Source: Microvirga sp. (GTDB lineage: Bacteria; Pseudomonadota; Alphaproteobacteria; Rhizobiales; Beijerinckiaceae). Taken from it: 64,000 nucleotides of DNA. Under the pieces are notes generated by a model. The model was not told the origin of the DNA. It was given only the letters and a program-made list of their open reading frames with translations, and did not search any database. The first letter of the stretch is position 1. The number at the start of each line of letters is the position of its first letter. Shown here one piece after another: positions 1 to 64,000 of the stretch. Both the position numbers and the translations under genes were made by a program. The stretch covers positions 21,611 through 85,610 of the forward strand of contig JAPSLB010000012.1 in the NCBI GenBank assembly GCA_031181145.1, in the 5' to 3' direction.

Positions 1-1055
1 GGGATTTCGCCGACGATCCTGTCTCCCCGGACCGTGACGAGACGGTCGACCATATTGACCACCACGCATACGTGGTTCGGCACGATGCGAACCACATCCC
101 CAATCTGCGGCCGATCATTACAGCCCGCCAGATCCAGGAATCCGTGCTCCTCGGCAAACCGCGCGATCCTGGCCTGCGGATGCTCCAGGATCAGGCCATG
201 CCCCTCGAGCCCGCCCGTGTCGCTCGTCAGCGTCTTCGAGCCGGCATCGAGAATGCCGCGCTCGGCGCCGGCCCGGCTCACCACCGTGGCATAGACGGTA
301 AGGGCACAATCCTCGAGCCGCGCCACGCCAGCCGCCAGCATCATGCGATCATTGAACACCGATGTCCCGGCCCGGTGCTCGGTTACACCTTTGAGCTTGC
401 CGAGGTTGAGCAGATTTGGCGTGCCGCCCGAGGACACGATGCGCGGCTCGAGACCGAGTTCCCGCACCCCGGCGGTGGCGGCATCCAGAAACGCCTGCGT
501 CTCGGCCATGGCGTCTTCGGGCGGATACAGCATGAACCCGGCAAATGAGAGCCCCGGGCGGGACGCGATGTCCTTGGCCAGCGCGACAGCCTCGGCAATG
601 GTCTCGACCCCTGCCCGCTTGCGGCCGGTGTCGCACTCCACGACCACGTCGAGATCGCGTCCAGCGATCGCAGCCGCCTGCGGCAGGCCTTCCACGACCA
701 CCGGATTGTCCGCCGCGACCGTGACCTTGGCACGCGCCAGCAGCCGGCCGAGGCGGTTGAGCTTCTCCTCGCCCAAGATATTGTAGGAAATCAGGATGTC
801 GTCGTGCCCCGCTTCGGCCATGACCTCGGCTTCGCCGATCTTCTGGCAAGTGATGCCCCGCGCACCCGCGTCCCGCTGCATGGTGGCGATCACCGGGCTC
901 TTGTGAGTTTTGATATGAGGGCGATTGGCCACGCCCGCCGCATCGCATAGGGCCTGGACCCGCGCAATATTCCGTTCCACCACATCCAGATCGATAACGA
1001 CGGCCGGCGTCCCGAACCGTCGGGCAACTTCTTCCTTGAGGGCCTGAATGCTCAT
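1..1055 (-). CDS. D-threonine aldolase / D-serine dehydratase-like PLP enzyme (alanine racemase N-terminal fold), C-terminus outside the window
   Basis: Manual reverse translation gives MSIQALKEEVARRFGTPAVVIDLDVVERNIARVQALCDAAGVANRPHIKTHKSPVIATMQRDAGARGITCQKIGEAEVMAEAGHDDILISYNILGEEKLNRL..., typical of the DSD1/DTA family (RPHIKTHK motif). Absent from the ORF track because it runs off the window edge. Confidence 0.88.
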   Translation of the reverse strand, partial: MSIQALKEEVARRFGTPAVVIDLDVVERNIARVQALCDAAGVANRPHIKTHKSPVIATMQRDAGARGITCQKIGEAEVMAEAGHDDILISYNILGEEKLNRLGRLLARAKVTVAADNPVVVEGLPQAAAIAGRDLDVVVECDTGRKRAGVETIAEAVALAKDIASRPGLSFAGFMLYPPEDAMAETQAFLDAATAGVRELGLEPRIVSSGGTPNLLNLGKLKGVTEHRAGTSVFNDRMMLAAGVARLEDCALTVYATVVSRAGAERGILDAGSKTLTSDTGGLEGHGLILEHPQARIARFAEEHGFLDLAGCNDRPQIGDVVRIVPNHVCVVVNMVDRLVTVRGDRIVGEI

Positions 1056-1067
1056 GATGGGTCCTGA

Positions 1068-1529
1068 TCAGTCTCGAATGAGGAGTATGGCTTCGATTTC
1101 AACCGTCATGCAATTGGGCAGCGAGCCCATGCCGACCGCCGAACGGGCATGCCGCCCGGCATCGCCCAGCACCTCGACAAGCAGATCGGAACAGCCGTTG
1201 ACGACCTTGGGATGGTCGGAGAAGTCCGGTTCGGCATTGACCATGCCAAGCAGTTTGACCACCGCCTCGATGCGGTTCAACTCACCGATGGCGGACTTGG
1301 CGACGGCCAGCAGGTTGAGGCCAGTCAGGCGTGCATCCTCGTAGCCTTCTTCGATGGTGGCATCGCGCCCGAGCCGGCCCGGCCGGTACGTACCGTCAGC
1401 ACGCTTCGGCCCCTGCCCCGACAGGTAGAGCAGATTGCCGACTCGCCGGTACGGCACATAATTGGCTACCGGCACCGGAGCCTCCGGCAGCACCAGGCCG
1501 AGGGAGGCCAATCTCTCTTCAGGCGTCAT
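1068..1529 (-). CDS. RidA/YjgF family protein
   Basis: MTPEERLASLGLVLPEAPVPVANYVPYRRVGNLLYLSGQGP... Rid-family pattern; start moved to the internal ATG at 1527-1529. Confidence 0.9.
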   Translation of the reverse strand: MTPEERLASLGLVLPEAPVPVANYVPYRRVGNLLYLSGQGPKRADGTYRPGRLGRDATIEEGYEDARLTGLNLLAVAKSAIGELNRIEAVVKLLGMVNAEPDFSDHPKVVNGCSDLLVEVLGDAGRHARSAVGMGSLPNCMTVEIEAILLIRD

Positions 1530-1542
1530 GAGCTGTTTCCTC

Positions 1543-2676
1543 TCAGGCTTGATGCCACATTTGGCCGTTGATGACGACGCCTCGTGCGGCGAGGCGCATC
1601 GTTCCAGACAGGTGTTCGCCCGTCGAATCCTCATAATCGAAGGCCCCGTCCTGAAGCTCCAGGATCGAGGCGTCACCGACACTGCCAGGCCTGAAGGTAC
1701 CGAGTTCCGGACGCTTGAGAGCCTTCGCGGGATTTTCAGTCGCCGCCTTGATCACCTCGGCCAGGGGCATGCCCAGGCAGAGGAATTTCGAAAGCGTCGT
1801 CAGCAGGTCGAAAGCCGGCCCATCGATGCAGAGAGCATGCACGTCGCTGGAGATGCAGTCCGGCATGAAGCCGTTGTCCAGCATGACACGCGCCGTTCGG
1901 AACGAGAACGACCCCATGCCGTGCCCGATATCGAAGATGACACCGCGCTGGCGAGCATCGAGCACGGCCGGATGCACCTTGCCGTCCGAGGTTGCAGGCG
2001 TGTTCGGAAACGGCCGGAAGCAATGGGTGAGAACATCGCCTTCACGCAGACGCGCGAGCACCTCCGGCAAAGTCGGCGGCGGATGATCGATATGCACCAT
2101 CATGGGCATGTTCACCTGGTCCGCGACCTGGCGGCCGATATCCAGCGGGACCGTTCCCGAATTTCCCGAGGCATGGAATCCAACGCGAACCTTGATCCCG
2201 GCGAGCGTGTCCCGGTTGGCTTCGGCGACTTCAGCAGCGTCGATAGGCGCCATGAGGCGCAAATCCCCACTCTCCCCCACCATGACACGCTTGGAGAAGC
2301 CGTAGATCCCCGCAAAGGATACGTTGAGATAGGCAATGATCCGCACCGGCGACGGCTTGATCACATGCTCGAGGAATCCCGAGTAATTGCCAGGACCGGC
2401 GCTCCCCGTATCGACCATGGTCGTGCACCCGCCGCGGGCGAGGATCAGGGGATCGACGCCCAACGAGGTGCCGCCCCAATACACATGGGTATGGAGGTCG
2501 ATCAGTCCCGGCGTGACGATCTTGCCGCTTACATCATGGACCGCGCGAGCGCTTTCGGACAGATGATCGCCCATCGCCACGACCTTCCCGCCAGAAAAGG
2601 CGATGTCGGTCACCCGATCGACTGATTGAGATGGATCGATTACGCGCCCACCCCGCAAAACGAGATCAAAACTCAT
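1543..2676 (-). CDS. Amidohydrolase/deacetylase family metallohydrolase
   Basis: MSFDLVLRGGRVIDPSQSVDRVTDIAFSGGKV...GLIDLHTHVYWGGTSLG: amidohydrolase N-terminal strand and metal-binding HxH. Confidence 0.9.
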   Translation of the reverse strand: MSFDLVLRGGRVIDPSQSVDRVTDIAFSGGKVVAMGDHLSESARAVHDVSGKIVTPGLIDLHTHVYWGGTSLGVDPLILARGGCTTMVDTGSAGPGNYSGFLEHVIKPSPVRIIAYLNVSFAGIYGFSKRVMVGESGDLRLMAPIDAAEVAEANRDTLAGIKVRVGFHASGNSGTVPLDIGRQVADQVNMPMMVHIDHPPPTLPEVLARLREGDVLTHCFRPFPNTPATSDGKVHPAVLDARQRGVIFDIGHGMGSFSFRTARVMLDNGFMPDCISSDVHALCIDGPAFDLLTTLSKFLCLGMPLAEVIKAATENPAKALKRPELGTFRPGSVGDASILELQDGAFDYEDSTGEHLSGTMRLAARGVVINGQMWHQA

Positions 2677-2707
2677 CGCACGATCCTTCTTCTGGCACGG
2701 CCCAACT

Positions 2708-2840
2708 ATGAAAATAAATTACATACACCGGTCACATTGACGAAACCAGGATCACTTCCTGCCGCTAGTTATCCCTAAAATCGGCGATTTGTCTGGTCAA
2801 GGCAATTGACAGCCGACGAGCCGACTTAATAAATTTTCAT
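2708..2840. promoter_or_regulatory. Divergent intergenic region with an inverted repeat (2708-2721 and 2827-2840), candidate operator
   Basis: ATGAAAATAAATTA at 2708-2721; reverse complement of 2827-2840 is ATGAAAATTTATTA (12/14 match). Confidence 0.45.
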
Positions 2841-2893
2841 CACGCCCATCCGAAGCACAAGGGAACACACTGGGCGGATCGATGGAGGACTGC

Positions 2894-4459
2894 ATGAAAG
2901 ATCGTCGGGATCGCACGGGCGCGCTCACGAGGCGTGGACTCGGGCTCGCTGCAACCGGAATGGCTGCAGCCGTATTGTTCGCACCAAACCTCGCCTGGGC
3001 GCAGGCCACGACCAGCGCCAATCTCGCCATGGTCGGCGAGCCGCAATCTCTGGACCCAATGGCATCCACGGCCGATCTCGTCGGCCTCATCATGCAGCAT
3101 GTCTACGAACCGCTGTTTACCTTCGATGCCCAGTGGGCCATCCAGCCCATGCTGGCAGCCGAGATGCCGAAGATCTCCGCAGACGGCAAAACCTACACCG
3201 TCGAGATCCGCAAGGGTGTGAAACTCCACAATGGACGCGATCTAGACGCTGAGGACGTCGTCGCCTCTCTCAAACGATGGGTCGAGATGACGCCGCGCGG
3301 CAAGGGCCTCGCCAAGAGCATTGCCTCCATCTCCGCGAAAGGGCCATTGACGGTCGAGATCGCTCTCACGGAAGTCCAGCCGGCGCTGCTGGCGCACCTC
3401 GCGCTTCCGTCGGGCTTCGCCGCCATCATGGCAAAGGAGTCCATCGCCAATCCCCTCGTCGAGTTCATCGGCACCGGCCCCTATAAGTTCCGCGAGCGCA
3501 AGCCGGACCAGTACGTCGTCCTGGTGAAGAACGACGCCTACGCCTCCCGCAGTGAGCCCGCGAGCGGCTATGCAGGCAAGCGTGAAGCGAAAATCGACGA
3601 GTTACGCTTCATTCCCGTCCCGAACGCCAACACTCGCGTCGAAGGCGTCGTCGCAGGTCAGTATCAGTTCGCCGACCAGCTTCCCGTCGAGAGCAACAAG
3701 AAGGTGTCTTCGGCCTCCGGCGTGGCCGCCGTGGTGACCATGCCCTATGGCTTCCCCTACGTTCCGGTGAACACGAAACAGGGTCCGATGGCGGATGCGA
3801 AGATCCGTCAGGCGTTTCAGATGGCTTTGAATGCCGAGGAGCTTCTGCTCGTAGGATTCGGCGATCCGAAATTCTACCAGGTCGCCGGTGAGCATTTCCC
3901 GAAGGGATCCCCTTTTTACTCCACCGCGGGTACGGACAAATACAACAAGGGCGATGCCGAAGGTGCCAAGAAGCTTCTGGCGGAGGCCAAATACGACGGC
4001 GCTCCCATCCGCATCCTCAATTCCAAGCAGTATGACTTCCATAACCGCATGGCACTCGTGATGGCCGAGCAACTGAAGGCGGCCGGCTTCAATGTCACGC
4101 TCGACGTGGTCGATTGGGCAACCCTGATCCAGCGCCGCGGTGATCCGGCCCTGTGGGACGTCTATATTACCCACTCGGCCTTCCTGCCCGAACCGATGCT
4201 TTCACCGCCGCAGCTCGGGGACGGCGCTCCAGGCTGGTGGAAGACCCCTGCGAAGGATTCCGCGATCGCAGCCTTCAACAGCGAGCCGGATGCTGCGAAG
4301 CGCGGTGCTCTCTGGGGCAAGGTTCAGGAGGTCGTCTACGATGAGGTCCCCTACATCCGTATCGGCAACTTCGCATCGCTGAGCGGCGTATCAGCCAGGA
4401 TGAAGGGCTACACGCCAATGCCGTGGCCGGCCTTCTGGAACGTCGAAATCGCCAAGTAG
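2894..4459 (+). CDS. ABC transporter substrate-binding protein, peptide/nickel (SBP family 5) type, Tat-like signal
   Basis: MKDRRDRTGALTRRGLGLAATGMAAAVLFAPNLAWAQA signal, then SBP_bac_5 features (SLDPMASTADLVGLIMQHVYEPLF, IRKGVKLHNGRDLDAEDVVASLKRW). Confidence 0.93.
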   Translation: MKDRRDRTGALTRRGLGLAATGMAAAVLFAPNLAWAQATTSANLAMVGEPQSLDPMASTADLVGLIMQHVYEPLFTFDAQWAIQPMLAAEMPKISADGKTYTVEIRKGVKLHNGRDLDAEDVVASLKRWVEMTPRGKGLAKSIASISAKGPLTVEIALTEVQPALLAHLALPSGFAAIMAKESIANPLVEFIGTGPYKFRERKPDQYVVLVKNDAYASRSEPASGYAGKREAKIDELRFIPVPNANTRVEGVVAGQYQFADQLPVESNKKVSSASGVAAVVTMPYGFPYVPVNTKQGPMADAKIRQAFQMALNAEELLLVGFGDPKFYQVAGEHFPKGSPFYSTAGTDKYNKGDAEGAKKLLAEAKYDGAPIRILNSKQYDFHNRMALVMAEQLKAAGFNVTLDVVDWATLIQRRGDPALWDVYITHSAFLPEPMLSPPQLGDGAPGWWKTPAKDSAIAAFNSEPDAAKRGALWGKVQEVVYDEVPYIRIGNFASLSGVSARMKGYTPMPWPAFWNVEIAK

Positions 4460-4485
4460 GCGAACTCTTTTCCCAAAAGAACAGC

Positions 4486-4512
4486 GACAGAGACGGATTG
4501 ATCGTCTCTGTC
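4486..4512. terminator. Intercistronic hairpin between substrate-binding protein and permease genes
   Basis: GACAGAGACG-GATTGAT-CGTCTCTGTC, perfect 10-bp stem. Confidence 0.55.
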
Positions 4513-4534
4513 CCCTTTCCCGGAGCAGAAAGCA

Positions 4535-5476
4535 ATGTGGCTCAAGCTCGGCCGTCGTCTTGGCAGCCTCGTCATCGTCATGTTCCTGGTGGCGACGATG
4601 GTCTTCTTCCTCACCCGGCTCGCTCCGGGAGACCCAGCGGCACTTATGTTGGGTGATCAGGCAACCGCAGAAGACATTGCGCGGCTGCGACAGGTCTACG
4701 GGCTCGACAAACCTATCCTCGTGCAGTTCATTCTGTGGCTCAAGGAGATCGCGACTGGTAATCTCGGTCAGTCGATCTTCCTGCAGCGCCCCGTCATCCA
4801 GGCTATCGCAGAGCGTGCAGAGCCCACGTTCTTCCTGGCACTCTTCTCCGTCTCCGTCGCAGCCCTGGTTGGCATCCCGGCTGGTATTGCCTCGGCCGTG
4901 TGGCGGGGGCGTCTAGTGGACCAGATCGTCAGCGGTCTCGCTATGCTGGCGGCGAATATCCCGAGCTTCTGGCTTGGCCTCATCTTCATTCAGCTTTTCG
5001 CCGTCCGGCTCGGCTGGTTTCCCGTCGCTGGCTATGGTGAGCCGGGCGCACCGTTCATGGAGCGTGTCCTTCACCTCGCACTGCCAGCTACAGTCCTTGG
5101 AATCGTCAACTCGGCCCTAATTGTCCGCTTCACACGAGCCAGCATGCTCGACGTGCTGAGCGAGGACTATGTCCGCACCGCCCGCTCGAAAGGTCTGTCC
5201 GAAGTACGCGTGGTTCTGCGCCACGCCTTCGGCAACGCACTGGTGCCGATCATCACTGTGGTGGGTCTCACGGCGGCCCTGCTGGTCGGTGGCGCCATTG
5301 TCACAGAAACCGTGTTTGGGCTCCCAGGCATCGGAAACCTAGTAGTCTCGGCGGTGCTGCGGCGCGACTACCCTGTCATCCAGGGGGCTCTCATTGTCGT
5401 CGCCGGAATCTATGTGCTGATCAATCTATTGATCGATATCATCTACACCTTCGTTGATCCTCGCGTGCGGTACTGA
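4535..5476 (+). CDS. ABC transporter permease (DppB type)
   Basis: MWLKLGRRLGSLVIVMFLVATMVFFLTRLAPGDPAALMLGDQAT; EDYVRTARSKGLSE motif. Confidence 0.93.
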   Translation: MWLKLGRRLGSLVIVMFLVATMVFFLTRLAPGDPAALMLGDQATAEDIARLRQVYGLDKPILVQFILWLKEIATGNLGQSIFLQRPVIQAIAERAEPTFFLALFSVSVAALVGIPAGIASAVWRGRLVDQIVSGLAMLAANIPSFWLGLIFIQLFAVRLGWFPVAGYGEPGAPFMERVLHLALPATVLGIVNSALIVRFTRASMLDVLSEDYVRTARSKGLSEVRVVLRHAFGNALVPIITVVGLTAALLVGGAIVTETVFGLPGIGNLVVSAVLRRDYPVIQGALIVVAGIYVLINLLIDIIYTFVDPRVRY

Positions 5477-5478
5477 TC

Positions 5479-6327
5479 ATGGAGCAGTCTTCTCTTCTTC
5501 TGTTCTTACGCCGCATGTTCCGGCGCAAGCTCGTCCTCGTCGCTTTCGTCGTTTTGTGCGCCATTATGCTGATGGCGCTCCTCGCCCCGTGGATCGCACC
5601 ACACGAGCCGACGACGATTAGGGTCGTTCGCCGCCTCAAACCGCCTAGTGAGCTGAACTGGCTCGGAACCGACGAGTTCGGCCGGGATATTCTCTCTCGC
5701 ATCGTCTACGGTGCCCGCGCGTCGCTCGGCATCGGGCTTGCCGTAGTGCTCGTGTCGATGACGGTCGGCACGCTGTTCGGGCTCATGGCCGGTTACTTCC
5801 GGTCGCTTGACGGTATCATCATGCGGGTCGTTGACGCATTGATGGCGCTGCCCGACATTCTGCTGGCGATCTTCCTGGTAGCAGTCCTTGGAGCCTCTGC
5901 CTTCAACGTCGTGCTGGCTCTCTCCATCGTCTACACGCCGCGGGTGATCCGGGTGGTGCGCGCATCGACCTTGGTGATCCGCGAACTGCCGTTCGTCGAG
6001 GCAGCCCGCGCCTTGGGTGTTTCGACACGCCGTATCCTGTCCGTGCATATCCTCCTGAATGTCGCTTCGCCCGTTCTAGTGCAAGCGACGTTCATTTTTG
6101 CCTATGCCGTCCTGGCCGAAGCCGGCCTATCCTTCCTGGGCGCAGGCGTGCCACCGGAACTGCCGACCTGGGGGACCATGATCGCCTCCGGTCAGCAATA
6201 TGCAGACCAGGCTTTCTGGGTGGTGCTCTTCCCCGGACTCGCCATCGTGTTAGCGGCCCTTTCTCTGCAGGTCGTCGGAGACGGGTTGCGCGATATGCTC
6301 GATCCCAAATTGCGGAAGGCGCTATGA
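5479..6327 (+). CDS. ABC transporter permease (DppC type)
   Basis: LNWLGTDEFGRDILSRIVYGARASLGIGL; FVEAARALGVSTRRI. Confidence 0.93.
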   Translation: MEQSSLLLFLRRMFRRKLVLVAFVVLCAIMLMALLAPWIAPHEPTTIRVVRRLKPPSELNWLGTDEFGRDILSRIVYGARASLGIGLAVVLVSMTVGTLFGLMAGYFRSLDGIIMRVVDALMALPDILLAIFLVAVLGASAFNVVLALSIVYTPRVIRVVRASTLVIRELPFVEAARALGVSTRRILSVHILLNVASPVLVQATFIFAYAVLAEAGLSFLGAGVPPELPTWGTMIASGQQYADQAFWVVLFPGLAIVLAALSLQVVGDGLRDMLDPKLRKAL

Positions 6328-7328
6328 ACATGGATACGCCTTCTCTTCTCTCGATCCAGGATCTCGAAGTCCGCTTTCGCACCGAAGACGGGGAGGTCAC
6401 ACCGGTTCGTGGAGTGACGCTCTCCGTCTCGCCGGGAGAGACGGTTGCTCTCGTCGGAGAATCCGGCTCCGGAAAATCCGTGACGAGCCTTGCCACAATG
6501 GGACTTCTCCCTCGCCCGGCAGGACGTGTCTCGGGAGGGAAGATTCTGTTCCGTCAGCGGTCTGGACAGACTGTCGATCTCGCGACACTGCCATTGCCCG
6601 ATCTACGCAGGCTGCGTGGCGCGGAGATCGCGATGGTCTTTCAGGAGCCGATGACGAGCCTTAACCCGGTTCTGACTGTGGGCGAGCAGATTGCCGAATC
6701 CGTTCGCCTGCACATGGGGCTTGGACATGCGTCCGCTCTCAAGCGGGCCGCGGAGATGCTTGACCTTGTGGAGATCCCGAACGCGCGGCGACGCGTCCAC
6801 GAGTACCCGCATCAAATGTCGGGAGGCATGCGCCAGAGAGTGATGATCGCGCTGGCCATGTCCTGCAATCCCTCTCTGCTCATCGCAGACGAGCCGACGA
6901 CAGCCCTCGACGTCACCATTCAGGCCCAGATTCTCGTGCTTATCCAACGGCTGCAGCGGGAGATTGGGATGGGCGTGCTGTTCATCACGCACAATCTCGG
7001 GGTCGTTGCTGAAATCGCGGACCGGGTAACGGTCATGTATGCCGGGCAAGTGGTTGAGACCGGTTCAGTTGGAGAGCTCTTCCGCACACCACGGCACCCC
7101 TATACAAGTGCACTGCTGAACTGCCTGCCGGCCCGCGCCCGACGCGGAGAGGATGGGCGCCGCGTGGTGCAGTCGATTCCCGGGTCGATCGGCAAGGTTG
7201 GCAACGGTTGCGCCTTCGCACCGCGCTGCGGCCAAGCAACCGACAGCTGCCAGGCAGGATCGGTCCTGCTGGAAACCGAAATGGATCGCAGCGTGCGCTG
7301 CCTGAGATGGAGGGAGATCCTCGCATGA
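6324..7328 (+). CDS. ABC transporter ATP-binding protein (DppD type)
   Basis: Walker [37 protein letters not shown]. Confidence 0.95.
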
Positions 7329-8302
7329 GTGCTTCGCCGCTTCTGGTCGTCGAAGGCCTGACGAAACATTTCGGTCGGACGCCGCATCTCGTTCGCGCGG
7401 TCGAGGATGTCGGTTTCCATGTTGCCCCGGGCGAGGTACTGGGACTGGTCGGCGAGTCCGGATCGGGTAAGAGCACAATCGGGCGCCTTGTCCTGCGGCT
7501 CATCGATCCGACCTCCGGCACGATCCGATTTGCGGGCGAGGATATCTCGAAGCGCCCCGAACGGCAGCTTAAAGCACTCCGCCGCAATGCGCAGATGGTT
7601 TTCCAGGATCCTTATGCGAGCCTGAATCCCCGCCTACGTGTGCGTGACATCATCGGCGAAGCACTCGATGCCCATCGCCTCGCCGGCGGGGCCCGGCGTA
7701 CCGAACGGATCGGAGAGCTCCTGGAGACCGTCGGCCTGCCAGCCACACATATGACGCGTTTCCCGCATGAGTTTTCCGGCGGTCAGCGTCAGCGTATCGG
7801 AATAGCCCGGGCCCTTGCGGTTGAGCCAAAGTTAATCATCGCGGACGAGCCGGTTTCCGCGCTGGACGTGTCCGTTCAGGCCCAGGTGCTCAACCTGATG
7901 CAGGATCTCCGGCAACGCTTCGGCTTGACGATGTTGTTCATTTCGCATGACCTAGATGTCGTTGAACTCATGTGCGACCGCATCGCGGTGCTCTATCTGG
8001 GCCGCATTATGGAGATCGGGTCGACGGACGACGTTGTGTCGCGACCGCGCCATCCCTATACGCGAGCCCTTCTCGCAGCCTCGCCGAAAGCCGATCCCGA
8101 CGCACCGAAGATTCGTCGGATGCTCACGGGCGACATTCCTTCTCCCATGGCCCCTCCGTCAGGCTGCGTGTTCCGCACCCGGTGCCCGATGGCAACGGAG
8201 GAATGCGCACGCAGCATCCCGCAATTGCGCTCGGCAGGGGAGGATCATCAGTTCGCCTGCCACTACGACATGGCACATGGCGAAAGGCCTGCTGCGGCAT
8301 GA
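7325..8302 (+). CDS. ABC transporter ATP-binding protein (DppF type)
   Basis: [28 protein letters not shown]; start set at the ATG at 7325 overlapping the upstream stop. Confidence 0.94.
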
Positions 8303-9261
8303 TTGACGTCGATCCCATTCCCAACGTGTCGCCCGACGCTGGCTCGGACATCCTGCGGTCGATCAGTACCAACATCGACGCCATGTCGGACGGCCAGCGC
8401 CGCATCGCTGCGATGATCCTGGAGAACCCACACTGGGCCATGCAGGCCAACGTGGAGGAACTCGCCGCAAAGGCGGGCGTCAGTGCACCCACCATCGTAC
8501 GGTTCGCCCGCACGGTCGGTTGCGACGGGTTGCGCGATCTGAAGCTGAGGCTGGCGGGCGCTCTAGCGGTCGGTGCTCCCTACCTGCATCGCAGTGTAAC
8601 TCCGGGCGACAGCACCGCGGATGTCGTCCGCAATGTCGTTGGCAGCGTCACTTCGGTGCTTGCCGATTGGCAGCATCAGATTGTCCTGGCTGATGTGGAG
8701 CGGGCAGCGGAAGCCATACATCGCGCACGCAGAGTCGATTGTTTCGGAACTGGAGCAACCTCGAACTTCCTTGCCCTTGACATGCAGGCGCGTCTGTTCC
8801 GCCTCGGCATCACAGCGAACGCGTTCTCCGACGCTCATCTTCAGCTTGTCGCGGGCGCCATGCAGTCAGAGGAGGATGTGCTGTTCGCCATTTCCTTCGT
8901 TGGCCGCATGCCTACCCTCCTGGAGTCTGTTGCTGTCGCCAAAGAGCGGGGATCGGCGGTTATCGCCCTGACCCAGACGAACACTCCTCTCGCTGCGATG
9001 GCAGATATCGTGCTTGGCGTGGACGTTCCCAACGATGCGACCATGCGCGTCGGAAGTGACGCCTATGTCGTTCAATTGCTGATGATCGAGATCCTTATGG
9101 TCATCATCGGCCTCAAGCGTGGGCCGGAAACGCTTAGCCGCCTCGGCGAGATCCACGATATCCTGCTGACCCACGGTGTCGATAGTGATGATCCTTCGCT
9201 GTTGCATTGGGGCTGGAGACAGGTTTTGGGAGATGGGGGCAAAGAGGCAGGCAACCTGTGA
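8299..9261 (+). CDS. MurR/RpiR family transcriptional regulator (N-terminal HTH + SIS domain)
   Basis: MSDGQRRIAAMILENPHWAMQANVEELAAKAGVSAPTIVRFARTVGCDGLRDLKLRLA; SIS domain with RVDCFGTGATSNFLALDMQARLFRLG. Confidence 0.92.
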   Translation: MIDVDPIPNVSPDAGSDILRSISTNIDAMSDGQRRIAAMILENPHWAMQANVEELAAKAGVSAPTIVRFARTVGCDGLRDLKLRLAGALAVGAPYLHRSVTPGDSTADVVRNVVGSVTSVLADWQHQIVLADVERAAEAIHRARRVDCFGTGATSNFLALDMQARLFRLGITANAFSDAHLQLVAGAMQSEEDVLFAISFVGRMPTLLESVAVAKERGSAVIALTQTNTPLAAMADIVLGVDVPNDATMRVGSDAYVVQLLMIEILMVIIGLKRGPETLSRLGEIHDILLTHGVDSDDPSLLHWGWRQVLGDGGKEAGNL

Positions 9262-9329
9262 GCGCGAAACGGATACCTGCCAACGACGGAGAGCAACATT
9301 CTCGGAGAATCATGCCTACCCTAATCCCC

Positions 9330-9720
9330 TCATCGCTGAGGGCTGTTCCGATAAAAGACACGGGATCGCACAGGATGATCCTGCGGCACCATAGGAAGCT
9401 CGAAATCATCCGATGGATCCTATGTCATACCCAGCCGCTCCATGACAGCCTGCGAGCGATGATTGCCCCGCGCAGTGAAGGATACAGCCTCCCCAAACTT
9501 CAGGAAGTCGAAAGCATAACCCAGTGCACGCTGGGCAGCTTCAGTCGCGTAGCCCTTGCCCAGTGGTCAAAAGCCAGTCGCCAGCCCACTTCAACGCGCG
9601 GCGAAAAATGAGCCTCGAAGCGCGGGACGGACAAGCCGGGAAAGCCGACTAAACCCTCAAGTCCGAGAAGTGCCAAAATGGCGACATTCGTTGTCCCTTC
9701 CCGAGCCTTACCCCGGCCGA
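9330..9720 (-). pseudogene. GNAT family N-acetyltransferase remnant (frameshift near 9557, in-frame TAG at 9420-9422)
   Basis: Reverse translation pieces: GLEGLVGFPGLSVPRFEAHFSPRVEVGWRLAFDHWAR (frameshift) GYATEAAQRALGYAFDFLKFGEAVSFTARGNHRSQAVMERLGMT(stop)DPSDDFELPMVPQDHPVRSRVFYRNSPQR. Together these read as a RimJ/RimL-like GNAT. Confidence 0.8.
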
Positions 9721-10148
9721 ACGGCTTTCTGACAACGAAAACCCTTTGCAGGTGCCGGAGTGAACCCTGAAAGCGGCAAACGGGACCGTTCCTGTCGATT
9801 GCCCAGCACGATCCTAGGGGAGCGCGCACGTGCCTGAGCGAGGGCTCGACCGCACCGGATGGCTTTCGGGCCTCCACGCCGGGCTGACAATCGCTACGCC
9901 TGCCGACGCCGCAATGCTGAATGGGCCCCGAATCTTGCAGGGCACCGCTCAGTCATCCGGCCGGGAGTCGATCCGAGGACATCGAACGCCTAGCCAATGA
10001 CATCGCGGCGGCCCTGCGGGGCCAATTCGATGCTCCGCCACCGCTAAGGAGCGCCCCGGGTGGTCAGATCATCGTCGTCTGCCGGCAGAATTGACGTTGC
10101 CTTCTCCCTCATCGGTATCCCGGACTCCCGAAGGAAGGGTGTCCCCGT

Positions 10149-11597
10149 CTATGCCAGGGCGTCCTCCGGCATACGTTGGTCCCCGGACGGGCTCTCCGGC
10201 CTATCGGCTCCGAATCGGATCTGCCTGTCACTGACCTTCCGAATCAGTTCCGTGTCATGGCTGACGATCAGGACGGCGCAGTTACGCTCCCGCGCCAGCT
10301 CGACGAGGAGCTCAATCGTTTCCTGCTGGGTGATGAGATCGAGTCGCGAGGTTGGCTCGTCGGCGAAGAGGAAGACCGGATCAAGCAGAAGGACACGTAG
10401 AAGCGCGAACCGCTGCAACTCGCCGCCCGAGACCTCGGTCGGCAGTCGGTCGAGAAGCTCGGGTGCCAGCCGCAGCCGTTCCAGGAGAGGTTCGATCCGC
10501 GCGGCATCCAATTGATGCCGCTTGACGAGATCAAGGATGGCGCGACGCAAGGTGATCCGCTGCGGGAAGGCCGACGGCGGATCCTGATAGAGTTTCTGGA
10601 GCTTGATCGCAGGCTGTCCTTCAGCGCGCTGGACCTTGCCCTCGTCCGGCGGAAGCAGCCCGAGCAGGATGTCGCCGAACGTGCTCTTGCCGCAGCCGCT
10701 CGGGCCTGTGACCCCGATGATCTCACCCGGGTGGACGGCGAGGTTCTGCCCGCTGAACAGCCGCTGTCCGCCACGAGCCTTGCCGAGTCCCTCTGCTGTC
10801 AGGACTGGCTTCCCTGTTGCCGGCCGCGGCTGTCCGTCCGGCCAGTGAGCAGGATCCGCCTCGATCAGTCGCCGGGTGTAGGCATGCTGCGGATTGCCGA
10901 GCACCGTCTCGGCCGCTCCCTGCTCGATGATGACGCCATTGAGCATCACCGCGAGGTCGCCGCCCATGCGCCGTGCCAGTTCGAGATCGTGCGTGATGGT
11001 CAGGAGGCCGCCTCCCTCCGCCACCTCACGCATGAGGAGCGCGATGACATCGTCGCGCCGGGCTACGTCCAGGCCCTTGGTCGGCTCGTCGGCAATGACG
11101 ATCCGCGCCCCGCCTGCCCGTGCCGCGGCGAAAGCCACACGCTGGGCCATGCCGCCGGAGAGCTGCGAGGGCAGCATGCCCCCGGCTCGGGCAAGACCAA
11201 GGTTGGCCAGATCGTCCTGCGCCCTACGGGTTGCGTCCGCTTCGCTCAGTCCCTGCACGAAGCCATAGCCTTCGGCCACCTGCTCGCGGGCCCGCATGGT
11301 GGGATCGAGCGCCAGCCACGGCTCCTGCGGCAGTACGGAGATCACGCGGCCCCACAGGGAACGGTGTGCCTGCCCTGAGGCAAGTGACAGTCGCTGACCT
11401 GCAATGGTGACGCTGCCCTCGGCGCGAAGACCAGTCGGCAACGTGCCCATGATGGCCTGCGCTAGAAGGCTCTTGCCCGAGCCGGTCTCGCCCAGGATCG
11501 TGAACGGGCGGCCGGGATGAAGCGACAGGGAGGCCGGCTCGACGATCCGCTCCCTGGCAAAGACGCAGACGCCGTCGGCGACTAGCAATGCGGTCAT
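10149..11597 (-). CDS. ABC transporter, two ATP-binding domains fused in one polypeptide (DppD-DppF/NikDE type)
   Basis: Two Walker A motifs (GETGSGKSLLAQ and GPSGCGKSTFGD) and two signature motifs (LSGGMAQRVAFA, VSGGELQRFAL). Confidence 0.92.
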   Translation of the reverse strand: MTALLVADGVCVFARERIVEPASLSLHPGRPFTILGETGSGKSLLAQAIMGTLPTGLRAEGSVTIAGQRLSLASGQAHRSLWGRVISVLPQEPWLALDPTMRAREQVAEGYGFVQGLSEADATRRAQDDLANLGLARAGGMLPSQLSGGMAQRVAFAAARAGGARIVIADEPTKGLDVARRDDVIALLMREVAEGGGLLTITHDLELARRMGGDLAVMLNGVIIEQGAAETVLGNPQHAYTRRLIEADPAHWPDGQPRPATGKPVLTAEGLGKARGGQRLFSGQNLAVHPGEIIGVTGPSGCGKSTFGDILLGLLPPDEGKVQRAEGQPAIKLQKLYQDPPSAFPQRITLRRAILDLVKRHQLDAARIEPLLERLRLAPELLDRLPTEVSGGELQRFALLRVLLLDPVFLFADEPTSRLDLITQQETIELLVELARERNCAVLIVSHDTELIRKVSDRQIRFGADRPESPSGDQRMPEDALA

Positions 11598-12424
11598 CGT
11601 GCTTTCCTTCCGGCGATGAGGTTGAGGCTGAGGACGAGGAGGAACACGACGACGATCGGTTGCAGCAGGGCGTGAGGCGCCTCCTCGTAGTAGGGCAGCA
11701 GCTCGGTCATCATCAGGCCGAGTTCCGGTGTGGGCGGGCGCACGCCGACGCTGACGAAGCCCAGCGCCGCGATGGCCATGATGGCCGTGGCGGCCCCGAA
11801 GGCGCCGACCGTCAGGATCATGGGGGAGATCTCGGGCCAGAGATGCCGGCGGACGATGTAGGCGGGCCCGAAGCCGAGAAGTCGTGAGGCTTGCACGGCC
11901 GGTGAAGTGATGAGCGTGCGCGTGGTGGCTCGTGTCAGCCGGAAGTACTCGATCCAGAGCACCAGGGAAATGCCGACATACAGAGCCCAGGGCGAGTCCG
12001 GCGCGATGGCGGTCAGCATCAGCACGAGCAGCAGACCCGGGAGGGCCAGGGACACGTCACCGAGGATTGACAGCGCTCGGTCGACGATCCCGCCCTTCCA
12101 GGCCGCGAGGATGCCGAGCAGGACGCCGGGAACCGCAGCCGTCAGCACGCTGAGGAACGCCAGTCCCAGTGACAGCCGCAGGGCCGCCGCGAGGCGGGCC
12201 AGCATCGAGCGTCCGAGATGGTCGTAGCCGAGGGGCTCGCTCCAGCTCGGACCCGCCAGCACATTGCGCAGGCTCTGTTTCGTCGGATCCACTGGCCAGA
12301 CGAGCGGTGTCAGGAACGCGAACAGGACGATAAAGGCCAGGATCGTGAAGCCGATGAATCGGCCCACAGAGATGCGCTTCTGCTCCAACACGGAACTGGA
12401 GGAGTTCACTGCAATCGTCGTCAT
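11594..12424 (-). CDS. ABC transporter permease (DppC/NikC type)
   Basis: LVWPVDPTKQSLRNVLAGPSWSEPLGYDHLGRSMLARLAAALRLSLGL. Confidence 0.9.
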   Translation of the reverse strand: MTTIAVNSSSSVLEQKRISVGRFIGFTILAFIVLFAFLTPLVWPVDPTKQSLRNVLAGPSWSEPLGYDHLGRSMLARLAAALRLSLGLAFLSVLTAAVPGVLLGILAAWKGGIVDRALSILGDVSLALPGLLLVLMLTAIAPDSPWALYVGISLVLWIEYFRLTRATTRTLITSPAVQASRLLGFGPAYIVRRHLWPEISPMILTVGAFGAATAIMAIAALGFVSVGVRPPTPELGLMMTELLPYYEEAPHALLQPIVVVFLLVLSLNLIAGRKAR

Positions 12425-13365
12425 GCCGTCTGCCTCCGGGGATCGATCAGGTAGCAGGCCAAGTCCACGAGTGCATTGAGCAGCACGAACATCAGACCCA
12501 TCACGAGGGCTGTGCCCTGGATCACAGGCACGTCACGGGCGAAGATCGCGTGGACGAGCGCATGGCCGATGCCGGGCCAGGCAAAGAGGGTTTCCACGAC
12601 GACGACGCCCTCGATGAGGTAGATGAACTGCACGCCGAGATAGGTCACGATCGGCACGCTCACGTTGCGCAGGCCATGGCGGAGAAACACCTGGGCCTCT
12701 GACAAACCCTTGGTGCGTCCGAAAGCGTAGTAGGGCGAGCTGACAACGCCTGCCATCGCATCCCGGGCCACGCGGCTCGAGACGGCGGCGAGCCCGAGCG
12801 CCAGCGTCAGGGCCGGCAGGATCAGGTTCTGCGGCTCGCCGTGTCCGGCCGCCGGAAGGATGCCCATTCCGGTCGCGAGAACGATGATGAGCAGGAGACC
12901 GACGACGAAGTGCGGCAGCGCGCGCAACGTGCTCGACACCAGGAGCAGTCCGCGGTCAATCGCCCCGCCCGGGCGGAGGCCGGCCAGGATGCCGAGGGGC
13001 GGCCCGATCAGGAGCGACATTAGCACTGCCGCGAGCGCGAGCTCCACCGTGTGACCGAGCTGGTGGCGCACCTCATCGATGACGGGCTCACCCGACACGA
13101 CAGACACACCGAGATCGAAGCGGACCAGGTCCCAGAACCATTGGCCGAGAGCAGCCGCGCCACCCCTGTCCAGCCCGAGCTCGGTGCGCACCGCGTTGGC
13201 TGCATCGGTGTTGACCATGTCGTAGCCGTAGCGGCCGGCTGCGATGCGGTAAGCCATGTCGCCGGGCAGCGCGCGGACCATGATGAAGGTCAGCACGCCC
13301 ACCGTCAGCGCGACAAGGAGCGCCTGGAAGAGACGATAGCCGAGAGTCCTTGTCATTGCGCCCAC
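12421..13365 (-). CDS. ABC transporter permease (DppB/NikB type)
   Basis: LGYRLFQALLVALTVGVLTFIMVRALPGDMAYRIAAGRYG; YYAFGRTKGLSEAQVFLRHGLRN. Confidence 0.9.
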   Translation of the reverse strand: MGAMTRTLGYRLFQALLVALTVGVLTFIMVRALPGDMAYRIAAGRYGYDMVNTDAANAVRTELGLDRGGAAALGQWFWDLVRFDLGVSVVSGEPVIDEVRHQLGHTVELALAAVLMSLLIGPPLGILAGLRPGGAIDRGLLLVSSTLRALPHFVVGLLLIIVLATGMGILPAAGHGEPQNLILPALTLALGLAAVSSRVARDAMAGVVSSPYYAFGRTKGLSEAQVFLRHGLRNVSVPIVTYLGVQFIYLIEGVVVVETLFAWPGIGHALVHAIFARDVPVIQGTALVMGLMFVLLNALVDLACYLIDPRRQTA

Positions 13366-14873
13366 CTCATGCTGGCGATGCCGAAGTTGCGCTCGAAGGG
13401 ATCAAGGCGCACGTTCTCCAGCTTCTTCGAGACGGCAGCCGTCTGCTGGTACCAGGCGATGGGGATCACCGGCAGTTCGCTTTGCAGGATTGAGACCGCC
13501 TTGTCGCGCAGGGGCTGACCTTGAGCCGTGTCCGAGATATTGGAGAGATCCTTGATCGCCTGGTCGAACTCAGCATTCGACCAGTTCATCGAACCCCAGT
13601 CGCCACCTTGGGGCGGGTAGTCCTGCAACATCGTGCCGATGGGATCGGGGACGAGTGCGAAGTTGCGCGCGGCCAGACCCATTTGCAGCGTCCCGTCCTG
13701 ATGCTTGGCCGGGATCTCGCTCGAATTGGTGGAGTTGATGGTGATCGCGACCCCCACCTCCTTGAGCTGTTCCTGGAGGACGGCAGCTACGAGCGGAAGC
13801 TCAGGTCGATCGGGATAGGTCACGAGGGTCAGGGCGAAGCGCTGGCCATCCTTCGCCAATACCCCATCTGATCCGGGTTTCCAGCCGAGATCGGCCAGCA
13901 GCGCCTTGGCCTTCGCGGGATCGTAGGTCAGCGGCGGGACGTTCGCATTGTGCCAGCTCGCGACGCTCGGCGGGAAGAGCTGGTTGGCGGCCGCCGGGTA
14001 GCGCAGGATGGCGGCCGCGATGCCCTCACGATCGACGGCAAGACTCAGGGCCTGCCGGGCGCGCGCGTCCTTCAGAAGCGGATCGCCCGCATTGACCTTC
14101 AGCAGGATGCTGCGCGGAATCGATACGGAGAGCACGCTGACCTTTGAGCTGCGGCTCAGGCGCGTGCGGCTGGCCGGGTCGAGGTTGAACACGTAGTCGG
14201 CGTCGCCGCTCTCGGCCATCAGGGCCCGGGTCTCGCCGCGGCCGACCGCCAGGTAGCTGGCGGCGCGAATGGAAGGCTTCTCGCCCCAGTACCCGTCGAA
14301 GCGCTCGACCGTCATCTTCTGCGGCGCTTGCAGCAGGCTGATCCTGAAGGGTCCGGTCCCGATGACCTGCGTGACCCTTCCCTTGTCGTCGTAGGCTGCG
14401 AGCGCCAGGATCGCCGTGGTATTCTGGGCGAGAAAAGCGAGCAGCGGAGCGAAGGGCTCGGAGAGGCGGATGACGACGTCATTGCCGTCCGCCGCGATGG
14501 TTTCGATCGGGGCTTTGTTGAGAATGCCGGGCTTCCCCCTCGCGACGGTCAGTGCAGCGACGACGGCCTCGGCCGTCAGGGGCGTGCCGTCATGGAAGAT
14601 TGCGTTCGAACGCAGCTTGAAACGCCAGACCTTGCCGTCGTCGGAGAGTTCCCAGGACGCGGCCAGCGCCGGGATGGGTTTGCCGGCCTCGTCCGCTCCG
14701 ACGAGCGTCTCGGCCACGCCCATCTTCAGGAAGAGATCGCCTGCCGTCGACGGGTCCGTGCCGTTGATTTCAAAGGGAGCCACGATGTCGAGGACATCGT
14801 CGCCCGCGGCGGCGTGGGCATGGCCAATGCCCAGCATGAGGCCGAGGGTGAGGGCTGAAACGGTGCGCAGCAT
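13353..14873 (-). CDS. ABC transporter substrate-binding protein (NikA/CntA-like SBP family 5)
   Basis: MLRTVSALTLGLMLGIGHAHAAAGDDVLDIVAPFEINGTDPSTAGDLFLKMGVAETLV...; internal start preferred because of the signal peptide. Confidence 0.87.
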   Translation of the reverse strand: MLRTVSALTLGLMLGIGHAHAAAGDDVLDIVAPFEINGTDPSTAGDLFLKMGVAETLVGADEAGKPIPALAASWELSDDGKVWRFKLRSNAIFHDGTPLTAEAVVAALTVARGKPGILNKAPIETIAADGNDVVIRLSEPFAPLLAFLAQNTTAILALAAYDDKGRVTQVIGTGPFRISLLQAPQKMTVERFDGYWGEKPSIRAASYLAVGRGETRALMAESGDADYVFNLDPASRTRLSRSSKVSVLSVSIPRSILLKVNAGDPLLKDARARQALSLAVDREGIAAAILRYPAAANQLFPPSVASWHNANVPPLTYDPAKAKALLADLGWKPGSDGVLAKDGQRFALTLVTYPDRPELPLVAAVLQEQLKEVGVAITINSTNSSEIPAKHQDGTLQMGLAARNFALVPDPIGTMLQDYPPQGGDWGSMNWSNAEFDQAIKDLSNISDTAQGQPLRDKAVSILQSELPVIPIAWYQQTAAVSKKLENVRLDPFERNFGIASMRWAQ

Positions 14874-14899
14874 GGCGAGGTGCTCCCTTGGGCGGCATG

Positions 14900-14919
14900 G
14901 CGTATAATATACTATACGC
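14900..14919. promoter_or_regulatory. Near-perfect 20-bp palindrome, candidate Zur/Fur-family operator
   Basis: GCGTATAATATACTATACGC (9/10 base pairs), 27-46 bp upstream of the NikA/CntA-like start codon; 15/20 identical to the site at 16926-16945. Confidence 0.65.
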
Positions 14920-15027
14920 AATAGCCTCGGATCCAGGCGCTGTCCAGTCCCGACTCAGCTGGCAACTCGTGCCTGCTCCTTTGCGGTGGCGGGACGATGA
15001 AGACCTAACCCGTTCCGACGGATGTGA

Positions 15028-15666
15028 TCACGGTTGACGCAAGGACTCGGTGATCGCGAGGAAGAGCCGCACGACGTCCATCCCCTCGATCGGCGGGGAG
15101 CGATGCCGGACATCAGGGCGATCCGCATCCGCTTCGCGTCCCCCAAGCATGAGCGCCACCCAACCGCGTTCCATCCGCCGGATCTGCTCCGGATCGATAC
15201 GAACTCCTGGGGCTGCGCCATGTAATATGGGGGATCCAGCCATTCGGTGCCCGGGCCGAGGCAGGTGCTCACGAGCCGGAAGCACACGTTGTCCGTATGG
15301 AACCCGAGGCAGGCGTCGTCCTCGATCACGTCGAGGCGAAGGGACAGGTGTCGGTTACCCGACACCCGCTCGAACATCAGCGCAATAAAGCTCAAGCCGT
15401 TGACGAGCTACTGCCTCATCCAGCCCGGCCCGATCCGGCGCCAAGTAGTTCTGCACCTGTAGCCGCAGTCCTGTCGGATCACCATCGAGCCGCAGGCGTG
15501 GCAGACGATCGACAGGCATCATATCGATCTCGGTCGTCACCACCAGCTCCAGGACGCGGGGCATGAGGCCGATCGGACCTGAGCGGAGGGCCTGCGTGTC
15601 AGCCTCTTCCCATCCGCGTCGGTACGGCCCCATTCGTTCGGGAAGCGCGGCGTGTTCAGGCTGCAT
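15028..15666 (-). pseudogene. DUF1826 family protein, apparently split by two frameshifts
   Basis: Pieces in different frames: FERVSGNRHLSLRLDVIEDDACLGFHTDNVCFRLVSTCLGPGTEWLDP and IRRMERGWVALMLGGREADADRPDVRHRSPPIEGMDVVRLFLAI; follows the COG0523 gene in the same orientation. Confidence 0.68.
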
Positions 15667-16888
15667 CGGCGCGGCCCCAGAACGGAAAGGGATCGCGCAG
15701 GTGGCGATAGGCATTGGGATCGAAGCGCGTGGCGGTCAGTGATCCGGTCAGGCACTCATCGAGTGCCGCACGGATGGCGGCCTCGTCCATGCCGGTGCCG
15801 ATGAAGACGAGTTCCTGGCGACGATCGCCCCAGACCGGGCTCCAGTGCCGCTTCATCATGCCCCTCCATTCGGGGTGATCGGGCCAGTGCTGCTTCGGGA
15901 TCGCACTCCACCAATAGCCCATCGCCGTCACCCGTGCGATGGCGCCCGCGAGCGAGAATTCACCCACCCACTTCGGCCGAGTGGCGAGCCAGAAGTGCCC
16001 CTTCGCGCGGATCAGTCCCGGCCAGGTTCGGTTGATGAAGGCTTTGAACTTGTTGGGATGGAACGGTCGTCTGGCCCGATAGACGAAGCTCTGAATGCCA
16101 TACTCCTCCGTCTCCGGCGCATGCTCGGCATGGCCATAAAGCTCCTTGTACCAGAGTGGATGCCGCTGGGCCTTCTCCTCGTCGAACAGCCCGGTATCAA
16201 GGATACCGGAGAGCGCCACCTTGCCGAAATCGGTCTCGATCAGGCGTGCATCGGGGTTGAGCGCCACCACGACCTTGCGCACCAATGACAGCATATCAGA
16301 TGATACCTCCGACACCTTGTTGAGCACGACCACATCGGCGAACTCGATTTGCTCCACGAGCAGGCCGACGAGAGTCCGTTCATCGCCCTCGCCCGCTGTC
16401 GCGCCGCGGTCGCGCAGAAAGTCGTTCGAGCCGTAATCCTTCAGGAGATGCGCGGCATCGACCACGGTCACCATGGTGTCGAGCCGCGCCACATCCGAGA
16501 GGCAGTTTCCGTTCTCGTCCCGGAACGAGAACGTGCTCGCCACCGGCAAGGGCTCGGCGATGCCCGTTCCCTCGATCAGCAGGTAATCGAAGCGCCCTTC
16601 CTCACTCAGGCGTCGCACCTCCGCCAGGAGATCGTCGCGAAGGGTGCAGCAGATGCAGCCGTTGGTCATCTCCACCAGCCGCTCGTCCGTGCGGGAAAGA
16701 TTAGCGCCGCCGTCACGCACCAGATCGGCATCGATGTTGACCTCGCTCATGTCGTTGACGATCACCGCGACCTTGCGCCCTTCGCGATTGTTCAGGACGT
16801 GATTGAGCAAGGTGGTCTTTCCGGCACCGAGAAAGCCCGAAAGCACGGTCACGGGCAGGCGGCGGTCTGGGACTGACATATCGGACAT
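15656..16888 (-). CDS. COG0523/CobW-family GTP-binding metallochaperone (ZigA/YeiR-like)
   Basis: VTVLSGFLGAGKTTLLNHVLNNREGRKVAVIVNDMSEVNIDADLV; TNGCICCTLRDDLL (CxCC motif); EGTGIAEPLPVAS. Confidence 0.95.
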   Translation of the reverse strand: MSDMSVPDRRLPVTVLSGFLGAGKTTLLNHVLNNREGRKVAVIVNDMSEVNIDADLVRDGGANLSRTDERLVEMTNGCICCTLRDDLLAEVRRLSEEGRFDYLLIEGTGIAEPLPVASTFSFRDENGNCLSDVARLDTMVTVVDAAHLLKDYGSNDFLRDRGATAGEGDERTLVGLLVEQIEFADVVVLNKVSEVSSDMLSLVRKVVVALNPDARLIETDFGKVALSGILDTGLFDEEKAQRHPLWYKELYGHAEHAPETEEYGIQSFVYRARRPFHPNKFKAFINRTWPGLIRAKGHFWLATRPKWVGEFSLAGAIARVTAMGYWWSAIPKQHWPDHPEWRGMMKRHWSPVWGDRRQELVFIGTGMDEAAIRAALDECLTGSLTATRFDPNAYRHLRDPFPFWGRADAA

Positions 16889-16925
16889 GAGCGGGAGACT
16901 CCGGTGTCGGGGTTGCTGGCTTGCT

Positions 16926-16945
16926 ATGTATAGTATACTGTACGT
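16926..16945. promoter_or_regulatory. 20-bp imperfect palindrome, candidate Zur/Fur-family operator shared by divergent genes
   Basis: ATGTATAGTATACTGTACGT (8/10 pairs), with a half-site-like CCGTATAATGTACGT just downstream (16954 onward); about 38 bp from both divergent start codons. Confidence 0.6.
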
Positions 16946-16982
16946 AAGCCTATCCGTATAATGTACGTCAAGAGGCCAGCGC

Positions 16983-17351
16983 ATGAATTCGGAAATGTCG
17001 GGCCAGCCGGACGCCCTGTCACCCGTGCAGAGCGGCATCCGGGAGATCCTTGGATCGGCTAATCGTCCGCTGATGGCGGTCACTCCGCCGACGGCTTATC
17101 GTAACCTGGCCCGTCTCGTCGAGCATGGGCTGGTCCACCGCATCGAGACGCTCAGCGCCTATGTCACCTGTCCCAGGCACCATCACGGCGAGCTCGCGGC
17201 CTTCGCGATTTGCAGCGGCTGGGACCCTGTCGAGGAACTCGACGATCCCGGCATCAGCCGCAGCCTTCATGCATGGAGCGAGGCTCGTGCCTTTAGGCTC
17301 GAAGGCACAGGCCTTGATCTCAATGGGCTCTGCGCCGCCTGCTCCCCCTGA
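16983..17351 (+). CDS. Zur/Fur-family regulator-like protein, apparently eroded (internal deletion and altered Zn-binding CxxC)
   Basis: SGIREILGSANRPLMAVTPPTAYRNLARLVEHGLVHRIETLSAYVTCPRHHHGELAAFAICSGWDPVEELDDPGIS...GLDLNGLCAACSP; Zur layout lacking the AYxIL helix segment. Confidence 0.62.
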   Translation: MNSEMSGQPDALSPVQSGIREILGSANRPLMAVTPPTAYRNLARLVEHGLVHRIETLSAYVTCPRHHHGELAAFAICSGWDPVEELDDPGISRSLHAWSEARAFRLEGTGLDLNGLCAACSP

Positions 17352-17392
17352 CACCCTACGCCTTCCCAGCAGCATCCCTGAAAGGATACCCG

Positions 17393-18319
17393 ATGCTCAC
17401 TCGCAGAACCGCCATGGCCGCCTTGTTCCCGGCAACCATTGCGCTTTCGTGGCTCTCAGCCCCTGCCCTGGCCCAGGCTCCGAAGCTGAAGGTCGTGGCC
17501 TCGTTCTCGATCCTAGCCGACCTCACAAGCCAGGTCGGCGGCGACCGCATCGAAGTCAGCGCTCTCGTCGGCCCGGACGGCGACGCCCATGTGTTCTCGC
17601 CCAAGCCCGCCGATGCCAAGAAGGTCGCCGATGCACGGGTCGTCGTGGTGAACGGTCTCGGCTTCGAGGGTTGGATGAACCGTCTGCTCAGGTCGTCGGG
17701 GAGCAAGGCCGCTCTCGTAACGGCCAGCACGGGTGTGAGGCCACTCCGGAGCGAGGAGCACGGTCATGATCATGCCGGGCACAGTCATGGTGAGTTCGAT
17801 CCCCATGCCTGGCAAGACGTTACGAACGTCAAGGTCTACGTCACCAACATCCGTGACGGATTGGTCAAGGCGGATCCCGCGGGCAAGGAAACGTACGAGG
17901 CCAATGCCAAGGCCTACCTTGCCGAGCTCGACGCACTCGATGCCGAGGTAAAGGCGGCGGTCGGATCGATCCCGCAGGAGCGGCGCAAGGTCATCACGAC
18001 CCATGATGCCTTTGGTTACTTCTCCAAGGCCTATGGGCTTGAGTTCCTGTCGCCGCAAGGCGTCTCGACCGATGCGGAGGCCTCCGCCGCAGACGTGGCG
18101 AGGATCGTGCGCCAGATCATGACCGAGCGCATCCCGGCGGTGTTCCTGGAAAATATCTCGGATCCGCGCCTGATCGAGCGCATCTCGAAGGAATCGGGAG
18201 CGCGGATCGGCGGACGGCTCTACTCCGACGCCCTGTCGAAGCCGAACGGGCCAGCCGGCACCTACATCGACATGATCCGCAGCAACGTGATGGAAATCAC
18301 GAAGGCGCTCGTGAGCTGA
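17393..18319 (+). CDS. Metal (Zn/Mn-type) ABC transporter substrate-binding protein, ZnuA/AztC-like
   Basis: LKVVASFSILADLTSQVGGDRIEVSALVGPDGDAHVFSPKPADAKKVADARVVVVNGLGFEGW; His-rich EEHGHDHAGHSHGEFDPHAW. Confidence 0.93.
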   Translation: MLTRRTAMAALFPATIALSWLSAPALAQAPKLKVVASFSILADLTSQVGGDRIEVSALVGPDGDAHVFSPKPADAKKVADARVVVVNGLGFEGWMNRLLRSSGSKAALVTASTGVRPLRSEEHGHDHAGHSHGEFDPHAWQDVTNVKVYVTNIRDGLVKADPAGKETYEANAKAYLAELDALDAEVKAAVGSIPQERRKVITTHDAFGYFSKAYGLEFLSPQGVSTDAEASAADVARIVRQIMTERIPAVFLENISDPRLIERISKESGARIGGRLYSDALSKPNGPAGTYIDMIRSNVMEITKALVS

Positions 18320-18354
18320 CAGGCTAGCCATAGAGCAATGCCGTCTCCATCGAA

Positions 18355-18376
18355 GTCAGGCTAACGTTAGCCTGAC
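18355..18376. repeat. Perfect 22-bp palindrome between convergent genes
   Basis: GTCAGGCTAACGTTAGCCTGAC is its own reverse complement. Confidence 0.8.
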
Positions 18377-18574
18377 CTCGCCGCGTCAATCGGTTCATGA
18401 CGCCTGATGTCCGATGTGGGTCAGGTAGTGTGACTCCCCGCCCGTATGGAATGTCTGCCTATGCAAGGATTGCTGCCATTGGGCTCGTGTCTCAGGTGTG
18501 CCAGAAGCCGGCGTTTCTCGTTGTCATCCATTACGCAGTGAGCCGCCGTGAGGCTTCACGGCGGCTCAACCGCG

Positions 18575-19945
18575 TCAAGTCTTACGAGTGCGCTCTCTCA
18601 TCAAGGTCCAATCGAGCGCCAGCATGATCAGTAAGGACAGTCCGACGAGGGGGAACACGATACCTCCTACGACAAGGATGGCAATCACTCCCCGGAACAC
18701 ACGGTGATCCGTTGGAGCCGGGGGCACGCCGAGCGATCCCGGCGGCCTGCGCTTCCACCACATGACCCCGGCCGAGATCGCCAGCACCACGATCGCCATG
18801 CAGACGGCGAGCAGAACGATCTGGTTCGCGAGCCCGAACTGCTGCCCCATGTGAACGTTGATGCCGAACTCCAGCCACCTCCCGAGCGGACCATAATCCG
18901 CATAGCCCATGTCAATGAGTGGCTTGCCCGAGTACTGGTCGAGATGCACGACGCGCTGCCGCGACAGGTCGTCCGGATAGACCGAGGCAGAGTAGACGCC
19001 CTTCGGTGAGGTCGGGATGGCGACGGTGTATCCACGATGCAGCCCCATCACGTCGAAGATGCCAATGGCCTTGTCCAGCCCGATGGGCTCCGCACCATGG
19101 ACGTGTCCGCCGGATTCCGGAACCTGCGCCTGTTCCAGCGACCAAGTTGTGGGGCTGACGTGGCCCAGATGTTCGTCGGACATCGGCACCGCCACGCGCA
19201 CACCGGCCGGATACCCGAAGTTGTGGCCATTGGCCCACTCGTTCACCTTGCCGCCCCAGACGTTGGACCACGGCATGCCGGTGATCGCCAGAAACACGAT
19301 GAAGAAGCTCACGAAGATGCCCGTCACCGCGTGGGTGTCGCGCCAGAACACTCGCTTGCCTGGTGTCCCGCGAACCGACACGACGCCTCCCGTTTGACGC
19401 CGCGGCCACCAGAGATAGATGCCGGTTCCCACAAGAAGAACGGACCATCCCGCCGCGATCTCAATGAGGGCGCGGGTCACGGTCCCGAAGTACTTCAGGC
19501 TGTGGAGGTAGCGGATCGTCCACATGACGGTACCGCGATCCGGCAGGGTTCCCAATACCTGGCCGCCGTAGGGATTGACGTAGACGGCCAGCCGCTCGCC
19601 GGATGCCGTATTGATCGTCACCTCCGCGGAGGAGGTCGGCGTCGTTGGGTCGGTGAACTTGATGGCCGTGCCGGGCTGGGCCGCAAGGGCCGCCGCAACC
19701 ATGACGGAAGGTGCAACCCGGGTCGAGGCATCCTGCACCTCGACTCGCTTGAGATCCGCATGGACGAGGCCATCGATCTCATCCTTGAACAGATAGAGGC
19801 CTCCCGTGATTGCGAGCGTGATGAGGAAAGGCAGCACGAGGAGACCTGCGTAGAAGTGCCAGCGCCAGACGGCGCGGTAGAGATTGGACGAGCTGCTTTG
19901 CGGGCGCGCGACGTCGGGGCCCCAGCTCACGGATTGATCGGACAT
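18575..19945 (-). CDS. PepSY-associated TM helix domain protein
   Basis: LYRAVWRWHFYAGLLVLPFLITLAITGGLYLFKDEIDGL; RVFWRDTHAVTGIFVSFFIVFLAITGMPWSNVWG; multiple TM segments. Confidence 0.92.
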   Translation of the reverse strand: MSDQSVSWGPDVARPQSSSSNLYRAVWRWHFYAGLLVLPFLITLAITGGLYLFKDEIDGLVHADLKRVEVQDASTRVAPSVMVAAALAAQPGTAIKFTDPTTPTSSAEVTINTASGERLAVYVNPYGGQVLGTLPDRGTVMWTIRYLHSLKYFGTVTRALIEIAAGWSVLLVGTGIYLWWPRRQTGGVVSVRGTPGKRVFWRDTHAVTGIFVSFFIVFLAITGMPWSNVWGGKVNEWANGHNFGYPAGVRVAVPMSDEHLGHVSPTTWSLEQAQVPESGGHVHGAEPIGLDKAIGIFDVMGLHRGYTVAIPTSPKGVYSASVYPDDLSRQRVVHLDQYSGKPLIDMGYADYGPLGRWLEFGINVHMGQQFGLANQIVLLAVCMAIVVLAISAGVMWWKRRPPGSLGVPPAPTDHRVFRGVIAILVVGGIVFPLVGLSLLIMLALDWTLMRERTRKT

Positions 19946-20027
19946 GGATGTTGCTCAGGTCAGCGTCGAGGGACGCAGCACGAAACCTTGCCGCTCGCGA
20001 GGAGCGGCGGACGAAGCGAATTGTTAC

Positions 20028-20432
20028 TCAGCTTCGCAGAGGTGGGGCTCGTGCTTCCGCGACGTGCGGCCGTTCATAACGCCTCGCGGGCGGCAGCGGA
20101 GCGCCAGTGGCTTCGAGTTCGTGGAACAGCTCTACCCGCTGGATGGTGGGCGGCGTTCCGGGGAGCGCGGCGGTTCGGACAAAGGAAACCTGACACAGGA
20201 TCGCGCAGAATGCGTGGTGATCGCCTTCCTCGGCCGGCGCGGTTGGATCGCTGTTCCTGCCGTGATCAGCCAAACTGGAACAGATAATGAGGTTCGGATC
20301 CTGGAGGAAGCCTGCCGCTAATCCTTGGGCGAGGGCACCGGCCAGTCCCTGGAACGCCAGGAAATAGATCATCGCGGCGGCCAGCAGGCCACCGGACCGA
20401 CGATCCTTCAGTAGCTTCCGTAGGCTCTTCAT
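20028..20432 (-). CDS. DUF2946-like small protein
   Basis: N-terminal TM segment, then ICSS...HHAFCAILCQ Cys/His pattern; adjacent to the PepSY gene. Confidence 0.5.
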   Translation of the reverse strand: MKSLRKLLKDRRSGGLLAAAMIYFLAFQGLAGALAQGLAAGFLQDPNLIICSSLADHGRNSDPTAPAEEGDHHAFCAILCQVSFVRTAALPGTPPTIQRVELFHELEATGAPLPPARRYERPHVAEARAPPLRS

Positions 20433-20649
20433 CCGGCTTCGTGGCGCCCTTTTCGTGAACCCGTAGGCGAGTTTCCTAGATCAATGCGCCCCAATGATCA
20501 ATTTCCTACCGGTTTTCCGGCATCAGTCAGAGAAAAGGTCAGCCTCTTCGGTACCTCTAGGTCTGAAACTCTCTTCGTAGCTCTAATGCAGATGGCAGAT
20601 CAGTGCTTACCGCAGAGGCGATGCGTACATGATCCCGCCCTTGACCAAG

Positions 20650-20970
20650 CTAGTTCAAGCCCCTGTTCAGGGCGCACGCGGTCCTCGGACCGAGATTGCG
20701 GTCGGAGATCTCGCCGGACGGAACCCACCTTCCTGATCTAGCAGACGCCGCACGTCCGGCTCCGTCGACGCACGCATGGCCTCGGTATTGAATGGCGGTC
20801 TCTTCCGTCGGCAGCGACCTGAGCCATGTCCCGAACGCCAGCACCCCGATTGCGGTGAAGAGGGTTCCGCCAAGGGTCCACATGATCACGCCGCCGAGTT
20901 GCTGATCCTCGAGGGGCGACAAGCCCCAGGACCATGTCGTGCCGAGACCATCAACGGGTTCTATCAATCC
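20650..20970 (-). pseudogene. CtaG-like (caa3-type oxidase assembly) C-terminal remnant
   Basis: WGLSPLEDQQLGGVIMWTLGGTLFTAIGVLAFGTWLR matches the C-terminal region of COG3336-type proteins; no matching N-terminus. Confidence 0.55.
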
Positions 20971-21328
20971 GTGACCGACAGAAGCATGTCGCTGTCGAAG
21001 ACACACACGCTTCTTGTGAACGATACCTGGGGTGGAGCAACGATAGAGGACTTGTTCAAGGTTGAGCCTGAGGCGTGCGAAAGCGGCGCGATGTCACTGC
21101 CGGATGACCAGGTCGAGGTCAGTTGGACTTTGGAGTCGGAGCATCGCACACTGAGATAGGCGGAGACGGGTGGCCCGCCAGTGCACTGGCGAGCCGTCAG
21201 GGTTTCGACTCGGTGCTGCTTGAGCGCGTGCCAGGGCGCCAACTCAAGGGGCACGTGACGATTGGCGATACCCCTGACGGCTTGTGCGTGAACCTCAGTG
21301 CTCCATTCGTGAACTTGCGGCCGCAGTC

Positions 21329-22021
21329 ATGGCCGATACACCCCTGTCTACTTACACCGCCTTCCGGCACTTCAGCTTGCTCGCCCGAGGCGAGCTGTCC
21401 ACCGTTGCTTTTGCCGTAAAGCGCACCCATGAGACCGGCCCAACACAGGCCGTCCTCATCTTCGAGGATGCCACAGGACGGCAGATTGACTTGGATCTGA
21501 GGGGCAGCGACGAGGATGTGCTCGCTCGGCACCAATCCGGGGCTGCTGAGGATAAGGCGTCTGCTGAACCTCGCGGCCAGGGACGTTCCAAACTTGGGGT
21601 GACAGCCCGGGAGGTCACGCTGTTGCCACGTCAGCGGGATTGGCTGAACGCGCAGTCTGGAGGAGCGTCAGGGACCTTGCGACGGCTTGTGGGCGAAGCA
21701 ATGCGTAAGGATGCTGAGAACGGACGATCCGCCCGCAATGCGGCCTACTGCTTCATGGCGGCTGTAGCGGGTAACCTTCCCGGCTTCGAGGAGACATCAC
21801 GAGCTCTGTTTGCCGGCAACCGAGAACGGTTCGAGGTTCTTCTCGCAAGCTGGCCGGAGGACGTGAGAACTCACACGATCCAAATAGCTTTCGGCAACAA
21901 ATCAACGAAGGTCCCAATTGGGCCAAAGGCAGAAGTTCCTCTGCCCTTCACAAGGATCCACTCACGCGGCATGAGCAGAACTGCGCGTTACGTCCGAGAG
22001 GTGCTAGAAGCAAGTTCCTAG
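21329..22021 (+). CDS. DUF2239 family protein
   Basis: MADTPLSTYTAFRHFSLLARGELSTVAFAVKRTHETGPTQAVLIFEDATGRQIDLDLRGSDEDVLAR. Confidence 0.8.
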   Translation: MADTPLSTYTAFRHFSLLARGELSTVAFAVKRTHETGPTQAVLIFEDATGRQIDLDLRGSDEDVLARHQSGAAEDKASAEPRGQGRSKLGVTAREVTLLPRQRDWLNAQSGGASGTLRRLVGEAMRKDAENGRSARNAAYCFMAAVAGNLPGFEETSRALFAGNRERFEVLLASWPEDVRTHTIQIAFGNKSTKVPIGPKAEVPLPFTRIHSRGMSRTARYVREVLEASS

Positions 22022-22149
22022 TTCGGCCAGGGCCTACGCTCCCCCGATAAGCCCGCAAGCGGCACGAGAGATGTTTCAAGGGGGATCAATGGTTCTGCAC
22101 CGCGGCACTCTGGCCGCAGTGCATCGAGCCAAGGCTAGGAAATAGCTTA

Positions 22150-23067
22150 TCAGGCCACCGCAGCTATGCTGGTCCGCGCCTTTCTGGCCAAGGCCCTGGT
22201 AGCATCGACGCAGGCTTGGCCGACATGCCAGTATCGTTCATGCAATTCGATATTGAAAATGACTCCCTGCGGGAAAACACAGGCTTCCATCAGCCCATCC
22301 CAGGGAATGTCACCCCAACCCACCGGCAAATGAAGATCGCCGTGGCCGTAGGCGACCCGCTCGCCGAGCGTGAACATCCAGATGTCATCTTGACGGCCAA
22401 AGGAGTCATGTATGTGCAGATGCTTGGCGAATGGCGCCAGAGCTGCGCATTCGGCCACAAGATCGCCCCCTGTAAAGGAGAGATTCAGGTAGGCATGGCT
22501 GAAATCCAGGGTGGCCATCACATGGCTGTGGTTGACAGCCGTAAGCTCGCGGGCGAGTCGCGCCGGGGTCGCCGTGTGGACCTTGCCCTCATAACCGCCA
22601 AAGAGATTCTCGACGCAGAGAACAACATTGTTCTGACGTGCGAGATCTCCGGCGCGGACGAGCCATTCCCGCTGCCGACCGTAAGCCTCTTCGATCCCGT
22701 CGTGCTGCGTCACACCGATCAAACCGGAATGCATGACGTAGTGAACCGCACCAAGCTCTGCGGCGATTTCAAGCGACGCCTGTAGAATCTCGAAATGTCG
22801 TTGATTACGGAACGTCGCGTCAAAGAAATTAACGGCCAGCGGCCCATGAACCGTATAACTCACGTCGCGTCCTGCGCAGATCGCCTTCAGAGCGGCAAGC
22901 TGATCCCTGCGGATCCGCCCCCCGACAACAAGATCCAGGTCGAAGATTGGCAGCTCGATCGTATCCACACCAAAAGCCTGGGCTTGATCAAGGTTCCTCG
23001 CAAGCTCGCTAAGATCCGGCCTGCCGGCCTTGGCCGAAATGCCGGTGCCGAGAACGTGCTGTATCAT
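22150..23067 (-). CDS. Sugar phosphate isomerase/epimerase-like TIM-barrel protein
   Basis: DTIELPIFDLDLVVGG...CVENLFGG...ATLDFSHAYLN...HLHIHDSFG: xylose isomerase-like TIM-barrel motifs. Confidence 0.85.
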   Translation of the reverse strand: MIQHVLGTGISAKAGRPDLSELARNLDQAQAFGVDTIELPIFDLDLVVGGRIRRDQLAALKAICAGRDVSYTVHGPLAVNFFDATFRNQRHFEILQASLEIAAELGAVHYVMHSGLIGVTQHDGIEEAYGRQREWLVRAGDLARQNNVVLCVENLFGGYEGKVHTATPARLARELTAVNHSHVMATLDFSHAYLNLSFTGGDLVAECAALAPFAKHLHIHDSFGRQDDIWMFTLGERVAYGHGDLHLPVGWGDIPWDGLMEACVFPQGVIFNIELHERYWHVGQACVDATRALARKARTSIAAVA

Positions 23068-23434
23068 CGAGAAAAGCTCCTCTTGAGAAAGAACAGGCGA
23101 CTGCCTTGGTCATAGTCTTGGATTCAATGCGAGTTTCTGTTGCTACGCAGAAATGGACAGGGGCTGTCAGAAGGATCGGAGATGCGGGCTGGCGTAGCCA
23201 TCCTTCGAGGCTCTCTGCTGCCGGGAATGTTGGTAAGGACAATGCTCCGATAAGGAATGTATGTGACAGCAGTTCAATGTTCGCATGACCCGAGCGTAAC
23301 ATTTGGCCCAACCGCTGCTTCATGCTTCTGTTGAACGATCAGGATTTGTCACCTAAGCCAACTGCAGCACTGATGTCCCCAGCGGCACACTCGCTCTGCC
23401 TCGACTGCAAACCTTTAAGTATCTCCAGCCGCAA

Positions 23435-24136
23435 TCATGCATGAACCGGCGTTTGAATCCGTTCGCGCGAGTGAATATCGACGATGATGTCGTGCAATTC
23501 ACTTGCACCGTAGGCGATGTTCGAGGCACCTGCGGCAAGCAGTATATCCTCGCGACCGGGACGCGGATCGTTCAGATCAATGAAGCCTACTGCGCGCACG
23601 CCGGCTGCTCTAGCGGCCTCGATGCCATGGGGACTGTCATCGACGAACAAGGCGCGTTCCGGAACAACGCCGCAACGCTCCAGACACAAGAGCGGAAGAT
23701 CCGGGGCAGGCTTGCCGCGTGCCACCATGTCGGCGCTATAGACATGCGGCGCGAAATGCCGCCAGATCGGCAGGATACCCAAGCTGTTGACGAGCCGCTC
23801 CAACTTACTGTTAGATGCAACGCATTTTCGGATATCAAGCGACTCTAAGACCTGCGCGATACCAGGCATTTCCCTCAGCTGGCGATGAAACTCTGGGAAT
23901 AGATGGGTTTGATAATCGGCAAGGACGGCAGCCGGATCGCTGATGCGATAGTCATTCCGCATGATATGCTGCGTGTCTTCCGCACTTGCGCCTGTGAACG
24001 CGACCAAGACCTCGTGCGGATTGATTGTTACACCCGAAACGCGATGGATCGCTTCGGCAAGGACGCGCGAGGCAAGCGGCTCACTATCGATCAGCACGCC
24101 ATCGCAATCGAATATCAACAGATCTAATCCTGGCAT
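23435..24136 (-). CDS. HAD family hydrolase/phosphatase
   Basis: LLIFDCDGVLIDSEPLASRVLAEAI; CVASNS; ALFVDDSPHGIEAARAAGVRAVGF. Confidence 0.93.
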   Translation of the reverse strand: MPGLDLLIFDCDGVLIDSEPLASRVLAEAIHRVSGVTINPHEVLVAFTGASAEDTQHIMRNDYRISDPAAVLADYQTHLFPEFHRQLREMPGIAQVLESLDIRKCVASNSKLERLVNSLGILPIWRHFAPHVYSADMVARGKPAPDLPLLCLERCGVVPERALFVDDSPHGIEAARAAGVRAVGFIDLNDPRPGREDILLAAGASNIAYGASELHDIIVDIHSRERIQTPVHA

Positions 24137-24207
24137 TCACTTGGGCTTTCATTGACAATGCGGGAGCATCCTGCAGGGGAGACCGCCTCCAGGTCGCGTT
24201 CCGATCC

Positions 24208-24960
24208 TTAGGTTCGCGCTGCTTGCAGCCTTAAGGCCAGATCAGGATTGTCCGAAGTCAGATAACCAAGTTCCTTGCTGAGCCAATATCGCAGCGCTTC
24301 TTCATCATTGATGGTCCAAACGCACAATTTATCTATGGGAAACAAGGCAATGACGCGCTCCCACTCGGCCTCCATCAGTTCGTGATGAACGGCGATCACA
24401 TCAACCAGGGGCTTTGCCCTAGAAACGAACGCCTCGATTCCTCCTGCCCTCTCAGCCCAGTCCACATTAACAGATACGAGTCTCCTAATATCGGCCGCCT
24501 GCTGCTGACAGGCTTCCAGGACAGCCAAGTCGAAGCAGGTCAACCAACATCGATCCGCGACTTTGTAGCGACGCAGCATGTCGGCCGCCTTCTCCGCAAG
24601 TCCTGGGTAGGCACGCTTGTTCTCGTCATGCTTAATCTCGACGTGCAACAGGACCCCGTGAGCAGGGGCGAGTATATCAAGCACCTCTTCAAGGGAAGGA
24701 ACGGTGTCTCCGGTCAATCCTGCCGGACCTATCAGCCGCACGGCTTTGCGTTTCTCCGGGCTGAGAAACCTCACGGGGCCGCTGCTGTCTGTCGTGCGGT
24801 CCAGGGTGGCGTCATGAATGACAAGAATCTCCCCGGCCTCGCTTAGATGCAGGTCCATCTCCACCGCTTTCACGCCAAGCTCCAGCACATTGCGGAAACC
24901 AGAGAGTGAGTTTTCGGCCCATATGTTTCGTGCGCCGCGATGGCCGATAATCATCGTCAT
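24208..24960 (-). CDS. Glycerophosphodiester phosphodiesterase family protein
   Basis: IIGHRGARNIWAENSLSGFRNVLELGVKAVEMDLHLSEAGEILVIHDATLDRTTDSSGPV. Confidence 0.94.
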   Translation of the reverse strand: MTMIIGHRGARNIWAENSLSGFRNVLELGVKAVEMDLHLSEAGEILVIHDATLDRTTDSSGPVRFLSPEKRKAVRLIGPAGLTGDTVPSLEEVLDILAPAHGVLLHVEIKHDENKRAYPGLAEKAADMLRRYKVADRCWLTCFDLAVLEACQQQAADIRRLVSVNVDWAERAGGIEAFVSRAKPLVDVIAVHHELMEAEWERVIALFPIDKLCVWTINDEEALRYWLSKELGYLTSDNPDLALRLQAART

Positions 24961-25005
24961 GATTCAAAATTCCATTCTATGGGACGGTGGCCGTTTCGGA
25001 ACAGT

Positions 25006-25882
25006 TCAACGCACTGTGGGATCGAGCCTGTCACGCAGCCAGTCCCCGACAACGGAGATCGAGAGCGTCGTCAGCATGATGACGAAGGCAGGCGCCAGCA
25101 TGACCCAAGGGGCTCGCGTCAGATACTCACGGCCGAAGCCGACCATATTACCCAAGGAGGTATCAGGGGGCTGGACACCCAGCCCCAGGAATGAGAGGCC
25201 GCTCTCCATCAGAATGATCTCCGGAAAGGTTAGAGTCATCGAAACGATGATGGTCGAGGCGACATTCGGCAGGATGTGCTTGAGGTAAACCCGGGCCGGG
25301 GTTGCGCCCAGCTGGACAACGGCTGCGGCGTAGCCTTGTGCGCCAGCCGAGATGGCAAGACCGCGCGCTATGCGAGCATAGCGTTCCCAACCGTAAAAGC
25401 TCATCAGGAGGACAAGGAGCGTCATGGACGATCCGAAGAAAGCCAGGACTGAGAGAGACAGGATCATGAAGGGCAAGGCGGCTTGAAAATCCGCCAACGT
25501 CAGGACCAAGTGCTCGACGATCCCACGAAAACGGGCCGCGAGAAAACCCAAGGTAGTTCCGAACACCGCCGAGAGCACTGTGGCCCCAAATGCGATAACC
25601 AGTGAGACCCGGATTGATTCCATCAGGCGCGAAAGAACATCTCGCCCAAGCTCATCAGTTCCGAGCCAGTGACCAGGCGTTCCCGGAACAGCGAGGCGGG
25701 CTGACAGATCCATCTTGGTGACAGGATAAGGCCGCAGCAGATCGGTCGAGATCGCGGCAAAAATCATTAGAGCCAGCCAACCAGCCCCGCAGATCACGAG
25801 AAGCGGCATCCTGCTCCGGATACGTCGCAGCAGGCCTGGACTCGCAGCGTCGACCACATTGTCTCCGGCAAGATCGGTCATA
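25006..25882 (-). CDS. ABC transporter permease (DppC type)
   Basis: MTDLAGDNVVDAASPGLLRRIRSRMPLLV...HWLGTDELGRDVLSRLMESIRVSLVIAFG; start reassigned from the longer track ORF. Confidence 0.9.
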
Positions 25883-25895
25883 ATTCCACCCACTC

Positions 25896-26825
25896 TCAAT
25901 GTGCCGCCGATTTGCTGCGCAGGCGCGGGTCCAGCCAGCCATACATTATGTCCACGGCGAGATTTGCCAAAACCATCGTGCCAGCAATGACCAGAAGAAG
26001 GCACTGCACGACTGCAAGGTCGCGGTTGGAAACAGAGACGACGAGCAGACGCCCGACTCCCGGCCAGGAAAATATTGTCTCCACCACGACCGCGCCGGCG
26101 ATCAGGGAGCCGATCATGAAGCCCACAATGGTGACGATCGGCACCGACGCGTTGGGAAGCGCATGTTTCCAAACCACATCCCGCCAGCTCATCCCTTTGG
26201 CCGATGCGGTACGGATATAAGGTTGGCCAAGCACCTCGATCATGGCCGAACGCGAGAAACGGGCGAGAATGCCGATGCCGCCGATGCTCATGGTCAGGGT
26301 TGGAAGAATGCCATGCATCCATGTATCCTGTCCGCCCGAGGGAAGCCATCCGAGTGTGACCGAGAAGATCAGTACCAGCAACAATCCGACTACGAACGAA
26401 GGGATTGTGAAGCCGAAAACGGCCATCATGATCACGCCGCGATCCGCAATGCTTTGCCTATGGAGAGCGGCATAGACGCCGGCTGGAATACCGATGCCGA
26501 CCTTCAGGATCAGTGCCGGAATCGTCAGCTGAAGTGTGGTGGGGATACGCTCCAGGACCAGCTGCAGAGCCGGAGACTTATCCCGCATCGAAACCCCGAA
26601 ATCGAGTGACCAGAGCGATTTCAGATAGGCCCAGTACTGCACGACGATGGGATCGTTCAGCCCCCAGCGCTCGCGAAAGGCCTCAATGGCATCCTGAGGA
26701 GCATCAGGACCAAGCAGAATCTGGGCAGGATCACCGGACAGACGCAGTACGCAGAAAGCGAAAGTCATCACCAACAGTATGGTAATGGCAGCGCGCAGCA
26801 TTCGAGAGAGAAAAAAGGAGAGCAT
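25896..26825 (-). CDS. ABC transporter permease (DppB type)
   Basis: MLSFFLSRMLRAAITILLVMTFAFCVLRLSGDPAQILLGPDAP; YIRTASAKGMSWRDVVWKHALPN. Confidence 0.9.
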   Translation of the reverse strand: MLSFFLSRMLRAAITILLVMTFAFCVLRLSGDPAQILLGPDAPQDAIEAFRERWGLNDPIVVQYWAYLKSLWSLDFGVSMRDKSPALQLVLERIPTTLQLTIPALILKVGIGIPAGVYAALHRQSIADRGVIMMAVFGFTIPSFVVGLLLVLIFSVTLGWLPSGGQDTWMHGILPTLTMSIGGIGILARFSRSAMIEVLGQPYIRTASAKGMSWRDVVWKHALPNASVPIVTIVGFMIGSLIAGAVVVETIFSWPGVGRLLVVSVSNRDLAVVQCLLLVIAGTMVLANLAVDIMYGWLDPRLRSKSAAH

Positions 26826-26848
26826 GTGACCCGATCTGTAGACGTAGC

Positions 26849-27832
26849 TCACGCCACAAGGGGAGCATCGGACTGAGCGATGAGATGGCAGGCCGCAATG
26901 TGCCCGGTGCCTACTGCCCCCAGTTTAGGCGCGGAGGTCCGACAGGAAGGCAAAACCACAGGGCAACGTGGATGAAAGGCGCAACCTGCGGGCCGCCGGG
27001 CTGGGTTGGGCGGTTCGCCCTGCAGGATGATGCGGGCTTCCAGCTTCCGCCCGGGAACCGGGACTGAGGAAACCAATGCCCGTGTATAGGGATGCTGCGG
27101 ATGGGTAAAGATCACATCCGACGAGGCCTCTTCAACGATCCGGCCCAAATACATCACCGCGACACGATCAGTGATGTTCCGCACGACTTTCAGGTCATGG
27201 CTGATGAACACCATGGCAATGCCATGTTTCTCTTGCAGGTCGCGGAGCAGATTCACCACCTGAGCCTGAATGGATACGTCGAGAGCGGAGACGGGCTCGT
27301 CACAAACCAGGAGCCGTGGCTCGGTTGCGAGGGCTCGTGCGATGATCACGCGCTGGCGCTGGCCGCCTGATAGCTCATGAGGGTAACGCCCCGCCTGGTC
27401 GCTCCGGAGACCGACGGCGGACATCAACTCGGCCACACGTTCCTTCACCTCGGATTTCGTGGCAAGCCCGTGAATCACCAAAGGCTCACCGATCTGCTCT
27501 GCAATCGACAAGCGACGGTCGAGGGCCGCCAGCGGGTCCTGAAACACAAGCTGCATCTGGGCACGGAGCCTGCGCCATTCCGTCGTGCCCATGGCCGGCA
27601 TCGGCTGCCCGTCGAACACTACCTGACCTTCGGTAGCGGGATCGATGCCCAAGAGCATGCGGCCGAGCGTCGACTTTCCGGAGCCGCTTTCGCCTACAAC
27701 TCCCAAAGTTTCCCCTGCCGAAAGCGAGAGGCTCACTCTATCGACGGCGCGAACGAGGGTGGGCTTTTTCCAAAGTCCCCTCGAAATCTCATAGACCCGC
27801 ACGAGGTCTCTGGCCTCCAGGAGAGCGGTCAT
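26849..27832 (-). CDS. ABC transporter ATP-binding protein (DppF type)
   Basis: [42 protein letters not shown]. Confidence 0.94.
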
Positions 27833-28854
27833 GCCGCGGCACTTTCGTGCTGGCCCGAAGTGCAGGAAGACTTGCTGATCCCGGTCACCGGATGGAAGCA
27901 GGAGAGGAAGCGGCCATCCGGTTGAGGTTTCAATACGGGCAGGTTGCTGCGGCAGAAATCGGTGGCTCGATCACAGCGTGGTGAGAACGCACAACCATTG
28001 GACAGATTCCTCGGGTCTGGAACGGTACCGTGGATGGGAACGAGCCTTTCGCGCCCTCCCTCCAACCGAGGAATGGCGTCGAACAACCCGCGGGTATAGG
28101 GATGGCGCGGGTTGCCGAACGTCGCATCTATCCGCCCCTCCTCGACAATGCGGCCGGCATACATGACGCAAATGCGATCGCAAACCTGACTGACTGCGCC
28201 GAGATCATGGGAAATGAACACCATGGCCATGCCCGTTTCAGCGCGCACGGCGCTGAGGAGGTCCAAGATCTGTGCCTGAATCGTGGCGTCGAGCGCCGTA
28301 GTCGGCTCATCCGCGATCAACAGATCCGGCTCACCTGCGAGGGCCATCGCAATCATGATGCGCTGACACTGGCCACCTGAAAGCTCATGGGGATAAGTAT
28401 CGGAGCGTTTCCTGGCATCAGGAATGCCGACCATGTCCATGAGGCGGATGGCCTCGAGACGCGCGGCGTCCCCCATCAACCCGCGGTGGATCCGCAATGT
28501 CTCGGCTATCTGTCGGCCCACACGGATCACGGGATTCAACGAGGAGGAAGGATCTTGGAAGATCATCGCGACACGTCCTCCCCGCACTCCTTCCAGGGTG
28601 GAGCGCGAGGCGCCGCAAAGCTCCTGGCCGTCAAGGGTCACGGATCCCGTGACGCGTGCCGTGCCTGGCAGCAGGCCGAGGGCAGCAAGCCAGGTCACTG
28701 ACTTTCCGCAGCCGGACTCTCCTACCAGTCCTAATGCTTCCCCCTTCGCAACATCCAGATTGACGCCATGGAGAACTTGTGTCCCATCAAACGCAACGCG
28801 CAAGTCGCGTATCGAGATGAAGGGCATAACAGGTCCTTTCTGCTCGATGAGCAT
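27829..28854 (-). CDS. ABC transporter ATP-binding protein (DppD type)
   Basis: [45 protein letters not shown]. Confidence 0.94.
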   Translation of the reverse strand: MLIEQKGPVMPFISIRDLRVAFDGTQVLHGVNLDVAKGEALGLVGESGCGKSVTWLAALGLLPGTARVTGSVTLDGQELCGASRSTLEGVRGGRVAMIFQDPSSSLNPVIRVGRQIAETLRIHRGLMGDAARLEAIRLMDMVGIPDARKRSDTYPHELSGGQCQRIMIAMALAGEPDLLIADEPTTALDATIQAQILDLLSAVRAETGMAMVFISHDLGAVSQVCDRICVMYAGRIVEEGRIDATFGNPRHPYTRGLFDAIPRLEGGRERLVPIHGTVPDPRNLSNGCAFSPRCDRATDFCRSNLPVLKPQPDGRFLSCFHPVTGISKSSCTSGQHESAAA

Positions 28855-28906
28855 GGAACGATTGGGCTCAACTCGATATTCACGCGGTAAGGCGATGAAG
28901 AGATAA

Positions 28907-28930
28907 CCCCGGCAGGCTCTCCTGCCGGGG
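28907..28930. terminator. Intercistronic GC-rich hairpin between substrate-binding protein and ATPase genes
   Basis: CCCCGGCAGG-CTCT-CCTGCCGGGG, perfect 10-bp stem; T-rich tract (TTATCTCTTC) follows in the minus-strand direction. Confidence 0.65.
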
Positions 28931-28942
28931 CTTGGCCGCCCA

Positions 28943-30571
28943 TCAGAAGGACCAGTTCTCCTTGCGGAAATCCATTGCGAATGCCGGAGCCGCCTTCCAC
29001 TTCAGGGCAGATTTCACGCCGGTGAATACTGCATTCTGATGAATGACCTGATAGGCCGGGTCCTCGCGCTCGCAAATCTCGAGCATGCGAGCGAAGGCTT
29101 TCTTGCGGGCGGCACGGTCCGTGGACTTCTGGATGATGTCGGCCATCTTGTTGGCCTCTTCGTTGGTCCAGTCCTTCTTCTGCTGAACCTCGCCGTTCGG
29201 ACCGAACTGGACGACGATCGTAGCTACCGGGTCGTTGAAAGCTGCGCCTGCCGACCAGTCGCGCACGCCGCGCGGAGTGGAGGCGTCGTGGATCTGCCCC
29301 CAATTTTCCTTCATTTCGATTTCAACGTTCAGGCCGACCTGCTTCCACATCTCAACCATGATTTGCGCGTTGGACACTTGGTTGGTGTAGTAGTTGTTCA
29401 GAACCCTGAAGGGGACGGCGTCGCCCTTGTAGCCTGCCTGCCTCAGCAGATCTCCGGCCAGCTTCGGATCGTAGGCTGGCGCGTCCCAGCCGTTGATGAA
29501 CATGTCGCCGTAGAATTCGAACTGAAGCCCCTTCGGCACGCGGGTCTTGCCGGCCCACAGCGCCTCGACGATCGCTTGGCGATCGATGGCATGGGACATG
29601 GCGCGGCGCACCAGCGGGTTTTCCAGGACCGGATGGTACTTGTTGAAGGTCGAAATGCGGTGGTTCATGATCGGCGAACCCTGCACCTCGAAGCCGCTGG
29701 CTGCTTCCACGGCATCGATCTGATCCGGCGGCAGGTCGCAGGCGAAGTCATACTCGCCGGACAGGAGACCGTTCACGCGCGAGGACACCTCCGGCACTTC
29801 CACGAAGCGAATCTGCTGCAGTGGCGGGCGACCGCCCCAGTAATCGTCGTGGGCTTCCAGAACCAGCGAAACATCGGGCCTGTACTCGACTACCTTGTAG
29901 GGGCCGGTCGTGATGGGTTTGCGTGCCCATTCCGCATAGGATTTGGCCTCATCCCAGGCACGGCGGCTCGTGATCTGGCTGCCGAACGCGAACAGGCGGC
30001 CCTCTAGCGTCACGTCGGGCGATGCGTTGTGAAAGCGGACCGTGTACTTGTTGACTGCCTCAACGCCGCGCAGGGCGGGCCAAATGCGGCGGGCGACGCC
30101 GGGGATGGAAGCCGGAAGTTCCTTGTCGGTCTTAGGCTTGTAATTGTCCTCGTAGATGGTCTTGCCCCCGTCCGGCTGCGTATCGGCAAACATGCGCTCG
30201 GCCGAGAAGGAGAATACCACATCATCGGCGGTCATCTCGTCGCCGTTGTGGAACCGTACGCCTTCGCGCAGCTTGAGTTCGACAGTCTTGTCGTCGAGGC
30301 GCTTCCATTCGGTAGCAAGACCCGGAACCGGGCCCTGATTACCCATCCAGTTGCGCAGGATCAGGCCCTCCCACAGGTTCGGGAAGAACACACGCTCACC
30401 AACATTGGACTGCTCGTACCAAACGTCGAGGGTGTTGTTGATGGTGATCTTCTGCACTGCGATGGAAATTGAGGGGCGTGCGCTCTGCCCGATGGCGAAG
30501 CGGGGCAGGATCAGGGTCCCGCCGGTAGCACCGAGGAGACCAAGTGCCTGACGGCGGTTCATCTTCAGCAT
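28943..30571 (-). CDS. ABC transporter substrate-binding protein (SBP family 5), possibly AccA-like
   Basis: MNRRQALGLLGATGGTLILPRFAIGQSARPSISIAVQKITINNTLDVWYEQSNVGERVFFPNLWEGLI...LREGVRFHNGDEMTADDVVFSF; QFGPNGEVQ. Confidence 0.92.
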   Translation of the reverse strand: MLKMNRRQALGLLGATGGTLILPRFAIGQSARPSISIAVQKITINNTLDVWYEQSNVGERVFFPNLWEGLILRNWMGNQGPVPGLATEWKRLDDKTVELKLREGVRFHNGDEMTADDVVFSFSAERMFADTQPDGGKTIYEDNYKPKTDKELPASIPGVARRIWPALRGVEAVNKYTVRFHNASPDVTLEGRLFAFGSQITSRRAWDEAKSYAEWARKPITTGPYKVVEYRPDVSLVLEAHDDYWGGRPPLQQIRFVEVPEVSSRVNGLLSGEYDFACDLPPDQIDAVEAASGFEVQGSPIMNHRISTFNKYHPVLENPLVRRAMSHAIDRQAIVEALWAGKTRVPKGLQFEFYGDMFINGWDAPAYDPKLAGDLLRQAGYKGDAVPFRVLNNYYTNQVSNAQIMVEMWKQVGLNVEIEMKENWGQIHDASTPRGVRDWSAGAAFNDPVATIVVQFGPNGEVQQKKDWTNEEANKMADIIQKSTDRAARKKAFARMLEICEREDPAYQVIHQNAVFTGVKSALKWKAAPAFAMDFRKENWSF

Positions 30572-31011
30572 TCGAATTCTCCCTTGCCAAGCATCGTGGG
30601 CGAGCCGGTCGAACGTCCTGGACGTGTCTCAAGAAGCTGCTGGCGGCGCGGGAAGAACGCCGTCCAGGTGCAACGGCTTGCGTCATAGAGAAGGCATGCA
30701 AAGGTTGGATGATGGTTAGGTGAAGGTTCAGTGACGCTCGAGCCACTCTGGCGACAACTGAATGCTGTTACGCTCTTATATCGCTGGAGAGATATGAATT
30801 CAGCCTATGCGCCTGTCGTAGGATCAACGCATTACGGAAGCGCCTAACATTGGCAGCTCAGCTCTGGGTCAATCGGTAACGTTGAGCGGGCCAAACGAAG
30901 AGCCGCTGGTCGCCCGTTAAGCGGACTAAGCTCTTTGGTCCGAGAAGCGCCAGCGGCGGGCCTTCCGGCGCACGGGCGGTGAGCCAGTCTTGAGCGTCCC
31001 GTCCTTGGCAA

Positions 31012-31995
31012 TCAGGGTTCCAGCTCGCCCCGACTGAAACTGTTTCGGTAGGCCGCGGGTGTCGTCCCAAGCTTTTGCCGAAAATGATGCCGCATCGTGT
31101 CCGCCGACCCGAAGCCCGATGCCTCGGCAATCTGCTGAATCGGCTCGGACGTTGCTTCCAGAAGATCACGGGCCTTCGCGAGCCTTTCCGCCAACAGCCA
31201 CTTGCCCGGCGTGGTCCCGGTCGCTGCCTGAAACCGCCGCAGGAACGTTCGCGGGCTCATCCCCACGACCTGCGCCATGGCTTCGATCGTGTAATCGGAG
31301 TGAGCATCCTGGCGCAGGCGGTCCAGCAACGGAGCCAAGCGGGAGCTTTCATACGGAGCGGGCACTGGACGCTCGACGAACTGAGCCTGTCCGCCATCCC
31401 GGTGCGGCGGAACGACAAGCCGGCGGGCCACCTTGTTGGCCGCCTCGGTCCCGAAGTCGCGGCGTACAAGATGAAGGCACAGATCGATCCCGGCCGCGCT
31501 GCCGGCGGACGTGAGGACTGACCCCTCATCGATGTACAAGACATCAGGCTCAACTCTAATAGCCGGAAACCGTGCCGACAGGGCCTCGGCGTAGCGCCAG
31601 TGGGTGGTGGCCCGCTTGCCGTCCAGAAGATCGGCCGCCGCCAGAACGAAGACTCCCGAGCAGATGGACAGGATCCGGGCGCCTGCCGCATGGGCCTGCC
31701 TCAAGGCGGTACTGAGACTGTCCGGGACGGGCGTATCAATGCCGCGCCAGCCCGGGACAATGATGGTCCCGGCGGTCTTGAGGAGGCCGAGATCGCCGTC
31801 CGCCAGGATGCGCACGCCGCCGATGCCACGTAGCTCACCCGCATCCGCAGCGCAGACGGCAAACTCGTACCAATCCGGCCCCATCTCGGGGCGCGGCAAG
31901 CCGAAGACCTCGACGGCGACACCAAACTCGAACGTGCACAGGCCGTCATAGGCAATGGCGACGACGCGCCGGTTCAAAAGTGTGCGGGAAGTCAT
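31012..31995 (-). CDS. GlxA-family regulator (DJ-1/PfpI-like domain + AraC HTH)
   Basis: MTSRTLLNRRVVAIAYDGLCTFEFGVAVEVFGLPRPEMGPDWYEFAVCA; ILSICSGVFVLAAADLLDGKRATTHW; MSPRTFLRRFQAATGTTPGKWLLAERLAKARDLLE. Confidence 0.94.
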   Translation of the reverse strand: MTSRTLLNRRVVAIAYDGLCTFEFGVAVEVFGLPRPEMGPDWYEFAVCAADAGELRGIGGVRILADGDLGLLKTAGTIIVPGWRGIDTPVPDSLSTALRQAHAAGARILSICSGVFVLAAADLLDGKRATTHWRYAEALSARFPAIRVEPDVLYIDEGSVLTSAGSAAGIDLCLHLVRRDFGTEAANKVARRLVVPPHRDGGQAQFVERPVPAPYESSRLAPLLDRLRQDAHSDYTIEAMAQVVGMSPRTFLRRFQAATGTTPGKWLLAERLAKARDLLEATSEPIQQIAEASGFGSADTMRHHFRQKLGTTPAAYRNSFSRGELEP

Positions 31996-32019
31996 TTTTG
32001 GCATGATCCTCCGGATACA

Positions 32020-32033
32020 TGGCAAGAATGCCA
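32020..32033. promoter_or_regulatory. Small inverted repeat upstream of the GlxA-family gene
   Basis: TGGCA-AGAA-TGCCA in the 97-bp divergent intergenic region. Confidence 0.35.
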
Positions 32034-32091
32034 ACTACAAGGCCAAGCGGTGCTGAAGCATGATGGCCTCGTTGCCCGCCAGGAGGACACC

Positions 32092-32517
32092 ATGAGCCTT
32101 GTCACTGCTACCCCTGCTGCTCCATCCGAGATCGCCATCGAACACCTCTCACGCCGGCTGTCGGTCGAGACAGACTGCGCCGACGTTGCGGCTGCCATGG
32201 AGTCGGGCGAGATGGATTTCGTGCTTCTCCACGTCGTCGGATCGAGCACAGCTTATGAGAAGCGGCACGTCCCGGGCGCCCTGCATCTCCCGCACCGGCA
32301 GATCACGTGCGAGCGCATGACGGAGTGGCCAAAAGACACCCTATTCGTGGTCTACTGCGCCGGCCCGCACTGCAATGGCGCCGACCAGGCAGCCCTGAAG
32401 CTGGCGCGGCTTGGCAGGCCAGTGAAGGTTATGATCGGCGGCATCACAGGCTGGGCCGATGAAGGTCTTCCCTTCGCGTCGGGGTCGGAGCCAGGAACCC
32501 TCGGCATGGCAACATGA
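32092..32517 (+). CDS. Rhodanese-like domain protein
   Basis: FVLLHVVGSSTAYEKRHVPGALHLPHRQIT...LFVVYCAGPHCNGADQAALKLARLGRPVKVMIGGITGWADEGLPF. Confidence 0.92.
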   Translation: MSLVTATPAAPSEIAIEHLSRRLSVETDCADVAAAMESGEMDFVLLHVVGSSTAYEKRHVPGALHLPHRQITCERMTEWPKDTLFVVYCAGPHCNGADQAALKLARLGRPVKVMIGGITGWADEGLPFASGSEPGTLGMAT

Positions 32518-32735
32518 CCATGGCGAAAGGGCAAAGCGGCACGAAGGTCCGTAGAGGATCACGCGCTGACGATCCCCTGCCCTTCGGGAAGGTCCGGTGC
32601 TCCTTGCCTTTAGCGGACATTCAGTTGACGTCCGAATAGGTCATGCGTGGACGGCTCCCTGTTGGCGAGGGATTTGTTTGACGCTTCTGCTAGGCTGGTC
32701 GGTGCGGCCATGTGTTCGACCTGTTGCTGCGGTGC

Positions 32736-33362
32736 TCATGACCGCTGGCCATAATGCCCTTCGCGAAGGGGTCTCGACCAAATCCTCGTATTCCAAGATG
32801 CTCTGGGCCCGCTTCCCGGCGCGGCCGGATCCCGCATTAGTGTCCCTACGCCCTTCCCAACCTCATCACCGAACTCCCTCAGCGATGATTCTGCCACCTG
32901 CACGGCAGGCTCACGATAGCGCTCGCCCTTGGCCATGAACGCCCACACCATGCGAGCCACCTTGTTGGCCAGAGCCACCGCCGCCACTTTGGTGGCCCGC
33001 CGTGCCAGCAACTGCACGAGCCACGGTCGCCGGGTACCATGCCGCTGGGCATAGCGGATCACCGCCTCGCAGATCGCCTCGGCATCGGTCATGTCGTTCT
33101 TCTGCCGCTTCATGTAAGGTTTGACGTTGGCGGGTGGCATGAGCTTCACCTGGTGGCTCAGGCTCTGGAGTTCGCGCGACCCGTGACGAGCCGAGGCACA
33201 GGCCCCGATGCCGATCAGACAGGATGGCAGGCTGGCAAAGAACTTCAGCACCTGCCCTCGCCTGACCTGGCGCCGGGTTAGCACCTCGCCCGTGGCGCTG
33301 ATGCCGTGCGCCTGGAAGACGGACTTGGCGATATCCAAACCATTGATGGTGACCGGGCTCAT
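32736..33362 (-). mobile_element. IS110-family transposase, internally deleted
   Basis: VTINGLDIAKSVFQAHGISATGEVLTRRQVRRGQVLKFFASLP...VKLMPPANVKPYMKRQKNDMTDAEAICEAVIRY then directly RRPWLVQLLARRATKVAAVALANKVARMVWAFMAKGERY; central region missing. Confidence 0.88.
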
Positions 33363-33507
33363 GGGCTGCTCCTGTGTCGCTGGCTGCTGACAACAGCCAT
33401 GCTACCTCACCGCTCGGTGGGAGCCGTCCAAAGTATCATTTCAAGACCTTTGGGAGTTCGCCGCGTCCTAGCCTAAAGCGGCATTCGGTAGCAAAGACTG
33501 CCAAATG

Positions 33508-33790
33508 CTAGGCAATTGACGAACCGGGAAAGGTCTTGGTCTCCTCCAAAGCTGCTCTTGCCGCGCTCTCCAGAGCGCACACGGCAAGAAGGTATGGACC
33601 CGGCCCATGGCCGATCCGAGATACGCCCAACTCGGCAAGTCTTGCGGCGGGAGGGGGCTTTCGCCTGCCATGATGTTCACCGGGAGCGGCGAGCCTTTCA
33701 TCCAGCGAGCAATAAGCCTCTCGTCGACCAGGCCGGCACGAACAAGCCGTCGGCACCCGCGCCGACAGTGCAGGGCCGCCCTCCCCGGCC
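33508..33790 (-). pseudogene. Isocitrate lyase/PEP mutase family C-terminal remnant, frameshifted
   Basis: WMKGSPLPVNIMAGE in one frame, RLAELGVSRIGHGPGPYLLAVCALESAARAAL in another. Confidence 0.6.
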
Positions 33791-34596
33791 TAGGGAACCA
33801 GGACGACCTTACCGACCGTCCCGCGGCTCTCCAGAGCGCGATGTGCATCAGCAACCTGTTCAAGCGGATAGCGCCCTCCCTGCGTCACCGTCAGCCTGCC
33901 ATTGGCAGCTTGGCCGAGCAGCCAGGCGAGATCCGTCTTCAGTTTGTCGGGTGTCAGCAAGGGCAGCAGGGCAAAGCCCTTCAAGGACTGGTTCCGGGCG
34001 AACAGCTTCTCCATCGCAGCGTGATCGAGACTGAAGCGACCAAGTGCGCCGAAGACCAGCTCTCCGCCCGGAGCCAAGGCGTCGAGGCAGGCCTTCGTGA
34101 AGGTGCCGCCGATGAACTCGTAGATGATGTCGGCCCCGCTGCCGCCGGTCGCCCCGCGGACACGCTCCACCTAGTCCGAACTGCTGTAGTTGATAGCGAT
34201 GTCGGCTCCGAGCGACAGCGCCAGCTTGCGCTTCTCGTCCGAACCCGCGGCCGCGATCACGAGCCTTGCGCCACTGTCGCGGGCAAGCTGCACCAGCAGC
34301 GATCCGACACCACCGGCCGCCGCATTGACCAGCACGGACCTGTCCTTCGGCGGGCTATGCCGGACGAGATGTAGGGCTGTCAGTCCCTGCACCATGAGGG
34401 CGGTGGCATCCTTGAACGATACTCCGTCGGGCACGGCAACAACGGAAGTCGCGTCAGCGACCACATAATCCGCGTAGCCACCACTGCGGCCGATGGCAAA
34501 CAACGGCACGGCAACACGGAGGACTTCAGGACCGCCGAAGCGGCTCAGTTGGACGCCTCTCATTGATGGCCTCACGCTTGTTGCCGGCGAGATCAT
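33790..34596 (-). pseudogene. Quinone oxidoreductase/zinc-type alcohol dehydrogenase family, internal deletion and in-frame stop
   Basis: MRGVQLSRFGGPEVLRVAVPLFAIGRSGGYADYVVADATSVVAVPDGVSFKDATALMVQGLTALHLV...INYSSSD(TAG)VERVRGATGGSGADIIYEFIGG...GKVVLVP; residues normally between the N-terminal strand and GxYADY are missing. Confidence 0.85.
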
Positions 34597-34659
34597 TTGC
34601 CTATAGTCCGACGATCGGCTCTACACACTCTTTCGTGCCATACTGACCGGGAGGTAACC

Positions 34660-35115
34660 ATGGCGGACATGATGAAGAGGCTGCCGGCACTCCCGGCCGA
34701 ACGGGCACTGAAGGTGATCTCTGGGCGCTGGAAGGCGATCCTCCTCTACCATCTGTTCGATGGCCCGAAGCGGCTCTCGGAGTTGAAGCGGCTGGTTCCG
34801 GATGTGAGCCAGAAGGTGCTGATCCAGCAGCTCCGCGAACTGGAGGAGCACGGCCTCGTCCACCGTGAGGTCTTCCGTCAGGTGCCGCCCCGGGTCGACT
34901 ATTCGGCAACCGCTCTCGGTCTGAGCCTCGAGCCCGTCTTGCGGGCCTTGTGCGAGTGGGGACAGCGGCACGCCGCGGAGTTGAACGAACTCGATCGCCT
35001 CGCCGCATGCGCAGTCAGGCCCACAGGCTTGAGGACGCCCCAGCACGCTGCCAGCCAGGAGAACCTCCCTTCATTCGATGGCAAGGATCGCGGAAACGGC
35101 CTCTCACCCCATTGA
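34660..35115 (+). CDS. HxlR-family (winged HTH) transcriptional regulator
   Basis: ALKVISGRWKAILLYHLFDGPKRLSELKRLVPDVSQKVLIQQLRELEEHGLVHREVFRQVPPRVDYSATALGLSLEPVL. Confidence 0.93.
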   Translation: MADMMKRLPALPAERALKVISGRWKAILLYHLFDGPKRLSELKRLVPDVSQKVLIQQLRELEEHGLVHREVFRQVPPRVDYSATALGLSLEPVLRALCEWGQRHAAELNELDRLAACAVRPTGLRTPQHAASQENLPSFDGKDRGNGLSPH

Positions 35116-35353
35116 AGTCAACTCGTCAGGATCGCCAAAAAGGCGTTGGGCCTGGACGATCGCAGATATGTTCAACAAGGTGGCCTCGAGGGATTGAACG
35201 CATCGCGGCGGCCTTCCCGAAGAGTGACGAGAACAATTGCCGAGAAGGTTAGGCCAACCTTGGCCGGGTCGATGCAGCGCGTGGTCAGGGCCGGACATAT
35301 GTGCGGCCTCCGATGCGGATCACAGGCCGCGGGCCCGGATGGGCGTTCGCGGA

Positions 35354-35700
35354 TCAGGTCCCAATCAGAGCCGCCTTACTGGCCAGCGCACCCGTACCGG
35401 CAGCGGCGGCATCGGTCTTCTGGCGCTTGACGCAAGGCTTCACGTCAGCCGGCGGGATCAGCCGAACCTGATGACCAGACCCGGAAATCTCACGCGCCCG
35501 GTGATGAGAATTGCCGCAGGCCTCCATCGCCACCGTGCAGGGCGGTTGGCCGGCATGGAACGCGAGCACCTGGTGCCGCCGCAGCTTCCGGCGGAACAGG
35601 ACCGCTCCGGACGCAGCGGCGCCGTGAACCTGGAACACGTTCTGCGCCAGCCTCGCCCATGGACGCCTCCCTCGAGTGGCGCTCAACACCTCCCCCGCGG
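35354..35700 (-). mobile_element. IS110-family transposase N-terminal remnant
   Basis: NVFQVHGAAASGAVLFRRKLRRHQVLAFHAGQPPCTVAMEACGNSHHRAREISGSGHQVRLIPPADVKPCVKRQKTD. Confidence 0.75.
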
Positions 35701-35862
35701 CACTCGAAGGCCGTTGCGGCGCGTCCACCCCATGAGAACCATCCGCTTCCCCACTTCCGCCATCTCTGATGTGAAGTATGGGATTGTGGGATGCTTCGCG
35801 GTTGAAGAGAAGCGTCATCAAGGCCAACAGCCGCAAAGCCAAGGAAAGCTGGAGCCGAGCCC

Positions 35863-36801
35863 ATGTATGCCCTACCGACCACTCCCTTGGACTTCCTTGA
35901 CGCGGACCGACCCACCTCTTGGGACTTCTTCAACAACACCTGTCGCCAGAATTTGATCGAAGAAACCGGGCTCACCCTGTTGGATTTCTTCCACGCCGCC
36001 CAATGGACCTACTCGCACCTCACCGAGGCGCCGCCGCAGCCCTTCACCCTGATCGACGAAGCGTTCGATCGGGATGCAGGCTTTTATGGAGCCGCATTGA
36101 GAGTGGACGCCCCCGATGGCACAGACCAGATCGTCATCGCCTTCGAGGGCACGGACCCCTCCAGCCAGACCTTGAGAACAGACCCGGTCTTCCTGGCAGG
36201 CCAACTCGATGCTGATGCTCAGATCTACCTGGGCCAAATTCCCGAAGCATTCACGGACGCTTTTAACTTTACCCAAGAGGTTCTGGAGGCTGCCGAGGTG
36301 CTTGGCATTCCAAAGGAGAACATTTACGTGACAGGCCATTCGCTCGGAGGGGCTGAGGCCGGGTATGTGGCGGCGCAGCTTGACCTGGGAGGCGCAACTT
36401 TCGGAGCTCCTGGTATTTCTGCTTCCGTCATTCCGGAAGGCGGCACACCGGGTCTCGTCAATTACGTGGTGTACGGCGATCCTGTTGGGAACTACGCGGG
36501 CGAGCCGCCGAACCGATTGAGCAATATTCTCTACAGCGACGATATTCTCCACTTCGGCGAAGTTCAGTATATCGGCTCGCCGGCCGGCGGCCTGCAACTG
36601 GATACTGCCAACGCTCTGCTTGCCCCGAACAGAACCGACACCGAGGAGCTGGCGGGCCTCGGCTTGCTGGCAGATGCCGTGAAGTACCACCTGATCACGT
36701 CCTACGAGGACGCATTGCAGCCTGATGTGGACGCTCAAGCGATGGTCGGGAGCTTGCTGGCAAACCTGGACGTCAGCCCGGTGCCTGACCTGTGGGTCTG
36801 A
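35863..36801 (+). CDS. Lipase-like alpha/beta hydrolase (GHSLGG motif)
   Basis: NIYVTGHSLGGAEAGYVAAQLDLGGATFGAPGISASVIPEGG; DQIVIAFEGTDP. Confidence 0.75.
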   Translation: MYALPTTPLDFLDADRPTSWDFFNNTCRQNLIEETGLTLLDFFHAAQWTYSHLTEAPPQPFTLIDEAFDRDAGFYGAALRVDAPDGTDQIVIAFEGTDPSSQTLRTDPVFLAGQLDADAQIYLGQIPEAFTDAFNFTQEVLEAAEVLGIPKENIYVTGHSLGGAEAGYVAAQLDLGGATFGAPGISASVIPEGGTPGLVNYVVYGDPVGNYAGEPPNRLSNILYSDDILHFGEVQYIGSPAGGLQLDTANALLAPNRTDTEELAGLGLLADAVKYHLITSYEDALQPDVDAQAMVGSLLANLDVSPVPDLWV

Positions 36802-36990
36802 CCAACCTCTATGATGCGACGTGGCTGTGGTCGGAGATGCGGCCGGATCTGCTCATGCGTTTCGACCCGAACACGGAGTCCTTCCAGAATTGGCCTATTC
36901 CCTCAGGTGGGATTCACGCCGGCATTGTTCGCCACATGCGACCGACGCGGGGCGGCCATCTTCTCATCCATCAGAGCAGTACGAATAGAA
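36800..36990 (+). pseudogene. Virginiamycin B lyase-like (Vgb/SMP-30-type propeller) C-terminal fragment
   Basis: LWSEMRPDLLMRFDPNTESFQNWPIPSGGIHAGIVRHMRPTRGGHLLIHQSSTNRILLV. Confidence 0.5.
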
Positions 36991-37348
36991 TTCTCCTCGT
37001 TACGTCTCTGAATGCGGCCGCGACCCGTTGTTACGCGCAAGTCGGGGAACTGCCCCTGCGCAAGCCTCCTCCCGGCCGGCTGCCCGCGGGGCGCTTGTGC
37101 TCGCACCACCACCGGCGCGATAGAACTCCTTGCAATGACAGGTCCGGAATAGGGAGCGCCAACGCCACAGCGCATCTCGAGCCGATCCGTTTGGACGCCA
37201 ATCTTTCGAAGGTCGCCTTTGGGTTATTCTCTGCTGATCTCCTGACCGCCGCGAACGTCGGCTTTGGCCGAGTCAACCGCCTTCGGCCAGACGTCTCAGA
37301 TGTGCCATAGGTGGGCATTACCCGCCAGCCAATATTGGTGAGTGAGAG

Positions 37349-38161
37349 CTATCGCAGGAAAAGGTCCCTAGCCTCTTTTGGTGTCGCGACGCCCAGCCCT
37401 AGAGATCTGGCAGCATCCGCAACGCCGCGAACCAGAGCGGCATTGTCCGGAGCCAAACTCCCGTCCGGCAGATGAAGGTTGTTTTCGAACCCGACCCGAA
37501 CATGGCCGCCGAGGCAGGCTGCAGTGACGGCGCAAGCCGCTTCGCGACGGCCGAACGCACATAGTGACCAAGGCAGATCAAGGTTCCAGGCGTTCAGGAA
37601 TGACAGCAGATCATTCGGCGATGACTGCTGCCCCTGCGCATAGCGTCCGAGAACGAACAAGACACTTGCCCTGGTGCGGGGAATGACCGCACGATCCAGC
37701 AGATCCCCGAACCGCCGCACGTCACCCTCATCATAGAGAATGTGCTGAACGAACGCTCCGCGATCAGCCTGCTCCTTTAGGAACCGGGTGGCCACTGTCT
37801 CGGATGCCGCGTCGGGAATGAGTTCGCGCACTGCGACAGAGAAGGCTTCGGGCTGAAGCCCTTGCATCGCTGCGATCTGCTGGGCGGGCGTGTAGAGGCC
37901 GACGGCCTCGGTAGTGACCTGAACGATCAGATCGGAACCGGCTTCCTGCCGAACTGCTGCAATGGCAGCCCGATACAGGTCGGGGTCGAGCGAGTGCCGC
38001 CCTTCCGCATCACGGACATGCAGATGGATCATGGCAGCCCCTGCCTCCTGGCAGCGGGCCGCGTCAAGGCCGATCTCCTCCGGCGTGAGCGGAACGGCAG
38101 GATGGTCGGCCTTTCCACGGCGCGCGCCATTGGGAGCGACCGTGATGATCAGAGGGTTCAT
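37349..38161 (-). CDS. BKACE (beta-keto acid cleavage enzyme, DUF849) family protein
   Basis: MNPLIITVAPNGARRGKADHPAVPLTPEEIGLDAARCQEAGAAMIHLHVRDAEGRHSLDPDLYRAAIAAVR; GGHVRVGFENNLHLPDG. Confidence 0.94.
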   Translation of the reverse strand: MNPLIITVAPNGARRGKADHPAVPLTPEEIGLDAARCQEAGAAMIHLHVRDAEGRHSLDPDLYRAAIAAVRQEAGSDLIVQVTTEAVGLYTPAQQIAAMQGLQPEAFSVAVRELIPDAASETVATRFLKEQADRGAFVQHILYDEGDVRRFGDLLDRAVIPRTRASVLFVLGRYAQGQQSSPNDLLSFLNAWNLDLPWSLCAFGRREAACAVTAACLGGHVRVGFENNLHLPDGSLAPDNAALVRGVADAARSLGLGVATPKEARDLFLR

Positions 38162-39084
38162 TATGGCTCCCCAGCGACCTCTGTCCGCGACTTGAGGATG
38201 TGAAGAAGAGCTCTGTCCCTTCGCTCCTCTAACTCCTGAATTGTGCGGTCTCCAGCTTCTTCAGCAACGCCTTCCACGATCCGCTTCTGCACCTCCGGGC
38301 CCAACGTCGGGTTTCCGAGAGAGGCCCAGCGTCTGACTTGACTCGGTCCCAGATGAGCGAGGTAGTGCTCAATGCCACCCGGGCCGCCGCCGAGATGATA
38401 GGTCATGTGCGCCCCCATCACGGCCCAGCGCAGACCTGGGCCGTTGCAGAGGGCAGCGTCGATATCAGCAACGCTCGCCACACCCTGTTCCACAAGGTAG
38501 ACCGCCTCTCGATAGAGGGCGGACGAGAGCCGGTTCGCGATGTGGCCCGGCATCTCACGATTAAGGATAACGGGTCGGCGCCCGAGTGTCCGATAAAACC
38601 TGGCGGCTTGCTGAACGATGCCTCCGTCCTCTCCAACAATTTCAACAAGCGGGACAAGGTGCGGCGGATTGAAAGGATGGGCCAGAATGTGGCGCCTTTT
38701 GTGGTGGCACTCCCCAATCAGGCGACTGCGCAGAAGGGACGAGGTACTGCCGGCAACGATGACCTCGGGTGGTACTAACCGGTCGATTTCGGCAAGCAGG
38801 CGGCGCTTCAGTTCTTCGGACTCCGGTGCATTTTCCTGAACGAACTCTACCCCATCCAGGGCAGTGGCCAGATCAGTGGAGAAACTGACGGCGCCGCGTC
38901 CAGTCCACCCGAGTTCTGCTAGTTGCGGCAGCGCTCGGCCCAGGAACTGCTGCAATCTCTCCTCGGCATCCGCAGACGGGTCCGTCGCACGAACATCAAG
39001 CCCATGGGCGATGAACAGCGCCGCCCAACTGGCGCCAACCGTGCCGCACCCGACGACGCCGACGGTCCGTGGCTTGACTATCAT
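38161..39084 (-). CDS. 3-hydroxyacyl-CoA dehydrogenase / L-carnitine dehydrogenase-like protein
   Basis: VGVVGCGTVGASWAALFIAHGLDVRATDPSADAEERL; PHLVPLVEIVGEDGG; MPGHIANRLSSALYREAVYLVEQGVASVADIDAAL. Confidence 0.92.
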   Translation of the reverse strand: MIVKPRTVGVVGCGTVGASWAALFIAHGLDVRATDPSADAEERLQQFLGRALPQLAELGWTGRGAVSFSTDLATALDGVEFVQENAPESEELKRRLLAEIDRLVPPEVIVAGSTSSLLRSRLIGECHHKRRHILAHPFNPPHLVPLVEIVGEDGGIVQQAARFYRTLGRRPVILNREMPGHIANRLSSALYREAVYLVEQGVASVADIDAALCNGPGLRWAVMGAHMTYHLGGGPGGIEHYLAHLGPSQVRRWASLGNPTLGPEVQKRIVEGVAEEAGDRTIQELEERRDRALLHILKSRTEVAGEP

Positions 39085-39100
39085 CTTAATCTCCTCATCG

Positions 39101-40984
39101 TCAGGCGCCTGTTACCGCCATCTCAGGTTCCGGCACCCTGATGCGATGCCGCCGCATCAGCCACAGCAGGACGAAGGCCAGGGTCGCAACCCCAAGCCCG
39201 TACCAGGTCGGGAACACGGACAGGACGGCGATCGCCAGCAGGACGGCTGCGTTGAGCACGCGGGACGCAAAGAACTGCGCGCCGCCGAAGAACAGCGCGA
39301 ATGCCATCGTGAAAACCACTCCCGAGACGACGGCCTCGGCAATGTCGAACCATGTGCCGGAGGCAAGCATGCCCGGATAGGCTAGGAACATGAAGGGGAT
39401 CACGTAGGTCACCGCACCCAGCTTGCAGGCCTCGCGGGCGACCGCCGTCCAACTGGTCTGGGCGATCCCCGCAGCCACGAACACGGCGACACAGACGGGC
39501 GGAGTGATGACCGAGATGGTCGCGTAGTAGAAGACGAACATGTGCGCAACGATCGGCTCGATGCCGACCTTGATCAGTGCAGGAGCCAGCACGGCGGCGA
39601 CCAAGACGTAGGCCGCCGTGGTCGGTATGCCCATACCCAACACCATGCAGACCAGGGCCGTCACGAGCGCGATCAGCCAGATCGAATCCGCTGCAAGGCT
39701 GACGATCAGCGAGGAAAGCGTCACGCCGAGGCCCGTCAGGTTGACCATGCTCACCAAGATCTGGGCAGCCGCCAGCAATACACCGATCATCACGAGAGCC
39801 CGGCCCGCGTCCTCCAGGCTATTGACGATCAAGCGGATCGCCTTCCGAAGGTCGGGCAGGGACCGGACGTTCAGCAGGAGGTAGGAGGCGAAGAGGCCGG
39901 TCACGCCCAAGAAGGCGGCGGATTGCACCGAGCGTCCCGTCAGGAGGCCGTACAGGAGCGCCGCGAAGGCGGCGATAATCGGGCCGATCCGACGCGGGGC
40001 AAGGACGCTGGACCAGGGCGGCATCTCGGACTCGGGAACGATCCTCAGCCCCCGGTTCAGCGCGATGAAGTGGATCGTCGCGAAACATCCGAGATAGTAG
40101 AGGAACGCCGGCAGCAGGGCAGCCTTGGCCAGATCGAAGTAGCTGCGCCCGATGATCTCCGCCATGACGAAGGCGGCCGCACCCATGACGGGAGGAGCGA
40201 TCTGTCCGCCCGTTGAGGCCACTGCCTCGATCCCGCCCGCCAGCGCGGGCGAATATCCCAACCGCTTCATCAGCGGGATCGTGAAGTTCCCGGTCGTCGC
40301 AACGTTCGCGACTGCGCTGCCGCTGATGGTGCCGAAGAGGCCCGATGCGACGGTGCCGATCTTCGCGGCACCGCCGGGGCTGCGCCCGCTCAGGCGGATG
40401 GCGAGGTCCATAAAGGTCTGCCCGCCGCCGGTGAAGAGGAGGACGCTGCCGAATAGGATGAATGCCCCGATGGTGGTGCTGGCCACGCCAACGAGCAGCC
40501 CCCAGATACCCAGGTCACCGAGAAGCAGCGTCTCCGTCACGAAGTCGACGTCGAATCCCCTGTGGCCGAGCGTTCCCGGGATGTACTGGCCGAGCAGGGC
40601 GTAAGCGATGCCAGAAAGGGTGATCACCGGGAAAATGCCGCCGATGGCCCGGCGGGACACCTCCAGGATCGTCAGGACGATGCCCACCGTGAGCGCAATG
40701 TCCGCGTAGGTCGCCGTCGGGAGTCCGTTCATGATCTCGTCGTAGTTGACGATGACGTAGGAGCAGGCCCCGATGGAGACGGCGGCAAGCCCCAGGTCGG
40801 CGAGGATTCCCGCTGGACGCCAGCGCTTGCCGGCGCCCAGCGGGAACATGAGAAGGCCGAGGCATATCACCAGGGCCAAGAAGATCGCCCTTTGGATCAG
40901 TCCCTCGAACGATCCAAAGGCGGATGTGTAGAGTATGAAGACGCCCAGGAGGACGGCCATTCCCTTTGTCAGTCCGGCTTGCAC
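39101..40984 (-). CDS. TRAP transporter fused (4TM/12TM) permease
   Basis: 627 aa polytopic protein; SVLLFTGGGQTFMDLAIRLSGRSPGGAAKIGTVASGLFGTISGSAVANVATTGNFTIPLMKR, GMGIPTTAAYVLVAAVLAPALI. Confidence 0.94.
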   Translation of the reverse strand: MQAGLTKGMAVLLGVFILYTSAFGSFEGLIQRAIFLALVICLGLLMFPLGAGKRWRPAGILADLGLAAVSIGACSYVIVNYDEIMNGLPTATYADIALTVGIVLTILEVSRRAIGGIFPVITLSGIAYALLGQYIPGTLGHRGFDVDFVTETLLLGDLGIWGLLVGVASTTIGAFILFGSVLLFTGGGQTFMDLAIRLSGRSPGGAAKIGTVASGLFGTISGSAVANVATTGNFTIPLMKRLGYSPALAGGIEAVASTGGQIAPPVMGAAAFVMAEIIGRSYFDLAKAALLPAFLYYLGCFATIHFIALNRGLRIVPESEMPPWSSVLAPRRIGPIIAAFAALLYGLLTGRSVQSAAFLGVTGLFASYLLLNVRSLPDLRKAIRLIVNSLEDAGRALVMIGVLLAAAQILVSMVNLTGLGVTLSSLIVSLAADSIWLIALVTALVCMVLGMGIPTTAAYVLVAAVLAPALIKVGIEPIVAHMFVFYYATISVITPPVCVAVFVAAGIAQTSWTAVAREACKLGAVTYVIPFMFLAYPGMLASGTWFDIAEAVVSGVVFTMAFALFFGGAQFFASRVLNAAVLLAIAVLSVFPTWYGLGVATLAFVLLWLMRRHRIRVPEPEMAVTGA

Positions 40985-41011
40985 GCTGCGACCCTCCCGC
41001 CCACGAGTTCC

Positions 41012-41980
41012 TTAGGACGACTTCGGCATCAGATTTGCCGGGATCTCGACGTTCTTCTCCTTGAGGTAGCGAACGACGCCTGGGTGGAGAGGAACCGTCC
41101 CGTTCTCGAGCGTCAGCTTGATCATGTCGGCTCCCTTGAGGCTGTCGAGCGCCGCGGCCTGGACCGTCTGGTCCTCGAAGACGGCCTTCGCGATCTGGTA
41201 TGCGACCTCGTCCGACATTCCGGGACGGGCATGCACGGCCAGACCGAAGCTCCAGGTGCTGTAGGCGGGCACGCCGTCGGCGGCGCCAGCCGGGATGTTG
41301 ACAACGGAGAGATCCGGAAACTTATCGGCGACGACCTTCTGCTGCTCGGGCGTCAGCGACAGGACGCGGACCGGCGTGAGGGTGGCGATGTCGAGGGAGG
41401 ATCCATCCAGCTTGTCGCCCACGCCGGACTTGACGTAACCGATGACGCGATTGTCCTTGATCGAATCGACGATGTCCGTCGTCGAGCCGCGGACATACTC
41501 AGGCGAGACATCGAGGGCCTTAAAGACCGCCTCTGCCGTCTTCTCCGTCGCCGAACCCTTCAACCCGGGATTAAAGCGCTTTCCTTTCAAGTCAGCTAGT
41601 GATGTGACGCCGCTGTCGGCGCGCACGATCACGTTCTGCGGTGCGGGCGAGTAGACGAAGAGCAGGCGGCTGTCGACCTTTCTACCTTCGAACTCGCCCT
41701 CCCCGGCAAAGGCTTGGTAGCCGACGTTCGTCGTGACGAGGCCGAGATCGATCTGATTGCGGCCAATGCGCCGGAGGTTGTCGACGGTCGCGCCCGTCTC
41801 GACGACCGAGCTTTCGACTTTGGGAACCTTGCCGTTGATCAACTGCGACAGGGCGACGAAGTAGCCGTATTGGCTCGACGATGCCGAGGAGGCGCCGATC
41901 AGAAGCTTCTCCTGAGCCACGACCGGCGTCGACACTGCGACGACACAGGCGGCAAGCGCCACGATCCAACTGCGGTTCAT
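41012..41980 (-). CDS. TAXI-family TRAP transporter solute-binding protein
   Basis: MNRSWIVALAACVVAVSTPVVAQEKLLIGASSASSSQYGYFVALSQLINGKVPKVESSVVETGATVDNLRRIGRNQIDLGLVTTNVGYQAFAG. Confidence 0.93.
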   Translation of the reverse strand: MNRSWIVALAACVVAVSTPVVAQEKLLIGASSASSSQYGYFVALSQLINGKVPKVESSVVETGATVDNLRRIGRNQIDLGLVTTNVGYQAFAGEGEFEGRKVDSRLLFVYSPAPQNVIVRADSGVTSLADLKGKRFNPGLKGSATEKTAEAVFKALDVSPEYVRGSTTDIVDSIKDNRVIGYVKSGVGDKLDGSSLDIATLTPVRVLSLTPEQQKVVADKFPDLSVVNIPAGAADGVPAYSTWSFGLAVHARPGMSDEVAYQIAKAVFEDQTVQAAALDSLKGADMIKLTLENGTVPLHPGVVRYLKEKNVEIPANLMPKSS

Positions 41981-42345
41981 GCTGTTATTTCCTCCCTTAA
42001 TTGTAGGATTGTCTCCGGGACCCATACGGGTATCGACAGGACAAGGAATGCGTTTGTCTTGCCGTGTCCATCAAGGTTCAGCGCATCGTTGACGCCGCCC
42101 TCGAGAACATCATCGATCACGAAGTTGAGCGCCCCCAGCCGGGGCAGCTCGTACCGCTCGACCTTTGTCGGCCGACGGTGGCTGAACAGTTCGGCGACAC
42201 GCTCGGCGGTCACTTGCTCCCGGATGACCGGGAAGAACTCGGCGCGGTAGGCGATGACGCTGATGTTGATGCGGTTTCCCTTGTCACCGGTCCGGCCATG
42301 GGCGAGGCGATGCAGAGGAGTTTCGATGAGGCGGGACATGTCCAT
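41977..42345 (-). CDS. AtuA-associated C-terminal-domain protein
   Basis: MDMSRLIETPLHRLAHGRTGDKGNRINISVIAYRAEFFPVIREQVTAERVAELFSHRRPTKVERYELPRLGALNFVIDDVLEGGVNDALNLDGHGKTNAFLVL. Confidence 0.85.
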   Translation of the reverse strand: MDMSRLIETPLHRLAHGRTGDKGNRINISVIAYRAEFFPVIREQVTAERVAELFSHRRPTKVERYELPRLGALNFVIDDVLEGGVNDALNLDGHGKTNAFLVLSIPVWVPETILQLREEITA

Positions 42346-42353
42346 TATGGCAC

Positions 42354-43712
42354 TCAATCCATCATTTCCACGTTCGGCTTCACGAGCTCGCGCTGGATGT
42401 AGCCCGAGGCGGTTGCAATCCGCCTGCGCACCGCGCTTCTCACCCCGCCTCCTCCGGCAGGTCCGCATGTGTAGAGGGCAAGAACCTCCTCACCAGCGCG
42501 CTCCGCTGTCCGGCGGTCCGGCGCGGCTACGGCAATGCGCATACGGACATCGCCGGAGTGAGCGAAGTAACCGTCGAGCCACGCCCCTGCATCATCGTTG
42601 AACACGCTCGCCACGCCGATGATGTCGCCGCGAACTCTCACGTTAGGACCAACGTGCCCGATACGCCGCTGCACGACGTCCATGGCGAGCCTCGCCCGTT
42701 CGGCGGCATTGGGGCCTGCATACGAGATCTCGCCCTCGCCCAGCCAGCCGCCATCGTATCCGACGGTCACCTTCAGACGGTCAGGCCGCTGGTGGCCTGC
42801 AGCACCCGTGACCGAGACCTGGTTAGGAGCGATGCCCGCCACCTCCACCTCTGTCACGTCGAGCGTGATATCGGGCGTGAGGTAGCGTGCGGGATCGTGG
42901 ATCTCGTACAGCATCTGCTCGATCACCGTGCGCCGATCCACCAAGCCACCGGTGTCGTGGGCCTTCATAACGGTGAAGCGGCCGTCCGCCTCCATCGAGA
43001 CGATGGGAAATCCGATCATGTGCGGGTCGGGCACATTCTTGAATCCGGGATCGGCGAAGTAGCCGCCGGTCACTTGGGCGCCGCACTCCAGGAGATGCCC
43101 GGCAAGGGTTCCGGAAGCGATGAGTCGATGCTCATCAAGCGACCAACCGTGATGATGGATGAAGGGTGCAAGGGCCAAGGACGGATCCGCCACTCGCCCG
43201 GTGACGACGACGTCTGCTCCGGCGACGAGGGCCTCCACGAGCGGGGCGGCCCCCACATACGCATTGGCGGAGATGAACTCGCCTCTTGGGAAGGGGGCTC
43301 CGTCCTCCTGCTCCAGAGCCGATACTGCTCCACTCGCGATCAGGTCGTCTCCCGTGACCACGGCGATACGCATCTTGCGGCAGCCTAGCCGGCGTCCCAA
43401 CGCATGAATTGTCCGTGCAGCCGCATGAGGATTGGCGGCGCCGAAATTCCCGAGAATGCGAATATTGTAGGTAAGGCAGGCATCGAGAACTGGTTCGAGC
43501 ATTCGCTCGAGCAACGGCTCAAACCCGTTTTCGGGATTCTGCTGGCGGGCCAATTGAGCGAGAGCCAGCGTCCGCTCGCCCAAGGTCTCGAACATGATGG
43601 CGGCCGGTCTCCCGGAGCGGATCAGCGTACGGACGACGGGCTCAGGAGCGTCCAGGCGATCTCCCGAGAAACCTGCGCCACAGCCGACGAGAATCGGAGC
43701 GTTATCGCCCAT
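42354..43712 (-). CDS. Acyclic terpene utilisation AtuA-family protein
   Basis: MGDNAPILVGCGAGFSGDRLDAPEPVVRTLIRSGRPAAIMFETLGERTLALAQLARQQNPENGFEPLLERML. Confidence 0.9.
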   Translation of the reverse strand: MGDNAPILVGCGAGFSGDRLDAPEPVVRTLIRSGRPAAIMFETLGERTLALAQLARQQNPENGFEPLLERMLEPVLDACLTYNIRILGNFGAANPHAAARTIHALGRRLGCRKMRIAVVTGDDLIASGAVSALEQEDGAPFPRGEFISANAYVGAAPLVEALVAGADVVVTGRVADPSLALAPFIHHHGWSLDEHRLIASGTLAGHLLECGAQVTGGYFADPGFKNVPDPHMIGFPIVSMEADGRFTVMKAHDTGGLVDRRTVIEQMLYEIHDPARYLTPDITLDVTEVEVAGIAPNQVSVTGAAGHQRPDRLKVTVGYDGGWLGEGEISYAGPNAAERARLAMDVVQRRIGHVGPNVRVRGDIIGVASVFNDDAGAWLDGYFAHSGDVRMRIAVAAPDRRTAERAGEEVLALYTCGPAGGGGVRSAVRRRIATASGYIQRELVKPNVEMMD

Positions 43713-43791
43713 ACATCGGCTCCTCCCGAGCGTTTCCTGCCAAGCGATTATTGCTTTTGCTTCCATACAAGCTGCGGGAGGTCCACTTATT

Positions 43792-43826
43792 TGACAAATC
43801 GATTTATCGGATCAATCTATTTGTCA
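43792..43826. promoter_or_regulatory. Inverted repeat operator between the AtuA operon and the divergent LysR gene
   Basis: TGACAAATCGATT (43792-43804) and AATCTATTTGTCA (43814-43826): 12/13 complementary arms, 9-nt spacer, reaching the LysR start codon. Confidence 0.65.
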
Positions 43827-44725
43827 TGGTTATGGATCTCAGCATCCGGCAGCTCCGCGCCTTTCGCGCCGTTGCCGAAGTCGGCAGCTTCAGTGAGGCT
43901 GCGGTACGCCTGCATCTGTCCCAGCCAGCCTTGAGCGCCACAATCCAAAAGCTTGAGGATGCTGTACAGGCGCGCCTGTTCGACCGCACGACACGGCAGG
44001 TTCTCCTGACCCCCGAGGGTGAGGAACTGTTTCGGCTCTCAAGTCGCCTCGTCGACGAGTTCGAGGCCGTGACGGACAACCTCCAAGATTACCTGGAGCG
44101 CCGCCGCGGCCGCATCGTCGTGGCTGCCCTTCCGTCGCTAGCCGCCGTGACGCTGCCTCCTGCCCTCGCCCGCCTCAAATCGCAGCACCCGGGAATCGAC
44201 ATCCTCGTCCGAGACACCTTGCATGGAGAGATCCTGGATCTGGTTGAGAGCGGGATCGCGGACTTTGGACTGACGGTCCCCCCTTCGACCAGCAAGAGGC
44301 TCGACTTCGAGCCGCTGATCGTCGACCGTTTCGTCATGGTATGCGCGCGCAATCACCCCCTGGCGTCCCATGAGTGGGTAACGTGGAGCCAGATGGTGCA
44401 ATACCCGATCATCACGATGGCGAAGACGTCGAGCGTGCGCCAATACATTGACGCAGCCTGCGCCCAGGCGTGCATCGAATCGTCCAGCCAGTACGACGCC
44501 GAGCACCTCGCAACGGTCGGTGCCCTGGTCAAGGAAGGACTGGGTATCGCGGCCCTGCCTTCTCTGTCGATGCCGCTTTTGCAGTTTGCCGATCTGGCCG
44601 AAATTCCAATCACGGCACCCGAAGTCCAGCGGACCATGGGGATCATAAAGCGGACAGGGCGTTCACCTTCAGTTGCAGCCAGGGCGCTGATCGACCTGTT
44701 GACCGCAATACATCTTCCCGGCTGA
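43826..44725 (+). CDS. LysR-family transcriptional regulator
   Basis: MDLSIRQLRAFRAVAEVGSFSEAAVRLHLSQPALSATIQKLEDAVQARLFDRTTRQVLLTPEGEELFRLSSRL; start could also be 43832. Confidence 0.95.
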   Translation: MVMDLSIRQLRAFRAVAEVGSFSEAAVRLHLSQPALSATIQKLEDAVQARLFDRTTRQVLLTPEGEELFRLSSRLVDEFEAVTDNLQDYLERRRGRIVVAALPSLAAVTLPPALARLKSQHPGIDILVRDTLHGEILDLVESGIADFGLTVPPSTSKRLDFEPLIVDRFVMVCARNHPLASHEWVTWSQMVQYPIITMAKTSSVRQYIDAACAQACIESSSQYDAEHLATVGALVKEGLGIAALPSLSMPLLQFADLAEIPITAPEVQRTMGIIKRTGRSPSVAARALIDLLTAIHLPG

Positions 44726-45001
44726 ACGACAGCTTCGGGTCAGACCAGGAAATTGGCGAGCCTCCAGCAATGTCGGCCCTTTCCTTTTCGGCAATCACAT
44801 CATCGGTCCTGTGTACCTCGTTCGTACTTCACAAGCGGGAACACTCTTGCGCGACGGCGTGCTCCAAGAGGGGAATCCAGATGTGATGCCAAATCAGGCT
44901 GGTTTGAAGCGCTGGGCTGAAGCCTCAGTACTGTTGCATGACACACGGCGCACCTGGGCATCCATATGAGAGAGTTTATGCGCCCTAGTGCATGGCACCT
45001 A

Positions 45002-45916
45002 TTACATGGCGCTTGGCATTCCCAGGCGCCGGGAGACATCCAACGCGATCTTGTCTAGTTCATCAATGCAATCCTGGAGAATCTGGGAAGGTCTCGACGC
45101 CAGCGGGAAGAGCAAAAGGGTTCTAAAATGCACAGCCGGCGCGAACGGCTTCAGGATCAAACCGTTGTTCATGTATACCTCAGCTGTCAGAGGATTGACG
45201 AGACCGCATCCCAACTTGGCTTGAACCATCGAACAGACAGTTGAGGAAAAGGGCGTTTCGAGAACGACCCGCGGTTGGACGTTGGCCGCGGCAAGAATGG
45301 AGTCAGCCTCTCTGCGTGTCGTATCCTCCGGCGCCAGTGCTATGAACTCTTCGCCTTGCAGATGGGCTGGTGTCACGACGTCGATATCTTCCAAGCGATG
45401 CCCTGGATATACCGCGAGACATGCCCGGCACGTCATAAATGGTCGGGCAATAACACCGGTTACGTCTACCTCGTCCGCTGCGATCCCAAGGTCGAACTGC
45501 CCTGACGCGATCAGGTCGCGAATAGTAGAGGAAAGATGTGCCTGCAGCGTGATAGCGACCTGTGGATGCCTGTTTCGGAATTGACGAAGGGCCCGCGGCA
45601 CGATGTTGGTGCTCAACGCCGACAGGCTTGCAAGCCGGATCTCGCCGGAGCCGAAGTCTCGTATTCTGGCTGCTGCGGTGCGCAAACGAGCCATCCCGAG
45701 GAAGGACGCCTCGACCTCCCGCTGAAAGAGCTTGCCTTCCGGCGTCGGGACCATTCGCCCCTTCGTCCGTTCGAAGAGCGGAAATCCGATAGACCGCTCC
45801 AGTTCCTGGATTGCCTTGCTGACGGCCGGCTGCGAGATTCGGAGAACTTCCGCGGCCCGCGAGGCTGTACCTGCCGTCATAACGGCGTGAAACACGTCAA
45901 TCTGCCGTTGGTTCAT
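45002..45916 (-). CDS. LysR-family transcriptional regulator
   Basis: MNQRQIDVFHAVMTAGTASRAAEVLRISQPAVSKAIQELERSIGFPLFERTKGRMVPTPEGKLFQREVEASF. Confidence 0.95.
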   Translation of the reverse strand: MNQRQIDVFHAVMTAGTASRAAEVLRISQPAVSKAIQELERSIGFPLFERTKGRMVPTPEGKLFQREVEASFLGMARLRTAAARIRDFGSGEIRLASLSALSTNIVPRALRQFRNRHPQVAITLQAHLSSTIRDLIASGQFDLGIAADEVDVTGVIARPFMTCRACLAVYPGHRLEDIDVVTPAHLQGEEFIALAPEDTTRREADSILAAANVQPRVVLETPFSSTVCSMVQAKLGCGLVNPLTAEVYMNNGLILKPFAPAVHFRTLLLFPLASRPSQILQDCIDELDKIALDVSRRLGMPSAM

Positions 45917-46027
45917 GTCCTATTCCGTTTTTGGCCCAGCGCATATAACCTGGAAGAATAGACTACCTCAATCATCATATTGGACTGAATAAGGGGGCTA
46001 TGGTCTAGTTTCGGCTCAGCAAGGATA

Positions 46028-47233
46028 ATGTGTATGAGCGATTGGACCGATTGTGTGATTTCGTCAGAAGCGAGCCGAGAGGGCTTCGCGAGTTTGGGGA
46101 TCCCGGTTTATCGAGCCTCCACCATCCCTTTCCCTGACGCCAAGAGCTACCAGACCCGCCACGAGCGTGGGGACGATGGGTATAGCTACGGCTTGTCGGG
46201 AACACCGACCTCTCGCTCGCTCGCGCAAAAGATTACCGCTCTTCAGCAAGGCCTAAGGACGTTTCTGGTCCCGTCGGGACAGGCCGCGATCACGGTTGCC
46301 ATTCTGTCGTTCGTGCAGGCCGGAGATCGTATTCTGATCGCCGATACGGTCTACCCGCCGCTGCGCGACTTTGCAGAGCGTGATCTCCGACGCCTTGGGG
46401 TCGATATCGCATTCTACGATCCTATGGCTCCTGACGAGCTAGAGCACATCATATGCGGTAAGACCCGGCTGATCTGGGCCGAGTCGCCAGGCTCCACGAC
46501 GATGGAGGTTCAGGACATGGCTCGCCTTGCCGACATCGCCCATCGGCATGGTGCCCTACTGGCGTGTGACAACACATGGGCAACCCCGTTGTATTTCAAG
46601 CCGCTTGCTCACGGTGCCGACATCGTCGTAGAAGCCCTGACAAAGTATTTTTCTGGTCACTCCGATGTCCTGATGGGGGCAATTACGGTTCGCGATCAGA
46701 CCGCAGCTGCGGCCATCAAGGGAAAACTCAGCCGTCTCGGCATTGGAGTATCGCCTGATGATTGCTCACTGGTCCTGCGTGGAATGGAGACTATGCCCAT
46801 CCGTCTCCAATACTCGTCCGAGGTCACGAAGCGCTTGCTTTCCTCGATCGCCGAGCAACCAACCGTGGATCGAATTCTCTACCCTGCTTTGAGCACATGT
46901 CCGGGCCACGAAATCTGGAAACGCGACTTCAAGGGTGCAAGCAGTGTTTTCGGGATCGTCTTCACGCCCGATGCAACACCGCACGTCTTCGCGGCGCTCG
47001 ATGAATTCAGGGTATTCGTCATCGGGGCATCGTGGGGTGGGACGCGGAGCCTGGTCGCTCCGATGCCTGTCAAGGCGAACCGCACCGCAAAGCCCTGGGA
47101 GGGAGAGGACCTCGTCCTGCGTGTCAGCATCGGCGTAGAATCGTTTGCCGATCTCCAGGACGACCTCGACCGGTTCTTCAATCACCTGAACCGGCACTCT
47201 GTAGCGGCCACTCTGGCTGCTCAGTCCACCTGA
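46028..47233 (+). CDS. Cys/Met metabolism PLP-dependent enzyme, cystathionine beta-lyase-like
   Basis: YGLSGTPTSRSLAQKITALQQGLRTFLVPSGQAAITVAILSFVQAGDRILIADTVY; ACDNTWATPLYFKPLAHGADIVVEALTKYFSGHSDVLMG. Confidence 0.93.
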   Translation: MCMSDWTDCVISSEASREGFASLGIPVYRASTIPFPDAKSYQTRHERGDDGYSYGLSGTPTSRSLAQKITALQQGLRTFLVPSGQAAITVAILSFVQAGDRILIADTVYPPLRDFAERDLRRLGVDIAFYDPMAPDELEHIICGKTRLIWAESPGSTTMEVQDMARLADIAHRHGALLACDNTWATPLYFKPLAHGADIVVEALTKYFSGHSDVLMGAITVRDQTAAAAIKGKLSRLGIGVSPDDCSLVLRGMETMPIRLQYSSEVTKRLLSSIAEQPTVDRILYPALSTCPGHEIWKRDFKGASSVFGIVFTPDATPHVFAALDEFRVFVIGASWGGTRSLVAPMPVKANRTAKPWEGEDLVLRVSIGVESFADLQDDLDRFFNHLNRHSVAATLAAQST

Positions 47234-47280
47234 GAAGCCACTACCTTTACATATTCAAGCAACAAAGAGAGGGAAACGTG

Positions 47281-48159
47281 ATGCTGAAGATGACCAGAAG
47301 AGTATCGATCAAGGCGAGTCTCGCTGCAGTTGCCCTGATGGCGATCGGGAGCGGATCCGCAGCGCATGCGCAGACGGGGGCCAGGGAGCGCCTTGCGTCC
47401 GGAAAGTTGACCATCGGAATCCATAACCGGGCACCTTGGGGTTTCCGCAGCGGCACAGGCGAAGTAAGCGGGTATCATCCCGACCTCGTCAAGGCGGCTC
47501 TTGAACCGCTCGGGATCAAAGAAATCAACTTCGTCATCACCGAGTTCGGCGCGCTCATTCCGGGATTGAACGCCAACCGGTTCGACATGATTGCGTCCGG
47601 CATTGCCATTACCCCAAAGCGTTGCCAGGAGGTAATCTTCAGTGAGCCGGATCTGGCGGTGGGCGACGGCCTCATCGTAAAGCAGGGCAACCCGCAGAAC
47701 ATCCATAGCTATGCCGATTTTGCCAAGAACCCGAAGCTCCGGCTTGCCGGCGGAAGAGGCACGGAGAACACCAAGAACGCCATTGCTGCAGGCGTCCCCG
47801 AGAATCAGATCCTGCAACTGAATGAATCGACGGACCTGGTCTCGGCGGTGATCGGCGGCCGTGCCGATGCCGCAACGCTGTCCGCTCCCAGCGTTGTCGC
47901 GTTTCTCCAGGACAAGAACGTCAAAGGCCTTGAAAGAGCAACGCCCTTTACCGGCCTGATGCGGGAGGATGGGCGCCCTGCGGCAATGTACACCGCGATC
48001 GCCTTCCGGTCCGACGATACGGCCCTTCGGGATCTTTTCAACGAGAGGCTCGCGAAGCTGAAAGCCGATGGCACGGTGCGGAAGATCATGGAGACCTACG
48101 GCTTCACTGACGCAGAGACGGCCCCTGACATCAAGACCGCGGACATCTGTAAGGGATAG
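47281..48159 (+). CDS. Amino-acid-type ABC transporter substrate-binding protein (EhuB-like)
   Basis: Signal peptide, then GKLTIGIHNRAPWGFRSGTGEVSGYHPDLVKAALEPLGIKEINFVITEFGALIPGLNANRFDMIASGIAITPKRCQEVIFSEP. Confidence 0.9.
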   Translation: MLKMTRRVSIKASLAAVALMAIGSGSAAHAQTGARERLASGKLTIGIHNRAPWGFRSGTGEVSGYHPDLVKAALEPLGIKEINFVITEFGALIPGLNANRFDMIASGIAITPKRCQEVIFSEPDLAVGDGLIVKQGNPQNIHSYADFAKNPKLRLAGGRGTENTKNAIAAGVPENQILQLNESTDLVSAVIGGRADAATLSAPSVVAFLQDKNVKGLERATPFTGLMREDGRPAAMYTAIAFRSDDTALRDLFNERLAKLKADGTVRKIMETYGFTDAETAPDIKTADICKG

Positions 48160-48191
48160 TAGGCTCTGGTCACCGACAAGGATTCCTTAGA

Positions 48192-48851
48192 ATGAGTTTT
48201 GTCGACATCCTGATCGGCATTTTCGATGGGTTCGGCGTCACAGCCTCCGTTACTCTATGGGGGATGGCCTACGCCGTACCTTTTGCCCTCGTCTTTGGAA
48301 TCCTCCAGCATTTCACGACGGGACCGGTACGCTTCGCTGTGACCTCGATCATCGAGTTCTGGCGCAGTTCGCCGGTCATCGTCCTGCTGTTCGTGTTCTA
48401 TTATACGCTTCCAACGATTGGGATCACCCTATCCGGGATCACCGTGGCTGCCATGGCTCTCGGGCTCAACATCGGCGGTTATGGCAGCCAGGCAGTACGA
48501 GCTGCGCTCCAGTCTCTCGACCCCGGACAGGTTGAGGCAGGAAAGGCACTCGGTCTGCGCCGCATCCAAATCCTGATGCTGATCGAACTGCCGCAGGCGT
48601 TTAAGGCGATGACGCCGACCTTCATCAACCAGTTCATTCAGCTCATCAAGGGAACCGCCTTGGTTTCGCTTATTACGCTGACGGACATGACATTTCGCGC
48701 GAAGGAGATCTCACAGCTGCAATATGACCCGGTTGGGACGTATACGGCACTCCTCGTGGCATATTTTATCGTTTGCTACCCGGCGACCATATTCGGGCGG
48801 TGGGTCGAGAAGCGCGTAGCGATCAGCGAAAGGACTCAAGGTGAAATTTAA
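48192..48851 (+). CDS. Amino-acid-type ABC transporter permease (EhuC-like)
   Basis: FWRSSPVIVLLFVFYYTLP...LNIGGYGSQAVRAALQSLDPGQVEAGKALGLRRIQILMLIELPQAFKAM. Confidence 0.9.
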   Translation: MSFVDILIGIFDGFGVTASVTLWGMAYAVPFALVFGILQHFTTGPVRFAVTSIIEFWRSSPVIVLLFVFYYTLPTIGITLSGITVAAMALGLNIGGYGSQAVRAALQSLDPGQVEAGKALGLRRIQILMLIELPQAFKAMTPTFINQFIQLIKGTALVSLITLTDMTFRAKEISQLQYDPVGTYTALLVAYFIVCYPATIFGRWVEKRVAISERTQGEI

Positions 48852-49500
48852 TCTCGCCTTCGCGATCGAAAGTCTGCCGCTCATTCTCTCTGCGTTGTGG
48901 ACGACGGTCTGGGTCACGGTGGCGAGCTGCGCCGGCGCAGCTTTGCTGGGTTTCCTTTTGGAGATTGCGCGCCGTTCCAGTCGAGCGATGTCCTACGTCA
49001 TGCGGTTTGTGATCGATTTCATCCGCTCCACCCCGCTCCTGGTGCAGCTCTATTTCCTCTATTTTGTCCTACCCTTCTACGGCGTCACGCTTCCCTCGTT
49101 CGTCGTAGGCATCATGGGATTGAGCATCTACTACAGCGGCTACCTGGCAGAGGTCTTCAAGGCCGGTATTGACGGTATCCCCGTCGGACAGTTCGAGGCG
49201 GCTCAATCGCTCGGCCTCAAGCGCCTGGATGTCGTTGTCTTCGTCATAGCGCCCCAGATGCTTCGAAACATCGCGGCTCCCATGGGGAATTATTTCGTAT
49301 CGATCCTGAAGGCGACACCATACCTGGCCATCATCGCTGTCCCTGAAATGCTCGGAGAGGCCATGGAAATCGCGTCGGACACATTCAGGTATGCCGAGCC
49401 GATGCTGACCGTTGGTGTTGTCTTCCTTGTACTTGCCGTCGCGGTGGCCCAACTGGTCCGGCTCCTGGAGATGCGTCTCCTGAAGTCCGCAAAGCGCTGA
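48841..49500 (+). CDS. Amino-acid-type ABC transporter permease (EhuD-like)
   Basis: FIRSTPLLVQLYFLYFVLPFYG...YYSGYLAEVFKAGIDGIPVGQFEAAQSLGLKRLDVVVFVIAPQMLRN. Confidence 0.9.
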   Translation: MKFNLAFAIESLPLILSALWTTVWVTVASCAGAALLGFLLEIARRSSRAMSYVMRFVIDFIRSTPLLVQLYFLYFVLPFYGVTLPSFVVGIMGLSIYYSGYLAEVFKAGIDGIPVGQFEAAQSLGLKRLDVVVFVIAPQMLRNIAAPMGNYFVSILKATPYLAIIAVPEMLGEAMEIASDTFRYAEPMLTVGVVFLVLAVAVAQLVRLLEMRLLKSAKR

Positions 49501-49513
49501 AAGAGTTCATAGC

Positions 49514-50290
49514 ATGCAGGTAGACGCATTGATTGGTTCCCGCTGTGCTTCACAACGGTCCGAAGCTGCCGTGGACATCGTTTCTCTGAACAAGTGGTAC
49601 GGCACATTCCATGTCCTGAGGGACGTCGATCTCCGGGTCGAGCCCGGCCAGCAGATCGTCATCTGCGGGCCCTCGGGCTCAGGGAAATCCACTCTGATAC
49701 GTTGCATCAACCAGCTGGAACGGCATCAACGCGGGCAGATCTTCATTCACGGTTGTGAAGTAAGCCCTAAAACTCGGGCGCTACACGAACTGCGCCGCGA
49801 CGTGGGAATGGTGTTCCAGCACTTCAACCTTTTTCCTCACCTCACGGTACTCCAGAACTGTACGTTGGCTCTGCGTCGTGCGCGGGGGATTGCACGCCAA
49901 GAGGCGGAGGACGTTGCGCGTCACTACCTAGAGCGGGTCCGGATCCCCGAGCAGATGGGAAAGTATCCAAGCCAGCTTTCAGGGGGCCAACAGCAGCGTG
50001 TTGCGATCGCGCGAGCTCTCTGTATGCGTCCGAAGGTCATGCTGTTTGACGAGCCGACATCAGCCCTTGACCCGGAGATGATCAACGAAGTGCTCGACGT
50101 GATGATCGAACTTGCACGGGACGGCATGACCATGCTGTGCGTAACCCATGAGATGGGGTTCGCCCGGAAGGTGGCGGATTCCATTGTCTTCATGGATGGG
50201 GGGCGCATCGTCGAGCAGGCGCCGCCGTTGGAGTTCTTTGCCAACCCGCAGAATGAGCGGACGAGAACGTTCCTTGGTCAAATCCTCTGA
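49514..50290 (+). CDS. Amino-acid-type ABC transporter ATP-binding protein
   Basis: [54 protein letters not shown]. Confidence 0.94.
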   Translation: MQVDALIGSRCASQRSEAAVDIVSLNKWYGTFHVLRDVDLRVEPGQQIVICGPSGSGKSTLIRCINQLERHQRGQIFIHGCEVSPKTRALHELRRDVGMVFQHFNLFPHLTVLQNCTLALRRARGIARQEAEDVARHYLERVRIPEQMGKYPSQLSGGQQQRVAIARALCMRPKVMLFDEPTSALDPEMINEVLDVMIELARDGMTMLCVTHEMGFARKVADSIVFMDGGRIVEQAPPLEFFANPQNERTRTFLGQIL

Positions 50291-50341
50291 AACACAGATC
50301 GCAGAATTTCACCCTAACTAAGGTCCCGAGGAGATCAGACC

Positions 50342-51403
50342 GTGTCTACCGCCAGCCGAATTTGGACCTCAGTCGATTTCAATAAGGACGGGAAGCAGTC
50401 CGATTATCTCCGGCTGCCCTTCTCATCGGACACATCGGCCTATGGTTGGCTTCCAATCCCCCTGATTTGCATCAGAAACGGATCAGGTCCGACGATCCTC
50501 CTCACGGCGGGCAACCATGGAGACGAGTACGAGGGACAGATCGCTTTGATCAGGCTCGCTCAGGAGATTGCTCCTTCTGAAGTTCACGGACGGATCGTTA
50601 TTCTTCCCGCCTTGAACTACCCAGCCGTGGCGGCAGGCCGGCGCGTCTCACCAATCGACGAGGGGAACCTCAATCGCCTCTTTCCCGGGCGATCTGACGG
50701 ATCGCCAACGGAAATGCTTGCGCATTATATCAACGATGTCCTCTTCCCGATGACGGACATGGTGATCGATCTGCATTCCGGCGGCCGGTCTCTCGAGTAC
50801 CTGCCGCTGGCGCTCGCGCGGCCCGGTCTAACACCTACAAACCAGAAGGCTGTGAAAGAATTGCTGGCCGTGTTTGGCGCTCCTGTCAGCGTGCTGACAG
50901 ACGGCGATGGGGGCGGGGGAGCTACCACGCTCTACGCAGCGGCTGAGAAGCGTGGAATTCCCGCTTTGACGACCGAACTTGGAGGAGGAGCGACTCTTTC
51001 CCCTGAGGGCTTGAAGATTGCGGAAGATGGCATCCGACGTGTGCTCAAGCACTACGGCGTGGTCCCGAACCTCGAGGTGAACGCATCAGCTGGGTCTCAC
51101 CTCATGAGGTCTCTTGGGCGGAACTCCGCAATCTATTCGCCCGAGAATGGGTTGTTTGAACCGCTGGTGAATGTCGGCGATACGGTGGAGGAAGGTCAAG
51201 CGGCGGGCATTGTCTACTTCTATGACAACCCCTTGCGTGAACCCCTGAGGCTTTATTTCCCCGCAACCGGCAGGGTCAGCTGCCGACGGTTCCCCACTCT
51301 CACCGCGCGAGGCGACTGCCTGTACAACCTGATGTCGGGATTGGAGGACGCTGAGGCCAACCAGGCGATAGCCTCGCACGAGCTGCGGCGTACCCAGCCT
51401 TAG
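50342..51403 (+). CDS. Succinylglutamate desuccinylase/aspartoacylase family protein (DoeB-like deacylase), GTG start
   Basis: PTILLTAGNHGDEYEGQIALIRLAQEIAPSEVHGRIVILPALNYPAVAAGRRVSPIDEGNLNRLFPG; MVIDLHSGGRSLEYLPLALAR. Confidence 0.9.
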   Translation: MSTASRIWTSVDFNKDGKQSDYLRLPFSSDTSAYGWLPIPLICIRNGSGPTILLTAGNHGDEYEGQIALIRLAQEIAPSEVHGRIVILPALNYPAVAAGRRVSPIDEGNLNRLFPGRSDGSPTEMLAHYINDVLFPMTDMVIDLHSGGRSLEYLPLALARPGLTPTNQKAVKELLAVFGAPVSVLTDGDGGGGATTLYAAAEKRGIPALTTELGGGATLSPEGLKIAEDGIRRVLKHYGVVPNLEVNASAGSHLMRSLGRNSAIYSPENGLFEPLVNVGDTVEEGQAAGIVYFYDNPLREPLRLYFPATGRVSCRRFPTLTARGDCLYNLMSGLEDAEANQAIASHELRRTQP

Positions 51404-51546
51404 CAGGCTCACGCGAAGAGGGATTGTCGCCCCGATTGGCGAGCGGCAAGTCCGGATCGTAGTTTCAGCGTTGTATAGAGCTCGATCGCAGCAGTCCGGG
51501 CTCTGTTGATGAAATCAGGCAAAGTGCCGATTTCCTGAAGAAATCG

Positions 51547-51591
51547 TGGAGCGGGCAATCGGAATCGAACGCACGACCCTCAGCTCGGGAA
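51547..51591 (-). pseudogene. tRNA 3'-half-like remnant (tRNA-Gly-like, ends in CCA)
   Basis: Reverse complement TTCCCGAGCTGAGGGTCGTGCGTTCGATTCCGATTGCCCGCTCCA: T-loop TTCGATT, acceptor 3' side and CCA; T-stem has mismatches and no 5' half is recognisable. Confidence 0.5.
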
Positions 51592-52364
51592 TACAGTTCT
51601 CCGCGCAGATGAGCGCGATGGTTGTATAAGGGCCATGATGGCTAACTCTCAGAAAATGTGGCTAGAATGCCATAGACTTTGAATGCACCCCAGTCAGGCA
51701 GACTTCAGATAATTGCGGCAAACAGGCCAGAATGCTGTGATTTTCGTTGTATCACTGTTGCATTGCAGGGGGCGCTGCTTTTGGCAGGGGCACAGCTGGA
51801 GCCTTCGAAGGCCATGTCCCTCGACCGTGCTTGGCAAACTATAAACGTTCAACAGCCATTCTTGGCGTGCTTGGTCTTGGCAATTGCACGGACTTGGTGG
51901 ATCCTGGCCCACCGCTGTACCTACGATTACGGCTGGACGATCGCTTTCGGCTGGAGCCAGCCGTCAGGCATAGGCGCGTAAACGTCAACCGACGGTACAA
52001 AATGTAACATTCGACGGACCAAATGGCGGTCCGCTTGTAGCACCGTTCCTCGAGCTTGTTCACGGTCCGCGTGGCCCCGATAGGTATAGGCCTGGCGAGG
52101 ACGGATCTCCCCGGTCACCTCGCGTAGCTTGTGGCAGGCGCAGGCCAAGACCTCACGGCTTGTGTCGGTGCCTGGAACGCGGTATCTCATCCCGATGTTT
52201 TTGATCCAGAACATTGCCGCCGCCAATGTTCCGTTCGCCGGCCGCCCGGCGGGCGCGTTCCCTATTCGCGTCTCCGGATAGCAGCGGGATTCGGCTAGGC
52301 CGCCCTCTCCCGCCCGGAGACGGTGCAACAAGCGGCCTGCCTGGAATCAAAGACAGTTTCAATC

Positions 52365-53570
52365 ATGCTCGCATCTCTTCGAGATCGACGGGACGGCCCC
52401 GTGACCGGCTCCCGTCGTCGTATCATCTTCGCCCTACTGATGCTCTGCGCAGTCCTGTCCCTTGCAGGAACCGACCTCGTCCTGCCGGCCGTGCCTGAGC
52501 TGCCGGCGATCTTTGCGACAAACGAGGCCACCGCGCAGCTCGTGTTGGCCTCCTATGTCGCCGGGACGGCCATGGGACTCTTGCTCTTCGGGGCGCTGGC
52601 GGATCGCCTGACCCCGCGAACCCTGGTCGTGTCCTCGCTCGTTGTTTTTGCAGCCGCGTCGATGGCTTGCGCCCTCTCATCGAATATCTGGGCATTGATT
52701 GTGCTGCGCTTTGTGCAGGGGACCGCATCGGCAGCCGCACCTGTCTTCGGGCCCGCCATCATCAGGCAGATCTTCAGCGAAAAGGCCGGTGTTCGTGCCA
52801 TTGGCTTTCTCGGCAGCGTCGAATCCCTCGTTCCCGCTCTCGCGCCCATCCTCGGCGTCGTTCTGCTCGCCAGGTTCGGTTGGCAAAGCTCGTTCGAGGT
52901 TGTCGGCGTTGTGGCGATCGTCACGGCAGCGCTGATCTTCCGGCTGGGGCTGCCGCACCAGCCAGAAGCGGCTGGTGCACACGGAAGCTATCGCGCACTC
53001 CTCCTGGACCCGGTGTTCATGCGATATGCACTGTCCCAAGCAATGACATTGGCCGGCTTGGTCGTCTTTGTCTTCGGCGCCCCGGCCGTGATCGTGGGGA
53101 CCATGGGCGGAACCCTGCATGATTTCATCGCCATGCAGATGTGCGGCGTCCTCGGCTTCATCGTTGCGGCCAATCTGACCTCCAGGTGCGCCGAGCGCTG
53201 GGGCACCGAGCGCATCATCTTCTTCGGGACGGCCATGGCCCTGGCAAGCGCCGTAACGATCCTGGCCTATGCTCTCGCCGGCGGGAGCGACAGTGCAGTG
53301 CTTCCAGCATTGTTCCTGCCGATGAACGTTGGCCTGGGGCTTCGCGGCCCGCTCGGCTTCTACCGCGGGATCGTTGCGTCCGGCACCAACAATGCTCGCG
53401 GCTCGGCTCTGATCGTTTTCTTCATTCTGGCGATGACCAGTTTGGGCACGATCGTAGCTGCGCCTTTGATCAACCAGGGTTTATGGGCACTCGGTGCGGT
53501 GACCTGCGGGATCCATGCTGTGTCCGTCGGCTTGCTTCTCCTGCTGCCCGGAATGCCTGAGGCGAGCTGA
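52365..53570 (+). CDS. MFS transporter (Bcr/CflA-like)
   Basis: LMLCAVLSLAGTDLVLPAVPELPAIFATNEATAQLVLASYVAGTAMGLLLFGALADRLTPRTLV; 12-TM-like hydropathy. Confidence 0.92.
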   Translation: MLASLRDRRDGPVTGSRRRIIFALLMLCAVLSLAGTDLVLPAVPELPAIFATNEATAQLVLASYVAGTAMGLLLFGALADRLTPRTLVVSSLVVFAAASMACALSSNIWALIVLRFVQGTASAAAPVFGPAIIRQIFSEKAGVRAIGFLGSVESLVPALAPILGVVLLARFGWQSSFEVVGVVAIVTAALIFRLGLPHQPEAAGAHGSYRALLLDPVFMRYALSQAMTLAGLVVFVFGAPAVIVGTMGGTLHDFIAMQMCGVLGFIVAANLTSRCAERWGTERIIFFGTAMALASAVTILAYALAGGSDSAVLPALFLPMNVGLGLRGPLGFYRGIVASGTNNARGSALIVFFILAMTSLGTIVAAPLINQGLWALGAVTCGIHAVSVGLLLLLPGMPEAS

Positions 53571-53615
53571 CAACCTCATGATTCGATATGGTATGTCTGA
53601 CAAAGGGAGGCCGAT

Positions 53616-54020
53616 TTGAAGCACAGCATCGCGCATATTGCTCTCGTGGTTCGCGACTACGATGAGGCCATCGAGTTTTACGTCGACAAGCTCCGCTTTG
53701 AGCTGGTCGAGGACACGTACCAGCCGGAGCAGGACAAGCGTTGGGTTGTCGTTCGCCCCCAAGGCGATGGAACGACGTCCTTGCTTCTGGCCCGCGCCTC
53801 CACTCCCCACCAGGAGGCGTTCATCGGCAACCAGGCTGGTGGCCGCGTTTTCCTGTTCCTTCGGACCGATGACTTTCAGAGAGATTACGCCGCGATGGTT
53901 GAGCAGGGCATCAAGTTCGTTCGCGAGCCCAAGCAGGCCCCCTACGGCACCGTCGCCGTGTTCGAGGATCTGTACGGCACTCTGTGGGATCTCGTTCAAT
54001 TCACGGACGGCCGGGACTGA
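53616..54020 (+). CDS. VOC (glyoxalase/bleomycin resistance) family protein
   Basis: MKHSIAHIALVVRDYDEAIEFYVDKLRFELVEDT...YGTVAVFEDLYGTLWDLVQ. Confidence 0.93.
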   Translation: MKHSIAHIALVVRDYDEAIEFYVDKLRFELVEDTYQPEQDKRWVVVRPQGDGTTSLLLARASTPHQEAFIGNQAGGRVFLFLRTDDFQRDYAAMVEQGIKFVREPKQAPYGTVAVFEDLYGTLWDLVQFTDGRD

Positions 54021-54256
54021 GCGCCCCGCAGACCGGATCTCGCAAAACGGAAACTACGGAACGTGGCGTTCAAGATTAGAGCGCCTCCGTAGACTGGCGA
54101 GACGGTCCACGAAAGGTCAGCAATGGGTCTGGCAGTGAAGTTTGCCGCCCTTCCGGAGTGTCTGGCGCTCCCCGCGTGAGTGGACATACGCCGTACTTCA
54201 GGGAAGTGCCAGGAGCGGTTCCCATAAGAGAATTTGCTCTTGCATTTCCCGTGATC

Positions 54257-54282
54257 ATTCCATAAGTCTCGACATATGGAAT
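54257..54282. promoter_or_regulatory. Inverted repeat overlapping the arsR start codon, candidate ArsR operator
   Basis: ATTCCATA-N10-TATGGAAT, perfect 8-bp arms; arsR ATG at 54276. Confidence 0.6.
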
Positions 54283-54632
54283 CAGAGAACGTCATCCTGG
54301 CCCTCGCGGCCTTGGCCCAGCCGACCCGCCTTGACGTGTTTCGCCTCCTGGTGAGGCACGAACCGGACGGGCTGCCCGCAGGCGACATCGCCCGGGAACT
54401 GGCCGTTCCGCACAACACCATGTCCTCGCACCTCGGCATCCTCTCCCGGGCGGCGCTCGTCCGCTCCGAGCGCCGAAGCCGCTCGATCATCTACCGCGCC
54501 GACCTCGATCGGCTCAGCGAGGTCGTGACGTTCCTGCTCAAGGATTGCTGCGGCGGCCATCCCGGTGTGTGCGCTCCCTTGATCGATGCTCTCGCCCCCT
54601 GCTGTCCCTCCAAGGAGACCCTCGATGGCTGA
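54276..54632 (+). CDS. arsR: ArsR-family transcriptional regulator
   Basis: LAQPTRLDVFRLLVRHEPDGLPAGDIARELAVPHNTMSSHLGILSRAALVRSERRSRSIIYRAD; first gene of the ars operon. Confidence 0.92.
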   Translation: MESENVILALAALAQPTRLDVFRLLVRHEPDGLPAGDIARELAVPHNTMSSHLGILSRAALVRSERRSRSIIYRADLDRLSEVVTFLLKDCCGGHPGVCAPLIDALAPCCPSKETLDG

Positions 54633-55167
54633 CCGTCCCTACAATGTGCTGTTCCTGTGCACGGGCAACACCGCCCGTTCCATCCTGGCCGAGGGCATCC
54701 TGCGTAAGGACGGCGCGGGCCGCTTCAACGCCTTCTCCGCAGGCAGCCAGCCGAAGGGCACCGTCAATCCGTTTGCCCTGAAGGTGCTCGACAGCCTCAG
54801 CTATCCGGCGGACGGCTTCCGCTCCAAGAGCTGGGACGAGTTCACCGGACCGGATGCACCCGCGATGGACTTCATCTTCACCGTCTGCGACAGCGCGGCG
54901 GGCGAGGCCTGCCCGGTGTGGCTGGGCCATCCGGCAACGGCCCACTGGGGCATCGAGGATCCCGCTGCTGTCGAGGGCGCCGACATCGAGAAGGAACGGG
55001 CCTTCGTCCAGGCCGCCAAATACCTCAAGAATCGGATCTCCGCCTTCCTGGCCCTGCCCATGTCGAGCCTCGACCAGGTCGCCCTCACCCATCACCTGCG
55101 GGAGATCGGAAAGCTGGATGGCGCAACCCCTGCGACCGTCCTGCCTTTCGACCGCCGCTCGGCCTGA
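54625..55167 (+). CDS. arsC: Arsenate reductase, low-molecular-weight phosphatase type
   Basis: MADRPYNVLFLCTGNTARSILAEGILRKDGAGRFNAFSAGSQPKGTVNPFALKVL. Confidence 0.92.
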   Translation: MADRPYNVLFLCTGNTARSILAEGILRKDGAGRFNAFSAGSQPKGTVNPFALKVLDSLSYPADGFRSKSWDEFTGPDAPAMDFIFTVCDSAAGEACPVWLGHPATAHWGIEDPAAVEGADIEKERAFVQAAKYLKNRISAFLALPMSSLDQVALTHHLREIGKLDGATPATVLPFDRRSA

Positions 55168-55175
55168 GGTTCCCC

Positions 55176-55601
55176 ATGGACGTCATCATCTACCACAACC
55201 CGGACTGCGGTACGTCCCGCAACACCCTGGCCATGATCCGCAATGCCGGCATCGAGCCGCATGTCATCGAGTACCTGAAGACCCCGCCGACACGGCTCCT
55301 GCTGCGCCAGCTCATCGGCCGCATGGGGCTCAGCGTCCGCGACGTCATCCGCGAGAAGGGCACCCCTTACAAGGAACTCGGTCTCGACGATCGATCCCTG
55401 AGCGACGAGCAGCTTCTGGACGCCATGATGGCGCACCCGGTCCTGATCAACCGCCCCATCGTCGTGACACCGAAGGGCGTGCGCCTGTGCCGTCCGTCGG
55501 AAGCCGTTCTCGATCTGCTGCCGCCGCAACGGGGCGAGTTCGTCAAGGAGGACGGCGAACGCGTGGTGGACGAGCACGGACGTCGCGTGGCTACCGCCTG
55601 A
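55176..55601 (+). CDS. arsC: Arsenate reductase, glutaredoxin-dependent type
   Basis: MDVIIYHNPDCGTSRNTLAMIRNAGIEPHVIEYLKTPPTRLLLRQLIGRMGLSVRDVIREKGTPYKELGL. Confidence 0.95.
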   Translation: MDVIIYHNPDCGTSRNTLAMIRNAGIEPHVIEYLKTPPTRLLLRQLIGRMGLSVRDVIREKGTPYKELGLDDRSLSDEQLLDAMMAHPVLINRPIVVTPKGVRLCRPSEAVLDLLPPQRGEFVKEDGERVVDEHGRRVATA

Positions 55602-55612
55602 AGGATTCCCGC

Positions 55613-56671
55613 ATGTCGCTCTTTGAACGCTATCTGACCCTCTGGGTCGCCCTGTGCATTGTCGTGGGCATCGCCCTCGGCTCGCTGATGCCAGGCGTGT
55701 TCCAGGCCATCGGCACAGTCGAGATCGCCAGCGTCAACCTGCCTGTCGCCGTGCTGATCTGGCTCATGATCATCCCCATGCTGCTCAAGATCGACTTCGC
55801 CGCCATGGGCGAAGTCCGCAGCCAATGGCGCGGTATTGGCATTACCCTGCTGGTGAACTGGGCCTTCAAGCCGTTCCTGATGGCGGTGCTCGGCTGGATC
55901 TTCATCGGCTACCTGTTTCGCTCCTGGCTGCCGGAACCGCAGATCGACAGCTACATCGCAGGCCTGATCCTTCTCGGTGCTGCCCCCTGCACCGCCATGG
56001 TTTTCGTCTGGAGCCATCTGTGCAGCGGTGAGCCGCGCTTCACGATCAGCCAGGTTGCCCTCAATGACGTGGTAATGGTGTTCGCGTTCGCGCCTATCGT
56101 GGCGCTCCTGCTCGGGCTCTCCGCCATCACCGTGCCATGGAATACGCTCCTGCTGTCGGTGGGCCTTTACATCATCGTGCCCGTGGTCATCGCCTATGTG
56201 GTGCGCTCCCGCCTGCTCGCCTCGGGCGGTGAGCCCGCGCTCAAGGCCCTGCTCGCACGCATTCAGCCCTTGTCGCTTGCCGCGCTGCTCGCGACTCTTG
56301 TGCTCCTCTTCGCCTTCCAGGGTGGGCAGATCCTGGCCCAGCCGCTGGTCATCGCGATCCTGGCCGTGCCGATTATCTTCCAGGCCTACCTGACCTTCGG
56401 TTTTGCCTATTGGCTCAACCGCGTCAGCGGCGAGGCCCATTGCGTGGCGGGCCCCTCGGCCCTGATCGGGGCAAGCAACTTCTTCGAACTCGCGGTGGCG
56501 ACCGCCATCAGCCTGTTCGGCTTCGAGTCGGGCGCGGCGCTTGCGACCGTCGTCGGTGTCCTTGTCGAGGTTCCGGTGATGCTGTCGCTCGTGAAGGCGG
56601 TCAACCATTCCCGTGGCTGGTACGAGCGGAGCAACAGGCTCCTGGAGCGGAAGGTCGCGGCCGGTGAGTGA
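55613..56671 (+). CDS. acr3: ACR3-family arsenite efflux transporter
   Basis: [97 protein letters not shown]. Confidence 0.96.
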
Positions 56672-57398
56672 GCTTCCCAACGTCGACTTCTCGGCCCTCC
56701 ACGTGCCGGACCTCGGCAAGCTGGAGCCGCGGCGCGTGTCCACGCACCCTCCCCGCATTCTCCTGCTCTACGGCTCGCTGCGGGAGCGCTCCTACAGCCG
56801 CTCCCTCACTCTTGAGGCGGAGCGCCTGCTCCGGCACTTTGGCGCCGAGACCCGTGTCTTTGATCCGCGTGGCCTTCCGCTGCCGGACGCTACTGCCAGC
56901 GATCATCCCAAGGTGCAGGAGCTGCGAGAGCTGTCGCTCTGGTCCGAAGGCCAAGTCTGGTGCAGCCCGGAACGGCACGGCGCCATGAGCGCGGTGATGA
57001 AGGCGCAGATCGACTGGATTCCGCTCGCGACGGGATCGGTACGTCCGACGCAGGGGCGTACGTTGGCCGTGATGCAGGTCTGCGGCGGCTCCCAGTCGTT
57101 CAACGCCGTCAATCAACTGCGCGTGCTCGGGCGCTGGATGCGGATGGTCACGATCCCGAATCAGTCCTCCGTGGCCAAGGCGTTCCAGGAGTTCGACGAG
57201 ACCGGACGGATGAAACCCTCCTCCTACTACGATCGTGTGGTGGACGTGATGGAGGAGCTGATGAAGTTCACGCTGCTGACCCGCGATCGCTCGGACTATC
57301 TCACCGACCGCTACAGCGAGCGCAAGGAAGCGGCCGAGAAGGAAGCCAAGCGCCTGGCCGCGGACGCCATGAGCCACGAAATCAAGGCAGCGGAATAG
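56664..57398 (+). CDS. arsH: ArsH family NADPH-dependent FMN reductase (GTG start)
   Basis: [75 protein letters not shown]. Confidence 0.96.
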
Positions 57399-57418
57399 CG
57401 CGCGATGGGCAAGCGTCC

Positions 57419-57805
57419 TTAGGGGCGAGGGGTGGATCGCAGATAGGCAATCAGGTCCGCGCGATCGGCGCCATCGTCGATCCCCTGGAACTGCATGCTG
57501 GTCTTCGGGACAACGGCTTCGGGCTCGGCGGTGAACCTGTCTAGCAGCTCTTGCGACCAGACCCTTTCGCGGGCGGCGAAACGGCGCATGGCCGGTGAGT
57601 AGTCGAAGCCGTCCTGCGCCGCGATGGAGCGTCCGACGATGCCCGCAAGGTTCGGCCCCTGTAGGTTTGTCTCGCCTGGCACGATCGAGTGGCACGAGTA
57701 GCAGTACTGGAACATCCGCTCGCCGCGCGCTGCGTCGCCGGCGTGCACCGGTAAGGTCATTCCGAAAAGGACGGCGCAGGCAAGGTGCGCCGGGGTGTGC
57801 CTCAC
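57419..57805 (-). CDS. Small c-type cytochrome
   Basis: Signal peptide; RGERMFQYCYSCHSIVPGETNLQGPNLAGIVGRSIAAQDGFDYSPAM (CxxCH). Confidence 0.92.
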   Translation of the reverse strand: MRHTPAHLACAVLFGMTLPVHAGDAARGERMFQYCYSCHSIVPGETNLQGPNLAGIVGRSIAAQDGFDYSPAMRRFAARERVWSQELLDRFTAEPEAVVPKTSMQFQGIDDGADRADLIAYLRSTPRP

Positions 57806-58773
57806 CGCGTCGTTCCAGTACGGATCACCACGAGCCTGTCCGCACCGGATTCGGGCAGCCAGACCTCGCCCGGCCGGCCGAGGATCTGGCGCACGTTCGC
57901 CCCCTCCTCAGATTTCGGGATGGTCGTGAAAGCCTCGGTCTTGGGATCAAAGGAATGGATGGCATTACCGCCGAAGTCGGACACCCAGACCATGTCGCGC
58001 TCATCGACATAGACCGCATAGGCCTTTGGACTGTCGCCGGGCAGTTTCCATGCCTTCCACTCGCCTGACTCCGGATCGTGCATCGACAACTGGCCGGAGT
58101 TCCACTCGGAGATCCACAGACGGCCCTGGCTATCGGCCCAAACCCGCCGCGCGCCCTGGTTCGGGGTCGGGGGCTCGATCACCCTGGCCTCGCCTGTTTC
58201 CAGGTCGATCCTCGCCAGGTGATTGCCCGCAAGGGAGACGTAGTAGACCTCGCCGTCCCGGGTCGAAGCAATGCCGTAGGGGCCACGCCCATCGGGATCC
58301 TTGAAGACCTTGATGTCGCCGGTCTTCGGATCGAGGCGGCCATAGATGCCGTTTTGTCCGGTGAACCAATGCACGCCGTTCCTGTCGAACGCGCCCGTGT
58401 TGAGATTGGTGTAGCCGGTCTCCTTGGGCAGTCGCCAGACCTTCACCTCCTCCGTATTCGGATCAAACCTCACGATGGCGTTCTGCCCACCGTCAGTGAT
58501 CCAGGCTGCCCCGTCTGGCCCCTGAATCACGCCGTGAGGCGCCGACTTCGGCCCGAGCGGCACCTCGCGCACCTGGCCGGACTTCGGGTCGAGGATACCG
58601 AGCGCGCCGTTGCGCTGGGCCGTGTACCAGACCTTCCCATCGGGAGCCGGGGCGACATCGTGCGGGCGCGCTCCTTGCGGGAGATCGTAGACTTGGCGGT
58701 CGAGAGCGGATGCGGACGTGGCAACGAGGGCGGCAGTTGCCGCAAAAGCAAGGCGACGGAGCAGCGCGACCAT
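57802..58773 (-). CDS. Vgb (virginiamycin B lyase-like) beta-propeller protein with signal peptide
   Basis: MVALLRRLAFAATAALVATSASALDRQVYDLPQGARPHDVAPAPDGKVWYTAQRNGALGILDPKSGQVREVPLG; repeated Vgb-like motifs. Confidence 0.88.
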   Translation of the reverse strand: MVALLRRLAFAATAALVATSASALDRQVYDLPQGARPHDVAPAPDGKVWYTAQRNGALGILDPKSGQVREVPLGPKSAPHGVIQGPDGAAWITDGGQNAIVRFDPNTEEVKVWRLPKETGYTNLNTGAFDRNGVHWFTGQNGIYGRLDPKTGDIKVFKDPDGRGPYGIASTRDGEVYYVSLAGNHLARIDLETGEARVIEPPTPNQGARRVWADSQGRLWISEWNSGQLSMHDPESGEWKAWKLPGDSPKAYAVYVDERDMVWVSDFGGNAIHSFDPKTEAFTTIPKSEEGANVRQILGRPGEVWLPESGADRLVVIRTGTTR

Positions 58774-58867
58774 GGGAGCCTCCTGCTGGCGGTGCAGAGC
58801 ATGGAGCCAGTTTGTGTCAGCCACCGGGCCGGACAAGACAGGACGTGATCACACCGCCGCGACCTCC

Positions 58868-59300
58868 TCAGGTTTGCAGAATGGGGAACTTCGCACCGGC
58901 GACGGCGCTCAGGAGCACGACCAGCCATGGCGGCGTCTTCCACATGAACAGCAGCAGGAACGCGGACGCCGCCAGAGCGAAGTCGGCTGCCCCCAGGATC
59001 CCGGCCGTCCAGACAGGGTGATACAGAGCGGCCAGCAGCAAACCCACCACGGCGGCATTGACGCCCTTCAGAGCGGACTGCGCCATCGGCCTGCGGCGCA
59101 GGTTCTCCCAGAACGGCAGGGTGCCAAGGACCAGCAGGAACGAAGGCGTGAAGACGGCGACAAGGCACAGGGCCGCCCCCGCCCATCCGTTGGGCTGCGG
59201 ATCCATGACGGCGCCGAGATAGGCTGCGAAGGTGAACAGCGGTCCTGGCACCGCCTGGGCCGCGCCGTAACCGGCCAGCAACCCGGAGCCGCAGGCATGT
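58868..59300 (-). pseudogene. Chromate transporter (ChrA) C-terminal remnant
   Basis: LLAGYGAAQAVPGPLFTFAAYLGAVMDPQPNGWAGAALCLVAVFTPSFLLVLGTLPFWENLRRRPMAQSALKGVNAAVVGLLLAALYHPVW; N-terminal half absent. Confidence 0.85.
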
Positions 59301-59493
59301 CGCTGCCCTTGGCGAGCTGAACGACCATCTCCTGCGCGACATCGGCCTTGAGCGGACAGACGTCCTCGCCGCCTTGGCTCAGCCCCGCTACCGCGATCCC
59401 TCACGGATGCTCAAGATCCTATGCTGCCACGGCCGCGTCTTCATCGAGCGCGTGCGCGACGGCTTCGCTCCCCGCCCCGCCTCCTGCTGCTGA
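59290..59493 (+). pseudogene. DUF1127-like fragment
   Basis: ELNDHLLRDIGLERTDVLAALAQPRYRDPSRMLKIL, abutting the ChrA fragment without its own start. Confidence 0.5.
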
Positions 59494-59511
59494 ACAAGGA
59501 GCCCTCCCAAG

Positions 59512-59907
59512 ACCCCGCTCGACAACCTTCCCGTCGCCGTGATCGGCGCCGGCCCCGTCGGACTGGCCGCCGCCGCCCACCTGATCCAGCGCGGCTTGCC
59601 CGTGAAGCTCTATGAGGCCGGTACTACGGTCGCCGCCAACGTCCGCGACTGGGGTCATGTCCGCCTGTTCTCGCCATGGGAGTACAACACCGACACGGCC
59701 GCCCGTGCCCTGCTCTAGGCCCACAGCTGGCAGGAGCCTCCCGGGAAGGTCATGCCGACGGGATCGGACCTGTACGAGGCCTACCTCAAGCCGTTGGCCG
59801 AGACGCCGGAGATGGCAGCGGTGATCGAGACCAATGCCAAGGTAATGGCGATCACCCGGCAGAGCGCCGACAAGGTGCTCAGCAAGGACCGCGCGTCAAA
59901 GCCTTGA
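59512..59907 (+). pseudogene. FAD/NAD(P)-dependent monooxygenase-like flavoprotein N-terminal remnant with in-frame TAG (59716-59718)
   Basis: TPLDNLPVAVIGAGPVGLAAAAHLIQRGLPVKLYEAGTTVAANVRDWGHVRLFSPWEYNTDTAARALL(stop)AHSWQEPPGKVMPTGSDLYEAYLKPLAETPEMAAVIETNAKVMAITR. Confidence 0.8.
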
Positions 59908-60345
59908 ATGCAGCCGGCAGCTTGTTCCGTCGCAACGTTTTGGGCGATCTGTTCGACCAGTTCTGATCGTTTCCGCCTCGGGGGCTTGATAAAAACCGAC
60001 CTGCGTCAGATCGCGATCCGCCGCTAGGGCATCGAGAAACGCTGCAACGGACCGTCGCACGCGCACGGCAAGCTCGTCTGCGGACAGATCGTCGGGAAGG
60101 CGGGCGGAACGGATCGTCTCGCGCAGCTGGGTCCGGAACAGCGTGATCAGCTCGGCGTAAACAGCCGCTTTGCTAGCGAAATAGAGATAGAAGGCCGGCT
60201 GACTTACCTCGGCCTTGGAAACAATGTCGGAGATGCGGGTTCCATCGAAGCAATTTGTCGCAAACGCTTGTGCAGCCGCAGTTAGGAGGTGTGCTCGGGT
60301 ACGTTCTCCTTGGTTTGCCTCGTCTCGGTGCTGTTAAGTAATATG
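59896..60345 (-). pseudogene. TetR-family regulator remnant, no start codon and C-terminal frameshift
   Basis: QHRDEANQGERTRAHLLTAAAQAFATNCFDGTRISDIVSKAEVSQPAFYLYFASKAAVYAELITLFRTQLRETIRSARL...; continues in another frame as ELVEQIAQNVATEQAAGCIQGFD. Confidence 0.8.
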
Positions 60346-61112
60346 AGGCAACAGTAACTTTTTACCCGGAGCGACCTCTGCTTGCAAAGGGGAAGAGTAG
60401 GAGGAATTGGATCCGTAGCAAGTTATGCTGAGTTCCAAAAAAGCGGCCCAGACTGCGAGAAAAACGGCGCTGGCGCCGGCCTTCCTACCCCACGGCCTAT
60501 CCGGGTACTGTTGCCGTCACGACCGTCGATCATGAGCTGAACGTCCACCAGCACGATGCGGGGCTCATGGGTTGACCTTGCGGCTCCCGGCGTGAATGTC
60601 TGAACGGCCTCCACCCAGGGTAGTAGTTCCCTCAGAACAGACACATCCTATGCAATGCCGTTTGTGTCCGCCGCCGTAGAGGTCCTGCTTGCCTCGCGTC
60701 TCGATCTTGACCTGAAAACGGTTTAGGTCCGGCTGGAGGACGTTACCCTCGCTCTGGGCGAGCCCGGGCGGGATCCCACTTTCAGGTTCGGCCTGATCCA
60801 GACGGCAGGCTTGTGTGCGGCGCCCATGGAACCTCCCGCGATTGCGACCGCTCCGGAGCAACCGTCTGCTGCCTCCCATGAGAGATAAGTCGTAGAAATG
60901 CTCTGACTTGCAACAGACTTTTCGGTTCGGACACGTCTCTCGAGCGCTGCCGCTTGTGCCAGTGACTCGGGCGGCATCAATTGCGTTGCAGATCATCATC
61001 GTGATGATGCGCTGAAGCAGCAATGAGGAACAATGGATCAATAGGGTGAGCACCCCGCGCCACAGAAGCGACGCGGGATGCTTACGATCGAATGGTCGAT
61101 CGCGTATCTGGC

Positions 61113-61739
61113 TTAACGCTCAATTACAGTCACAACGCGCCGGCTGCTGCCTTCGACGATGTAGTACCGGTTGCCCACGAGCACGACCTTACAATCCTGC
61201 ACACCGGTGATCAGGCTCTCCAAGGTGGTCGGGCAATCAACGAGTTCCGTGACCGTTGTCGGCACCGTCTGCCCCACCGTTATGGTAACGTTCTGCTGCA
61301 CGGGCCGGATGTTGACACTTCGCAGCGTCTCAACCGCTCGGGTGCGCTGTTCACCTGTGATGTTAACGGTTGTTGAGCTGCTGGTAGTGCCCGCGGTTCC
61401 GCCAGACGTGCCTGGTGCGGCTCCACCCGTTGCAGTGCCGCCGCTGGACGTGCTACCCGAGGCAGCACCGCCGGAGGTGCCGCCGCTCGCACCTCCCGTG
61501 CTGCTACCGGACGATGTCCCCGATGCAGCCCCTCCTGACGTGCCAGCTCCGCTGCCCGAGGTACCGGAACCGCCACTGGAAGCATCACCGCCACCACCGG
61601 TCTGCGGAGCGACCGTTGTTCCGCCCGAAGAACCCGATGTGCCTGACGATCCACCTGAACCGCCACTTGTCTGAGCCATAGCGACTACGCTCAGCGAAAG
61701 AGCGGCCGCTGCAGCGGTCGTCAAGAACAGTACACGCAT
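61113..61739 (-). CDS. DUF1236-like secreted protein with Gly/Ser/Thr-rich low-complexity region
   Basis: MRVLFLTTAAAAALSLSVVAMAQTSGGSGGSSGTSGSSGG...NITGEQRTRAVETLRSVNIRPVQQNVTITVGQTVPTTVTELVDCPTTLESLITGVQDCKVVLVGNRYYIVEGSSRRVVTVIER. Confidence 0.8.
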   Translation of the reverse strand: MRVLFLTTAAAAALSLSVVAMAQTSGGSGGSSGTSGSSGGTTVAPQTGGGGDASSGGSGTSGSGAGTSGGAASGTSSGSSTGGASGGTSGGAASGSTSSGGTATGGAAPGTSGGTAGTTSSSTTVNITGEQRTRAVETLRSVNIRPVQQNVTITVGQTVPTTVTELVDCPTTLESLITGVQDCKVVLVGNRYYIVEGSSRRVVTVIER

Positions 61740-62041
61740 GTGTCACCTCCTGAATCGGCTGAGTGCCCTTGCACTTCAAACCATCCAATAAACGGGGGTC
61801 ACCTCCATCTGTTCCCATGAAGCGTTGGGTTATAAGCGTATATCGCAAATATAGATGCCGCGCTGAATGCCATGATCACCGGTCGATGATCTTCACTCGC
61901 AGCAAGGTGAACAAAGTTATTTGTATGCTCGGGTATAAAATGAACAGACATTAACAATTTCTGTACGGTTTCTTCACTGATGCCGACAGCGAGAGGTCGT
62001 GGACTCCACCTTCATAGCGGTCGAGTTCCAGCCGGTGTTCG

Positions 62042-62437
62042 ATGCCCACAACTATCTCAGCAATAAACGGAGCGCACCGGCGTTTATTCCCCACGAACCG
62101 CCGAAACACCCGCGCGGCGTATCGTTCATCCTCGATCGCCCCGGACAAACGGGCTTCGTGCCCGAAGGCAATCCAGCGCCGGCAGAAGGAAGGCATGCTG
62201 TTGAACGATGTCGAACAGCGCACCTCAAAATACCTGAACAAGATCATCGAGGCGGACCACAATGCGCCGAGGCGCGTGATCCGGCCGCCCCACGGCTCCC
62301 AGAGGATGAAAACCGCCCCCGCGTCGCTGAACGGCTTTGCAGTCATGCGCATGATCCGTCGCGGACACTGCGTCCCGACACAGCCCGGTGCGGCAGTCAC
62401 CCGCCTCGTGAATCAGTTCTTCGGTCTTGCCTCCTGA
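62042..62437 (+). mobile_element. IS6-family transposase C-terminal remnant
   Basis: SIAPDKRASCPKAIQRRQKEGMLLNDVEQRTSKYLNKIIEADHNAPRRVIRPPHGSQRMKTAPASLNGFAVMRMIRRGHC. Confidence 0.85.
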
Positions 62438-62518
62438 GCAACTGCCTCGACCAGGCTTGTTGTGCCCGTTCCAAGTTAGTGCGACAGAGCCGTCCGGACT
62501 AACCTTTGAGGTGACGCA

Positions 62519-62899
62519 ATGGCGAAACTAATGCTTACGATCTCCGCCCTGTACCTTGCTACCGTCGGCTTGGCGCTAATGTTCTTCCCATTGCAATTTG
62601 GGACGGGCGCGGTGCCGAAAGATGCTGCGCCGGAACTGCTTGCCCTCCTGCGTTTGCTAGGCGGACCGTTCCTCGGGATTGCCGTGCTGAACTGGCTGTC
62701 GAGGGATGTCGAGGCGTCGGCATCCCGCCCGGTTGTGCTTGCAAACATCGTGGGATTCGGAGCCGTGGCGGCCAATGACGTCTGGGGCGTTGCGAGCGGC
62801 GAAGCGCGAGACATCGCAAAGATATTTTTGGTTGTCCACCTGCTTTTCACCTTTGCTTTTTTGGCGACGGCCCGTTCCATGCAGCGCGGCCACCGCTAA
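62519..62899 (+). CDS. Small hydrophobic membrane protein of unknown function (about 4 TM)
   Basis: 126-aa ORF MAKLMLTISALYLATVGLALMFFPLQFGTGAVP... with regular hydrophobic segments. Confidence 0.7.
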   Translation: MAKLMLTISALYLATVGLALMFFPLQFGTGAVPKDAAPELLALLRLLGGPFLGIAVLNWLSRDVEASASRPVVLANIVGFGAVAANDVWGVASGEARDIAKIFLVVHLLFTFAFLATARSMQRGHR

Positions 62900-63231
62900 G
62901 CAGGAGCGCCGCAATGAGCGAACATGGGAGGGTGATCGTCGAAGAAGTCTGACAGGGCTGATGTGGATTGGTGTTGACGGGCGTCGCCTTCGTCGAGCGG
63001 TGGGCTGGCTGGACCTTGTCGGCTCGCCTGCGGGGCCGAGCGCATAACCGAGGGGCTCGATCAGGCCCCACGCCACAGCCTGACGGGCGATCGTTCGTTC
63101 ACATCCTGTAAGGAGATGAAAGAGATCACCATTCTCCACTATTGTTTTGTAACGGATCCGGAGCTTGCGGCAAGCCCCGGGTCGTGCCCCATAAACGCTG
63201 CCTTCGATTCGAACTTGAGGGAGCAGTGAGG

Positions 63232-63354
63232 ATGCGTGTGCTATTGTCGACCTATGGGTTGCGCGGAGACGTCCAGCCGCTGGTGGGACTTGGCCTAGCC
63301 TTGCAGACGATCAGCGTGGAGGCGCTGGCATGCGCTCCGCCTAATGCGGTCTGA
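63232..63354 (+). pseudogene. Glycosyltransferase N-terminal fragment interrupted by IS3 sequence
   Basis: [40 protein letters not shown] then stop at the IS-like boundary. Confidence 0.7.
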
Positions 63355-63955
63355 ACCGCGCCGGGATTCCCGGGGGCTCCAACTCCTGACAGGATGGAGC
63401 CATGACAAAGATACCCCCTTATTCACCAGCGGTCCGCGAGCGGGGCCTACGCGCGGGGCTGACGAGCCGAGAACAGGAGGGATTAAGGCGCTCGAACGTG
63501 AGGTGCGGGAGCTGCGCCAGGCCAACGAGATCCTACGCAAGGCCAGCGCGTATTTTGCCCAGGCGGAGCTCGACCGGCGGTTCAAGCCATGAAGGCCTTT
63601 ATCGACGAGCATCGGGACGTCTACGGGGGTCGAGCCGATCTGCCGCGTTCTGCCGATCGCCCCATTAACCTACTATGAGCATGCCGCCCGCAGGGCCAAT
63701 CCCGACCGCAGACCAGCCCGCGAGCGCCGTGATGCCGACCTGTGCCGGGAGATCCACCGGCGCGGGCCGTGGCGATCCTTCGAGGCCGTCGAGTTTTCCA
63801 CCCTCGAATGGGCGACTGGTTCAACAACCGGCGCCTGTTCAAGCCCATCGGCAACATTCCGCCCGCCGAGGCGGAAGCCGCCTGCTACGCCCAGCTTGAG
63901 GTCATGCTGATGGCCGCGTCGTATCCAAGCCAATCAGCCTCCGGAAAACGCGGCG
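63352..63955 (+). mobile_element. IS3-family element remnant (orfA and orfB with internal deletions and frameshifts)
   Basis: [76 protein letters not shown] / EPICRVLPIAPLTYYEHAARRANPDRRPARERRDADLCREIHRRGPWRSFEAVEFSTLEW. Confidence 0.85.
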
Positions 63956-64000
63956 CAGTTCAGAATTCGTGGAGTTGCTGGACGAGTTGGCCTGTCGCTG

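Follow-up and report, generated by a model that had tools for sequence, protein, structure and literature searches.

The window analysed here comprises 64,000 nucleotides from the assembly of a soil Microvirga (4.56 Mb, 93 contigs, 89.6% complete). Positions 37349–43712 contain exactly six densely spaced minus-strand genes, and a LysR-family regulator is encoded divergently on the plus strand (43826–44725; PF00126 and PF03466), whose homologues occupy the equivalent position in Skermanella and Loktanella. The first gene of the operon encodes an AtuA protein (42354–43712; PF07287, 440 bits) and is followed by the gene of a protein with an AtuA_C/AtuA_ferredoxin domain (41977–42345; PF23544, 118 bits); below, these are proposed to be the large and the small subunit of one acetate-releasing lyase. 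The next two genes encode a TAXI-family TRAP solute-binding protein (SBP; 41012–41980; PF16868 NMT1_3, 166 bits) and a fused TRAP permease, DctQM (39101–40984; PF06808 DctM, 275 bits). Both score above the NCBIfam cut-offs for a TAXI-TRAP transporter (TRAP_TAXI, TIGR02122, 169.5 bits versus 84; TRAP_fused, TIGR02123, 512 bits versus 321). The operon ends with an NAD-dependent 3-hydroxyacid dehydrogenase (HAD) of the carnitine-dehydrogenase/lambda-crystallin type (38161–39084; 3HCDH domains PF02737 and PF00725, 127 and 49 bits) and a zinc TIM-barrel enzyme of the DUF849/BKACE family (37349–38161; PF05853, 252 bits versus a cut-off of 24.8). The Pfam matches of all six proteins far exceed the cut-offs.

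The gaps between the genes, in the order from AtuA to BKACE, are 8, -4, 27, 16 and -1 bp. The AtuA gene starts at 43712 and is preceded by GGAGGAG, the DUF849 stop lies at 37349, and both ends of the interval thus match likely starts or stops. Coordinates, gaps and Pfam/NCBIfam matches agree with the preliminary description of this locus as six close-packed minus-strand genes with a divergent LysR. Its statement that no acyl-CoA ligase or carboxylase (AtuC/F) is visible also held, as neither was found with Pfam among the proteins scanned in and around the operon. Between AtuA and LysR, we computed a 35-bp near-perfect palindrome at 43792–43826, which is a candidate LysR operator; it is among the three strongest in the window, and no counterpart was found in the other loci.

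When comparing the operon to other genomes, we found the complete set of seven families (BKACE, LysR, AtuA, AtuA_C, TAXI, TRAP and HAD) on plasmid pSM-1 of Skermanella mucosa (NZ_CP086107). There, LysR is divergent from AtuA-AtuA_C-TAXI-TRAP-HAD; however, the BKACE gene adjoins LysR on its other side. The proteins of this uncharacterised cluster are 46–69% identical to those of the window (AtuA 63, AtuA_C 61, SBP 69, TRAP 65, HAD 58 and BKACE 54%). Loktanella salsilacus has LysR and AtuA-AtuA_C-TAXI-TRAP-HAD without BKACE. As the seven-gene set recurs in Skermanella and the BKACE-less set in Loktanella, these genes have not come together by chance. Only two genomes, those of the window and of S. 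mucosa, are known to have the full set with DUF849. In eleven further loci, including those of Thalassospira, Pseudosulfitobacter, Thioclava and Alloyangia, TAXI-TRAP and the AtuA pair stand without HAD or BKACE.

HAD and BKACE have their closest homologues in Microvirga, in line with a host in or near this genus, and the two genes are adjacent and co-inherited there. In other Microvirga, the pair is placed after an IlvD/Edd dehydratase and a TctC protein. For instance, HAD and DUF849 of M. ossetica are 76–87% identical to those of the window and occur in the order IlvD/Edd dehydratase-TctC-HAD-BKACE (the dehydratase family was confirmed). The GC content at third codon positions is 0.82–0.85 for the SBP and TRAP genes, 0.73 for AtuA and 0.66 for HAD and BKACE. 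The difference between the TRAP and HAD/DUF849 genes and the gene order in M. ossetica make the operon look like a mosaic, in which a mobile TRAP+AtuA unit was joined to a resident Microvirga-type HAD-DUF849 pair. The same difference in composition, together with the occurrence of each half alone elsewhere, would also be expected if one promoter served two independent pathways, TRAP+AtuA for one acid and HAD+DUF849 for another. We consider this unlikely, though a serious alternative, since HAD has joined the TRAP+AtuA unit in three genomes (window, Skermanella and Loktanella) and DUF849 in two, and since the Skermanella DUF849 lies on a different branch of the tree from that of the window.

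AtuA and AtuA_C are closely associated. They are found near each other in 48 of 48 loci, and no other gene separates them except in Palleronia L151, whose SBP and TRAP genes are interposed. Furthermore, both domains are present in one chain in all five long distant homologues that were scanned. In the window, the two genes are neighbours 8 bp apart. Co-location and fusion suggest that AtuA and AtuA_C are most likely parts of a single enzyme.

When 34 AtuA sequences were combined into a profile and compared to the PDB, it matched one solved protein (9erq/9evf, E=2.2e-7), whose entry name is 'Acyclic terpene utilization AtuA family protein | Citramalate lyase, subunit A (cmlA)'. The match is remote and mainly covers two stretches, with conserved GR-x-x-DPA and YE-x-x-DP. 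The window AtuA as a single query did not find 9erq in the PDB, the AtuA_C profile had no match there, and the AlphaFold2 single-sequence model of AtuA has a mean pLDDT of 40.6. A search for AtuA relatives in viral contigs found none. The family was formerly called DUF1446. In E. coli O157, DUF1446 adjoins methylaspartate ammonia-lyase of the mesaconate/citramalate pathway (PMC4682846). A tentative assignment of AtuA as an acetate lyase has also been published (PMC4847356). The entry name, the tentative assignment and the DUF1446 context point to a reaction in which a tertiary beta-hydroxy acid loses free acetate. We thus consider the pair most likely to be one acetate-releasing lyase, based on the name of the solved relative and the earlier assignment; AtuA is therefore less obscure biochemically than had been claimed. 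The window operon has no citramalate or methylaspartate genes, and CmlA is a remote relative of its AtuA, for which the lyase role is predicted.

A link of AtuA to terpenoids, which the preliminary description had mentioned, is not indicated here, because none of the markers of acyclic terpene utilisation (AtuC/AtuF carboxylase, AtuE hydratase, CoA ligase) was found among the operon and flanking proteins scanned. The AtuA of the terpenoid pathway belongs to the same family by name, and its length of 615 aa would fit an AtuA chain with a fused AtuA_ferredoxin domain. However, it is accompanied by AtuC, AtuF and AtuE, whereas in the window, two genes stand with a TRAP importer and these enzymes are lacking. 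The AtuA loci feature organic-acid importers, which are found beside AtuA in 25 of the 48 loci (TAXI-TRAP in 13, TctC in 12). Ester hydrolases also occur beside AtuA pairs (Abhydrolase_10 in five loci, carboxylesterase in two, tannase and 3HB-oligomer hydrolase in one each), and the Salipiger AtuA unit neighbours CoA-transferases, MaoC proteins and a CoA-ester lyase. Importers and ester hydrolases fit a scheme in which an ester would be hydrolysed and the acid imported and split. As many TRAP+AtuA units lack HAD and BKACE, the AtuA pair is most likely a main step tied to the transporter, rather than the upstream or alternative step proposed earlier. We found no literature that names AtuA together with BKACE.

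The DUF849 protein has the TIM-barrel fold of Kce. Its model (pLDDT 96.8) has a TM-score of about 0.85 (0.83–0.87) to Kce (2y7d) and Paracoccus BKACE15 (8rip). The protein belongs to a clade with 44–87% identity within, compared to at most 37% over the full length to other BKACEs, and this clade forms a separate branch (length 1.75) with full support. Kce, BKACE15 and 17 canonical homologues were aligned with 110 clade members (two sets of 30 and 80, in which a few genes are counted twice). His46, His48 and Glu230 (Kce numbering), the zinc ligands in Kce, and Arg226 are conserved in 110 of 110 clade sequences. Unlike in Kce and BKACE15, the position of the catalytic base (Glu143 in Kce, Glu171 in BKACE15) is Ile in all 110, whereas the canonical homologues have Glu (16/17) or Asp (1/17). 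Asp231, beside the zinc-ligand Glu, is likewise replaced by Asn in every clade sequence, Glu141 by Gln in 109 and Gly110 by Arg in 105. The alignment register at the base is anchored by a Tyr two residues on (Tyr145 in Kce, Tyr173 in BKACE15; PMC12871164) and by the ungapped stretch that follows. In BKACE15, Glu171 is reported to act as the base, with no activity in Glu171Leu and 5% remaining in Glu171Asp (PMC11961710).

Judged from these residues, the DUF849 protein is a zinc enzyme of the DUF849 fold, and the published BKACE mechanism is unavailable to its clade. The Glu base would have been lost, and another residue could have replaced it. With Glu and Asp exchanged throughout, acetyl-CoA-dependent cleavage should not be assumed for the clade, and with the known catalytic base lost, the usual BKACE label for the window enzyme is probably wrong. 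Divergent chemistry has precedents in the family, namely BsfD, which keeps Glu and Asp, and cis-epoxysuccinate hydrolase. The conserved zinc ligands and Arg, the shared Kce fold and the co-inheritance of HAD and DUF849 in Microvirga would agree with a canonical BKACE that uses acetyl-CoA to convert the HAD product of a TRAP-imported 3-hydroxy acid into acetoacetate and acyl-CoA, with AtuA as an accessory. Such a pathway is rather unlikely, given the exchange of both residues in the whole clade and the inactivity of the BKACE15 mutant; moreover, the TRAP+AtuA unit exists without HAD or BKACE and hence AtuA is not their accessory. As to the activation of acetoacetate in the host, whose assembly is 89.6% complete, no acetoacetyl-CoA synthetase scored over the cut-off, and the model of CoA-transferase subunit A matched only two short stretches, one of them at a contig end; this speaks neither for nor against the pathway.

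For the HAD, the best PDB match is lambda-crystallin (3ado), and lambda-crystallin is L-gulonate 3-dehydrogenase. HAD homologues elsewhere are found beside malonyl-CoA genes and, in marine bacteria, beside 3-oxoadipate genes, which makes a small 3-hydroxy or dicarboxylic acid a plausible substrate. The preliminary description had referred to L-carnitine dehydrogenase-like enzymes as a source of beta-keto acids, and the HAD does share the type of these enzymes; by NCBIfam, however, it is not a carnitine dehydrogenase (NF005471, 251.3 bits versus a cut-off of 414; the other carnitine model, 233 versus 592). We thus rejected carnitine degradation, in which HAD would be the carnitine dehydrogenase and DUF849 would cleave dehydrocarnitine or an analogue. 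Carnitine dehydrogenases are the top NCBIfam models for the HAD, but in addition to the scores below the curated cut-offs, the operon has no thioesterase or betaine genes. Furthermore, residue 14 of the DUF849 enzyme is Glu in Kce and Arg in the window, so that a trimethylammonium substrate would be unlikely, and the carnitine pathway is very improbable as a whole. At this position, the aminotransferase and Microvirga groups have Arg and the betaproteobacterial HAD group has Tyr; Arg14 suggests that the substrate of the former two may have an anionic far end.

The match to lambda-crystallin and the gene order in M. ossetica could also be read as a sugar-acid-like pathway, in which AtuA/AtuA_C would be a dehydratase or another non-lyase enzyme that replaces the IlvD/Edd dehydratase of other Microvirga. 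This is improbable, as a member of the AtuA family is named citramalate lyase and as AtuA units elsewhere, which have no further enzymes, suit a lyase that yields central metabolites better than a dehydratase.

The partners of the DUF849 clade give a further indication of its substrate. Among 80 loci, a HAD lies nearby in 25 and a class III aminotransferase in 30; neither is present in 25, and no locus has both. If the two were independent, about nine loci would be expected to have both, a contrast that is inflated by relatedness. On the DUF849 tree, the HAD/aminotransferase label needs three changes, of which well-supported branches force only one. The aminotransferase-type loci often include a MurR/RpiR regulator and TAXI-TRAP, and in two loci with neither partner, a gene of the 3-hydroxyaspartate-aldolase/serine-dehydratase type lies immediately upstream of DUF849. 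As a HAD or an aminotransferase accompanies the enzyme, but never both, it probably acts on a keto acid that derives from a hydroxy or an amino acid. The earlier proposal that a 3-hydroxy acid is imported, oxidised and cleaved by BKACE thus remains plausible for import and oxidation, with a keto-forming partner in 55 of the 80 loci, but not for the canonical CoA-dependent cleavage. The DUF849 enzyme of the deoxyribonate oxidation module (PMC6365646) likewise receives a beta-keto acid from a dehydrogenase; however, that module includes an SDR dehydrogenase, MFS transporters and a lactonase, whereas the window has HAD, TAXI-TRAP and AtuA.

Taken together, we propose a LysR-controlled operon of mosaic origin for the catabolism of one or a few small hydroxy-carboxylates, with the AtuA pair as a lyase, oxidation by HAD and a non-canonical DUF849 enzyme; our confidence in this reading as a whole is evenly poised. 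TAXI-TRAP would import a small hydroxy acid. The AtuA/AtuA_C lyase would split free acetate off a beta-hydroxy, probably tertiary, carboxylate of the citramalate or 3-hydroxy-3-alkylglutarate type, without a CoA ligase, and a keto acid would remain. HAD would convert a 3-hydroxy acid to the 3-keto acid, on which the DUF849 enzyme would act via its zinc site and without the canonical BKACE Glu base. As the full set including DUF849 is confined to two genomes, the transporter may also import a second substrate, for which HAD and DUF849 would serve.

Of the new results from these sequence comparisons, three are the most solid: the base Glu is lost throughout the clade, HAD and aminotransferase never occur together, and AtuA/AtuA_C is a predicted single enzyme with a citramalate-lyase relative. 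Labels such as '3-keto-5-aminohexanoate cleavage protein' and 'AtuA family protein' are common and rest on homology only. The locus marks a well-bounded clade of the BKACE family, widespread and uncharacterised, for which the published mechanism behind the label cannot hold, and it provides partners that limit the substrate. Since AtuA and its small partner are linked to specific importers and ester hydrolases, their substrates can be sought via binding-protein screening. Tentatively, and with somewhat less than even confidence, we suggest that the DUF849 clade of alpha-, beta- and gammaproteobacteria may represent a new cleavage of C-C bonds in keto acids, without the BKACE Glu base and perhaps without acetyl-CoA, to which either a hydroxyacid dehydrogenase or an aminotransferase would supply the substrate, and that AtuA/AtuA_C may be two-part acetate lyases that form a broad family and are coupled to importers of organic acids.

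The boundary between the divergent LysR gene and AtuA carries a near-perfect palindrome of 35 bp (43792-43826), and only two others within the window, at 18351-18380 and 18539-18568, are of similar strength. On one flank of the operon, two minus-strand ORFs (32736-33393 and 35354-35842) look, from a reading of their translations, like decayed remnants of IS110-type transposases and are candidates for such. On the other flank, a cystathionine beta-lyase-like PLP enzyme (46028-47233) adjoins a second LysR gene, and these are followed by a solute-binding-like ORF.

AtuA-AtuA_C units also occur in other genomes. On Salipiger abyssi pPABY7 (L157), two CoA-transferases, MaoC proteins and a CoA-ester lyase directly precede a TAXI-TRAP-AtuA-AtuA_C unit, a gene set that resembles an itaconate/citramalyl-CoA route. 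On Microvirga ossetica plasmid unnamed4 (L156), a 3-hydroxybutyrate oligomer hydrolase gene follows AtuA-AtuA_C-TctC.

Among the loci of the BKACE clade, the clade gene at L055 and L067 follows a 3-hydroxy-D-aspartate aldolase/D-serine dehydratase-type gene, which falls into cluster c79 at both loci and takes its annotation from the L055 copy. The aminotransferase-type BKACE locus on Shinella pShin-01 (L149) additionally contains a C45 peptidase, a P1 peptidase, which is possibly a beta-aminopeptidase, and an amino-acid ABC importer, which together hint at beta-amino acids.
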